Positions 1 through 36,274 of a stretch of DNA of 36,274 bases are shown here, one piece after another. The stretch covers positions 1 through 36,274 of the forward strand of contig CAMKES010000017.1 in the NCBI GenBank assembly GCA_946411635.1, read 5' to 3'. The stretch's first letter is position 1; every line of letters starts with the position of its first letter. A program made the translations under genes and the position numbers. Origin of the DNA: an uncultured Clostridia bacterium. GTDB lineage: Bacteria; Bacillota; Clostridia; Christensenellales; CAG-138. Below the pieces are notes generated by a model. That model was given only the letters and a program-made list of their open reading frames with translations, was not told the origin of the DNA and did not search any database.

Positions 1-532
1 GAAACAGGATGCGCGGGTTGTGAAGCATCGACGCCGCGAGGTCCGCCCGCATCCGTTCGCCCAGCGAGAGCGTACGCACCGGCTGTGAGAGAAACCGCGT
101 GATGTCCAGAACTTCGCCGAGAAAGCCCATGCGTTCCGTATAGTCGGCGTCGGAGATCTGGTAGATCTCCTTGAGCACCTTAAACGATTCGATCAGCGGG
201 ATATCCCACCAGAGCTGCGTCTTCTGTCCGAAGACGACGCCGATGTGCTGTGCAACCTGCCGCCGTTTGCGGTAAGGCTCCATGCCTTCGACGAACACGG
301 TGCCGGAGGTCGGCGTGAGGATGCCGCACATCATCTTGATGGTCGTCGATTTGCCCGCGCCGTTCGCGCCGATGTATCCCACGATTTCGCCGTCGGGAAC
401 GGTGAAGCTGATCCCGTCCACCGCCCGGATCTCGTCGTATTTTCGGGAAAACAGCGTCTTCACCATCCCGGAAAGACCGTTTCCGCGGATCGGTTTTTTG
501 AATACCTTTGTTAAATCATTTACTTCGATCAT
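1..532 (-). CDS. ABC transporter ATP-binding protein, 3' part outside the window
   Basis: ATPase subunit that would drive an exporter- or ABC-2-type permease at the membrane. The reading frame starts at an ATG at 532 (MIEVNDLTKVF), behind a GGGAG site about 10 bases upstream, and is still open at base 1 after about 177 residues. Seen in order: the Walker A loop GANGAGKST, the Q-loop region in VVFGQKTQLWWD, and a signature-like LSLGERMRAD; Walker B lies beyond the edge. The insert before Walker A and the GQKTQLWW stretch fit the COG4586 type of uncharacterised ABC ATPases, whose usual partners are two six-helix permeases. Those genes would be expected to the left. The substrate is unknown. The ATPase call is firm; the subfamily is an inference. 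Confidence 0.9.
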   Translation of the reverse strand, partial: MIEVNDLTKVFKKPIRGNGLSGMVKTLFSRKYDEIRAVDGISFTVPDGEIVGYIGANGAGKSTTIKMMCGILTPTSGTVFVEGMEPYRKRRQVAQHIGVVFGQKTQLWWDIPLIESFKVLKEIYQISDADYTERMGFLGEVLDITRFLSQPVRTLSLGERMRADLAASMLHNPRILF

Positions 533-573
533 GGGTACAGCGCTCCCTTTTCCGTGAACGGTTGTTTTTTATT

Positions 574-602
574 TTTTTATCATAAAAAGCGCCTTGTTTC
601 AA
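574..602 (-). promoter_or_regulatory. Probable sigma-A promoter of the ABC ATPase gene
   Basis: TTGAAA (602-597), a 17-base spacer and TAAAAA (579-574) lie about 40 bases upstream of the ATG at 532. The -35 is good and the -10 is weak. It sits just downstream of a terminator on the same strand, as expected for a new transcription unit. Confidence 0.45.
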
Positions 603-610
603 GGATTTTA

Positions 611-660
611 CACAAAAAAACCGCCCGGACGCAGATACTCGTCCGAAAAGGCGGTTTTCG
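611..660 (-). terminator. Intrinsic terminator, minus strand, with no gene directly upstream
   Basis: Two-part stem: AAAACCGCC with GGCGGTTTT, and CGGAC with GTCCG, with a small internal bulge. On the minus strand it is followed by a run of seven T. The nearest minus-strand gene already has its own terminator at 793-829, so this one ends either read-through transcripts or an unannotated short RNA from 660-790. Confidence 0.6.
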
Positions 661-792
661 ATCGGCAGGACGGGAGCGTTTCCCGCAAAATGAGATGCGG
701 CAAAGCCGATTCATGCGCCGCAGGAGCAATTCATGCCGTGCGGGGGACGATGATGCGTGCAGTCTGCCGTCGAGGCGAATGACAGCCGCGAA
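660..792. other. Intergenic stretch without a recognised gene, between two terminators
   Basis: I see no credible reading frame with a ribosome site and no riboswitch that I recognise. Both terminators flanking it point in the minus direction. It could be dead sequence, or it could hold a small RNA ending at the 611-660 terminator. Confidence 0.4.
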
Positions 793-829
793 GAAAAAAA
801 CGATCGGCTGAGATTTGCTCAGCCGATCG
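793..829 (-). terminator. Terminator of the DUF1015-lysC operon
   Basis: Perfect 12-base-pair stem (CGATCGGCTGAG with CTCAGCCGATCG) with loop ATTTG. On the minus strand it is followed by seven T and lies directly behind the lysC stop codon. Confidence 0.9.
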
Positions 830-836
830 GGTGATT

Positions 837-2150
837 TTACGCAAACGCACGGTAGATCGCTTCGACCGCGCGCTCGAAGTCGCGCTGCTCGACGCCGACG
901 ATGATGTTCATTTCATTGCTGTCCTGATCGATCAGCCGCGCGTTGACCTCGGCGTTTGCAAGCGCCGTAAAGAGCTTCGCCGCCACGCCGGGGTTCCGCA
1001 CCATGCCGATGCCGACGCAGGCGATCAGCGCGATGCAGCTTGCGATCTCGATCGTGTCCGGCGCGCACTCCGCCATGACGTCGTGATAGAGCTGATCCAT
1101 CCGGCCGGTCAGCCGCTTGTCGTCGACGACCAGCGAGATCGTGTCGATACCGGAGGGCATGCGCTCGGCGGAGATGCCGTTCCGGGCGAGAATGCCCATC
1201 AGCCGGTACGCGTAGCCGAGATCGTTGTGCAGATTGTCCTTGGTCAGCGTCAGGACCGTGTATCCGCGCCGTCCGGCGATGCCGGTCAGCGCCCGCGCGT
1301 GCTCCTTGTCGGTCGCCATGCTGTCGGGCACGATCATCGTGCCCTTCGCTTCGGGATCGTTCGTGTTCAGCACGTGGATCGGGATGCGCGCCTTGCGGAC
1401 GGGAAAGATGGAATCCTCATGCAGCACCGTCGCGCCCATGTAGCTGAGCTCGCGCAGCTCCGAATACGTGACCGTTTCGATCACGCGCGCGTCCGGCACG
1501 ATCTTCGGATCCGCCATGAGGAAGCCGGAAACGTCGGTCCAGTTCTCGTATACGTCGCTTTCGGACAGATTCGCGACGATCGCGCCCGTGATGTCGCTGC
1601 CGCCGCGGGAAAACGTGCGGATATTGCCTGCGCGCGTGCGGCCGTAGAACCCGGGGATCACCGCGCACGCATGCGCCGTCAGGACGTTTGCGCGCAGAGC
1701 GGTCGCGTCGGCGTCAAACGTGCCGTCGTCGCGGAAGCGGATGCACTCCGTCGCGTCCAGAAAAGGAAAGCCGAGATATGCCGCAAGCAGCTTCGCGTTC
1801 AGATACTCGCCGCGGCTTGCCGCATAGTCCGCCGAAGCGCCGGCGTCGATGCGCGAGCGGATCTCGTCGAGCTCCGCTTCGATGCACAGGTCCAGGCCGA
1901 GTCCGTCGCGGATGCCGGTAAAGCGGTCCGCGATCTTCCGGAATTCGGCGTCGAACGGCTTGCCGGACGCGCGCAGCGCCTGACAGCGGTACAAAAGGTC
2001 GGTGATCTTGTCGTCGCCGGAGAACCGTTTTCCCGGCGCGCTTACCACCGCGTACCGCCGTGCGGCGTCGCGTTCAATGATCGCTTTGACTTTTCGGAAC
2101 TGTTCGGCGGAGGCGAGGGAGCTTCCGCCGAACTTGACGGTCTTCAACAT
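837..2150 (-). CDS. lysC: Aspartate kinase (aspartokinase)
   Basis: Phosphorylates aspartate to 4-aspartyl phosphate, the first step toward lysine/diaminopimelate, threonine and methionine. The 437 residues begin with MLKTVKFGGSS (the KFGGSS nucleotide motif at 6-11); FSRGGSDITG and YENWTDVSG belong to the kinase core. From about residue 300 there is a regulatory region consistent with paired ACT domains (VLTLTKDNLHNDLGY and later NEMNIIVGV). Length and N-terminus resemble the monofunctional YclM/ThrD-type aspartokinase III of Bacillus. The ATG follows AAAGGACC, which overlaps the stop codon of the upstream DUF1015 gene, so the two are translated from one mRNA. There is no lysine riboswitch in the short leader of the operon, so control is more likely by allosteric feedback through the ACT domains (inference). 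Confidence 0.95.
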   Translation of the reverse strand: MLKTVKFGGSSLASAEQFRKVKAIIERDAARRYAVVSAPGKRFSGDDKITDLLYRCQALRASGKPFDAEFRKIADRFTGIRDGLGLDLCIEAELDEIRSRIDAGASADYAASRGEYLNAKLLAAYLGFPFLDATECIRFRDDGTFDADATALRANVLTAHACAVIPGFYGRTRAGNIRTFSRGGSDITGAIVANLSESDVYENWTDVSGFLMADPKIVPDARVIETVTYSELRELSYMGATVLHEDSIFPVRKARIPIHVLNTNDPEAKGTMIVPDSMATDKEHARALTGIAGRRGYTVLTLTKDNLHNDLGYAYRLMGILARNGISAERMPSGIDTISLVVDDKRLTGRMDQLYHDVMAECAPDTIEIASCIALIACVGIGMVRNPGVAAKLFTALANAEVNARLIDQDSNEMNIIVGVEQRDFERAVEAIYRAFA

Positions 2151-2159
2151 TCGGGTCCT

Positions 2160-3476
2160 TTATTTTTCGATCTTGCGGCACTCGAGATAGTAGCGCTTTT
2201 CGTTCGCTTCGCCCATCGAGAAGGTCTTTCTCGGCAGCGCGCCGTCGAACACGACGGTCGGGAACAGCTCGCTCTTCTGCATCGCGGGGAGCAGGAAGCC
2301 CATCGTGCCGGGCTTCGCGGCGAGATCGCGCACGACCGCTTCGCCGTGGATGTAGTCGACCTCCGCGCCTTCGGTTTCTTTCAGAAGCGCGTCGATCGCG
2401 TTCTGCAGCGTGCCTACCGCAAGCTGCGCGGCGGGCTTTTCGACGACGAACGCGCCGAAGATGCTGCCGGTGCAGAACGGGATGGTGTGCACCTCGCCGC
2501 CGGACGCCTTCGGCATGTCGTCGGAAAGGACGATCTTTGCATCGCCGTTCTGCGCCTTCAGCTTTGCGAGAAGCTTTTCCGCGCCTTCCATGCCGCCGAT
2601 GCCGAACAGCACGCGGTGGATCGGCTCAAAGATGATGCCGTCGTCGTGCACGTTCTCGACCTCGACCAGCGCGTAGCGCGCGGGATGGTCCTTCTGTTCT
2701 TCGGGCGAAAGCGTCGCCTTGACCTTTTCCCAGTTCGCCTTCGCGGTCGCGAAGCTGTGATTGCCGTCGCCCATCGCGAACAGCAGCGGCGCGTGATCGC
2801 CGTACTTGGCGTGGAACGCGTCCGCGTCGGTCAGCGTTTCCATCGCGTCGATCGCGCCCTGCACGTCCTTCTGTCCGTCCACGAGCCAGCCGGTGATATG
2901 GCCGCCGTCGAGCATCAGGTCGGTGTCATAGAGCTTGTCGAGCGCTTCGGTCTTCGCGGCGAGCGGTTCGATGACGGTCCGCTTCGGGTCGTCGATCAGA
3001 ACGAGAATGTGCGGAAGCTCCAGCGGCGCGCCCTCGCGGATGCGGAGACGCGGAGGAATGCGCTCCACGATCGTGCCCTCGGTCGCGCGGATCAGCGTCG
3101 TCGCGCCCTTGTTATAATCATAGCATTCGAGATCCAGCGCCATGACAAGACCCCAGCGCGTATTGCCCGCGACCGAGCGCTTGACGAGCACGAAGCCCTG
3201 CGGCTTGGTCTCGAGGATGCCCTTGGCCATGTAGTCCCGCATGTTCCGGCGGATCGTCGCGATGCGCTCGGCTTCGCCCTCTTTGCCGAGGAACGCTTCC
3301 GGCAGGAACAGGTCGAGCGTCGTCGGCGCGTCGCCGATAAAGGCTCTCGCCGCTTCCCAGTATTCGGGCTGCGAGGTGAACTGATCGCAGGCCACGACCG
3401 CCCACTTCGAGAAATCCGCGCCCTTCGGGGGCAGCATCACGTTGGGGACCAGAACGCCGATCTTGTTTTCAAACAT
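2160..3476 (-). CDS. DUF1015 family protein (COG4198)
   Basis: A soluble 438-residue protein of a widespread family with no firmly established reaction. The most telling motif is MGDGNHSFATAK at 235-246, corresponding to the DG-H signature of the family. From memory I associate this signature with ParB/SerK-like nucleotide-using folds, which is an inference. The start is the ATG at 3476 (MFENKIGVLVPN), behind AAGGAGAA. An upstream in-frame extension exists, but the operon promoter lies inside it, so it is not used. The stop is 9 bases before lysC, giving a two-gene operon. The neighbour makes an amino-acid role likely, for example phosphorylation or handling of a hydroxy amino acid. The family call is strong; the function is open. 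Confidence 0.88.
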   Translation of the reverse strand: MFENKIGVLVPNVMLPPKGADFSKWAVVACDQFTSQPEYWEAARAFIGDAPTTLDLFLPEAFLGKEGEAERIATIRRNMRDYMAKGILETKPQGFVLVKRSVAGNTRWGLVMALDLECYDYNKGATTLIRATEGTIVERIPPRLRIREGAPLELPHILVLIDDPKRTVIEPLAAKTEALDKLYDTDLMLDGGHITGWLVDGQKDVQGAIDAMETLTDADAFHAKYGDHAPLLFAMGDGNHSFATAKANWEKVKATLSPEEQKDHPARYALVEVENVHDDGIIFEPIHRVLFGIGGMEGAEKLLAKLKAQNGDAKIVLSDDMPKASGGEVHTIPFCTGSIFGAFVVEKPAAQLAVGTLQNAIDALLKETEGAEVDYIHGEAVVRDLAAKPGTMGFLLPAMQKSELFPTVVFDGALPRKTFSMGEANEKRYYLECRKIEK

Positions 3477-3518
3477 AATCCATTCTCCTTTTCTGAACAG
3501 CATATTGATACGAATACT

Positions 3519-3547
3519 ATTATACGGTACGCGCGCGCCTTTTGCAA
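3519..3547 (-). promoter_or_regulatory. Sigma-A promoter of the DUF1015-lysC operon
   Basis: TTGCAA (3547-3542), a 17-base spacer and a consensus TATAAT (3524-3519), giving a leader of about 35 bases. It stands back to back with the promoter of the ECF gene; the two -35 boxes are 14 bases apart. Confidence 0.85.
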
Positions 3548-3561
3548 GCGCAAAAACCCTC

Positions 3562-3590
3562 TTTTCAGGATCGCCGCCGTGTGGTATACT
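3562..3590 (+). promoter_or_regulatory. Sigma-A promoter of the ECF transporter gene
   Basis: TTTTCA (3562-3567), a 17-base spacer and TATACT (3585-3590), about 47 bases before the ATG. Confidence 0.75.
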
Positions 3591-3637
3591 CCTTTCGACG
3601 CCGGTCGTTCCGGCAAAAGACCGTGAGGAGGGCATTC

Positions 3638-4177
3638 ATGAACAAAACCCTGAAAAACCTGATCTATGCAGCCGCATGTCTTGCGCTCTGCATCCTGCTT
3701 CCGTTTCTGACGGGAAACAATCAGCAGCTCGGCAACATCCTCTGCCTGATGCACATCCCCGTTCTGCTGTGCGGATTTTTGTGCGGTCCGTGGTGGGGGC
3801 TCGCGGTCGGCGCGATCGCGCCGCTGCTCCGCTCGGTCACGGTCGGCATGCCGCCGCTGTTTCCGACGGCCGTTGCGATGGCGTTCGAGCTCGCGGTGTA
3901 CGGGCTTCTGACCGGCCTGCTGCACCGTGCGTTCCCGAAAAAGCCGATCTTCGTTTACGTCACGCTGATCCTCGCCATGCTCGCCGGCCGCCTCATGTCC
4001 GGCGCGGTGCAGTTCGCGTTTCTCGGCCTGTTCAAAACGCCGTATTCCGTGCAGATGTTCCTGACCAGATCCTTTGCGACCCCCTGGCCCGGCATTCTGC
4101 TGCATATCGCGATCATTCCGCCGATCCTGTTCGCGCTGAAGGAAGCGGGACTCTTCGACGACGGCAAAAGGGCGTAA
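3638..4177 (+). CDS. ECF transporter substrate-binding (S) component
   Basis: Small integral membrane protein of 179 residues, almost wholly hydrophobic, with about six predicted membrane spans. The pattern GNILCLMHIPVLLCGFLCGPWWGLAVGAIAPLL, cited in pieces as LMHIPVLLCG and GAIAPLLRS, is that of vitamin-type ECF S components, which capture a vitamin or precursor and use a shared EcfA/A'/T energy module encoded elsewhere. The substrate cannot be read from the sequence; pantothenate or another B vitamin is only a guess. The ATG at 3638 follows GAGGAGGG. The gene is single, with its own promoter and a shared terminator downstream. Confidence 0.85.
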   Translation: MNKTLKNLIYAAACLALCILLPFLTGNNQQLGNILCLMHIPVLLCGFLCGPWWGLAVGAIAPLLRSVTVGMPPLFPTAVAMAFELAVYGLLTGLLHRAFPKKPIFVYVTLILAMLAGRLMSGAVQFAFLGLFKTPYSVQMFLTRSFATPWPGILLHIAIIPPILFALKEAGLFDDGKRA

Positions 4178-4199
4178 CAGAGCGTTTCTCCGAATACAA

Positions 4200-4233
4200 A
4201 ACCGCCCCCGGCCCGTGCCGGAGGCGGTTCTTT
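4200..4233. terminator. Bidirectional terminator between the ECF gene and nfnB
   Basis: AACCGCC with GGCGGTT enclosing CCGGC with GCCGG; one mismatch joins the two stems. It lies between two convergent stop codons (4177 and 4244). Short T runs follow on both strands. Confidence 0.75.
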
Positions 4234-4243
4234 GTCTGTGGAT

Positions 4244-5653
4244 TTATTCGGCGGAAAGCGCCTCGTCGATGGCTTTCGCCGCGACCTTGCCCGCGCCCAT
4301 GGCCGAGATGACCGTCGCCGCGCCGGTGACCGCATCGCCGCCCGCCCAGACGTTTTCGCGCGAGGTCAGCCCCGCTTCGTTGACGATGATGCCGCCGTGC
4401 GAATTGACCTCGAGCCCCGCGGTCGTGTTCTTGATCAGCGGGTTCGGGCTCGTGCCGATCGCCATGATCACCGTGTCCACGTGGAGCGTGAATTCGCTGC
4501 CCGGGATCGGAACGGGACGGCGGCGGCCCTTCGCGTCCGGCTCGCCGAGCTCCATGCGGATGCAGCGCATGCCGGTGACGAAGCCGTTTCTCTCGTCGCG
4601 CGGATCGTCCGGGTTGTTGAAGCCCAGGATCTCCACGGGATTGTTCAGAAGCATGAAGTCGATGCCTTCCTCCATGGCGTGCTCGACCTCTTCGCGCCGC
4701 GCAGGAAGCTCCTCCATCGAACGGCGATAGACGATGTATACGTGCTCCGCGCCGAGGCGCAGCGCGGTCCTTGCCGCGTCCATCGCGACGTTGCCGCCGC
4801 CGACGACCGCCACATAGCCGCCCTTCATGATCGGCGTGACGGGGTCTTCAAGGTACGCCTTCATCAGGTTCGAGCGCGTCAGGAACTCGTTGGCGGAATA
4901 CACGCCCTTCAGCGATTCGCCGGGGATGCTCATAAAGTTCGGAAGTCCCGCGCCGGAGCCGACGAACACGGCTTCGTAGCCCATGTCGAACAGCTCGTCG
5001 ATCGTCAGGGTCTTGCCGATGACCACGTTCGTTTCGATATCCACGCCGAGCTCCTTCAGCGTTTCCACTTCCTTCGCGACGATGGATTTCGGCAGACGGA
5101 ATTCCGGAATGCCGTATACCAGCACGCCGCCGGCGGTATGCAGCGCTTCGAAGACGGAGACCTTATAGCCTTTTTTCGCAAGATCGCCCGCGCAGGTGAG
5201 ACCGCTCGGACCCGAGCCCACGATCGCGACCTTGTGCCCGTTCGGCGCGGGCGGGACCGCCTTTTCCGTCGCGTTGGCGTTGTGCCAGTCTGCGACGAAG
5301 CGTTCGAGACGGCCGATGCCGACGGGCTCGAATTTGACGCCCATCGAGCACTTGCTCTCGCACTGCGTTTCCTGCGGGCAGACGCGTCCGCAGACGGCGG
5401 GCAGCGACGAAGTCTCGTTGATGATCTGATACGCGCCCTCAAAGTCGCCCGCCTTGATCTTCATGATGAAGTCGGGGATGTTGACGTTGACGGGGCATCC
5501 CGTGACGCACGGGCGGTTCTTGCAGTTCAGGCAGCGGTTCGCCTCTTCGAGCGCGATCTCCGCCGTGTAGCCCAGAGCGACCTCGTTGAAATTATGCGCA
5601 CGCACCTCGGGCGCCTGCGTCGGCATTTCGTGCTTTTTCGGATCCAGTGCCAT
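4244..5653 (-). CDS. nfnB: NADPH-dependent ferredoxin:NAD+ oxidoreductase large subunit (NfnB/SudA type)
   Basis: FAD- and iron-sulfur-containing subunit of the electron-bifurcating transhydrogenase that couples NADPH to NAD+ and ferredoxin in the cytoplasm of anaerobes. The 469 residues match the length of NfnB and of small-subunit glutamate synthase-like proteins. Seen: cysteine clusters at 41, 44, 49 and 53 (RCLNCKNRPCVTGCP) and in AVCGRVCPQETQCESKC, the FAD loop VAIVGSGPSGLTCA, the NADP loop VAVVGGGNVAMDAA, and a second FAD motif near the end (ENVWAGGDAVTG). The start ATG shares one base with the nfnA stop codon (TAATG), with AAAGGAG before it. No large glutamate synthase subunit is adjacent and nfnA is, so Nfn is preferred over GltD. 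Confidence 0.9.
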   Translation of the reverse strand: MALDPKKHEMPTQAPEVRAHNFNEVALGYTAEIALEEANRCLNCKNRPCVTGCPVNVNIPDFIMKIKAGDFEGAYQIINETSSLPAVCGRVCPQETQCESKCSMGVKFEPVGIGRLERFVADWHNANATEKAVPPAPNGHKVAIVGSGPSGLTCAGDLAKKGYKVSVFEALHTAGGVLVYGIPEFRLPKSIVAKEVETLKELGVDIETNVVIGKTLTIDELFDMGYEAVFVGSGAGLPNFMSIPGESLKGVYSANEFLTRSNLMKAYLEDPVTPIMKGGYVAVVGGGNVAMDAARTALRLGAEHVYIVYRRSMEELPARREEVEHAMEEGIDFMLLNNPVEILGFNNPDDPRDERNGFVTGMRCIRMELGEPDAKGRRRPVPIPGSEFTLHVDTVIMAIGTSPNPLIKNTTAGLEVNSHGGIIVNEAGLTSRENVWAGGDAVTGAATVISAMGAGKVAAKAIDEALSAE

Positions 5654-6507
5654 TACGCGTTCGCTCCTTTCAGAAGATTGCAGGTCTTTTCGTGCGCGCG
5701 GCGCTCGAAATGGAAGTACATCCTGCCGCGGCTCATCGCCTCGTCAAAATCGACCTCGTAGCCGTTGAAGTCCGGGCCGTCGACGCACGCGAACTTCGTG
5801 ACGCGCTTTCCGTCCTGTACGAGCGTCAGGCGGCAGCCGCCGCACATGCCCGTGCCGTCGATCATGATCGGGTTCATCGAGACCGTGACCGGCACGCCGA
5901 ACGGCTTTGCGGTCAGCGTGACGAACTTCATCATGATGAGCGGACCGATCGTGATGATCAGATCGAACCGTTCGCCCGCCTCGAGCATCTCCTTCAAAGG
6001 AACGGTGACGTTGCCGTGCCGTGCGTAGCTTCCGTCGTCGGTCATGACGACGAGCCGGTCGGAGCACGCTCTGAATTCGTCCTCGAGGATCAGCAGATCT
6101 TTGCTCCGGAACCCGATGATGCTCGTGACCTCCGCGCCCTGCTCGTGGAACGCCTGCGCCACCGGCATCGCGATCGCGCAGCCCACGCCGCCGCCGACGA
6201 TGCAGACTTTTTTGATCCCGTCCGTATGCGTCGGAACGCCCAGAGGACCGACGAAGTCCCGAATAAACTCGCCCTCGTTTTTGCGGTTCAGAAGCTCGGT
6301 CGTCGCGCCGACGATCTGGAAGATGATCTTGACCGCGCCGCGCGCCTTGTCCACGCCCGCGACGGTCAGCGGAATGCGTTCGCCCTCCTCGTTGACACGC
6401 AGAATGATGAACTGTCCGGGCAGCGCCTTATTCGCCACCAGCGGCGCCTCGATCTCCATCTGCGTCACGGTCGGGTTCAGATTCTTTTTGGTGATGATCC
6501 GATACAT
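5653..6507 (-). CDS. nfnA: Ferredoxin-NADP reductase-like subunit (NfnA/SudB type)
   Basis: Flavin- and [2Fe-2S]-bearing partner of NfnB that handles NAD(H). It has 284 residues. The N-terminal half is a ferredoxin-reductase beta-barrel (LPGQFIILRVNEEGERIPLTVAG), then the nucleotide-binding VCIVGGGVGCAIAMPVAQAF. The C-terminal iron-sulfur site is MCGGC (Cys222, Cys225) with Cys241 in KFACVDGPDF; known NfnA proteins complete this cluster with an aspartate. The true start is the ATG at 6507 (MYRIITKKNL), behind GGAAGGAA. Longer in-frame extensions lie upstream of the promoter and are not used. It is first in an operon with nfnB and overlaps it by one base. Confidence 0.9.
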   Translation of the reverse strand: MYRIITKKNLNPTVTQMEIEAPLVANKALPGQFIILRVNEEGERIPLTVAGVDKARGAVKIIFQIVGATTELLNRKNEGEFIRDFVGPLGVPTHTDGIKKVCIVGGGVGCAIAMPVAQAFHEQGAEVTSIIGFRSKDLLILEDEFRACSDRLVVMTDDGSYARHGNVTVPLKEMLEAGERFDLIITIGPLIMMKFVTLTAKPFGVPVTVSMNPIMIDGTGMCGGCRLTLVQDGKRVTKFACVDGPDFNGYEVDFDEAMSRGRMYFHFERRAHEKTCNLLKGANA

Positions 6508-6565
6508 AATCAGGTTCCTTCCGTAAGCATTCGTAAGAGCCGCCGTTTCCGGCGCTCCAACCTTT

Positions 6566-6594
6566 ATTCTACCGAAAAACGGAGGGTTTTTCAA
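6566..6594 (-). promoter_or_regulatory. Sigma-A promoter of nfnAB
   Basis: TTGAAA (6594-6589), a 17-base spacer and TAGAAT (6571-6566), about 60 bases before the nfnA ATG. Confidence 0.8.
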
Positions 6595-6640
6595 TCCTCC
6601 GCAAACCGGTTCCGACGATATATTATCGGCAGCCCGCGTC

Positions 6641-7678
6641 TCAGCCCTTAAGCGTGTTGAAAAGGATCTTGCGGGATCCGCCCTTGTCGTCCGTTGCGCC
6701 GCTCCGCGCGAACGCGAGCGCGACGACGAACAGCAGGTCGAGGTTCTTCTCGCTTGTGAAAATGCGGTAGAAGCCCGGGATCGGCACCTTGTCCGCGATC
6801 GCGTGTTCCTCTGCGTCCTCCTCATGGACATACTGGCTCGAAGCCTCGATCCGACCGATCTCCGCGCCGTCTCTCGAAACCGTGTAGGAGGGGAAGAGGA
6901 CCTTGCCCTGCGCAAAGCGGGATTCCACCTTGACGCCGTTCCGCTTCAGATGCTTCCAGACGTCCTCGCCGTCAAGCGAGAAGGTGTAATGGTTGTCGAT
7001 CAGGAAGGAGTTCCAGTCGGTCTCCTCCTGGTGTCCGACGAGATGCGCCCTGGTCGTGCCGTGCTCATGGTCGATAAAGTCGAAGCCGAACGGACCCGCC
7101 AGCGTGAACTTCGTCATCTTCGCCTCATAGAGGACGCTGCGGTTCCGGTCCTCGATGCGGTGTCCGTACTTCGGCGTGCCGAGATCGGTCAGGAAGTACA
7201 GCTCGCGTTCTTCGCCCTGCTCGGACGGCGCGTAGACGGTCTCGCCCTGCGCTTCCTTGAGTTTTTTGACGTCGATCTTCTTTTTGACCGTCAGGCCGAC
7301 CACCAGCAGCAGGATGACCGCGCCCGCGATCATGAGATAGACGCCGAAGCCCTTGGAGGACGTGATCTTTTCGGGATTCTTCGGGTCATACATGATCTTG
7401 ACGGTCTTGCCCACCTCGTAGGACGGGCTGTCGGAATCGAGCTGCGTCGTGTACTCCCTGCCGCCGACCGTGTATTTCACGGTCACGATCCGTCTGACGT
7501 CGTTTTCGGTGTCTGCATCGGGAATGTAATCGGGGTCGTTTTCGATGGAAACGATGGTTGCTTCGGCCTTTTCATAGCCCTTCGATTGGAAGAACGTGAA
7601 ATAGACGCCGACGCCGAGCGCGATCACGGCAAGGATCGCCGCGAAGATTTTCAATCCGGGTCCTTTGAATGAGAACAT
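6641..7678 (-). CDS. Membrane protein with DUF3592-like region
   Basis: A 345-residue protein of unknown function. Residues about 8-27 form a membrane span (IFAAILAVIALGVGVYFTFF). An extracytoplasmic part of about 75 residues follows, with VTVKYTVGGREYTTQLDSDS and VGKTVKIMYDPKNPEKI, typical of DUF3592. A second span lies at about 105-127, then a soluble C-terminal half of about 215 residues that I do not recognise (EDRNRSVLYEAKMTKF, FGFDFIDHEHG), perhaps a phospholipid-scramblase/LURP-like fold (a weak guess). The start ATG at 7678 follows AGGAGG. No terminator is evident after the stop at 6641, so some transcripts may run into nfnA. Confidence 0.75.
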   Translation of the reverse strand: MFSFKGPGLKIFAAILAVIALGVGVYFTFFQSKGYEKAEATIVSIENDPDYIPDADTENDVRRIVTVKYTVGGREYTTQLDSDSPSYEVGKTVKIMYDPKNPEKITSSKGFGVYLMIAGAVILLLVVGLTVKKKIDVKKLKEAQGETVYAPSEQGEERELYFLTDLGTPKYGHRIEDRNRSVLYEAKMTKFTLAGPFGFDFIDHEHGTTRAHLVGHQEETDWNSFLIDNHYTFSLDGEDVWKHLKRNGVKVESRFAQGKVLFPSYTVSRDGAEIGRIEASSQYVHEEDAEEHAIADKVPIPGFYRIFTSEKNLDLLFVVALAFARSGATDDKGGSRKILFNTLKG

Positions 7679-7794
7679 TGGTTTTTCCTCCTGTTCGTTG
7701 AATGGTTTTCGAACGCCGCGGCATCCCTTTTTCCGCCGCGCGGTCCGCCCTCCCTGCCGGCATTCGGTCGATGGAAGGAACATTACAATATATA

Positions 7795-7823
7795 ATTCTA
7801 TCACATCTGTTCCGGAATAGCAA
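7795..7823 (-). promoter_or_regulatory. Sigma-A promoter of the DUF3592 gene
   Basis: TTGCTA (7823-7818), a 17-base spacer and TAGAAT (7800-7795). The leader is about 110 bases and I see no conserved RNA element in it. Confidence 0.75.
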
Positions 7824-7852
7824 TGCACGCCGCAAAAAAAAACGGGTTCCGC

Positions 7853-7899
7853 CTCCAAAACAAAAGCACCCGCAAGGGGTGCTTTTGTTTTGGAGGCGC
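7853..7899. repeat. Second copy of the tRNA-Cys 3' end plus terminator
   Basis: A 47-base exact direct repeat of 8019-8065. On the minus strand it reads GCGCCTCCA (the last bases of tRNA-Cys including CCA) and then the terminator stem. Here the inverted repeat is perfect over 21 base pairs (7851-7871 with 7877-7897, loop GCAAG). No tRNA body precedes it. Confidence 0.9.
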
Positions 7900-8018
7900 T
7901 TCTCGCCTCACGGCTCGGTCACGGTTCGGCTCTGAAGCCCCGCCGGGGCTTCATTCACCCCCGAACCGGCCCTCATCGAACCGGACGCTGCGCGCCCGGT
8001 TCAATGGGGGAGCACCAT
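7900..8018. other. Hairpin-rich spacer between the two repeat copies
   Basis: No gene. It holds a perfect hairpin TGAAGCCCC/GGGGCTTCA (7933-7953), a GAACCGG/CCGGTTC inverted repeat (7978-8002) and several GGTTC-like words reminiscent of tRNA T-arms, but no foldable tRNA that I can find. Confidence 0.5.
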
Positions 8019-8061
8019 CTCCAAAACAAAAGCACCCGCAAGGGGTGCTTTTGTTTTGGAG
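8019..8061 (-). terminator. Terminator of the five-gene tRNA operon
   Basis: A 19-base-pair perfect stem (8019-8037 with 8043-8061), with TTTTGTTTT on the downstream arm in the minus direction. It overlaps the encoded CCA end of tRNA-Cys. Confidence 0.85.
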
Positions 8062-8130
8062 GCGCCACCCGGAATCGAACCGGGGATGAGGGTTTTGCAG
8101 ACCCGTGCCTTACCGCTTGGCCATGGCGCC
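8057..8130 (-). tRNA. tRNA-Cys (GCA)
   Basis: Seven-base-pair acceptor GGCGCCA/TGGCGCC, anticodon loop CTGCAAA, T-arm CCCGGTTCGATTCCGGG, discriminator U and encoded CCA. Last gene of the Val-Asp-Phe-Gly-Cys operon. Confidence 0.97.
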
Positions 8131-8174
8131 GAATCCTTGTATGAAAAAGCGGCTTTTTGCCGCCTGATTTCGAG

Positions 8175-8250
8175 TGGAGCGGGAAACGGGGCTCGAACCC
8201 GCCACCTCAGCCTTGGCAAGGCTGCGCTCTACCAAATGAGCTATTCCCGC
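8175..8250 (-). tRNA. tRNA-Gly (GCC)
   Basis: Acceptor GCGGGAA/TTCCCGC, anticodon loop TTGCCAA, T-loop GGTTCGAGCC, CCA encoded; 76 bases. Confidence 0.98.
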
Positions 8251-8254
8251 AGGA

Positions 8255-8330
8255 TGGTGCCTCAGAGTGGACTTGAACCACCGACACAGGGATTTTCAGT
8301 CCCTTGCTCTACCAACTGAGCTACCGAGGC
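8255..8330 (-). tRNA. tRNA-Phe (GAA)
   Basis: Starts GCCTCGGTAGCTCAG, anticodon loop CTGAAAA, ends GAGGCACCA; 76 bases, CCA encoded. Confidence 0.98.
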
Positions 8331-8334
8331 AAAT

Positions 8335-8411
8335 TGGCGACCCGAAGGGGGCTCGAACCCCTGACCTCCAGCGTGACAGGCTGGCATTCTAACCAACTGA
8401 ACTACCGGGCC
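8335..8411 (-). tRNA. tRNA-Asp (GTC)
   Basis: Acceptor GGCCCGG with TCGGGTC (two G-U pairs), anticodon loop CTGTCAC, discriminator G, CCA encoded; 77 bases. Confidence 0.98.
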
Positions 8412-8417
8412 GCGTCT

Positions 8418-8493
8418 TGGTGGGAACAACAGGGCTCGAACCTGTGACCCTTTGCTTGTAAGGCAAATGCTCTCCCAGCTGAGCTATGCTCCC
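8418..8493 (-). tRNA. tRNA-Val (TAC)
   Basis: Acceptor GGGAGCA with TGTTCCC, anticodon loop CTTACAA, CCA encoded; 76 bases. First gene of the operon. Confidence 0.98.
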
Positions 8494-8517
8494 CTACGCA
8501 ACTTACGCGCGAAAAGT

Positions 8518-8546
8518 ATTATAAACGAAAGCCTTCCTTCTGTCAA
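8518..8546 (-). promoter_or_regulatory. Consensus promoter of the tRNA operon
   Basis: A perfect TTGACA (8546-8541), a 17-base spacer and a perfect TATAAT (8523-8518), 25 bases before the mature 5' end of tRNA-Val. Confidence 0.93.
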
Positions 8547-8622
8547 CGATTATTTTCGGGAAATGCAAAACTTTTTTTGTCTGCGGCGCGTGACAAAAAA
8601 CGCCGGAAGCGCAAAACGAGAC

Positions 8623-8651
8623 TTGCGGCGATCCGCTCCCTGCATTATAAT
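8623..8651 (+). promoter_or_regulatory. Promoter of guaB
   Basis: TTGCGG (8623-8628), a 17-base spacer and TATAAT (8646-8651), 40 bases before the ATG. The short leader has no room for a purine riboswitch. Confidence 0.8.
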
Positions 8652-8690
8652 AGGAGCAACAAGTTCGCATCGCGCAATAAGGAGGCAATC

Positions 8691-10199
8691 ATGGCAACGC
8701 TGCTTTCGGAACCTTCCCGTACGTTCAACGAATATCTGCTGATCCCCGGCTATTCTTCCTCGGAATGCATTCCGCAGAACGTCAGTCTCAGAACGCCGCT
8801 GGTGAAATACCGCCGCGGCGAAGAGCCGGCGATCTCCCTGAACGTTCCGATGGTCTCCGCGATCATGCAGGCGGTCTCCGACGACCATATGGCCGTCGCG
8901 CTTGCGCGCGAGGGCGGCATCAGCTTCATCTACGGCTCGCAGACGGTCGAGAACGAGGCGGCGATGGTCAAGCGCGCAAAGGACTACAAGGCGGGCTTCG
9001 TGAGAAGCGACTCGAACCTTCGTCCGGATATGACGCTTGCCGACGTCATCGCGCTCAAGGAGCGCACCGGGCATTCCACGATGGCGGTCACCGAGGACGG
9101 CACGCCGGAGGGAAAGCTCGTCGGCATGGTCACGAGCCGCGACTACCGCGTTTCGCGCATGGCGCCGGACACGCGCGTGGAGACCTTCATGACGCCGATG
9201 GACAAGCTGATCTGCGCGCCGGAGGGAACGACGCTTCGCGAGGCGAACGACATGATCTGGGATCACAAACTCAATACGCTGCCGATCGTCTCCGCCGACG
9301 GAAAGCTCTGCTATTTCGTTTTCCGCAAGGACTACGATTCGCACAAGCAGAACCGCGACGAGCTGCTGGACGCGCACAAGCGCTACGCGGTCGGCGCGGG
9401 CATCAACACGCGCGACTATGAAACGCGCGTTCCCGCGCTCGTCGAAGCCGGCGCGGACGTGCTGTGCATCGACTCGTCCGAGGGCTTTTCGGAGTGGCAG
9501 GCGAGAACGCTGGCATGGATCCGCGCGCGCTACGGCGAAACGGTCAAAGTCGGCGCGGGCAACGTCGTTGACGCGGAGGGCTTCCGCTTCCTCGCGGAGG
9601 CGGGCGCGGACTTCGTGAAGGTCGGCATCGGCGGCGGCTCCATCTGCATCACGCGCGAAACGAAGGGCATCGGCCGCGGCCAGGCGACGGCGCTGATCGA
9701 CGTGTGCAAAGCGCGCGACGCGTACTTTGAGGAAACGGGGATCTACGTGCCCGTCTGCTCCGACGGCGGCATCGTGTACGATCACCACATCACGCTCGCG
9801 CTCGCGATGGGCGCGGATTTCATCATGCTCGGCCGATACTTCGCGCGTTTCGACGAAAGCCCGTCGCGCAAGGTCAATCTGAACGGAACCTACTATAAGG
9901 AATACTGGGGCGAGGGCTCCGCCCGCGCGCGCAACTGGCAGCGGTACGATCTCGGCGGCGACAAAAAGCTTTCGTTTGAGGAAGGCGTCGACTCCTACGT
10001 GCCGTACGCCGGATCGCTCGCCGACAACGTCGCGCTGACGCTCTCGAAGGTCAGATCCACGATGTGCAACTGCGGCGCGCTGACGATCCCCGAATTTCAG
10101 AAAAAAGCGAAGCTCACGCTCGTCTCCGCGACGAGCATCGTCGAGGGCGGCGCGCACGACGTCATCCGCAAGGACACGAGCCGCAGCTTCCCGTCGTAA
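8691..10199 (+). CDS. guaB: IMP dehydrogenase
   Basis: Oxidises IMP to XMP with NAD+, the rate-setting step of GMP synthesis in the cytoplasm. The 502 residues are the normal bacterial length. A (beta/alpha)8 barrel is interrupted at about 100-215 by a pair of CBS domains ([21 protein letters not shown] and [18 protein letters not shown]), which in this family sense adenine and guanine nucleotides. The active-site loop is [12 protein letters not shown] with catalytic Cys319. The mobile-flap region follows near [15 protein letters not shown]. The start at 8691 has an AAGGAGG site; longer frames toward 8577 begin upstream of the promoter. It is a single gene with its own promoter and terminator. 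The opening [21 protein letters not shown] is longer than in E. coli GuaB, as in a clostridial subgroup. Confidence 0.96.
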
Positions 10200-10209
10200 T
10201 CCGAATCAG

Positions 10210-10239
10210 AAAAAACACCCGGGTTTCCGGGTGTTTTTT
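10210..10239. terminator. Bidirectional terminator of guaB and gpx
   Basis: A 13-base-pair stem AAAAAACACCCGG/CCGGGTGTTTTTT with loop GTTT. It is symmetric, so it serves both convergent genes. Confidence 0.95.
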
Positions 10240-10250
10240 GCTGATGCCGG

Positions 10251-10793
10251 TCAGAGGATCTCTTCGACGGCCTTTCTGACGTCCGCCATATCGACGGTCG
10301 GCTCAAACCGCGCGACGACGGTTCCTTCGCGGTCGACGAGGAACTTCGTGAAGTTCCACTTGATATACGCCTTGTCGCCGAACTGCTTGTTGTTCATCTT
10401 CGCGAACTTTTCGAGCATGGCGTTCTTGATCCCCTTGCCGAAGCCTTCGAACGGCTTTTCTTCCGCAAGATACGCGAACAGCGGATCGGCGGTCTCGCCG
10501 TTGACGTCGATCTTTTTGAACTGCGGAAAATCCGTTCCGAACTTCAGCGTGCAGAACGAATGGATCTCGTCCTCGCTGCCGGGCGCCTGATTGGCGAACT
10601 GGTTGCAGGGGAAGTCGAGGATCTCGAATCCCTTGTCTTTGAATTCCCTGTACATCGCCTCGAGCGGCTCGTAATGCGGCGTAAATCCGCAGCCCGTCGC
10701 CGTGTTGACGATCAGAAGCACTTTGCCTTTGTATTCGGAAAGCGCCGCGTCGTTTCCTTTTCTGTCCTTCACCGTGAAATCATAGACGTTCAT
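10251..10793 (-). CDS. Glutathione peroxidase family protein (probably thioredoxin-dependent)
   Basis: Reduces hydrogen peroxide and lipid peroxides in the cytoplasm. It has 180 residues. The peroxidatic Cys35 sits in NTATGCGFTP, FPCNQF follows at 61-66, and the conserved Trp-Asn pair is in IKWNFTKFLV. Cys81 in EIHSFCTLKFG matches the position of the resolving cysteine of yeast Gpx3-type enzymes, so thioredoxin rather than glutathione is the likely reductant (inference). The ATG at 10793 follows AAAGGAATTG with suitable spacing; the TTG three codons earlier would leave no spacing to that site. It is divergent from a flavin reductase gene, with promoters back to back. Confidence 0.93.
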   Translation of the reverse strand: MNVYDFTVKDRKGNDAALSEYKGKVLLIVNTATGCGFTPHYEPLEAMYREFKDKGFEILDFPCNQFANQAPGSEDEIHSFCTLKFGTDFPQFKKIDVNGETADPLFAYLAEEKPFEGFGKGIKNAMLEKFAKMNNKQFGDKAYIKWNFTKFLVDREGTVVARFEPTVDMADVRKAVEEIL

Positions 10794-10853
10794 TTTTCTC
10801 AATTCCTTTCGCGATAACGACCGTTCTTTTTCCGATCACGCGCCGTTTTAAAC

Positions 10854-10882
10854 AGTATACCATACGGAGCCGGCGCTGTCAC
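10854..10882 (-). promoter_or_regulatory. Promoter of the glutathione peroxidase gene
   Basis: GTGACA (10882-10877), a 17-base spacer and TATACT (10859-10854). No obvious PerR or Spx-type box was found by eye. Confidence 0.8.
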
Positions 10883-10914
10883 GCTCGAATTTCTGCGTAT
10901 CCGGGCTTTTCTCC

Positions 10915-10943
10915 TTGCGAACGGTGCGGACTTCGGCTATACT
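10915..10943 (+). promoter_or_regulatory. Promoter of the flavodoxin-fold reductase gene
   Basis: TTGCGA (10915-10920), a 17-base spacer and TATACT (10938-10943), about 50 bases before the ATG. Confidence 0.75.
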
Positions 10944-10994
10944 GGATCCGACGGGACCCGGCGCAGAAGCGCGGCGGTCCGGAAAGGAAACGAT

Positions 10995-11681
10995 ATGAAG
11001 ATCCTGGTACTGAACGGCAGTCCCAAGCGGGACGCAAGCGATACGATGCACCTCACGCGCGCGTTTCTCGAAGGCATGAAGAATGCGGGGGAGCAGGAGA
11101 TCACGACGGTCCACGCCGTCGACAAACACATCGAATACTGCACCGGCTGTTTTTCCTGCATGCGCAACGGCGGTACGTGCGTGCTCGACGACGATATGCG
11201 TGAGATTCTCGAGGAGATTTTAAACAGCGACGTACTGCTTTTCAATTTTCCGCTGTACTGCTACGGCATGCCCGCGCCGCTGAAGGCGCTGGTCGACCGG
11301 ATCCTGCCGCTGAGTTCGATGCGGATGGAAAAGATCGGCGAACGCTATGAACACGTCGGGCAGGCGGATTTCTCGCATCTCCGCTACGTCATGATCTGCG
11401 GCTGCGGCTTCCCGAACAGCAAACACAATTTCGAGCCGGCGATCGCGCAGTTTGAACTGCTGTTCCCGGAGGGACGCACGATTTTTACCGTACCGGAAAG
11501 CCCGCTGTTCGGCGTTCCGGAGGCGGGGGAGGTCACGGAGCCGCGTCTTGCGCTCGTGCGCGAGGCGGGCAGGGTCTTTGCCGAAACGGGCACGGTCCCC
11601 GACGCATTGATCGAAGCGATCGGCACGCCGATGATTCCCGAGGAGGTTTATGCCGGCATGGTCAACGGCACGATGCAGTAA
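10995..11681 (+). CDS. Flavodoxin-fold NAD(P)H-dependent oxidoreductase
   Basis: A 228-residue FMN protein of the NADPH-dependent FMN reductase / iron-sulfur flavoprotein superfamily. Residues 1-18 hold the FMN-phosphate loop (MKILVLNGSPKRDASDT). YCTGCFSCMRNGGTCVLDDDM at about 48-68 is the short Cys-rich stretch seen in iron-sulfur flavoprotein relatives; it could hold a cluster or only structural thiols. FNFPLYCYGMPAPLKALVDR is the second flavin-contact region. The electron donor and physiological substrate are unknown. The ATG at 10995 has AAAGGAA before it. There is no terminator before the next gene (114 bases away), so both may be co-transcribed. Confidence 0.85.
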   Translation: MKILVLNGSPKRDASDTMHLTRAFLEGMKNAGEQEITTVHAVDKHIEYCTGCFSCMRNGGTCVLDDDMREILEEILNSDVLLFNFPLYCYGMPAPLKALVDRILPLSSMRMEKIGERYEHVGQADFSHLRYVMICGCGFPNSKHNFEPAIAQFELLFPEGRTIFTVPESPLFGVPEAGEVTEPRLALVREAGRVFAETGTVPDALIEAIGTPMIPEEVYAGMVNGTMQ

Positions 11682-11795
11682 CGGATCTCTTTTACACAAG
11701 CGACGAAGGCGTCGAACGAGCCCGCGCGCCGATGTCGGCGCGGCCGGGGAAGCGCTTTGCCGCGGCGGGACCGACCCGTATGACAAGGAGGAGCC

Positions 11796-12842
11796 ATGAT
11801 CGTTTTGCGGGACATGCTCGAATCGGATATCGAGGACTACGTGCGCTGGTTCACGACGGAGACCGAATGGTCGGACTGGGACGCGCCGTGGGAACCGGTC
11901 GATTCGACTGAAGAGGCGGAACGGGAAAGCTGGACGGCGTACTGCGGATCCGTCAAAGACCTTCCGCCCGACGCGCCGCGGCAGAAGTTCGAGATCGAGC
12001 TGGACGGCAGGCATGTCGGCTGGGTCAGCCGCTATTATGACCTCGATTACGTTGAAAATCCAGAGAAGATCCCCGCCGTCGGCATCGACATTCCGGAGCC
12101 GGACGCGCGCGGAAAAGGTGCCGGCACGGAAGCGCTCCGGCAGTTCATCGACTATCTCAAGGCGCACGGCGCGCGCCGCGTGTTCACGCAGACGTGGTCG
12201 GGCAACGTCCGCATGCTGCGCGTCGCACAAAAGCTCGGCTTCGTTCCCTATGCCCGTGTAAAGGGTATTCGCACAGTCCGCGGAAAGAAATACGATGCGC
12301 TGACGCTCAAGCTGGACCTGCTTCCGGAGGAGCGCATGGAGACCGAACGGCTGATCCTCGACCGGATCGAAGAAACCGACAAAGCGGACTATTTCAACAA
12401 CATCTCACACGACAAAAAGGTCCTCGAAACCTTTGTCTGCCGCTATGCGGAGTCGCTCGAGACGTTTGATTTTTCCGCTTATCTCGGACGCGACGATCTG
12501 TTTGCGATCCGCCTCAGATCGACCGGAAAGCTCATCGGGATCATCCTGTATTTCGACGCGAAGGACGGCGCATGCGAGATCGGCTACGGGATCGGCTCGG
12601 CGTACTGGGGCAGAGGATACGTGACCGAGGCGGTCAAACGGTTCCTTTCGTATCTGTTTGACGAAAAGGGCATGCGGCGCGTCCGCGCCTCGTACTTCAC
12701 GGGCAACGATGCGTCGCGCCGCGTGATGGAGAAGTGCGGCATGACGTTCGAACGTTTTTCCGAACGGGAGCTCGAATACCTCGGCGAGATGCGCGATCTC
12801 ACCTATTACGCGATCGACGAAAAGACCTTTCGCGCACCATAA
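11796..12842 (+). CDS. Tandem GNAT acetyltransferase (two domains)
   Basis: 348 residues formed by two GNAT folds in a row. Domain 1, about 1-178, contains VGIDIPEPDARGKGAGTEAL with the acetyl-CoA loop RGKGAG, then NVRMLRVAQKLGF. Domain 2, about 180-340, starts at METERLILDRIEETD, like RimJ/RimL enzymes that acetylate protein N-termini, and carries GYGIGSAYWGRGYVTEAV and NDASRRVMEKCGMTFE. Both acetyl-CoA loops look intact, so both halves may be active. The substrate is unknown: protein N-terminus, antibiotic or small amine. The start at 11796 is set by a strong AAGGAGGAG. It probably shares an mRNA with the flavin reductase upstream or has a weak promoter of its own. Confidence 0.85.
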   Translation: MIVLRDMLESDIEDYVRWFTTETEWSDWDAPWEPVDSTEEAERESWTAYCGSVKDLPPDAPRQKFEIELDGRHVGWVSRYYDLDYVENPEKIPAVGIDIPEPDARGKGAGTEALRQFIDYLKAHGARRVFTQTWSGNVRMLRVAQKLGFVPYARVKGIRTVRGKKYDALTLKLDLLPEERMETERLILDRIEETDKADYFNNISHDKKVLETFVCRYAESLETFDFSAYLGRDDLFAIRLRSTGKLIGIILYFDAKDGACEIGYGIGSAYWGRGYVTEAVKRFLSYLFDEKGMRRVRASYFTGNDASRRVMEKCGMTFERFSERELEYLGEMRDLTYYAIDEKTFRAP

Positions 12843-12852
12843 AAACGTAATC

Positions 12853-12882
12853 AAAAAAGCGCTGCTCTTGCAGCGCTTTTTG
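12853..12882. terminator. Bidirectional terminator of the GNAT gene and the Na/Pi symporter
   Basis: An 11-base-pair stem AAAAAGCGCTG/CAGCGCTTTTT with loop CTCTTG between two convergent stop codons. Confidence 0.93.
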
Positions 12883-12890
12883 TATATCGT

Positions 12891-14777
12891 TCAGTTGGAC
12901 TGCGGCGCTTCGGACGCCTGTGCGGCCGGTTCCGCTTTTCCGGCCGGTTCGTCTTCGACGGGCGGTTCGGGTTCCGGTTCGGCCTGCGGCTTCGTCAGCA
13001 GCGAGAAATACCGCTTGTGCGCGCGTTCGTACGCGGCGTTGAACGATTCGTCCCCGCCCGCGTGCAAACGCTCGAAGTACAGATGCTCGTGATCGGCGAG
13101 CTCGGGGTGAACGCGGACGACGGTCGCGACGCCGACGTTCGAGCAGACGTCGCCGATGCGGCGGAACTCGACCATCAGATCGGTGAACGTCGTATCGGCA
13201 TAGGAATTGCACTCGCCGATGCTCATGCGCTTCAGGTGATTCTTCCGCAGCACCGCGATGAGATCGCCCGCGACCTGCACGAGCGGTTCGATCCTTGCCG
13301 CGGCCTCGACGTCGCGCCTTTTGAAGGTCTGTTCCGTTTCGTCGAGGATCTGCATCAGCGCGCTTTCGAGGACCGCGAGCTCCGAGAGCGCGGCCGCGGA
13401 GAACGCCGTACCGTTCTTCTTCATGGATTCGGCGTGCGCTGCGACGTTGACCGCGTGGTCGCCGAGACGCTCGAATTCCGAGTTGACCTTGTAGTACTGG
13501 TTCAGGATCGCGACGTGGTTTTCGATCTGCAGATGCGGCAGGAACTCCACCATATAGCGGCTCACGCAGTCGGTGATGCGGTCGATCTCGTTTTCGTCCG
13601 CGAGCAGCGTCTTGTGCACGGCGGGATCGTATTTGCGGATCAGGCCGAAGGCGCGTTCGATGTTCGTGCGCGCGGCGGAATAGCTCGCAAGCAGCGTGTT
13701 GTAGCAGCTCTGCAGCGCGAGCGCCGGGGTATTGAAGAAGACGGGATTCAGCGCGTCGGTCACGGCCTTGAACCGGCTTTCCTTCGCGGGCTTGTCCTTC
13801 ACGATCTTTTTGCCGAGCGTTTCAAAGAGTCCGAGCATCGGAAGCATCGCGAGCGCGCACACGAGGTTGAAGATCGAGTTCGTGTTCGCGATCATACCGG
13901 AGTTCACGGGCGCGTTCCACAGATCGTCCAGAAGCCCGAGCTGATGCACGACCGTTACGCCGAGAAGCACCAGGATCGATTTGCCGAGATTGTACAGGAT
14001 GTTGATGATGCCGACGCGGCGCGCGTCGCCCTTCGAGCCGATGGAGATGACGATGGCGGTGGTCACGCAGTCGCCCAGATAGATACCGACGATGACCGAA
14101 TAGATCGACTTGAACGTCAGCATCCCGGTCGAGGAAAACGTCTGCAGGATACCGACGGCGGCAGAGGAGCTTTGCAGCGTGAACGCGACGCCCGCGCCGG
14201 TGACGTAGCCCAGGAGCGGGCTCTTGTCGAGCCCCAGGAACAATCCGTCGAACACGCCGGATTCCTTGAGCGCGGAGACCGCGCCCGTCATGTTGAGCAG
14301 GCCCGAGAACAGGATGCCGAAGCCGATCGCGATGTTGCCGACGGAGCGCGCGTTTCTGAAAAAGTTCGCCATGATCAGCACGATGCCGACGATCAGCGCG
14401 ATCGGAGCGAGCGTGGACGGCTGGAAGAACCGCAGCACGGACGAGCCGGAGGCGTTGATGTCGAGCAGACGGATGATCTGACCGGTGACGGTCGTGCCGA
14501 CGTTTGCGCCGACGATGATGCCGAGCGACTGGTGCAGCGTCAGGATCCCCGCGCCGACGAGACCCGCCGTGATCACGATCGTGGCGGTCGACGACTGAAT
14601 GAGCGCGGTGACCAGAAGCCCGAGCACGAACGCCGTCAGGGGGTTGTTCGTCACCCTGCTCATCGCTTTTTTCAGCGTGCCGGAGGAATTTTCTTTCAGG
14701 GAGTCGCCCATGAGCCGCATGCCGTACAGGAACATGGCAAGACCGCCCAGAAGCGAGATCACGTTAAAAACGTCCAT
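12891..14777 (-). CDS. Na+/phosphate symporter family protein with PhoU-like domain
   Basis: 628 residues. The membrane half (about 1-320) contains the two inverted Na/Pi repeats with their hallmark QSS motifs, QSSTATI at 61-67 and QSSSAAVG at 202-209, plus NVGTTVTGQ. It would move phosphate or another anion with sodium. Residues about 340-565 are helical and PhoU-like (FERLGDHAVNVAAHAES, FRRIGDVCSNVGV), as in many bacterial NptA-type proteins, probably regulatory or metal-binding. The last 35 residues are a low-complexity tail rich in Pro, Glu and Ala. The ATG at 14777 has a modest GAGGT site. It is a single gene with its own promoter and terminator. Confidence 0.93.
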   Translation of the reverse strand: MDVFNVISLLGGLAMFLYGMRLMGDSLKENSSGTLKKAMSRVTNNPLTAFVLGLLVTALIQSSTATIVITAGLVGAGILTLHQSLGIIVGANVGTTVTGQIIRLLDINASGSSVLRFFQPSTLAPIALIVGIVLIMANFFRNARSVGNIAIGFGILFSGLLNMTGAVSALKESGVFDGLFLGLDKSPLLGYVTGAGVAFTLQSSSAAVGILQTFSSTGMLTFKSIYSVIVGIYLGDCVTTAIVISIGSKGDARRVGIINILYNLGKSILVLLGVTVVHQLGLLDDLWNAPVNSGMIANTNSIFNLVCALAMLPMLGLFETLGKKIVKDKPAKESRFKAVTDALNPVFFNTPALALQSCYNTLLASYSAARTNIERAFGLIRKYDPAVHKTLLADENEIDRITDCVSRYMVEFLPHLQIENHVAILNQYYKVNSEFERLGDHAVNVAAHAESMKKNGTAFSAAALSELAVLESALMQILDETEQTFKRRDVEAAARIEPLVQVAGDLIAVLRKNHLKRMSIGECNSYADTTFTDLMVEFRRIGDVCSNVGVATVVRVHPELADHEHLYFERLHAGGDESFNAAYERAHKRYFSLLTKPQAEPEPEPPVEDEPAGKAEPAAQASEAPQSN

Positions 14778-14823
14778 ACAACGACCTCATAATCGGTAGA
14801 ATCGCAGAAAATCCAACAGATGT

Positions 14824-14853
14824 ACCATACCACGGGAGAACGCGATCCGTCAA
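14824..14853 (-). promoter_or_regulatory. Promoter of the Na/Pi symporter gene
   Basis: TTGACG (14853-14848), an 18-base spacer and TATGGT (14829-14824), about 45 bases before the ATG. Confidence 0.65.
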
Positions 14854-14879
14854 GAGACCGGCGCGCCGCGTTTTCGGTC

Positions 14880-14908
14880 TTTACGATTCGCCGTTTTTCT
14901 GCTACAAT
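14880..14908 (+). promoter_or_regulatory. Promoter of the lipase-YhhN operon
   Basis: TTTACG (14880-14885), a 17-base spacer and TACAAT (14903-14908). It rules out in-frame start codons upstream of about 14915 for the following gene. Confidence 0.75.
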
Positions 14909-14963
14909 CGACAATGAAATCAAACAGGAAAGGATCCCGCGCAAGCGGGCCGGACGACGACCC

Positions 14964-17753
14964 ATGCGGAAACGCGCTTTCGCTTTTTTACTGATCATAC
15001 TCATGCTTGCCTCGCCGCTGCTTCCCGCGTTTGCGGAAGAACCGGACGAGGACGACCGCGCCGTGCAGCTGGACGTCGAGCAGTTCGGCGTCTATGCCGA
15101 GGTCGAGCGCGACGCGGATCTCGAGCCCGTTTCGGTCAACGGTTATCCGGTCCGGAAGGTGCTGGCGGGGCTCAACGTCCGTTCGGCTGAGGAAGCGTAC
15201 CGGTTCGAGATCTACTTTGTCGACTATCCGTTCTATCGTACGGCAGCCGAGTACGACGGCAACCTTGCCGTCATGTCGCTCGCGATGGCGCTGTCGGCAA
15301 ACCGCGCGCGCAACCTCAAGGACGATCCGGATGAGGACTTCGATCCGTCGCTGCATCTGGAGCGGTATCTGTCCGACGCGGGCTTTGAAAACATCCGGAA
15401 GGACGATTATTCCAAGGAGACCAGCATGTACACCATCTCCACCGCCATGGGCGCGCGGAGAATGGAGCAGCCGGGCGAAGAGCCGTTCACGCTGATCGCG
15501 ATCGGCGTCTGCGGCGGCGGCTATAAAAACGAATGGCAGTCGAACATGACGCCGGGCGACGGCCCGTATCACGAGGGCTTCCTGTCCGCGGCGAATCTCG
15601 TCATCGACCGCCTTGCGGGCTATCTGATGACGAACGGCATCGAGGGACGCGTCAAGGTCTGGATCTCCGGCTTCAGCCGCGCGGCCGCCGTTTCGAATCT
15701 CGTCGCGGGGCTTCTCGTCCGCAACGGCATGCTGAACAATGAGGACGTTTACGCATACACGTTCGCCACGCCCGCCGCGGTGCTCGAGCCGCCGGAGACC
15801 GGATACGAAAACATCCACAACATCCTGAACCCGATGGACCTCGTGCCGCAGGTCATGCCCGCCGACTGGGGCTTCGGCCGCTTCGGCGAAGACCTGTTCA
15901 TCCCGACCACGGAGTTCTCCTCGATCGGCGAAAGCTTCACGGCGTACCGCGCCGCGATCGCGCGGGAGAAATTCGGCGTGGAGGCGAACTACAGTCCGGC
16001 GCTGAACTTCCGCATGCGTCTGCTGCTGTCCATGGTGCTCGACGTTGCCGAAAGCCGCGAGGCGTACAACGCGCGCATGCAGCCGGCGGTGGTCGGTCTG
16101 ATGCGGAACAAGAACGCCTCCAACCTGCTTTCGACCGCGCGCGATCTGCTTCTGACCATGACCGGAAGCGATCGGGAAGGGCGGAGGAATCTCGACGAAC
16201 TGATCGATTACGTGGTGCGCGTCTTCGGCAACGCGCTGACGCGGACGGAGCTCGACGCCGCAAACAGCAACAGCGGCGGCGCGGGATTGCGTCTGTTCAA
16301 CGAGCACCGCGAGGATTCGTATCTTGCGAATATCAATCTGATCCGCAACGGGGTCTTTGAGGACGACCTCACGTTCACGTACGTGCTGATCCGCGGACCC
16401 GTCCGCGTGACGCTGACGAGCTCCGACGTGACGGACGACCGGATCGTCCTGACCGATACGGGCGAGATCCTCTCGGACCGGTTCGTGCGGCATCTGACGG
16501 ACGCCGACCGCGCGGACAGGCTGATCTTTGAGCTTCCGTATTATATGGAGCGAATCGGGAACACGAGCATCCTCGCCGTTCCGAACGACGCCGATTTTCT
16601 GATCACGTGGGAAACCGTAAAGAGCGGCACCGTCGAGGTGCGGCAGGCGACTTGCTCGGTCTTTGCCTCGGCGCGATACGCCGGCGTGCAGTCCGCGTCC
16701 GTTTCGGTTCCGGTCGGCGCGACCGGCGTTGCGTTCCGCTCGGAAAACGGCCGGTCGATCCTGCCGGACGGCTTTACCGAAGCGGTCTTCGACGCGAACG
16801 ACCTCGCGAAGTTCGCGGGCATCGCCTCGATCGGCGTCAACTGGCGCATCGCGCTCATGGTCCTCTGCGCGATCCTCGGGACCGTGCTGACGCTGCTCGT
16901 TTTCGGCGTCATGCACTCGTGGCGCAGCGACAAAAAACTCGGCGTGATCACCTGGCTCTGCCTCGGCGTCTTCTTCATTTCCATGATCGAGATCGAGGCG
17001 GCGTTCTGGTTCCTCGCCGACCGCGTGCTGTACCGTCTGATCTGGAAGGCGGTGATGGGCGCAGCGCTCGTCGCGCTGTATTTCCGCCGCCGCGAACGGG
17101 GCGAACCGTGGAAGGTCAGCCTGTTCCCGGGACTTTTCACGGCGATCCTCGCCGATCTTCTGATCACGGTCAGCTTTCTCGGCGGCGCGGCGCTGTTCCT
17201 CGTCGCGCACGTGTTCCTGATCCTTGCGTTCCGGTTCCGGAAAAAGATGACCAAAAGCAGATGGGTGCAGTGGGGGATCATTTCCGCGGCGCTCGTCGCG
17301 CTGATCGTGGTCGTGTTCGTGCCGCAGAAGGGGCTCTACGCATGGGCGGCGGCGGTGTACGCGCCGGTCGTTCTCCTGATGCGCTGGGCGGGCGGCAGAC
17401 AGACCACGCGCGTCCGGTTCGCGTCGCTGCTGTTCCTGCTTTCGGATTTGCTGCTCGCGGTCTATTTCGCGGTGCTGAGCGAGCCGGTCATTCATATCCT
17501 GTATATGATCCTGTTCTACGTCGCGCTCCTGATCATGGCGGTCGGCGGCGCCGAGGAAAAGCGGCCGGAACCGCTTTCCGACGCGGAGGAGCCGCTTCCC
17601 GAAACGGAAGCGGAGCAGCCGTCTCCGGACGAAGCGCTTCCCGAAGCGCAGCCGGAAAAACGCCGCAGAGCGCGCGGAAAGAACCGGAAGAAAACGAAAC
17701 GCAGACGGGCGAAAGCGGCGAAGACCGCCGAACCCGACGCACAGCGGAGGTGA
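14964..17753 (+). CDS. Secreted lipase-like domain fused to a YhhN-like (lysoplasmalogenase) membrane domain
   Basis: 929 residues. Residues 1-24 are a signal peptide (MRKRAFAFLLIILML..., cut near AFA). Residues about 30-600 lie outside the membrane and contain an alpha/beta-hydrolase core with nucleophile elbow GFSRAAA (Ser238) and NPMDLVPQ (Asp292), as in class-3/Mbeg1-like lipases. From about 625 there are eight or so membrane spans. Conserved-looking points there match YhhN/TMEM86: Lys695 in LIWKAVM, Asp731 in AILADLLIT, His749 in FLVAHVF and Asp828 in LLSDLLLAV. YhhN relatives cleave the vinyl-ether bond of lysoplasmalogens. The tail (875-929) is acidic, then strongly basic. The start is the first ATG after the promoter; its AGGAAAGG site is 29 bases away, with a small hairpin between. 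It forms an operon with the next gene (3 bases apart). The domain names are inferred from motifs. Confidence 0.65.
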   Translation: MRKRAFAFLLIILMLASPLLPAFAEEPDEDDRAVQLDVEQFGVYAEVERDADLEPVSVNGYPVRKVLAGLNVRSAEEAYRFEIYFVDYPFYRTAAEYDGNLAVMSLAMALSANRARNLKDDPDEDFDPSLHLERYLSDAGFENIRKDDYSKETSMYTISTAMGARRMEQPGEEPFTLIAIGVCGGGYKNEWQSNMTPGDGPYHEGFLSAANLVIDRLAGYLMTNGIEGRVKVWISGFSRAAAVSNLVAGLLVRNGMLNNEDVYAYTFATPAAVLEPPETGYENIHNILNPMDLVPQVMPADWGFGRFGEDLFIPTTEFSSIGESFTAYRAAIAREKFGVEANYSPALNFRMRLLLSMVLDVAESREAYNARMQPAVVGLMRNKNASNLLSTARDLLLTMTGSDREGRRNLDELIDYVVRVFGNALTRTELDAANSNSGGAGLRLFNEHREDSYLANINLIRNGVFEDDLTFTYVLIRGPVRVTLTSSDVTDDRIVLTDTGEILSDRFVRHLTDADRADRLIFELPYYMERIGNTSILAVPNDADFLITWETVKSGTVEVRQATCSVFASARYAGVQSASVSVPVGATGVAFRSENGRSILPDGFTEAVFDANDLAKFAGIASIGVNWRIALMVLCAILGTVLTLLVFGVMHSWRSDKKLGVITWLCLGVFFISMIEIEAAFWFLADRVLYRLIWKAVMGAALVALYFRRRERGEPWKVSLFPGLFTAILADLLITVSFLGGAALFLVAHVFLILAFRFRKKMTKSRWVQWGIISAALVALIVVVFVPQKGLYAWAAAVYAPVVLLMRWAGGRQTTRVRFASLLFLLSDLLLAVYFAVLSEPVIHILYMILFYVALLIMAVGGAEEKRPEPLSDAEEPLPETEAEQPSPDEALPEAQPEKRRRARGKNRKKTKRRRAKAAKTAEPDAQRR

Positions 17754-17756
17754 AGC

Positions 17757-18326
17757 ATGATCCCGTCTTTGATCCTGAATGCAGCGATCGTTCTGATCAT
17801 GATCGGCTGCCTCGTCTGGGGACTGATCAAGGCAAGACCCAGACGCAGACTGTTTTACTATTTCACGACGCTTTCCAACGTGCTCTGCGCGATCGCGGCG
17901 CTCGCCGTCTGCATCACGCGGCTCTGCGGGGTGCTTCCGTTCTGGGCGCTGCTTCTGAAGTATGCCGGCACGGCGGCGGTGACGGTCACGATGCTGACGG
18001 TCCTGCTCTTTCTCGGTCCGGTCTCGAAGGACTGGAAGGGGCTTCTGTCCCGCGCGGATCTGTTTCTGCATCTGATCAATCCGCTGCTCGCGCTCGTGTC
18101 GTTCCTGTTCTTTGAAAAGACCGCGATGCCCGCGTGGACGATCGCGGTCGGCACGGCGCCGGTCGTTCTGTACGCGATCCTGTACTGGTACAAGGTCATC
18201 CGCGCGCCCGAGCCGTGCCGCTGGGAGGATTTCTACGGCTTCAACGCCGGCGGCAAGTGGCCGCTGAGCATCGGCGCGATGCTTGCTGCCGCCGCGCTGA
18301 TCGCGTTCGTGCTCTGGATCGTCTGA
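17757..18326 (+). CDS. AIG1/ADTRP-like (Pr6Pr family) membrane protein
   Basis: 189 residues with six hydrophobic segments. The pattern YYFTTLSN near the end of the first span and LFLHLINPLLAL in the fourth fits the Pr6Pr / FAR-17a / AIG1 superfamily. Human AIG1 and ADTRP of this superfamily are membrane threonine hydrolases of fatty-acid esters of hydroxy fatty acids, with a Thr and a His as key residues. Here Thr38 (three residues before Asn41) and His105 occupy the corresponding places. It may therefore hydrolyse a lipid ester within the membrane (inference; the bacterial members are uncharacterised as far as I know). The ATG at 17757 follows GGAGGTGA, 3 bases after the stop of the lipase-YhhN gene, so the two proteins are made together. 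Confidence 0.65.
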   Translation: MIPSLILNAAIVLIMIGCLVWGLIKARPRRRLFYYFTTLSNVLCAIAALAVCITRLCGVLPFWALLLKYAGTAAVTVTMLTVLLFLGPVSKDWKGLLSRADLFLHLINPLLALVSFLFFEKTAMPAWTIAVGTAPVVLYAILYWYKVIRAPEPCRWEDFYGFNAGGKWPLSIGAMLAAAALIAFVLWIV

Positions 18327-18340
18327 AAAACGAAAGCAAA

Positions 18341-18367
18341 AAAAGACGGGGGAAGGCCCCGTCTTTT
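18341..18367. terminator. Bidirectional terminator of the lipid operon and the GT2 gene
   Basis: An 11-base-pair stem AAAAGACGGGG/CCCCGTCTTTT with loop GAAGG, and seven A on the left, so it works on both strands between convergent genes. Confidence 0.92.
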
Positions 18368-18378
18368 CGTTTTGTCCG

Positions 18379-21009
18379 TTACCGCCGCGCTTCGAGCTCG
18401 AGCAGCTTTTCGGTCACGCGCCGGCAGTTTTCCGCGTCGCGGAAGGCGAAGAACCCGTCGATGCGCGCGCGGTACGCGTCCTTGAGCCGGCAGCCGTTTT
18501 CCATGTATTCGATCAGCCGGTCGACCGTCGCGCCGTATTCCGTTTCGACCTCGCCGAAGCCGTCGCGCGCGTAGTCGAAATAGCCCTTCACGTACACGTG
18601 CTCGCCGGAATAGAACGTCTCGCGGTCAAACTGCGCGTACACGACCGGTTTTCCGAGATACGCGAAGTCGAACGCGACCGAGGAATAGTCGGTCAGGATG
18701 AGATCGCTTTCCGCGAACACCTTCCGGTACGGCGTGTCGGCGGGCAGGATCGCGACCGCGTCGTTTTGCGTGAACAGCCCGACGTGCGGCTGCAGCATCG
18801 GATGCGGCAGGAACTGCAGACGGTAACCGAGCCGTTTCGCCGCCGCGATCAGGCGTTCGTCGTTCAGGAGCGCGTCGTAAAAGCGGAAGAACGCGCTTTC
18901 CGGAAATCCCTTCCGGAGCGCGCGCGCGCCGGTGGACGGATCCGCGTCCGACGTGAGGCCCTGCCGCCAGGTCGGCATGATCGTGACCGTCCGCGTTTCA
19001 CCGCGGTACAGCCGGTCGAACCGCGGCAGTCCGGTGAGCCAGATCGCCCCGTCCGCGTAGCCGTACGCGCAGTCGCGGATCGAATCCGCCTCGGCCTTCG
19101 CCGAGGTCACAAAGCCGGCGATGTTGCAGCGGAAGCGGTTCAGCCAGCCGGACAGGTCGTCCTTGATCACGCCGTGCTGCAGGAACACGAACGGGATGCG
19201 GTTTTCGATGTCGCGGTACGGCGCGTTCCACTTCGAGAACGGCGTGACGACGTCGCTGTCCGCGTGCGAGGAGATATTGAGATCCGAAAGCAGATACCGG
19301 AGCTTGTGCCGGAACGATTTCGCGGGCACGACGCGCCCGATCTTTTTCAGCGCGGCGAAGTCTTCCGATTGCCCGGAGACCGCGAAGTACAGCCGCGCGG
19401 GCTTCTTTTTCAGCGAGCGGAGGTACCGGAACAGCGCCTCGCCGTTGTCGCCGGCGCAGCGCGTACGGTCGGACAGCAGCCACACCGGCCGCCGCTGAAA
19501 CGGCTTGCATACCGCGTACACGAGCCTTCCCGCGACCGCGTTGCGTCCGCCGGGGAGGTTCTTTTTCCAAAGCTCTTTCAAAAAACGCACTTCCCGCAGG
19601 AACCGTCCGCGCTTTCGCCCGGCCAGCGTCAGCACGCCGTCCGCGAGCGTCAGCATGCGCGATCCGATCACGGCGTACGCGTGCGCATACGTTTCGGACA
19701 GCGGGAAGAACTGCCCGCATTCCACCGCGGTCACCGGCGCTTCGCCCGACGCGGTCCTGCGCAGGATCCGCATGACGAGCGGCGCTTTTCCGTCGGGCAG
19801 CGGCACGCGGAACGCGTAACGGAAGACCCTTGCCGCGGGCTCGTCGAGCAGGATCCGCGGCTGACGGAGATCCTCGCGCACGCCCTCGACGCGCGCGCCG
19901 TTCGCCTCGAGCACGTAATCGGGCGGCGTCGTTTCGCCGGGCAGCTGCAGCGCCGTGCATTCGAGCGTGACGGATTCGCCGCGCACGGTGAAGAACGCGA
20001 GATCCAGCGGTCCGCGGCACGCTTCGCGGTACGCCTCCGGCACGGTCCCGTGCTTCAGCGCAAGCGCAAAGCCGTTCTGATACGGCAGAAGCTCCGTCTG
20101 CGCCGCGATCACGTCGTCGTCCAGATACGAGTACGCCTCTTTGAGCAGCGCCTTGTACGACGCCTTTTCCTCCGCGCCGAACAGGGCGGAGGGGACGTGC
20201 TCGCGCATGCGCCACTGCAGGTCGTACGCGACCGTGTGCTGCACGAACGCCGGCACGGCGCCCTCGCGTTCGACGCAAGCGCGGAGCGTATCGAGGGCGA
20301 AGCCTTTGAGATACGGATGGTACCACGCGGGCGACTGACCGGAGGTCTGGATCGCGCTCGCCTCGCCCTGCGAGCGGCGGCGGTAGAAATGCGTCGCGTC
20401 GGAAACGACGCCGAGTGTCTTTTTTCCGAGCAGGAGCGACTGCAGAAACTTTGCGTCCTCGGCGTACTTCAGGGTTTCGTCAAACCGCCTGCCCGAAAGC
20501 GCCGCCGCGCGCGCGAACGCGCTCGTCACCGCAAGCTGCGGATTTTTGGGCTCTTTTTGCAGATCGATCACGCGCGAGCCGCGGCCGTATTTGAAGTTCA
20601 GCAGATGCGGACCCTTCGCGCCGTCGAAAAACGTCATCGGCAGCGACACGACGTCCGTTTCGGGATGCGCCTCGAAGAACGCGAACACCTTCGAAAGCGC
20701 GTTTTCGGAAAGCAGGTCGTCCGCGTCCAGAAAGCTTACGTATTTGCCGCGAACGCGCGAAAGACCTTCGTTGCGCGCGGAAGACACGCCGCCGTTTTCC
20801 TTGTGCACGACTTCGACGTTTTCGGGATACCGCTCCGCGTACGCGTCGCACATGCCGCCGCTTCCGTCGGTCGAGCCGTCGTCGACGAGGATCAGCTGCA
20901 CGCGTGAAAAGCCGAGATCCTGCCGGAGCAGGCTTTCGACGGTTTCTCCGAGAAACGGAGCGGCGTTGTATACGGCCGTAACGACCGAAAAATCATAGGC
21001 GTCCTTCAC
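18379..21009 (-). CDS. GT2 glycosyltransferase fused to CDP-glycerol glycerophosphotransferase (TagF-like)
   Basis: 876 residues, cytoplasmic face of the membrane. Residues 1-250 are a GT-A family 2 transferase (FSVVTAVYNAAPFLGETVES, LVDDGSTDGS, GGVSSARNEGL, SFLDADDLL). A middle part of about 250 residues has a beta-rich stretch I do not recognise. Residues about 505-870 are a TagB/TagF-type domain (VFLQHGVIKDDLSG, IMPTWRQ, LTDYSSVAFDFAYLGKPV), which in teichoic-acid synthesis adds glycerol- or ribitol-phosphate from CDP-alditols. One protein could thus add a sugar and a polyol-phosphate to a wall or capsule polymer. The start is a GTG at 21009 behind GGAGGAG. A terminator-like hairpin sits 20 bases upstream. 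No other tag genes are adjacent. Confidence 0.9.
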   Translation of the reverse strand: MKDAYDFSVVTAVYNAAPFLGETVESLLRQDLGFSRVQLILVDDGSTDGSGGMCDAYAERYPENVEVVHKENGGVSSARNEGLSRVRGKYVSFLDADDLLSENALSKVFAFFEAHPETDVVSLPMTFFDGAKGPHLLNFKYGRGSRVIDLQKEPKNPQLAVTSAFARAAALSGRRFDETLKYAEDAKFLQSLLLGKKTLGVVSDATHFYRRRSQGEASAIQTSGQSPAWYHPYLKGFALDTLRACVEREGAVPAFVQHTVAYDLQWRMREHVPSALFGAEEKASYKALLKEAYSYLDDDVIAAQTELLPYQNGFALALKHGTVPEAYREACRGPLDLAFFTVRGESVTLECTALQLPGETTPPDYVLEANGARVEGVREDLRQPRILLDEPAARVFRYAFRVPLPDGKAPLVMRILRRTASGEAPVTAVECGQFFPLSETYAHAYAVIGSRMLTLADGVLTLAGRKRGRFLREVRFLKELWKKNLPGGRNAVAGRLVYAVCKPFQRRPVWLLSDRTRCAGDNGEALFRYLRSLKKKPARLYFAVSGQSEDFAALKKIGRVVPAKSFRHKLRYLLSDLNISSHADSDVVTPFSKWNAPYRDIENRIPFVFLQHGVIKDDLSGWLNRFRCNIAGFVTSAKAEADSIRDCAYGYADGAIWLTGLPRFDRLYRGETRTVTIMPTWRQGLTSDADPSTGARALRKGFPESAFFRFYDALLNDERLIAAAKRLGYRLQFLPHPMLQPHVGLFTQNDAVAILPADTPYRKVFAESDLILTDYSSVAFDFAYLGKPVVYAQFDRETFYSGEHVYVKGYFDYARDGFGEVETEYGATVDRLIEYMENGCRLKDAYRARIDGFFAFRDAENCRRVTEKLLELEARR

Positions 21010-21028
21010 GGGATCTCCTCCGCGCTTG

Positions 21029-21051
21029 CAAAAAAGAGGCGTTCAGCCTCT
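21029..21051 (-). terminator. Terminator/attenuator between the zinc-ribbon gene and the GT2 gene
   Basis: AGAGGC/GCCTCT stem of 6 base pairs, then six T in the minus direction. It overlaps the stop codon of the zinc-ribbon gene and ends about 20 bases before the GTG of the GT2 gene. The stem is short, so termination may be partial. Confidence 0.6.
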
Positions 21052-21330
21052 GAAATTGTATCCGCAGTCCGGACAGTAAAAGTTCCGGCGCCACGGCGAA
21101 AACCAGCGTTTGCATTTGAACACGTAACCCTTGCCCCGGATCGCGGCGAGGATCGCGAGCCACCAGTCGAGCAGAAGAAAGAGCAGCGCCCCGATGATCC
21201 AGCGAAGGAAGGACCAGAGCACGTACCACGCTCCGAACAGGAGCAGCCAGAAGCATCCGTGACGCTTCCGTTCGGTCGTCAGCATCGCGCGCGTTCCGCC
21301 GCAGCGCGGACATTTCGGATTCAGCGGCAT
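21043..21330 (-). CDS. Small membrane protein with a split zinc ribbon
   Basis: 95 residues. Cys7 and Cys10 (KCPRCGG) and Cys86 and Cys89 (YCPDCGYNF) can form one zinc site, although a hydrophobic hairpin of about 40 residues (FWLLLFGAWYVLWSFLRW... to LAILAAIRG) lies between them. Both ends would then meet on the same, cytoplasmic, side. The function is unknown; membrane zinc ribbons of this kind are often annotated as hypothetical. The ATG at 21330 follows AAAGGAGA, and a full-consensus promoter lies just upstream. It precedes the GT2-CDP-glycerol transferase gene and may share its transcript. Confidence 0.75.
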   Translation of the reverse strand: MPLNPKCPRCGGTRAMLTTERKRHGCFWLLLFGAWYVLWSFLRWIIGALLFLLLDWWLAILAAIRGKGYVFKCKRWFSPWRRNFYCPDCGYNFRG

Positions 21331-21360
21331 CGCAGGATCTCCTTTCTTTGTTTCGATCCC

Positions 21361-21389
21361 ATTATAAACGCTCGCCGCGCGCGTGTCAA
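21361..21389 (-). promoter_or_regulatory. Consensus promoter of the zinc-ribbon (and possibly GT2) unit
   Basis: A perfect TTGACA (21389-21384), a 17-base spacer and a perfect TATAAT (21366-21361). One of the strongest promoters in the window, for a very small gene. Confidence 0.92.
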
Positions 21390-21400
21390 TTTACGCGCGG

Positions 21401-21426
21401 GCAAACGAAAGCCCCCGGACGGGGGC
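21401..21426 (-). terminator. Terminator of the lamin-tail/ThrE operon
   Basis: GCCCCC/GGGGGC stem with a four-base loop, then TTTCGTTT on the minus strand, right after the thrE stop codon and 11 bases before the next promoter. Confidence 0.8.
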
Positions 21427-21432
21427 GAAGAG

Positions 21433-22779
21433 TCAGTGCTTTTTCACCGTGCGGTTGCGCTTCCAGACGCTCCACATGCGGAATCCGGTGGACACCAGCA
21501 GCACGCCGACCGCCATCGAGCCGGCGATCGCCGCCGTCAGCATGCCCTTGTCGTACGCCTCCGGAAGCAGGCTGCGCCGGATGAAGTCCATCGTGTAGTA
21601 GATGCCGGAGCCGGGGATCAGCGGCACGAGCGCGCACATCAGATAGCTGGTGGCGGGGAACTTGCGGATGCGCGCCATGATCTCGGCGTAGAGCGACGAC
21701 GCGGCCGCGCCGAGCAGGTATGCGATCGGCTCCGCGAGCCCGAGCCGCATCATGAGCACGCACACCGGCCAGGAAATCAGGCTGCCGAGCAGCGCGAACG
21801 GGATGCCGCGGCCGTGCATGTTGAACATCAGGCCGAAGCCGAGCGTGCCGCAGAGTCCCGCAAGACACTGGATCCACAGCGGATGCGCGATCGGCTCGAG
21901 ACCCGCCGCGATCGAGGGGAAGATATGCCGCGCGAGCGAAACGCCGGAGCTCGTGCCGAACACCAGCGCCACCGCGATGATCAGCACCTGCACGAGGCGG
22001 TTCAGACCCGACATCGTATCGCCGTAAATGACGTCGCGCAGGCTGTTCGTGAACAGGAAGCCCGGCACGAGGAGCATGATCGCGCCGATGACGGCGATGT
22101 CCGCGTTGGCGCCGAAGCCGATCGCAGTGAACAGGTTCGCGAGGAAGCCGAGGATAAAGCTGCACACGAACGACGTAAAGAATGCGTTCGCGTGGAACCG
22201 GCCCATGAACCGGAGCGACGCGCCGATCGCAAGGCCGCATACGCCCGCGGAAAGCGCCTCGAAAACGCCGCCGCCGAAAAAGACGCCGAAGCCGAAGCCG
22301 ATCAGAAACGCCGCAAGGTAATAGACCGGAACGGGATAGCGGCAGACCTTCTTTTCGGTCTCGCGCAAAAGCTTTCGCGCTTCGGCGATCGACGGCTTTT
22401 CGGTGCAGATGCGGCGGCAGAGCGCGGAATAGCGCTCGATGCCGTCGAGCATCGTTTCACTGCTCTTCAATCGCCGGATCTTCGTCAGGATCCGTCCGTC
22501 GTCGGTTTCGAGGCTCGCCATGATGCAGCTCGGGATGACGAACGCGTCGACGCGCTCGATGCCGTACGCCTCGATGATGCGGTTGATCGTTTCCTCCACG
22601 CGGTACGTCTCCGCGCCGCACGCCTGCAGCTTGTTCGAAAGCGATACCGCAAACTCCAGAAGCTCTTCGTAAAACGCGTCGCCCTCCGGAGCCGCGGGCG
22701 TCTGCGCTTCGACCGTGCGCGCGGCGCGGTCGATCCGATCCTTTGCGCTCAGGATCCCCGTCTTTTTTGCATGCTTCAT
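21433..22779 (-). CDS. Threonine/serine exporter family protein (fused ThrE type)
   Basis: 448-residue inner membrane protein. Residues about 35-130 are the soluble N-terminal part (FAVSLSNKLQACGAETYRVEETI), as in DUF1212/ThrE proteins that resemble a degenerate hydrolase. About ten spans follow, the first block ending near 280 and a second block (DUF3815/ThrE_2) at about 300-430. In Corynebacterium ThrE exports threonine and serine using the proton gradient; many bacteria encode the two halves separately, while here they are fused. The true substrate is not shown by sequence. The start at 22779 has a GGAGA site. It is second gene of an operon, 14 bases behind the lamin-tail gene. Confidence 0.87.
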   Translation of the reverse strand: MKHAKKTGILSAKDRIDRAARTVEAQTPAAPEGDAFYEELLEFAVSLSNKLQACGAETYRVEETINRIIEAYGIERVDAFVIPSCIMASLETDDGRILTKIRRLKSSETMLDGIERYSALCRRICTEKPSIAEARKLLRETEKKVCRYPVPVYYLAAFLIGFGFGVFFGGGVFEALSAGVCGLAIGASLRFMGRFHANAFFTSFVCSFILGFLANLFTAIGFGANADIAVIGAIMLLVPGFLFTNSLRDVIYGDTMSGLNRLVQVLIIAVALVFGTSSGVSLARHIFPSIAAGLEPIAHPLWIQCLAGLCGTLGFGLMFNMHGRGIPFALLGSLISWPVCVLMMRLGLAEPIAYLLGAAASSLYAEIMARIRKFPATSYLMCALVPLIPGSGIYYTMDFIRRSLLPEAYDKGMLTAAIAGSMAVGVLLVSTGFRMWSVWKRNRTVKKH

Positions 22780-22793
22780 ATCGGTGTTCTCCG

Positions 22794-23390
22794 TTATTCA
22801 AACCGGTTTGCTTCGCCGGGAGTGGGAACGTTCGTGACGGCGTACTCGCCGCCGTCCGTTCTTGCGTAGGACGTGTCGGGCTCGAGCGCGGGAACGGAAA
22901 GCTCCGCGAGCTCGACGTAGTTTTCGCTGATCAGCAGCAGCGTTTCGCCGCTTGCGGACAGGTTGAATCCCGTGCAGAACGGATCGTCGTCGGTCGCGCC
23001 GGTGCCGCCTGTGCAGTACAGAACGAGATACCCGCCGGCGGGAATGACCGTTCCGTCGGGGAAGTGATAGCGGATCGTGCGCTTCACGTCCTTGATGCTG
23101 TCGGTGAACCCGTAGCCGGACAGGTCGAAGTCGCGGCCCGTCGCGTTGTACAGCTCCACCCAGTCGACCGTGCCGTACTCGGGGTGCTCGTACGCGCCGT
23201 GGTTCGAGGTCATGACCTCGTTGATCACGATCCCGCCGGACGCGTTCGGAAACAGCAGGATCCCCGCGACGATGACGCCTGCGGCGATCACGAGCGCGAG
23301 CAGCACGAGGAGCAGTCCCCGGTGCCGGATGCGCGGCGTTTCCCTGTGAAATTCGTTTTCGAGCGAAAGCTCGTTCTCCAGTTGTTCCAT
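22794..23390 (-). CDS. Membrane-anchored lamin-tail-domain protein
   Basis: 198 residues. A short cytoplasmic head (MEQLENELSLENEFH) leads to one membrane span at about 25-47, then an extracellular lamin tail (LTD) domain at 51-195: GIVINEVMTSNHG, DWVELYNATGRDFDLSGYGFTD, FPDGTVIPAGGYLVLYCTGG. LTD domains are Ig-like folds often found outside bacterial cells next to nucleases or wall-binding parts; alone they have no known reaction. The ATG at 23390 lies 6 bases after the -10 box, so translation is predicted to start at or next to the 5' end of the mRNA, without a ribosome site. A longer frame begins upstream (23429) but would lie within the promoter. Confidence 0.8.
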   Translation of the reverse strand: MEQLENELSLENEFHRETPRIRHRGLLLVLLALVIAAGVIVAGILLFPNASGGIVINEVMTSNHGAYEHPEYGTVDWVELYNATGRDFDLSGYGFTDSIKDVKRTIRYHFPDGTVIPAGGYLVLYCTGGTGATDDDPFCTGFNLSASGETLLLISENYVELAELSVPALEPDTSYARTDGGEYAVTNVPTPGEANRFE

Positions 23391-23396
23391 ATCTGC

Positions 23397-23425
23397 ATTA
23401 TACAGGAAAAAAACTGTTTCCACAA
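23397..23425 (-). promoter_or_regulatory. Promoter of the lamin-tail/ThrE operon
   Basis: TTGTGG (23425-23420), a 17-base spacer and TATAAT (23402-23397). Its -35 box overlaps the -35 box of the divergent glpK promoter. Confidence 0.75.
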
Positions 23426-23445
23426 GCAAAAATCCATGCTATAAT
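23417..23445 (+). promoter_or_regulatory. Promoter of glpK
   Basis: TTTCCA (23417-23422), a 17-base spacer and TATAAT (23440-23445), 27 bases before the ATG. It overlaps the divergent promoter by nine bases. Confidence 0.75.
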
Positions 23446-23471
23446 AATAATTCAGAAAGGCGGTACCGACT

Positions 23472-24968
23472 ATGCAGAAATACCTACTGTCGCTGGATCA
23501 GGGCACGACGAGCTCGCGCGCGATCCTCTTTGATCTTTCGGGAACCATCGTCACCTCCGCGCAGTTCGAGTTTGCGCAGCATTATCCGATGCCGGGCTAC
23601 GTCGAGCACGACGCGAACGAGATCCTCAAAACCGAGCTCGACGCCGTGCGCGAGGTCCTGCGCAAGGCCGACGTCAAAAAGGGCGAGGTCGCCTGCATCG
23701 GCGTCACGAATCAGCGCGAAACGACGATCGTATGGGAAAAGGAAACGGGCAAGCCGGTCCATCCGGCGATCGTGTGGCAGTGCCGCCGCACCGCGCCGCT
23801 GTGCGAGCAGCTGATCCGCGAGGGCATGCGCGACTACATCGCGCAGTCGACGGGTCTTCTGATCGACGCGTACTTTTCCGCGACCAAGCTCCGCTACATC
23901 CTCGACGCCGTTCCGAACGGACAGATGCTCGCGGAGCACGGCGACCTGCTGTTCGGCACGGTCGACACGTGGCTGATCTGGAATCTCTGCGGCGCGCACG
24001 TGACCGACTACAGCAACGCGTCCCGCACCATGCTCTTCAACATCCATACGCTCCAATACGATCCGGTCATCATGCACCGGCTGAACATCCCGGCGTGCAT
24101 CCTGCCGGAGGTGCGTCCGTCGGCGGCGGTCTACGGATACGTGAAGGACGGCATCGAAGGGCTCGAGGCGCTCGCGGGCGTGCCGATCTCGGGCGACGCG
24201 GGCGACCAGCAGGCGGCGCTGTTCGGGCAGGCGTGCTTCGAGCCGGGCCAGGCGAAATGCACCTACGGCACCGGCGGTTTTCTGATGATGCAGACGGGCG
24301 AAAAACCCGTTTCGAGCAAGAACCGGCTGCTGACCACGATCGCGTGGGGCGTGGGCGACAAGGTCTGTTACGCGCTGGAGGGCAGCATCTTCAACGCGGG
24401 CAGCTCGATCAAGTGGCTGCGCGACGAGGTCGGGCTGATCTCCTCCGCGCACGAGATCGACGTGCTTGCGGAATCCGTGCCGGACGCGGGCGGGGCGTAC
24501 TTCGTTTCCGCGTTCACGGGGCTCGGCGCGCCGCACTGGGATATGTACGCGCGCGGCGCGCTGGTCGGCGTGACCCGCGCCACGAACCGGGCGCACATTG
24601 CGCGCGCGGTGCTCGAGGGCATCGTGTATCAGGTCGGCGACCTTGCCCGCACGATGGAGTTTGACAGCGGCAGAAAGCTCGAGGAGCTCAAGGTCGACGG
24701 CGGCGCGGCGGTGTCGAACGTGATGATGCAGTTCCAGGCGGACATGCTCGACGTGCCGGTCAACCGTCCGAAGTGCGTGGAATCGACGGCGCTCGGCGCG
24801 GCGTATCTCGCCGCGATCGGCGTGGGGCTTTATCAGGACGAGACCGACGTCATGCGCTACTGGCAGAGCGAGAAGATCTTCCGTCCCGCCATGAGCGACG
24901 TGGAGCGCGCGAACCGCCAGCGCGGCTGGACCAAGGCGGTCGAGAAGGCAAAGAACTGGGAAGACTGA
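23472..24968 (+). CDS. glpK: Glycerol kinase
   Basis: Phosphorylates glycerol to sn-glycerol 3-phosphate with ATP in the cytoplasm. The 498 residues are the standard length. LSLDQGTTSSRAI at 7-19 is the phosphate-binding start of FGGY kinases; GVTNQRETTIVWEKETG and HPAIVWQCRRT bind glycerol; ADMLDVPVNRP and ESTALGAAYLA are FGGY C-terminal motifs. The ATG at 23472 has an AAAGG site. No glycerol facilitator or glycerol-3-phosphate dehydrogenase is adjacent; instead the gene is followed 19 bases later by an LDH2-family dehydrogenase. I see no CRE-like catabolite box by eye. Confidence 0.97.
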   Translation: MQKYLLSLDQGTTSSRAILFDLSGTIVTSAQFEFAQHYPMPGYVEHDANEILKTELDAVREVLRKADVKKGEVACIGVTNQRETTIVWEKETGKPVHPAIVWQCRRTAPLCEQLIREGMRDYIAQSTGLLIDAYFSATKLRYILDAVPNGQMLAEHGDLLFGTVDTWLIWNLCGAHVTDYSNASRTMLFNIHTLQYDPVIMHRLNIPACILPEVRPSAAVYGYVKDGIEGLEALAGVPISGDAGDQQAALFGQACFEPGQAKCTYGTGGFLMMQTGEKPVSSKNRLLTTIAWGVGDKVCYALEGSIFNAGSSIKWLRDEVGLISSAHEIDVLAESVPDAGGAYFVSAFTGLGAPHWDMYARGALVGVTRATNRAHIARAVLEGIVYQVGDLARTMEFDSGRKLEELKVDGGAAVSNVMMQFQADMLDVPVNRPKCVESTALGAAYLAAIGVGLYQDETDVMRYWQSEKIFRPAMSDVERANRQRGWTKAVEKAKNWED

Positions 24969-24987
24969 TCCGAAGGGAGATAAGAAT

Positions 24988-26106
24988 ATGGCAAACAAAG
25001 AAACAAGACCCTACGTAGACTGGGAAACCATCGGCAACTTCATCGTCGACGCGTTCGTCGCGTACGGCGTGCCGCGCGAGGACGCGGAGATCTGTGCGGA
25101 CGTTCTGATGGAGAGCGACCGCCGCGGCATCGAAAGCCACGGCGTCAACCGCTTCAAGCCGATCTACATCGACCGCATCAAGGCGGGCATCCTGAACCCC
25201 GTCACCGAGTACGAGGTGCTCAAGGAAACGCCGACGACGCAGGTGGTCGACGGACACGACGGCATGGGCATGGTCATCTCTAAGCGCGCCATGCAGACCG
25301 CGATCGACAAGGCGAGAACGTACGGTATGGGCATGGTCGCCGTGCGCAACTCCTCGCACTACGGCATCGCGGGCTACTGGACGACGATGGCGACGAAGCA
25401 GGGCATGATCGGCATCACGGGCACGAACGCGCGTCCGTCCATCGCGCCGACCTTCGGCGTCGAGAACATGCTCGGCACGAACCCGCTGACGATCGCGCTG
25501 CCGACCGACGAGGACTTCCCGTTCTGCATCGACTGCGCGACCTCCATCACCCAGCGCGGCAAGATCGAATACTACGCGCGAAACGACAAGGCGACGCCCG
25601 CCGGCATGGTCATCGGAAGAGACGGCACGGCGCTCACCGACTCGAAGCAGATCCTCGTCGACCTCACGAAGGGCGAGGCGGCGCTTGCGCCGCTCGGCGG
25701 CATCGGCGAAGAGCTCGCGGGCTACAAGGGCTACGGCTACGCGACGGTCGTGGAGATCCTCTCCGCGGCGCTGCAGGCGGGCAGCTTCATGAAGGCGCTC
25801 ACCGGCATGGACGAGAACGGCAACAAGCGTCCGTATCACCTCGGGCACTTCTTCATCGCGATCGATCCCGAAGCGTTCATGGGCCTCGATACGTTCAAAA
25901 AGATCGCGGGCGACATCCTGCGCGCGCTCCGCAATTCCGAAAAGGCGCCGGGCGAGGAACGCATCTACACCGCGGGCGAAAAGGAATGGCTCGTGTGGCT
26001 CGACCGAAAGGACAAGGGCGTGCCCGTCAACGAGGCGGTGCAGAAGGAAATGATCGCCGTCCGCGACGAAAAGCATCTGAACTATCATTTCTCCTTCGAG
26101 AAATAA
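24988..26106 (+). CDS. Malate/L-lactate/ureidoglycolate dehydrogenase family protein (LDH2)
   Basis: 372 residues. NAD(P)-dependent 2-hydroxyacid dehydrogenase of the sulfolactate/malate/ureidoglycolate family, a fold unrelated to ordinary LDH. Seen: SDRRGIESHGVNRF with the catalytic His, NSSHYGIAGYW, and the cofactor region GTNARPSIAPTFG...NMLGTNPLTIALPT. Which 2-oxoacid it reduces cannot be told from the motifs; malate or lactate is most likely. The ATG at 24988 follows AGGGAGA, 19 bases after glpK, so the two form an operon. That links it to glycerol catabolism, perhaps as an NADH sink (inference). Confidence 0.9.
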   Translation: MANKETRPYVDWETIGNFIVDAFVAYGVPREDAEICADVLMESDRRGIESHGVNRFKPIYIDRIKAGILNPVTEYEVLKETPTTQVVDGHDGMGMVISKRAMQTAIDKARTYGMGMVAVRNSSHYGIAGYWTTMATKQGMIGITGTNARPSIAPTFGVENMLGTNPLTIALPTDEDFPFCIDCATSITQRGKIEYYARNDKATPAGMVIGRDGTALTDSKQILVDLTKGEAALAPLGGIGEELAGYKGYGYATVVEILSAALQAGSFMKALTGMDENGNKRPYHLGHFFIAIDPEAFMGLDTFKKIAGDILRALRNSEKAPGEERIYTAGEKEWLVWLDRKDKGVPVNEAVQKEMIAVRDEKHLNYHFSFEK

Positions 26107-26121
26107 AACGATCGGACAAAG

Positions 26122-26152
26122 AAACGCCTTCCCCCGTGGGAAGGCGTTTTTC
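26122..26152 (+). terminator. Terminator of the glpK-LDH2 operon
   Basis: A 12-base-pair stem AAACGCCTTCCC/GGGAAGGCGTTT, then TTCGTTT, 15 bases after the stop codon. Confidence 0.92.
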
Positions 26153-26245
26153 GTTTGCAGGCTCTTTCGCGTTCCGCCCGACGACGCGAAATGACGGCAA
26201 GTAAATCATATATTATTTTTTCTGCGGGATTTCCGGGTCTCCGCG

Positions 26246-26584
26246 GTGTCATATAGAGTAGATGGGTATGAAGCGCCGGAATCGTGCGTTTTCCGCTTGC
26301 GGCATGCCGCCCTGTGTGATAAACTATATATAATCGGGCGGACGGAACGGTTTTTCGGGCGAAGACGATCCGCAAACCGTGTGTCGGCAGAACCGTCCCG
26401 AGGATATGATAAAAAACACGGCATTTATGACTTCCCGCAGAAGCGCAAGGGCCGCATTCTCGGGATGTATCTGGTCGGCGGCATGATGCGGAACAAGAAG
26501 CGTAATAAGAAGCTCTCCGGCAAGATGACCGAGGGCATGCTGATGCCGTATAAGAAGGTATTGGAGAAAGCGGAGAAGGAGTAA
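26246..26584 (+). pseudogene. Unrecognised gene remnant (C-terminal part only)
   Basis: The frame is open over 112 codons, but only the last 55 or so look protein-like: YDKKHGIYDFPQKRKGR, then LGMYLVGGMMRNKKRN and KMTEGMLMPYKKVLEK, basic and helical. No internal ATG has a ribosome site. The frame ends at 26584 and a terminator follows at 26591, as behind a real gene. I therefore read it as the 3' end of a lost gene. It resembles the ends of some flavodoxin-like proteins only vaguely, and I do not assign a family. The region 26150-26400 before it holds no gene that I can support, only a TATAAT-like box at 26329 with a poor -35 and an ACGGTTT/AAACCGT inverted repeat. Confidence 0.3.
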
Positions 26585-26590
26585 GCAAGG

Positions 26591-26618
26591 AAGGACGGTC
26601 GCCGCTCGTCCTTTATTT
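26591..26618 (+). terminator. Terminator behind the gene remnant
   Basis: AAGGACG/CGTCCTT stem of 7 base pairs with a 9-base loop, followed by TATTT. Confidence 0.6.
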
Positions 26619-26682
26619 ACCGGCATGATGCAAATCTGTTGCATTCGCGTGCTATGATGGAGAAAAAGAAGGGGGACATTCC

Positions 26683-28014
26683 ATGAAAAAACAGCTTTGC
26701 GCGCTGCTTGCGCTGATTCTGGTTTTTTGCACCGCGGCATGCGGAGGCGGGGCGGCAACCGACGAACCGAAAGAACCGATGGGGAAACCGGTCGAATCGC
26801 TGTCCGCGTTTTCGATTTCGGAAAACCTTAACACGGCGTGGTACAAGTCCGTGGATACCGATACCTATCCGTATTACTGCAATGAAGACCTGTACGTTTA
26901 CGAAGGCGGCGAAGCGATTCTGAAGCATGACGGTGTTCGTTACCGGCTCGTCGAAACCGGCGAGACCTGCCGCCTCGAAAAGGATCTGTACGCCTCGCCG
27001 TTCGACGAAACGCCTGCGCAGACGCTTGACGCGGGTGAAGTCCGTTTGCTTGCAGACGGCGCGAAGGTGTGTGTCGAGGTGCTTTCCGACCCGCTCGGGA
27101 TTTTCGAGGGCTTCCCCCCGGAGGACCTTTCGTTGTCGCTGAATCAATCCTGGCATCCTACCCGGTACTATGCGCATACGCCGCATGCGAGCGGGCATGC
27201 GCCGCATTTTCAGCCGGAAACAGGATGGTATGAACGGGAGGGGCACAGAAAGACGAACGGCGGGATCGTGTATTACACGAACTGCCGTGTGACCGCCCGG
27301 GCGGACGGCACGGTGCGCGGAACGGTGCAGGTGACGGATGAATCGCAAGAGGAGGACTGTGTGCTTTTATGGGCAGGCGACGCAGGGGCTTTGGTGCGTC
27401 CGGACGGCGAGCTGCTCTATTACGGCAAACGTATGTGGCTGAGTCGGTTTGAGCGCGACGACTGCGCCGAGTATGTTTTGAAGGCAAATTATGACCCGCT
27501 GCATCTGTCTGTCGGAAACATGCTGATCCTGTACAGAGGCACGGACAGTACCGAGCCGAGGGACGTGATCGGACGCAGCCGCGCGGAGATCATCGACGAT
27601 TTCACCACCGACGGATGGACGCATGAGCCGCTTTCGATGTCGTGGGGCGAGAGTGACGACGACAACGACAACTACGGCGAACTGTTCATCAAGCTCACAA
27701 AGGACGGTCGGATGCTGCTGATCTATCTGGACTGGGATATTGCAGGGCGGTTTGCAGACGAGTGGTTTGCTTACGCCTATGTGCTGATCGGCGCGGACGG
27801 AACGCTCGAAAGCTGGGGCGGGCAGAAGCCCGGCGACCACACGCTTGCGGATAGCTACAAGCTTTCGGATGAGTTTCCTATTAACAGCGGGCTTTGGGGG
27901 CTCTTGGAGGACGACCGCATACTGCTTCTGGACGATGGACGCATCTTTGTGACGTATGAAGGGCATGAGAGCGGCAAAGTGCTGGACTTTATCATCTTCG
28001 ATCCGCGCGGGTGA
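26683..28014 (+). CDS. Secreted lipoprotein of unknown function
   Basis: 443 residues. Signal peptide with lipobox: MKKQLCALLALILVFCTAAC, Cys20 being the lipid-modified residue, followed by GGGAATDEPKEP. The mature protein is acidic, with many Asp, Tyr and Trp residues and strand-like repeats (DGTLESWGGQKPGDH, LEDDRILLLDDGRIFVTYEG), so a beta-rich extracellular fold is likely. I recognise no family. The ATG at 26683 follows AGAAGGGGGA. The likely -10 is TATGAT at 26653, with no good -35 but an ATGCAA/TTGCAT inverted repeat just upstream (26628-26644). It is single, with its own terminator. Confidence 0.8.
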   Translation: MKKQLCALLALILVFCTAACGGGAATDEPKEPMGKPVESLSAFSISENLNTAWYKSVDTDTYPYYCNEDLYVYEGGEAILKHDGVRYRLVETGETCRLEKDLYASPFDETPAQTLDAGEVRLLADGAKVCVEVLSDPLGIFEGFPPEDLSLSLNQSWHPTRYYAHTPHASGHAPHFQPETGWYEREGHRKTNGGIVYYTNCRVTARADGTVRGTVQVTDESQEEDCVLLWAGDAGALVRPDGELLYYGKRMWLSRFERDDCAEYVLKANYDPLHLSVGNMLILYRGTDSTEPRDVIGRSRAEIIDDFTTDGWTHEPLSMSWGESDDDNDNYGELFIKLTKDGRMLLIYLDWDIAGRFADEWFAYAYVLIGADGTLESWGGQKPGDHTLADSYKLSDEFPINSGLWGLLEDDRILLLDDGRIFVTYEGHESGKVLDFIIFDPRG

Positions 28015-28022
28015 ATCCTTTG

Positions 28023-28047
28023 GACGGGCATTTCGCCCGTCTTTTTT
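28023..28047 (+). terminator. Terminator of the lipoprotein gene
   Basis: GACGGGC/GCCCGTC stem with loop ATTTC, then TTTTTT, 8 bases after the stop codon. Confidence 0.93.
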
Positions 28048-28092
28048 GCGAGTGTCATGGGGACGGTTCTGTTGACAACCGCATATGAAAAT

Positions 28093-28120
28093 AAAGAAAG
28101 GGCGTTCGGGCTCTTTCTTT
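28093..28120. terminator. Terminator of the XRE regulator gene
   Basis: AAAGAAAGGGC with GCTCTTTCTTT (11 pairs, one a G-U wobble on the plus strand and a mismatch on the minus strand), immediately behind the stop codon of the minus-strand gene. Confidence 0.65.
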
Positions 28121-28777
28121 TTATTCGGCTTCGTCGGTTTCGGACGGCTCTTCCGGTTTCGGATCGTTTTTTTCGTGCCGGATCCGGATCCGTTTCAGGT
28201 TCTGCTTGTAATTGAAGATGTAGCGGATGACGAGCAACCCCTGCAGCGGCAGTCCGGCAAAGAACAGATACCACGGGTTCGCATCCATCAGGTGCAGGTA
28301 TACGCACGTGATCAGCGACCAGACGAAGATCGACGCGTAGATGAACAGCAGGGTATCCGCCTTTTCCTTCCGGGTGAAGAACCACAGCACGATTGCGCTT
28401 GCCGGCACGCCCCACACGAACAGCTGCCAGATGCTCGTTTCCCGCGTGATTTTGACGTAAACGTAGATCACGCAGATGACGAACCAGATCTCGCACAGCA
28501 GAAAGATCTGCGACAGGACCTTCTGCCGGACGGCGGGCGCCTCGTCCTCGCTCCGTTCCGTTTCCTCCTGTTTCTCTGTAATCGCGCTCACCGGCACGCC
28601 GAACGTTTCGCTCAGCGCGTAGATGGTTTCAAGGTCGGGCACGACCTCGCCTTTTTCCCAGCGAGAGATCGCCTTGTCGGAGTAATTGATCCGCTTCGCG
28701 AGCTCCGCCTGCGTCAGATTGCTTTCTTTTCTGAGCCGCACGAGATTCTGCGACACGATTTTCTTTACGTCTTCCAT
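28121..28777 (-). CDS. XRE-family regulator with four-helix membrane domain
   Basis: 218 residues. An N-terminal helix-turn-helix (about 6-60: LVRLRKESNLTQAELAKRINYSDKAISRWEKG, cited in part as NLTQAELAKRI and DKAISRWEKG) is followed by a charged linker and four membrane spans from about 90 to 195, then an acidic tail. It is a DNA-binding protein held at the membrane, so it may read a membrane or envelope signal. Its ATG is best placed at 28777 (MEDVKKIVSQN): the -10 box ends 8 bases before, so the mRNA would begin at the start codon. The ATG at 28786 lies inside the -10 box. It is divergent from the GT8-acyltransferase operon, a plausible target. Confidence 0.85.
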   Translation of the reverse strand: MEDVKKIVSQNLVRLRKESNLTQAELAKRINYSDKAISRWEKGEVVPDLETIYALSETFGVPVSAITEKQEETERSEDEAPAVRQKVLSQIFLLCEIWFVICVIYVYVKITRETSIWQLFVWGVPASAIVLWFFTRKEKADTLLFIYASIFVWSLITCVYLHLMDANPWYLFFAGLPLQGLLVIRYIFNYKQNLKRIRIRHEKNDPKPEEPSETDEAE

Positions 28778-28784
28778 GACCGCC

Positions 28785-28813
28785 ATTTTAGCAAAAGCTG
28801 TCGAAAAAAGCAA
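28785..28813 (-). promoter_or_regulatory. Promoter of the XRE regulator gene (extended -10)
   Basis: TTGCTT (28813-28808), a 17-base spacer ending in TGC, and TAAAAT (28790-28785). Confidence 0.7.
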
Positions 28814-28897
28814 GTATTTGCGGCGAATTCCCGCTGCGGTAGAATGCTCTCTCGCTGCGGTTCGGAGCGGTCTAACGAACGGAGAACCCGGAAACGG

Positions 28898-28915
28898 CGA
28901 AGTATCTTTACTTCG
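28898..28915. promoter_or_regulatory. Inverted repeat overlapping the GT8 -35 box, possible operator
   Basis: CGAAGTA, four bases, TACTTCG: a perfect 7-base inverted repeat. Its right arm covers the -35 box at 28907-28912. A dimeric regulator bound here would block RNA polymerase. Confidence 0.45.
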
Positions 28916-28935
28916 GAAGCGCGCGCGCCTATGAT
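28907..28935 (+). promoter_or_regulatory. Promoter of the GT8-acyltransferase operon
   Basis: TTTACT (28907-28912), a 17-base spacer and TATGAT (28930-28935). A second, weaker candidate lies upstream (TTGCGG at 28818, 16 bases, TAGAAT at 28840). Confidence 0.7.
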
Positions 28936-28985
28936 ACCGTTATCGAAAACCGGTCGTCCGACCGACGAAAAGGAGTATGAAACCG

Positions 28986-29942
28986 ATGCAGAAAACCGTT
29001 CCGATCTTTTTTGCATGCAACGACAAATACGTGCCCTATCTCGACGTGGCGCTGATCTCGCTCATCGCCCACGCGTCGCCCGAAAATACGTACCGGATCA
29101 CGGTCCTGAAGAACGCGATCTCCGAACGGAACCAGGCGATCCTGAAACGCCATGAAACGGACAACGTCACGATCGACTTCTTCGACGTGAAGGAAATGCT
29201 CGAGCCGATCAGAAAGCAGCTGCCCGAGCGGTTCTATTTCAGCGTCGACGCGTATTTCCGTCTGTTCATCGAAACGTCGTTCCCGCAGTACGACAAGGCG
29301 ATCTATCTCGACAGCGACGTGATCGTGCTGCACGACGTGGCCGAGCTGTACGACACGGACGTCGGCGGGTATCTGCTCGCGGCGGCGTACGAGCAGAACA
29401 CCGACCGGAACCCGATGTTCACCAATTACGTGGAGGACATCATCGGCATCCCGCACAAGACGTATTTCAATTCGGGCGTGATGGTCATGAACCTCAGGGA
29501 GTTCCGCCGATTCCGCGTGCAGGAGCGGTTTCTGCACATGCTGACGCGGTATCAGTTCGACTGCCTCGCGCCGGATCAGGAATACCTCAACGTGATCTGC
29601 TTCGGCCGGGTGAAGTATCTGCCGACCGGCTGGAACAAGCACAGCTTCCCCGAGCCGCCCGAGGGCGAGCTGAAGCTCTGCCACTACGCGCTTTCCTGCA
29701 AGCCCTGGCATTACCGGGACACGATCAACGGCGAGTATTTCTGGGAATACGCGAAGGACAGCGAATTCTATCCCATGCTGAAAAGCGAGCTTGAAAATTA
29801 CGGCGAGGCCGACCGCGAGCGCGACAAGGCGGCGTTTTCGGAGCTGATCAAGGGGATCGAGGCGATCTACCGGAGCGACCGGACGTTCTGCAAGCTCTGG
29901 TTCGGCAGGGACGCGGACCGAAAGGAAGTCCGTCATGGCTGA
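28986..29942 (+). CDS. Family 8 glycosyltransferase (GT8)
   Basis: 318 residues, cytoplasmic. A retaining GT-A transferase of the LgtC/glycogenin type that passes galactose or glucose from a nucleotide sugar to a lipid or glycan. Seen: VPIFFACNDKYVPYLDVALISL at the start (UDP pocket), the metal-binding DSD at 109-111 in IYLDSDVIV, YFNSGVMVMNL, DQEYLNV, and the final HYALSCKPWHY. Two ATGs compete: 28977 lies directly on the AAGGAG site, 28986 is 10 bases from it and is preferred. It overlaps the following acyltransferase gene by 8 bases, so the pair probably builds an acylated glycolipid or glycan (inference). Confidence 0.92.
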   Translation: MQKTVPIFFACNDKYVPYLDVALISLIAHASPENTYRITVLKNAISERNQAILKRHETDNVTIDFFDVKEMLEPIRKQLPERFYFSVDAYFRLFIETSFPQYDKAIYLDSDVIVLHDVAELYDTDVGGYLLAAAYEQNTDRNPMFTNYVEDIIGIPHKTYFNSGVMVMNLREFRRFRVQERFLHMLTRYQFDCLAPDQEYLNVICFGRVKYLPTGWNKHSFPEPPEGELKLCHYALSCKPWHYRDTINGEYFWEYAKDSEFYPMLKSELENYGEADRERDKAAFSELIKGIEAIYRSDRTFCKLWFGRDADRKEVRHG

Positions 29943-30765
29943 TCCGGAGAAGAGAGCGGAACGCCTGCGCGTGCTTGCGCGCATCGCGGAATATGAGCGC
30001 GAGGGGCGCTTCAACGACGACGTCGAGGAGGACGATCCGGCGATCCCCATTCAGCCGGGCGACGTGGATTACGTGATCAGAAAGCCGTCGAGCAAGGTCA
30101 AGACGGCGGTCGCGAACGCCCTCGGCAGAGCGTTCTTCGAGAACATGATCCGCAAGCGCCGGCTGATCATCCGGGAAGTGCGCGGCATCGAAAACGCGAC
30201 GGCGGTGAAGGAGGGCGCGATCGTCACCTGCAACCACTTTCATCTGAGCGACAATTACGTTGTGTACAAGACCATCCGGCCGGCGCTCAAAAAGCATCAT
30301 TATCTGTATAAGGTCATCAAGGAAAGCAACTACACGAACTTCAAGGGGCCGGTCCGGATCATGATGCGCCACGCCAACACGCTGCCGCTGAGCGCGAACC
30401 TTTCGACCATGAAGGAGTTCTACGCCGCCGTGCAGACGCTGCTTTCGCGCGGGGAAAAGATCCTGATCTATCCCGAGCAGGCGATGTGGTTCAATTACCG
30501 CAAGCCCCGTCCGCTGAAGCCCGGCGCGTTCCGCTTTGCCGCGAAGTACAACGCTCCGGTCATTCCGGTGTTCGTCGGCATGAAGGATTCGGAGGAGACC
30601 GACGACGCGGGCTTTCCCGTGCAGGCGCTGTACGTGCACTATCTGCCCGCGATCTATCCGGACCCCGGAGTAAAGCTTTCCGAAAACACGGAGCGCATGA
30701 TGCGGGAAAACGCCCGCCTCTGGGCGGACGCGTACGAAGCCTTCTACGGCGAACCGCTTTCCTGA
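29935..30765 (+). CDS. PlsC-like 1-acylglycerol-phosphate acyltransferase family protein
   Basis: 276 residues. The catalytic HX4D motif is NHFHLSD with His101 and Asp106; the acceptor-binding block that normally reads EGTR appears as PEQAMW, followed by KPGAFRFAAKYNAPVIPVFVG. In this family the enzyme moves an acyl chain onto lysophosphatidate or another hydroxyl of a lipid or glycan. The long charged N-terminus (about 75 residues) is unusual for housekeeping PlsC and the gene is coupled to GT8, so a special glycolipid acyltransferase is more likely than the main phospholipid enzyme. The ATG at 29935 overlaps the GT8 stop (ATGGCTGA); AAAGGAAG is its ribosome site. Confidence 0.88.
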   Translation: MADPEKRAERLRVLARIAEYEREGRFNDDVEEDDPAIPIQPGDVDYVIRKPSSKVKTAVANALGRAFFENMIRKRRLIIREVRGIENATAVKEGAIVTCNHFHLSDNYVVYKTIRPALKKHHYLYKVIKESNYTNFKGPVRIMMRHANTLPLSANLSTMKEFYAAVQTLLSRGEKILIYPEQAMWFNYRKPRPLKPGAFRFAAKYNAPVIPVFVGMKDSEETDDAGFPVQALYVHYLPAIYPDPGVKLSENTERMMRENARLWADAYEAFYGEPLS

Positions 30766-30782
30766 ACAGGAAGGATCCCGAT

Positions 30783-30812
30783 CCCGGGCCGCTTTGCGGT
30801 CCGGGTTTTTTT
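30783..30812 (+). terminator. Terminator of the GT8-acyltransferase operon
   Basis: A 10-base-pair stem CCCGGGCCGC/GCGGTCCGGG (one G-U) followed by seven T. Confidence 0.93.
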
Positions 30813-30950
30813 ACATCTTTTTTATCAGGATGTTGCAAATCGTCCGCATCCGTGTGATAGGATGGATCATCCCCGAAGGCTTCCCGCGGGGAGGGCGGCC
30901 CGCGAAGCGAAACGGACCGGGGCTTTCGGATGAAATGCAGGACCGCCGCA

Positions 30951-30979
30951 TTGACGGGATCCGGCGGAAATGGTATACT
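30951..30979 (+). promoter_or_regulatory. Promoter of the MBOAT-DHHW-RCC1 operon
   Basis: TTGACG (30951-30956), a 17-base spacer and TATACT (30974-30979). The transcript would start near 30986, after the upstream ATG at 30930, which therefore cannot be the start of the next gene. Confidence 0.85.
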
Positions 30980-31004
30980 GAATCTTCAGGAGGATGTTCG
31001 GGAT

Positions 31005-32399
31005 TTGGTTTTTTCGGGGCTGACGTTTTTATTGATTTTTCTGCCGCTGCTGCTGCTTCTGTATTTCGTGCGCGGCAGCATGCGCTGGCGCAACGGCGTT
31101 CTCGTCGTCTTTTCGCTGATCTTTTACGCGTGGGGCGAACCGATCATGGTGCTGTTGCTCGCGGGAACGACGCTGCTGCACTATTTCTGCGCGCGCAAGA
31201 TCGCGTCGACGAAGCGGACGGGGGAGCGGAAGCTCTGGCTTGCGCTCGCGGTGTTCGGCTCGCTGTCGGCGCTGTTCTGGTTCAAATACGCGGGCTTCGC
31301 GCTCGGCACGGTGCTGGGCATCCCGTTCACGCCGCCGCGGCTTCCGATCGGCATCTCGTTCTATACGTTCCAGATTTTGACCTACACGATCGACGTGTAC
31401 CGCGGCCGCGTGAAGTCGCAGAAGCGCTTCTTCCGTCTGCTGCTGTACGTGAGCTGCTTCCCGCAGCTGATCGCGGGTCCGATCGTGCAGTACGCCGACG
31501 TGCGCAAATCGCTTGCGAAGCGCGAAACGACGACGGTGGATTTCGGCGCGGGCATGCAGCGCTTCTTCGTCGGTCTCGGGAAAAAGGTCCTGATCGCGAA
31601 CATCTGCGGCAAGGCGCTCGAGGAATGCGCCGTCGGCGCGCAGCCGTACTCGTTCACCGGCGCGTGGATCTCGGGACTCCTGTTCACCCTGCAGCTCTAC
31701 TTTGACTTTTCCGCGTATTCCGACATGGCGATCGGCCTCGGGCGCGTGCTCGGCTTCACCTACCGCGAGAACTTCCGGTATCCGTATCTGTCGCGCTCGG
31801 CGAGCGAGTTCTGGCGGCGCTGGCACATTTCGCTCGGCGAGTTCTTCCGCGATTACGTGTACATTCCCCTGGGCGGCAACCGCAAAGGACGGCTCCGCAC
31901 GGTGCTGAACCTGCTGATCGTCTGGGCGCTGACGGGGCTCTGGCACGGCGCGGCGTGGAACTTCATCCTTTGGGGGCTGTACTGGTTCGTGCTCCAGCAG
32001 ATCGACAAGCAGTTCGCTTCGGTCTGGAAGCGGTTCCCGAAGGGGCTTCTGTGGCTCGGCACGTTTCTGCTCTCGCTGATCGGCTGGGTGCTGTTCTATC
32101 ACGCCGAGGGGCTTGCGGGCGCGGGCGCGCATCTCGGAGCGCTGTTCGGCATCGGCGCGAGCGGGCTGACCGACGCAAAGACGCTTGCGGTGCTCGCGCG
32201 CTACGCGCTGTATCTGCCGATCCCGCTCGCCGCGAGTTTTCCGATCGTTCCGGCTGTCCGCCGCTTCTTTGCAAAGCGCGACCGGCTTGCGGGGTTTTAC
32301 GCGCCGCTTGCCGCGATCGCCGCGGTCACGATCGGGATCGTGTCGCTGCTGTTTTTGATCGGGCAGAGCTACAATCCGTTTATCTATTTCCGGTTCTGA
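31005..32399 (+). CDS. MBOAT family O-acyltransferase (AlgI/DltB type)
   Basis: 464-residue polytopic membrane protein. It takes acyl (usually acetyl) groups from a cytoplasmic donor and passes them across the membrane to an exported polysaccharide or wall polymer. Seen: LPIGISFYTFQILTYTIDVYRG, SCFPQLIAGPIVQY, LYFDFSAYSDMAIGLGR, FWRRWHISLGEFFRDYVYIPLGG and the catalytic-His motif GLWHGAAWNF (His314). The start is a TTG at 31005: the family begins MVFSS-TFL, here TTG-VFSGLTFL, with AGGAGG 11 bases before. The ATG at 30930 lies upstream of the promoter. It is first gene of a three-gene operon with a DHHW partner, the usual two-part arrangement for alginate-like O-acetylation. Confidence 0.93.
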   Translation: MVFSGLTFLLIFLPLLLLLYFVRGSMRWRNGVLVVFSLIFYAWGEPIMVLLLAGTTLLHYFCARKIASTKRTGERKLWLALAVFGSLSALFWFKYAGFALGTVLGIPFTPPRLPIGISFYTFQILTYTIDVYRGRVKSQKRFFRLLLYVSCFPQLIAGPIVQYADVRKSLAKRETTTVDFGAGMQRFFVGLGKKVLIANICGKALEECAVGAQPYSFTGAWISGLLFTLQLYFDFSAYSDMAIGLGRVLGFTYRENFRYPYLSRSASEFWRRWHISLGEFFRDYVYIPLGGNRKGRLRTVLNLLIVWALTGLWHGAAWNFILWGLYWFVLQQIDKQFASVWKRFPKGLLWLGTFLLSLIGWVLFYHAEGLAGAGAHLGALFGIGASGLTDAKTLAVLARYALYLPIPLAASFPIVPAVRRFFAKRDRLAGFYAPLAAIAAVTIGIVSLLFLIGQSYNPFIYFRF

Positions 32400-32409
32400 G
32401 GGAATGCGT

Positions 32410-33822
32410 ATGAAACACCGATTCACGTTTTATCTGACGTACGCCTGCGTGGTGCTGTTCGGCATGCTGGGCGTTCTGCTTCTGCTGTTCGGCGAGAAAT
32501 CGCCGCGTCCGTCCGAGGAGGAAAACCGCACGCTGGCGGGATTTCCGGACTTTTCGTTCGGCGCGGTCGCCGACGGCAGCTTCATGCGCGGCATCGAGGA
32601 CTATCTCTCGGACGGCATGCCGGGGCGCGGCCGCATCGTGTCGAAGACCGCGGCGTGGCTCGGCGCGCTGTCGGTGGCGAACGGGGACGAAGAGGACGTG
32701 AACGCGTTCGAAGCGGTCGAGGCGTTCGGCGAGGGCGACGACGAACCGGATCCGGTCCTGACGCCCGCGCCCGACGGGGACGAGATCATCGTGCCCTCCG
32801 AAACGCCGTCGGCGGCGCTTCCCACGCCTCCGGAACCGACCGAAACGCCGCAGCCCGCGGAAACGCCTTCGCCCGACGGCTCGCAGACCCCGCGGGAGAC
32901 CGCGTCGCCGAAGGTCCCGGTCGAGATCAGAACCTGCAAGTTCCGCCAGCTCCGCGCGGACGGCACCGCGCGCGAGCCGTACACGTTCGACAAGGACGCG
33001 ATCAACAACGCGATCGGCGTGTTCAACGCGTTCCGCGACGCGCTGCCGGAGGACGGACACGTGTTCTTTACGCAGATCCCGTTCCCGGAGATCGCGTTCA
33101 GCCTGCAGGACGGCAAGTACGTCGGCTGGGAATGCGAGCTCGAGGCGATGCTCGAGGCGAACACGAAGGAGGGCGTGATCGTGGTCAGCACGCTCGACGT
33201 GCTCGAAGCGCCGCTTCTTGCGGGCGAGGATCTGTACTTCCGGACCGACCACCACTGGAAGCCGCGCGCGGCGTGCTACGTGGCGCAGGCGATGCTCGAC
33301 CGCATCGGGATCAAGGCGCTCGCATACGACGACTATACCTATAACCACAACAGCGGCTTCTACGGGTCCAAGGTCAGCGGCAATCCGGAGCTCAAGCAGA
33401 CGCTCCCGCCCGACACCGTCGAGGTCATGGTCCCGTCGCTGCCGGTCAAAGGCTACGTGATCGACTGGGACGGCAGCGAACGCTCCACCCCGTTCATGGT
33501 CACGGACCGCGCGTCGTACCGCGCGTATCTGAACGGCACGGTCGGCCCGTGGCGGCGCTACGAGACCGGCGTGGACTGCGGCAGAAAGGCGCTCGTCATC
33601 GGCGATTCGTACATCTGCTGCTTCGTGCCGTACCTCACGCCGTACTACGAGGAGGTCCACACGACCGACCTTCGCAAGGATTACTACGACGCGTCGCACC
33701 GCACGTGGACGATCCGCGAGTACATCGAAAAGAACGGGATCGACGACGTGTATCTGATCCTGTCCACCGCGTCCGGACTGAATTCGGACTATCTGAAGAC
33801 CTATCTGAAAAAGTATTTCTGA
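32410..33822 (+). CDS. DHHW family protein (AlgX/AlgJ-like, SGNH-type O-acetylation partner)
   Basis: 470 residues. N-terminal signal anchor (FYLTYACVVLFGMLGVLLLLFG), then an extracellular part. A Pro/Thr/Glu-rich linker at about 115-170 (TPAPDGDE, PTPPEPTETPQPAETPSP) interrupts the fold. The catalytic Asp-His pair is in TDHHW at 279-283 and the nucleophile in GDSY (Ser400), giving the SGNH/DHHW set. It accepts acyl groups from the MBOAT protein and places them on a glycan outside the cell. Two ATGs compete: 32404 touches the GAGGGA site, while 32410 is 6 bases away and is preferred. The gene is 10 bases behind the MBOAT gene. Confidence 0.9.
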   Translation: MKHRFTFYLTYACVVLFGMLGVLLLLFGEKSPRPSEEENRTLAGFPDFSFGAVADGSFMRGIEDYLSDGMPGRGRIVSKTAAWLGALSVANGDEEDVNAFEAVEAFGEGDDEPDPVLTPAPDGDEIIVPSETPSAALPTPPEPTETPQPAETPSPDGSQTPRETASPKVPVEIRTCKFRQLRADGTAREPYTFDKDAINNAIGVFNAFRDALPEDGHVFFTQIPFPEIAFSLQDGKYVGWECELEAMLEANTKEGVIVVSTLDVLEAPLLAGEDLYFRTDHHWKPRAACYVAQAMLDRIGIKALAYDDYTYNHNSGFYGSKVSGNPELKQTLPPDTVEVMVPSLPVKGYVIDWDGSERSTPFMVTDRASYRAYLNGTVGPWRRYETGVDCGRKALVIGDSYICCFVPYLTPYYEEVHTTDLRKDYYDASHRTWTIREYIEKNGIDDVYLILSTASGLNSDYLKTYLKKYF

Positions 33823-33832
33823 GGAGAGGGGC

Positions 33833-35293
33833 ATGAAACGGAAACAAAAGCTGCATCTGCTGATCGGGCTGACGCTGGTCGGTCTGCTTGCGGCCGCGGC
33901 GGCGATCACGTTCTGGGTCACGGAATCCTCACGCACGTCGCGGTATGAAACGCAGGCGCTGAAGGCCGCGGAAGCCGGCGACTGGGACGCCGCGTACGAT
34001 TACGCGGGCAAGGCGGAGGCGGAGGGCGCGAATAACGCGACGAACGCCGTTTCGTACCGCAAAGCCGAATCGCTGCTGGAGAGCGGCGATCTGAGCGGGG
34101 CAAAAACGCTGTTCGCCTCGCTCGGCGCGTACCGCGACGCGCCGGACCGCGTTCGCGAATGCGGATACCGGGAAGCGGACGCGCTTTATCGGGCGGACGA
34201 GCTCGAGGCCGCGCGCGACGCGTTCTGGGCGCTGATCCCGTACGCCGATTCGCAGGAGCGGTACGCCGAGGCGAGCTACCGGATCGCCGAACGGCTCTAT
34301 GCGTCCGGCAGCAAACAGGAGGCGTTCGAAACGTTTTCCGAGCTGATCCCGTACGGCGACAGCGAGGCGCGCGCGAAGGCGATCGCCGTGGAACTCACCG
34401 GCGAGACCGATCCCGACCGCGCGGCTGCGGCGCTGAAGGGCGAAACGGAGGAGCAGGAGGCGGCGAAGGCGGCGCTCCGGGAAGCGCGGGACAAGCGCAG
34501 GACCGGGCTGATCGCGGCGGGCAAGGCGCATATCGTCGTGCTGTTCCGCGACGGACACGTCGAGGCGGCGGGGGATAACGGCGCGGGCCAGTGCAACGTT
34601 TCGGGCTTTTCGAACGTCACGGCGGTTGCGGCGGGTTACGCGCATACGCTGGGACTGAAGGCGGACGGCACGGTCACGGCGACGGGCGGCAACGCGTACG
34701 GTCAGTGCGACGTTTCCGGCTGGACGGACGTGGTCTGGATCGGCTGCGGCGCGTGGGACAGCTTCGGCGTCCGCAGGGACGGCACGCTGCTGCACGCGGG
34801 ATTTCTCGACGCGGATTTCTCGGGCTGGACGGACCTCGTTTCGGTCGCGGCCTCGGAAACGGGCGCGGTCGGCGTCCGCAGGGACGGCACGCTGCTGTCC
34901 GTGCGCGGCAAGGACCGCTTCTCCGGAAACGGCTTCGTCGGCGCGGCGGTCACGAACGGCGCGGCGTTCGCGCTGAAAGCGGACGGCACGGTGCGCTGTG
35001 AAAACGAAACGGTCAAAGCGTGGACCGGTCTGATCGCGGTCGGAAACAGCCCTTCGGTGCTCGTCGGGATCAAGGCCGACGGCACGCTGTCGGCATACGG
35101 ACTGCTGCCCGGCAGCGAGACGCTTCTCAACGCGCTCGCGGGGGAAACGGACGTTGCGGAGGTCGCCGTTACCGGCACGTTTGCGCTGATCCGGCACGGC
35201 GACGGCACGCTGTCCCTCTGCGGCGACGCGCCGGACGCGGTCCGGGAGTTTGTGAAAAACGTGCCTTCGAACGCGTTCCCGACCGACGAGTGA
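33833..35293 (+). CDS. Membrane-anchored protein with TPR-like region and RCC1-like propeller
   Basis: 486 residues. One membrane span at about 9-30; a helical TPR-like region at 38-195 with recurring AEAGDWDAAYDYAGKAEAEG-type units (cited in part: AGDWDAAYDYAG, LPYADSQ-like IPYADSQERYAEA and IPYGDSEARAKA); a short charged coiled part at 200-222; and RCC1-like repeats at 225-470, each of the kind VTAVAAGYAHTLGLKADGTV. It is probably a surface scaffold or sensor that holds the acylated polymer or the DHHW enzyme; this comes from the operon only. The ATG at 33833 follows GAGGAGAGG, 10 bases after the DHHW gene. No terminator is seen before the tRNA-Arg promoter. Confidence 0.82.
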   Translation: MKRKQKLHLLIGLTLVGLLAAAAAITFWVTESSRTSRYETQALKAAEAGDWDAAYDYAGKAEAEGANNATNAVSYRKAESLLESGDLSGAKTLFASLGAYRDAPDRVRECGYREADALYRADELEAARDAFWALIPYADSQERYAEASYRIAERLYASGSKQEAFETFSELIPYGDSEARAKAIAVELTGETDPDRAAAALKGETEEQEAAKAALREARDKRRTGLIAAGKAHIVVLFRDGHVEAAGDNGAGQCNVSGFSNVTAVAAGYAHTLGLKADGTVTATGGNAYGQCDVSGWTDVVWIGCGAWDSFGVRRDGTLLHAGFLDADFSGWTDLVSVAASETGAVGVRRDGTLLSVRGKDRFSGNGFVGAAVTNGAAFALKADGTVRCENETVKAWTGLIAVGNSPSVLVGIKADGTLSAYGLLPGSETLLNALAGETDVAEVAVTGTFALIRHGDGTLSLCGDAPDAVREFVKNVPSNAFPTDE

Positions 35294-35300
35294 TTTCCTC

Positions 35301-35329
35301 TTGCAACGCACGGATTTCTGTGTTATAAT
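35301..35329 (+). promoter_or_regulatory. Promoter of the tRNA-Arg locus
   Basis: TTGCAA (35301-35306), a 17-base spacer and TATAAT (35324-35329), about 30 bases before the broken tRNA copy and about 113 before the intact one. Confidence 0.82.
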
Positions 35330-35359
35330 ACGCTCTGCGCCGAAGAAACCGGCGCGCGT

Positions 35360-35402
35360 GTGCCTGTAGCTCAGCTGGATAGAGCGTCAGACTCCGACGC
35401 TG
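35360..35402 (+). pseudogene. Broken tRNA-Arg (5' part only)
   Basis: The first 28 bases are identical to the intact tRNA-Arg at 35443, followed by two differences and nine more identical bases covering the anticodon loop (CTCCGAC). After that the sequence diverges: there is no matching 3' anticodon arm, T-arm or acceptor end. Confidence 0.85.
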
Positions 35403-35442
35403 TAGGCCTAAGGTTCTTGAAAAATGCATAAACACTGTATAT

Positions 35443-35519
35443 GTGCCTGTAGCTCAGCTGGATAGAGCGTTGGACTCCGACTCCAAAGGTCGCACGTTCA
35501 AATCGTGTCAGGCACGCCA
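35443..35519 (+). tRNA. tRNA-Arg (CCG)
   Basis: 77 bases. Acceptor GTGCCTG/CAGGCAC, D-arm GCTCAGCTGGATAGAGC, anticodon loop CTCCGAC, T-arm GCACG TTCAAAT CGTGT, discriminator G and encoded CCA. It lies next to integrase DNA, so it is the likely attachment gene. Confidence 0.97.
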
Positions 35520-35520
35520 G

Positions 35521-35559
35521 GAAAGCCCCGAAAACACTGCGTTTTCGGGGCTTTCACTT
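35521..35559 (+). terminator. Terminator of tRNA-Arg
   Basis: A perfect 15-base-pair stem (35521-35535 with 35541-35555), loop ACTGC, followed by ACTTTT. Confidence 0.9.
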
Positions 35560-35665
35560 TTCCCTGGTCTTTGTTGCTTGGACGCAGGTTTTCTCCTGAA
35601 GAAGGTTGAATACTAATCCTTGTATATTCATCAAAATATGCATTCTGTTTTGCTCGAAAACCGTG

Positions 35666-35686
35666 TTTGACTGCATTTTGACTGCA
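35666..35686. repeat. Tandem 10-base direct repeat, possible integrase arm sites
   Basis: TTTGACTGCA occurs at 35666-35675 and again at 35677-35686, an 11-base period, between the tRNA-Arg terminator and the end of the integrase gene. Such short direct repeats next to int and an att tRNA are typical arm-type sites (inference). Confidence 0.45.
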
Positions 35687-35706
35687 CTTTTTCTAAAATA
35701 GCATTC

Positions 35707-36231
35707 TCACAGTGCTCGTAGTAAACGTATTTCCGGCTCTTTTTTCCTCTCTTTGAGATGTTCGTCAAGAGCCCGAATCGCTTGCTCTTCTTTGAATTTC
35801 GAAAGGTGCGTATATATTTCAAGGGTAACTTCTATGTCTGAGTGCCCCAGGAATTTTTGTGCCGATTTAACATCAACCCCCGCATCGAACAACATTGTAG
35901 CATACGTATGCCGGAGCATATGCGCGGTTATATGATCAATGACCATCACTGTCTTTTGCGAGGGACCAGTTCCTTTAATTCCTCCAGCACATTCATTCAA
36001 GTGATTGATGAATGTTTTCCATGCGGATTTTAGCGCACTTTCTGACATCACTTTGCCATTCATGGAGGGACACACCAGTCCCTGTTTCTTTTTCACTTCG
36101 ATAAGCGCATTGAAAAGCGTTTCTGGTATTGGAACGACTCGAACCCCGGCTTTTGTCTTTGGAGCTTTTATTGAAGCTTGATTCTTATATACCGCTCTTG
36201 CTTTTGATACTGTTATTGTTTGTGGGAAAAT
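35707..36231 (-). pseudogene. Tyrosine recombinase/integrase, C-terminal part, 5' end disrupted
   Basis: About 174 codons of a phage/ICE-type integrase: KNQASIKAPKTKAGVRVVPIP, then the catalytic block ITAHMLRHTYATMLFDAG (His-x-x-Arg), KFLGHSDIEVTLEIYTHL with the active Tyr in the last word. Full proteins of this kind have about 380-400 residues. Reading upstream, an in-frame TAG stands at 36232-36234. Skipping one C at 36224-36226 restores DFPQTITVSKA, a normal integrase sequence, so a frameshift is likely; farther upstream the sequence stops looking like integrase. The region is clearly AT-rich compared with the rest of the window. Either the gene is decayed or the window edge carries an assembly error. 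Confidence 0.8.
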
Positions 36232-36274
36232 CTAAACTTTTGGATTTTCCTACAATGCCAACTACGGCGGAATC

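Follow-up and report, generated by a model that had tools for sequence, protein, structure and literature searches.

The YhhN/TMEM86 proteins (PF07947) are a family of lipid enzymes of bacteria and mammals, and the YhhN family spans the membrane eight times with both termini inside (N-in/C-in). In PMC11994398, alanine mutants of K43, D82, D190 and Y213 are reported to show less than 10% activity, in TMEM86A as well as in TMEM86B, and PMC9052158 states that lysoplasmalogen enters YhhN from the periplasmic side and that the family had not been crystallised by 2022. The class-3 lipases (PF01764) include diacylglycerol and fungal triacylglycerol lipases. Thr/His pairs are described for ADTRP (T47/H131) and AIG1 (T43/H134) in PMC8123165.

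Here we analysed a window of 36,274 nucleotides, the whole stretch of DNA from an uncultured Clostridia bacterium, in which one chain, P0001, combines a class-3 lipase with a YhhN membrane domain behind an apparent signal peptide (Table 1).

Table 1 Features of the locus, with their positions in the window
Feature	Position	Strand	Basis or remark
Na/Pi cotransporter (context); in two relatives without the fusion here, divergent neighbour of the P0002 orthologue	12891..14777	-	Pfam search of the window
Promoter-like site, sigma-70-like, TTTACG-17-TACAAT with TG	14880..14908	+	9/12, pattern match only
Lipase-YhhN fusion gene P0001, 929 aa	14964..17753	+	ORF; homologues share its start position
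Apparent signal peptide (residues 1-24), perhaps cleaved behind AFA	14964..15035	+	Sequence reading and hydropathy
Lipase_3 core, residues 195-300, elbow G-F-S238-R-A and Asp292	15546..15863	+	Pfam, alignment
His448, proposed third triad residue	16305..16307	+	31/31 rows; role inferred
Linker, residues 471-615	16374..16808	+	Without a Pfam match in P0001
YhhN-family membrane domain and leading helix, residues 625-860	16836..17543	+	Pfam YhhN 691-860; charge pattern
Glu678, fusion-specific invariant	16995..16997	+	26/26; no aligned residue in 56/56 other YhhN domains
Lys695, TMEM86A K43 equivalent	17046..17048	+	25/26 fusions
Asp731, TMEM86A D82 equivalent	17154..17156	+	23/26 complete fusions
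Asp828, TMEM86A D190 equivalent	17445..17447	+	Asp in 10/26, window included; not conserved
His844, fusion-specific conserved	17493..17495	+	24/26 fusions
Phe851, where TMEM86A has its essential Tyr (Y213)	17514..17516	+	Tyr in 6/26 fusions
P0002 gene, 189-aa membrane protein, MAGa3780/Pr6Pr-like, Thr37/His105	17757..18326	+	Neighbour; conserved partnership not supported
Intrinsic-terminator-like hairpin	18341..18367	+	Pattern match only

Architecture of the lipase-YhhN fusion

Profile searches of P0001 placed both domains above their gathering cut-offs, with a modest 33.3 bits for Lipase_3 (cut-off 22) and 61.7 bits for YhhN over residues 691-860 (cut-off 25.6). Both domains are conserved in relatives: at E 0.01 or better, Lipase_3 matched 31/31 and YhhN 21/31 rows of alignment A2, and a profile of nine more distant tails matched the ordinary YhhN profile at 98.1%. 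The lipase-YhhN fusion claimed in the earlier note, including its YhhN assignment of the C-terminal spans, is thus supported as real and conserved, and it is a new domain architecture.

Alignment A2 comprises 30 of 45 loci plus the window; it excludes L117 and L120 (broken frames) as well as L133-L143, L145 and L146 (not full-length fusions), and its loci L102-L110, L116 and L124 are very probably the genus-relative records and so not independent of alignment A1. Counts for the membrane part use 26 rows, leaving aside L108, L119, L121 and L130 (partial) and L132 (other tail). Across these 26 rows, the lipase core averaged 55% pairwise identity and the membrane part 30%. The fused YhhN domains, which may go back to a single fusion event, formed one group with a branch support of 100/99 with 26 controls, whereas a quick search with 56 controls gave this group no more than 43.

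The GFSRAAA elbow reported earlier was located, with Ser238 and Asp292 at the positions given for them, and P0001 holds a class-3 lipase Ser-Asp-His triad, with His448 as the putative third member and each of the three residues invariant in 31/31 A2 rows. His448 is missing from the residue list of the earlier note. PF11187, presumably the Mbeg1-like family suggested there as a further match, was not among the Pfam matches of P0001. Sequence matches of the lipase profile in the PDB were weak, the best being the diacylglycerol lipase 5xk2 (E 2e-4), followed by a match to 1tgl at E 0.01, both spanning profile positions 188-304. Nucleophile elbow, Asp and candidate His are common to P0001 and the class-3 lipases, whereas the polytopic C-terminal domain and the linker stretch are additions of P0001. 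Judged by its sequence, the lipase part seems fully functional.

Hydropathy and charge allow the membrane domain to be drawn with an additional span at its front and then eight more, giving nine spans in an N-out/C-in arrangement; a threshold hydropathy scan gave six of the nine, and the remaining three were positioned by hand. In this drawing the positive charges fall in loops that become cytoplasmic, and the YhhN domain, unlike in the known family, sits behind a probably secreted lipase.

Active-site residues of the fused YhhN domain

The over-cut-off YhhN match runs in the same register as YhhN/TMEM86, keeping the Lys and the first Asp, and the window protein retains Lys695, Asp731, His749, Ser827 and Asp828; the four of these listed earlier (Lys695, Asp731, His749 and Asp828) were found at their places. 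At the K43, D82, D190 and Y213 positions it reads K, D, D and F. Conservation, which the earlier note had expected of Ser238, Asp731 and Asp828 alike, held for Ser238 (31/31) and Asp731 (Asp in 25/29 A2 rows with a letter at that column) and failed for Asp828, which is Asp in only 10 of the 26 complete rows.

Compared with YhhN/TMEM86 proteins, P0001 carries Phe for Tyr, the second Asp is altered in 16/26 fusions, and the fusions bring a new conserved Glu678 and His844. Only one of 26 complete fusions retains the full set of D82, D190 and Y213 (TMEM86A numbering), as against 29/29 solo and 11/11 dehydrogenase-fused YhhN domains (together the 40/40 high-scoring controls) and 13/16 low-scoring solo domains (24-54 bits). 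Adding the K43 equivalent likewise left one of 26 fusion rows, and none of the 26 kept all eight tested residues. Tyr occupies the Y213 place in 40/40 high-scoring and 16/16 low-scoring controls, and His stands at the His844 place in 4/40 and 2/16, respectively. As low-scoring solo domains also vary, with His at H104 in 2/16 and Ser at S189 in 8/16, the comparison is informative only for D82, D190 and Y213. The high-scoring controls comprised the 11 dehydrogenase fusions and all 29 solo loci, the latter chosen solely by where the match lies, and one of the 16 low-scoring solo matches (L190) is hardly YhhN-like. The Lys43 column is alignment-dependent in the controls (Lys in 19/29 solo domains in one alignment, 40/40 controls in another), and no claim is built on it. 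To judge by these residues, the fused YhhN domain has mostly lost the standard lysoplasmalogenase site and seems to have been turned largely to another use.

Fusions of YhhN with an alcohol dehydrogenase, or with an alcohol dehydrogenase and an aldehyde dehydrogenase, also occur in the same order. Like P0001, they contain YhhN as a building block of a long chain; they differ from it in an N-terminal YhhN that keeps D82, D190 and Y213 (11/11). Long YhhN frames were considered as further lipase fusions and rejected: among the matches listed, 11 of 12 frames above 600 aa are such dehydrogenase fusions, and the twelfth, G077, is a spurious frame at a solo YhhN locus. Four dehydrogenase-fused YhhN domains placed on the tree fell among the solo YhhN.

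Role of the membrane domain

We moderately favour a reading in which P0001 would work by itself as a lipase or esterase exposed at the cell surface, tethered there by a membrane domain of YhhN origin that lacks the standard active site. The signal peptide would export the N-terminal alpha/beta-hydrolase head, which may cleave acyl esters via Ser238-Asp292-His448, either at the membrane's outer face or in lipid of the gut fluid. In the C-terminal bundle, mostly devoid of the lysoplasmalogenase site, the retained Lys695 and Asp731 and the added Glu678 and His844 are all drawn near the outer helix ends under the lipase head; the bundle is likely to serve as an anchor for the head and to bind or present lipid, with vinyl-ether splitting less likely.

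Such splitting is central to an alternative that does without the second gene, namely a bifunctional enzyme in which the head would take the sn-2 acyl chain off a plasmalogen and the YhhN part would cleave the vinyl ether of the lyso product. The five residues retained in the window protein fit this alternative, as does a lipase drawn outside, given that lysoplasmalogen is said to enter YhhN periplasmically (PMC9052158), but the window protein has exchanged for Phe a Tyr whose replacement by Ala leaves less than 10% activity (PMC11994398). The D190 equivalent is altered in 16/26 fusions, although the distant fusion L127 retains K, D, H, D and Y, and the fusion ancestor may therefore have been active.

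The earlier note had proposed a survey for plasmalogen-synthesis genes. PF09989, which we take to be a marker of plsA-type plasmalogen synthases, is present in 8/29 fusion-bearing records, in favour of the bifunctional enzyme; a profile search found it absent from the window genome (95.7% complete), and 12 further genomes with the fusion in this genus lack it too. Retention of D190 and presence of the marker are only weakly associated (5/9 versus 2/16, p 0.058, uncorrected for kinship). The combination of phospholipase and lysoplasmalogenase suggested earlier is thus a weak reading, because the residues essential in TMEM86 are changed in 25/26 fusions, including the Tyr-to-Phe exchange in the window protein, and because PF09989 is absent from the window genome and the 12 others of its genus, and we regard the bifunctional enzyme as unlikely.

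The opposite extreme would be a membrane domain that serves as an anchor only, its remaining conserved residues being structural. Related lipase heads in the wider family do bear different membrane tails at the same place, with 3-5 predicted spans in L171-L173 and a single span, judged by eye, in L141, and the YhhN active-site residues drift among the fusions. However, conservation of Glu678 in 26/26, Lys695 in 25/26 and His844 in 24/26 fusions amid a mean identity of 30% seems to exceed the need of a bare anchor, which makes this explanation rather improbable.

It is possible, if tentative, that the fused YhhN domain, a rhodopsin-like lysoplasmalogenase bundle, has been remodelled since its fusion to a secreted lipase, the deep site (His, Asp, Tyr) being lost and a new shallow outer-face site of Glu678, Lys695, Asp731 and His844 acting jointly with the lipase head. 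In that event the domain would either hydrolyse the lysolipid, as a second enzyme, or form a gate lifting bilayer lipid into the lipase; the conserved Glu678 and His844 could represent a second catalytic site rather than lipid handling alone. A natural fusion that keeps the family pattern with swapped polar residues offers an inherent comparison for learning which residues a lysoplasmalogenase requires. The surface-tethered lipase favoured above may point to a class of such enzymes in rumen and gut bacteria.

The downstream gene and other neighbours

The earlier note had joined P0001 to the downstream P0002, as an AIG1-like hydrolase with a Thr38/His105 pattern. PF04750 gave no match at P0002 (E up to 1), in contrast to AIG1/ADTRP proteins, and its sole match in the genome lies elsewhere and is weak (16.4 bits). 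For the Pr6Pr assignment, NF038065 gave P0002 20.5 bits against a curated cut-off of 30, leaving it below the NCBIfam cut-offs of the Pr6Pr/MAGa3780 group; the Pr6Pr profile matched 16 of the 28 homologues at E 0.01. In an alignment of P0002 with 27 homologues hand-picked from a list, His105 was conserved as expected (28/28), while the conserved Thr proved to be Thr37 (28/28) rather than Thr38 (Thr in 13/28). As a pattern of residues, the Thr37/His105 pair recalls that of AIG1/ADTRP.

The two ORFs of 929 and 189 aa were found 3 bases apart, and the separate promoter and single terminator described earlier were recovered as pattern matches only. P0001 and P0002 are probably co-transcribed in the window genome, because of the 3-base gap and the one promoter-like and one terminator-like site. 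These features would also suit the two-gene membrane lipid-degrading unit of the earlier note, with the Pr6Pr-like protein as a third activity. Contig positions in 103 family genomes, however, show the pair side by side in the window genome only. Of the 12 relatives in the genus that carry both genes, not one showed adjacency (11 decidable; the assemblies are fragmented, and in G075 each of the two sits at a contig end), and the P0002 orthologue was on another contig than the fusion in 12/12.

Orthologues of P0002 also occur in genomes lacking the fusion, and in G072 and G061, the two of eight P0002 neighbourhoods (L051-L058) where the Na/Pi cotransporter adjoins, the orthologue lies 142-143 bases from the cotransporter with no fusion in between. 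In the window, 186 bases separate cotransporter and fusion; no relative matched this intergenic stretch, the sole match being 36 bases inside the cotransporter start. A conserved two-gene system is rejected on the contig positions and the fusion-free sites in G072 and G061; the earlier note had itself named homologues that are never adjacent as counting against its reading, and the pair was together in 0 of 11 decidable same-genus relatives. A joint lipid-degrading unit is accordingly very improbable, and the Pr6Pr-like gene would be a chance neighbour in the window lineage. The negative result matters too, as an attractive two-gene operon appears to be a local rearrangement.

Beyond P0002, some frames in G+C-rich DNA were misassigned by the simple gene caller, and upstream genes were inspected directly. 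Outside the genus, no neighbour family occurred in more than 4 of 23 sources, apart from L126 and L144, two related Erysipelotrichaceae loci with many genes in common. Within the genus, seven relatives have one gene downstream of the fusion in common.

Domain architecture and distribution of the fusion

On the fusion protein P0001, Pfam searches placed Lipase_3 (33.3 bits, cut-off 22) over residues 195-300 and YhhN (61.7 bits, cut-off 25.6) over residues 691-860, both on one chain and above their cut-offs, which bears out the lipase-YhhN fusion proposed in the earlier note. The fusion is the sole YhhN match at E 0.001 in its own genome (2.06 Mb, 95.7% complete). As no such fusion was found described in the literature mentioning YhhN, covered by titles and abstract openings, we regard it as a new architecture built from known domain families, combined with a new conserved residue set.

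Features discussed in the text, with coordinates in the window unless a locus is named
Feature	Position	Strand	Remarks
Promoter-like site	14880-14908	+	pattern match only
Fusion gene (P0001)	14964-17753	+	ORF, 929-aa protein
Neighbouring gene (P0002)	17757-18326	+	ORF three bases after fusion gene, 189-aa protein
Terminator-like hairpin	18341-18367	+	pattern match only
Glycosyltransferase/glycerophosphotransferase gene	18379-21009	-	Pfam
MBOAT and DHHW/AlgX-like genes	30930-33819	+	
GNAT gene	11796-12842	+	348-aa protein, Pfam
Fusion gene, locus L127	9875-12433		record labelled Spirochaetaceae
YhhN-dehydrogenase fusions	loci L090-L100		genomes G272, G411, G115, G462, G302, G256, G233, G383, G358, G245, G362

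A scan of 84,980 species genomes yielded 45 loci and may have missed divergent copies, since it used two short peptide patterns; 30 of these loci and the window form our alignment A2. At E 0.01, Lipase_3 matched 31/31 rows and YhhN 21/31, while a profile of nine distant tails matched the ordinary YhhN profile with 98.1% probability. Ser238, Asp292 and His448 were each present in all 31 rows and, judged by sequence, the lipase part looks whole. Over residues 80-330, the 26 rows complete in the membrane part share a mean pairwise identity of 55%; the values for residues 331-470, the linker and the membrane part are 34%, 27% and 30%, respectively. In the PDB, lipase-named sequences aligned with profile positions 188-304 (best E 2e-4); the remaining matches up to E 1 were membrane transporters, none better than E 0.4. 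The apparent N-terminal signal peptide, together with positive charges in the tail and in loops 648-658, 707-715 and 755-767, agrees with an external lipase and an internal tail. Since a threshold hydropathy scan recovered six of nine spans and the three others were placed by hand, we infer rather than assign this nine-span topology.

Within the family (103 genomes searched), the fusion was present in 13 of 23 same-genus genomes, own included, and a distant copy in one other genus (G002); in G070 it is fragmented, the frame being broken and the contig ending. Among 395 genomes drawn from the order, with most of the genus outside the draw, near-full-length A2 matches occurred only in G000 and G077. 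Most fusion-bearing records are MAGs, many of them of rumen or gut origin, under labels that may be wrong (Clostridia, Erysipelotrichaceae, Oscillospiraceae, Bacilli, Spirochaetales and others). Three loci of the order (L171-L173, in G373, G381 and G211) pair a lipase head of this kind with another C-terminal tail, predicted to span the membrane 3-5 times, in which the A2 profile search found no YhhN part; membrane tails thus seem to have been exchanged within this lipase family. In the lipase-head tree, 29 fusion rows and one truncated row formed one side of a branch (91/90, under the star threshold). The membrane-domain tree split 26 fusion rows from 26 ordinary YhhN proteins, themselves picked by a pattern requiring GD and SD motifs, at 100/99 with the bootstrap not settled; with 56 controls including low-scoring ones, the fusion rows still occupied one side of a branch (support 43, quick search). 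A single fusion event is a possible reading of these trees.

An altered YhhN site

According to the excerpted text of PMC11994398, alanine at seven of eight conserved residues lowers the activity of human TMEM86A and TMEM86B, with K43, D82, D190 and Y213 mutants (TMEM86A numbering) below 10% activity in both; the five residues proposed for M. tuberculosis YhhN, likewise from an excerpt (PMC9052158), are Lys, Asp, His, Asp and Tyr. At these five places the window protein has Lys695, Asp731, His749, Asp828 and Phe851, the Tyr being replaced by Phe, and both Gly of the eight-residue set are Ala. Of the YhhN-like residues named previously, Lys695 (25/26 complete fusions) and Asp731 (23/26) proved conserved, but the D190 place, Asp828 in the window protein, holds Asp in 10 fusions, Glu in 8, Asn in 4 and some other residue in 4. 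Tyr occupies the Y213 place in 6/26; K, D, D and Y are all kept in a single fusion (L127) and all eight residues in none.

D82, D190 and Y213 were kept in all controls picked by match position alone, namely the 29 best-scoring solo YhhN proteins listed and 11 dehydrogenase-fused ones. Because high scorers may be too lenient a comparison, 16 low-scoring solo YhhN proteins of the order (L177-L192; 24-54 bits, under the window's score) were added. All three residues were kept in 13 of these and Tyr in all 16; the H104 place was His in 2 and Gln or Asn in 12, and the S189 place Ser in 8 and Cys in 7. At the sequence level, this is a second, different drift of the YhhN site, with Tyr kept. The YhhN part of the fusion does not resemble a typical lysoplasmalogenase. 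Glu678, before the Pfam core, is present in 26/26 fusions and has no aligned residue in 56/56 controls, and His844 occurs in 24/26 fusions versus 4/40 and 2/16 controls. Together with Lys695 and Asp731, these two make up a conserved polar set of the fusions' own; in the drawn topology, all four would lie near the outer helix ends and H749, D828 and F851 deeper. L127, with Lys, Asp, His, Asp and Tyr all retained, is possibly an ancestral, still bifunctional form.

The neighbouring gene and the probable insertion site of the fusion

The proposed transcription unit retains its 3-base gap and its promoter-like and terminator-like sites, the latter two being pattern matches only. As a conserved two-gene unit, the fusion and P0002 were rejected: the P0002 orthologue was on a separate contig from the fusion in all 12 same-genus relatives with a fusion, and the pair was adjacent in none, most assemblies being fragmented and adjacency decidable in 11 (G075 is the exception). 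The fusion reaches a contig end in G056, G075 and G076, and kilobases upstream of the P0002 orthologue in G056 and G076 contained no fusion match; in G077 (about 20 contigs) both genes are far from the ends of large contigs. In G072 and G061 (L055, L057), the P0002 orthologue diverges from a Na/Pi cotransporter gene 142-143 bases away with no fusion between them, and in the window (12891-18326) the fusion gene is located exactly between these two genes. These loci point to insertion of the fusion gene, in this lineage, into a promoter region between divergent genes, and its location in the window is probably the derived one, given that a different downstream gene adjoins the fusion in seven genus relatives.

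P0002 relatives occur in 53/103 family genomes. The protein is Pr6Pr/MAGa3780-like, under cut-off, and a profile search for the suggested AIG1 identity returned no match. His105 of the claimed Thr38/His105 pattern is conserved (28/28), the conserved Thr being Thr37 (28/28).

Elsewhere in the window, a family-2 glycosyltransferase and a CDP-glycerol glycerophosphotransferase domain occur in a single protein, perhaps the maker of a teichoic-acid-like polymer. An MBOAT acyltransferase is followed by a DHHW/AlgX-like protein, an order also seen in polysaccharide O-acetylation pairs, and the GNAT protein has two matched acetyltransferase stretches.

Plasmalogen markers and YhhN-dehydrogenase fusions

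PF09989 was taken, on our assumption, as a plsA-type marker of plasmalogen synthesis. In the window's genus, PF09989 was found neither in the own genome nor in the other 12 fusion-bearing genomes. It is present in 8/29 fusion-bearing records (L111-L115, L117, L118, L129), which offer a better test ground for the plasmalogen idea than the window's genus. Two PF09989 matches from other genomes carry DUF2229 plus BcrAD, and control genomes with a match were Thermus, Deinobacterium, Thermotoga and Lactococcus. D190 retention was weakly associated with PF09989 (5/9 versus 2/16, Fisher p 0.058, kinship not corrected). As an excerpt of a study on rumen dimethylacetals (PMC3587585) suggests plasmalogen-type lipid in the rumen, substrate might come from outside.

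At least 11 YhhN genes of the same order are fused to an iron-type alcohol dehydrogenase (Pfam, 11/11), alone in 6 and with an additional aldehyde dehydrogenase in 5; a literature search found no description of such fusions. Their kept YhhN site (D82, D190 and Y213 intact in 11/11), together with the dehydrogenase, fits aldehyde channelling. A likely role is conversion of lysoplasmalogen to fatty alcohol or acid on a single polypeptide, and these proteins may merit separate study.
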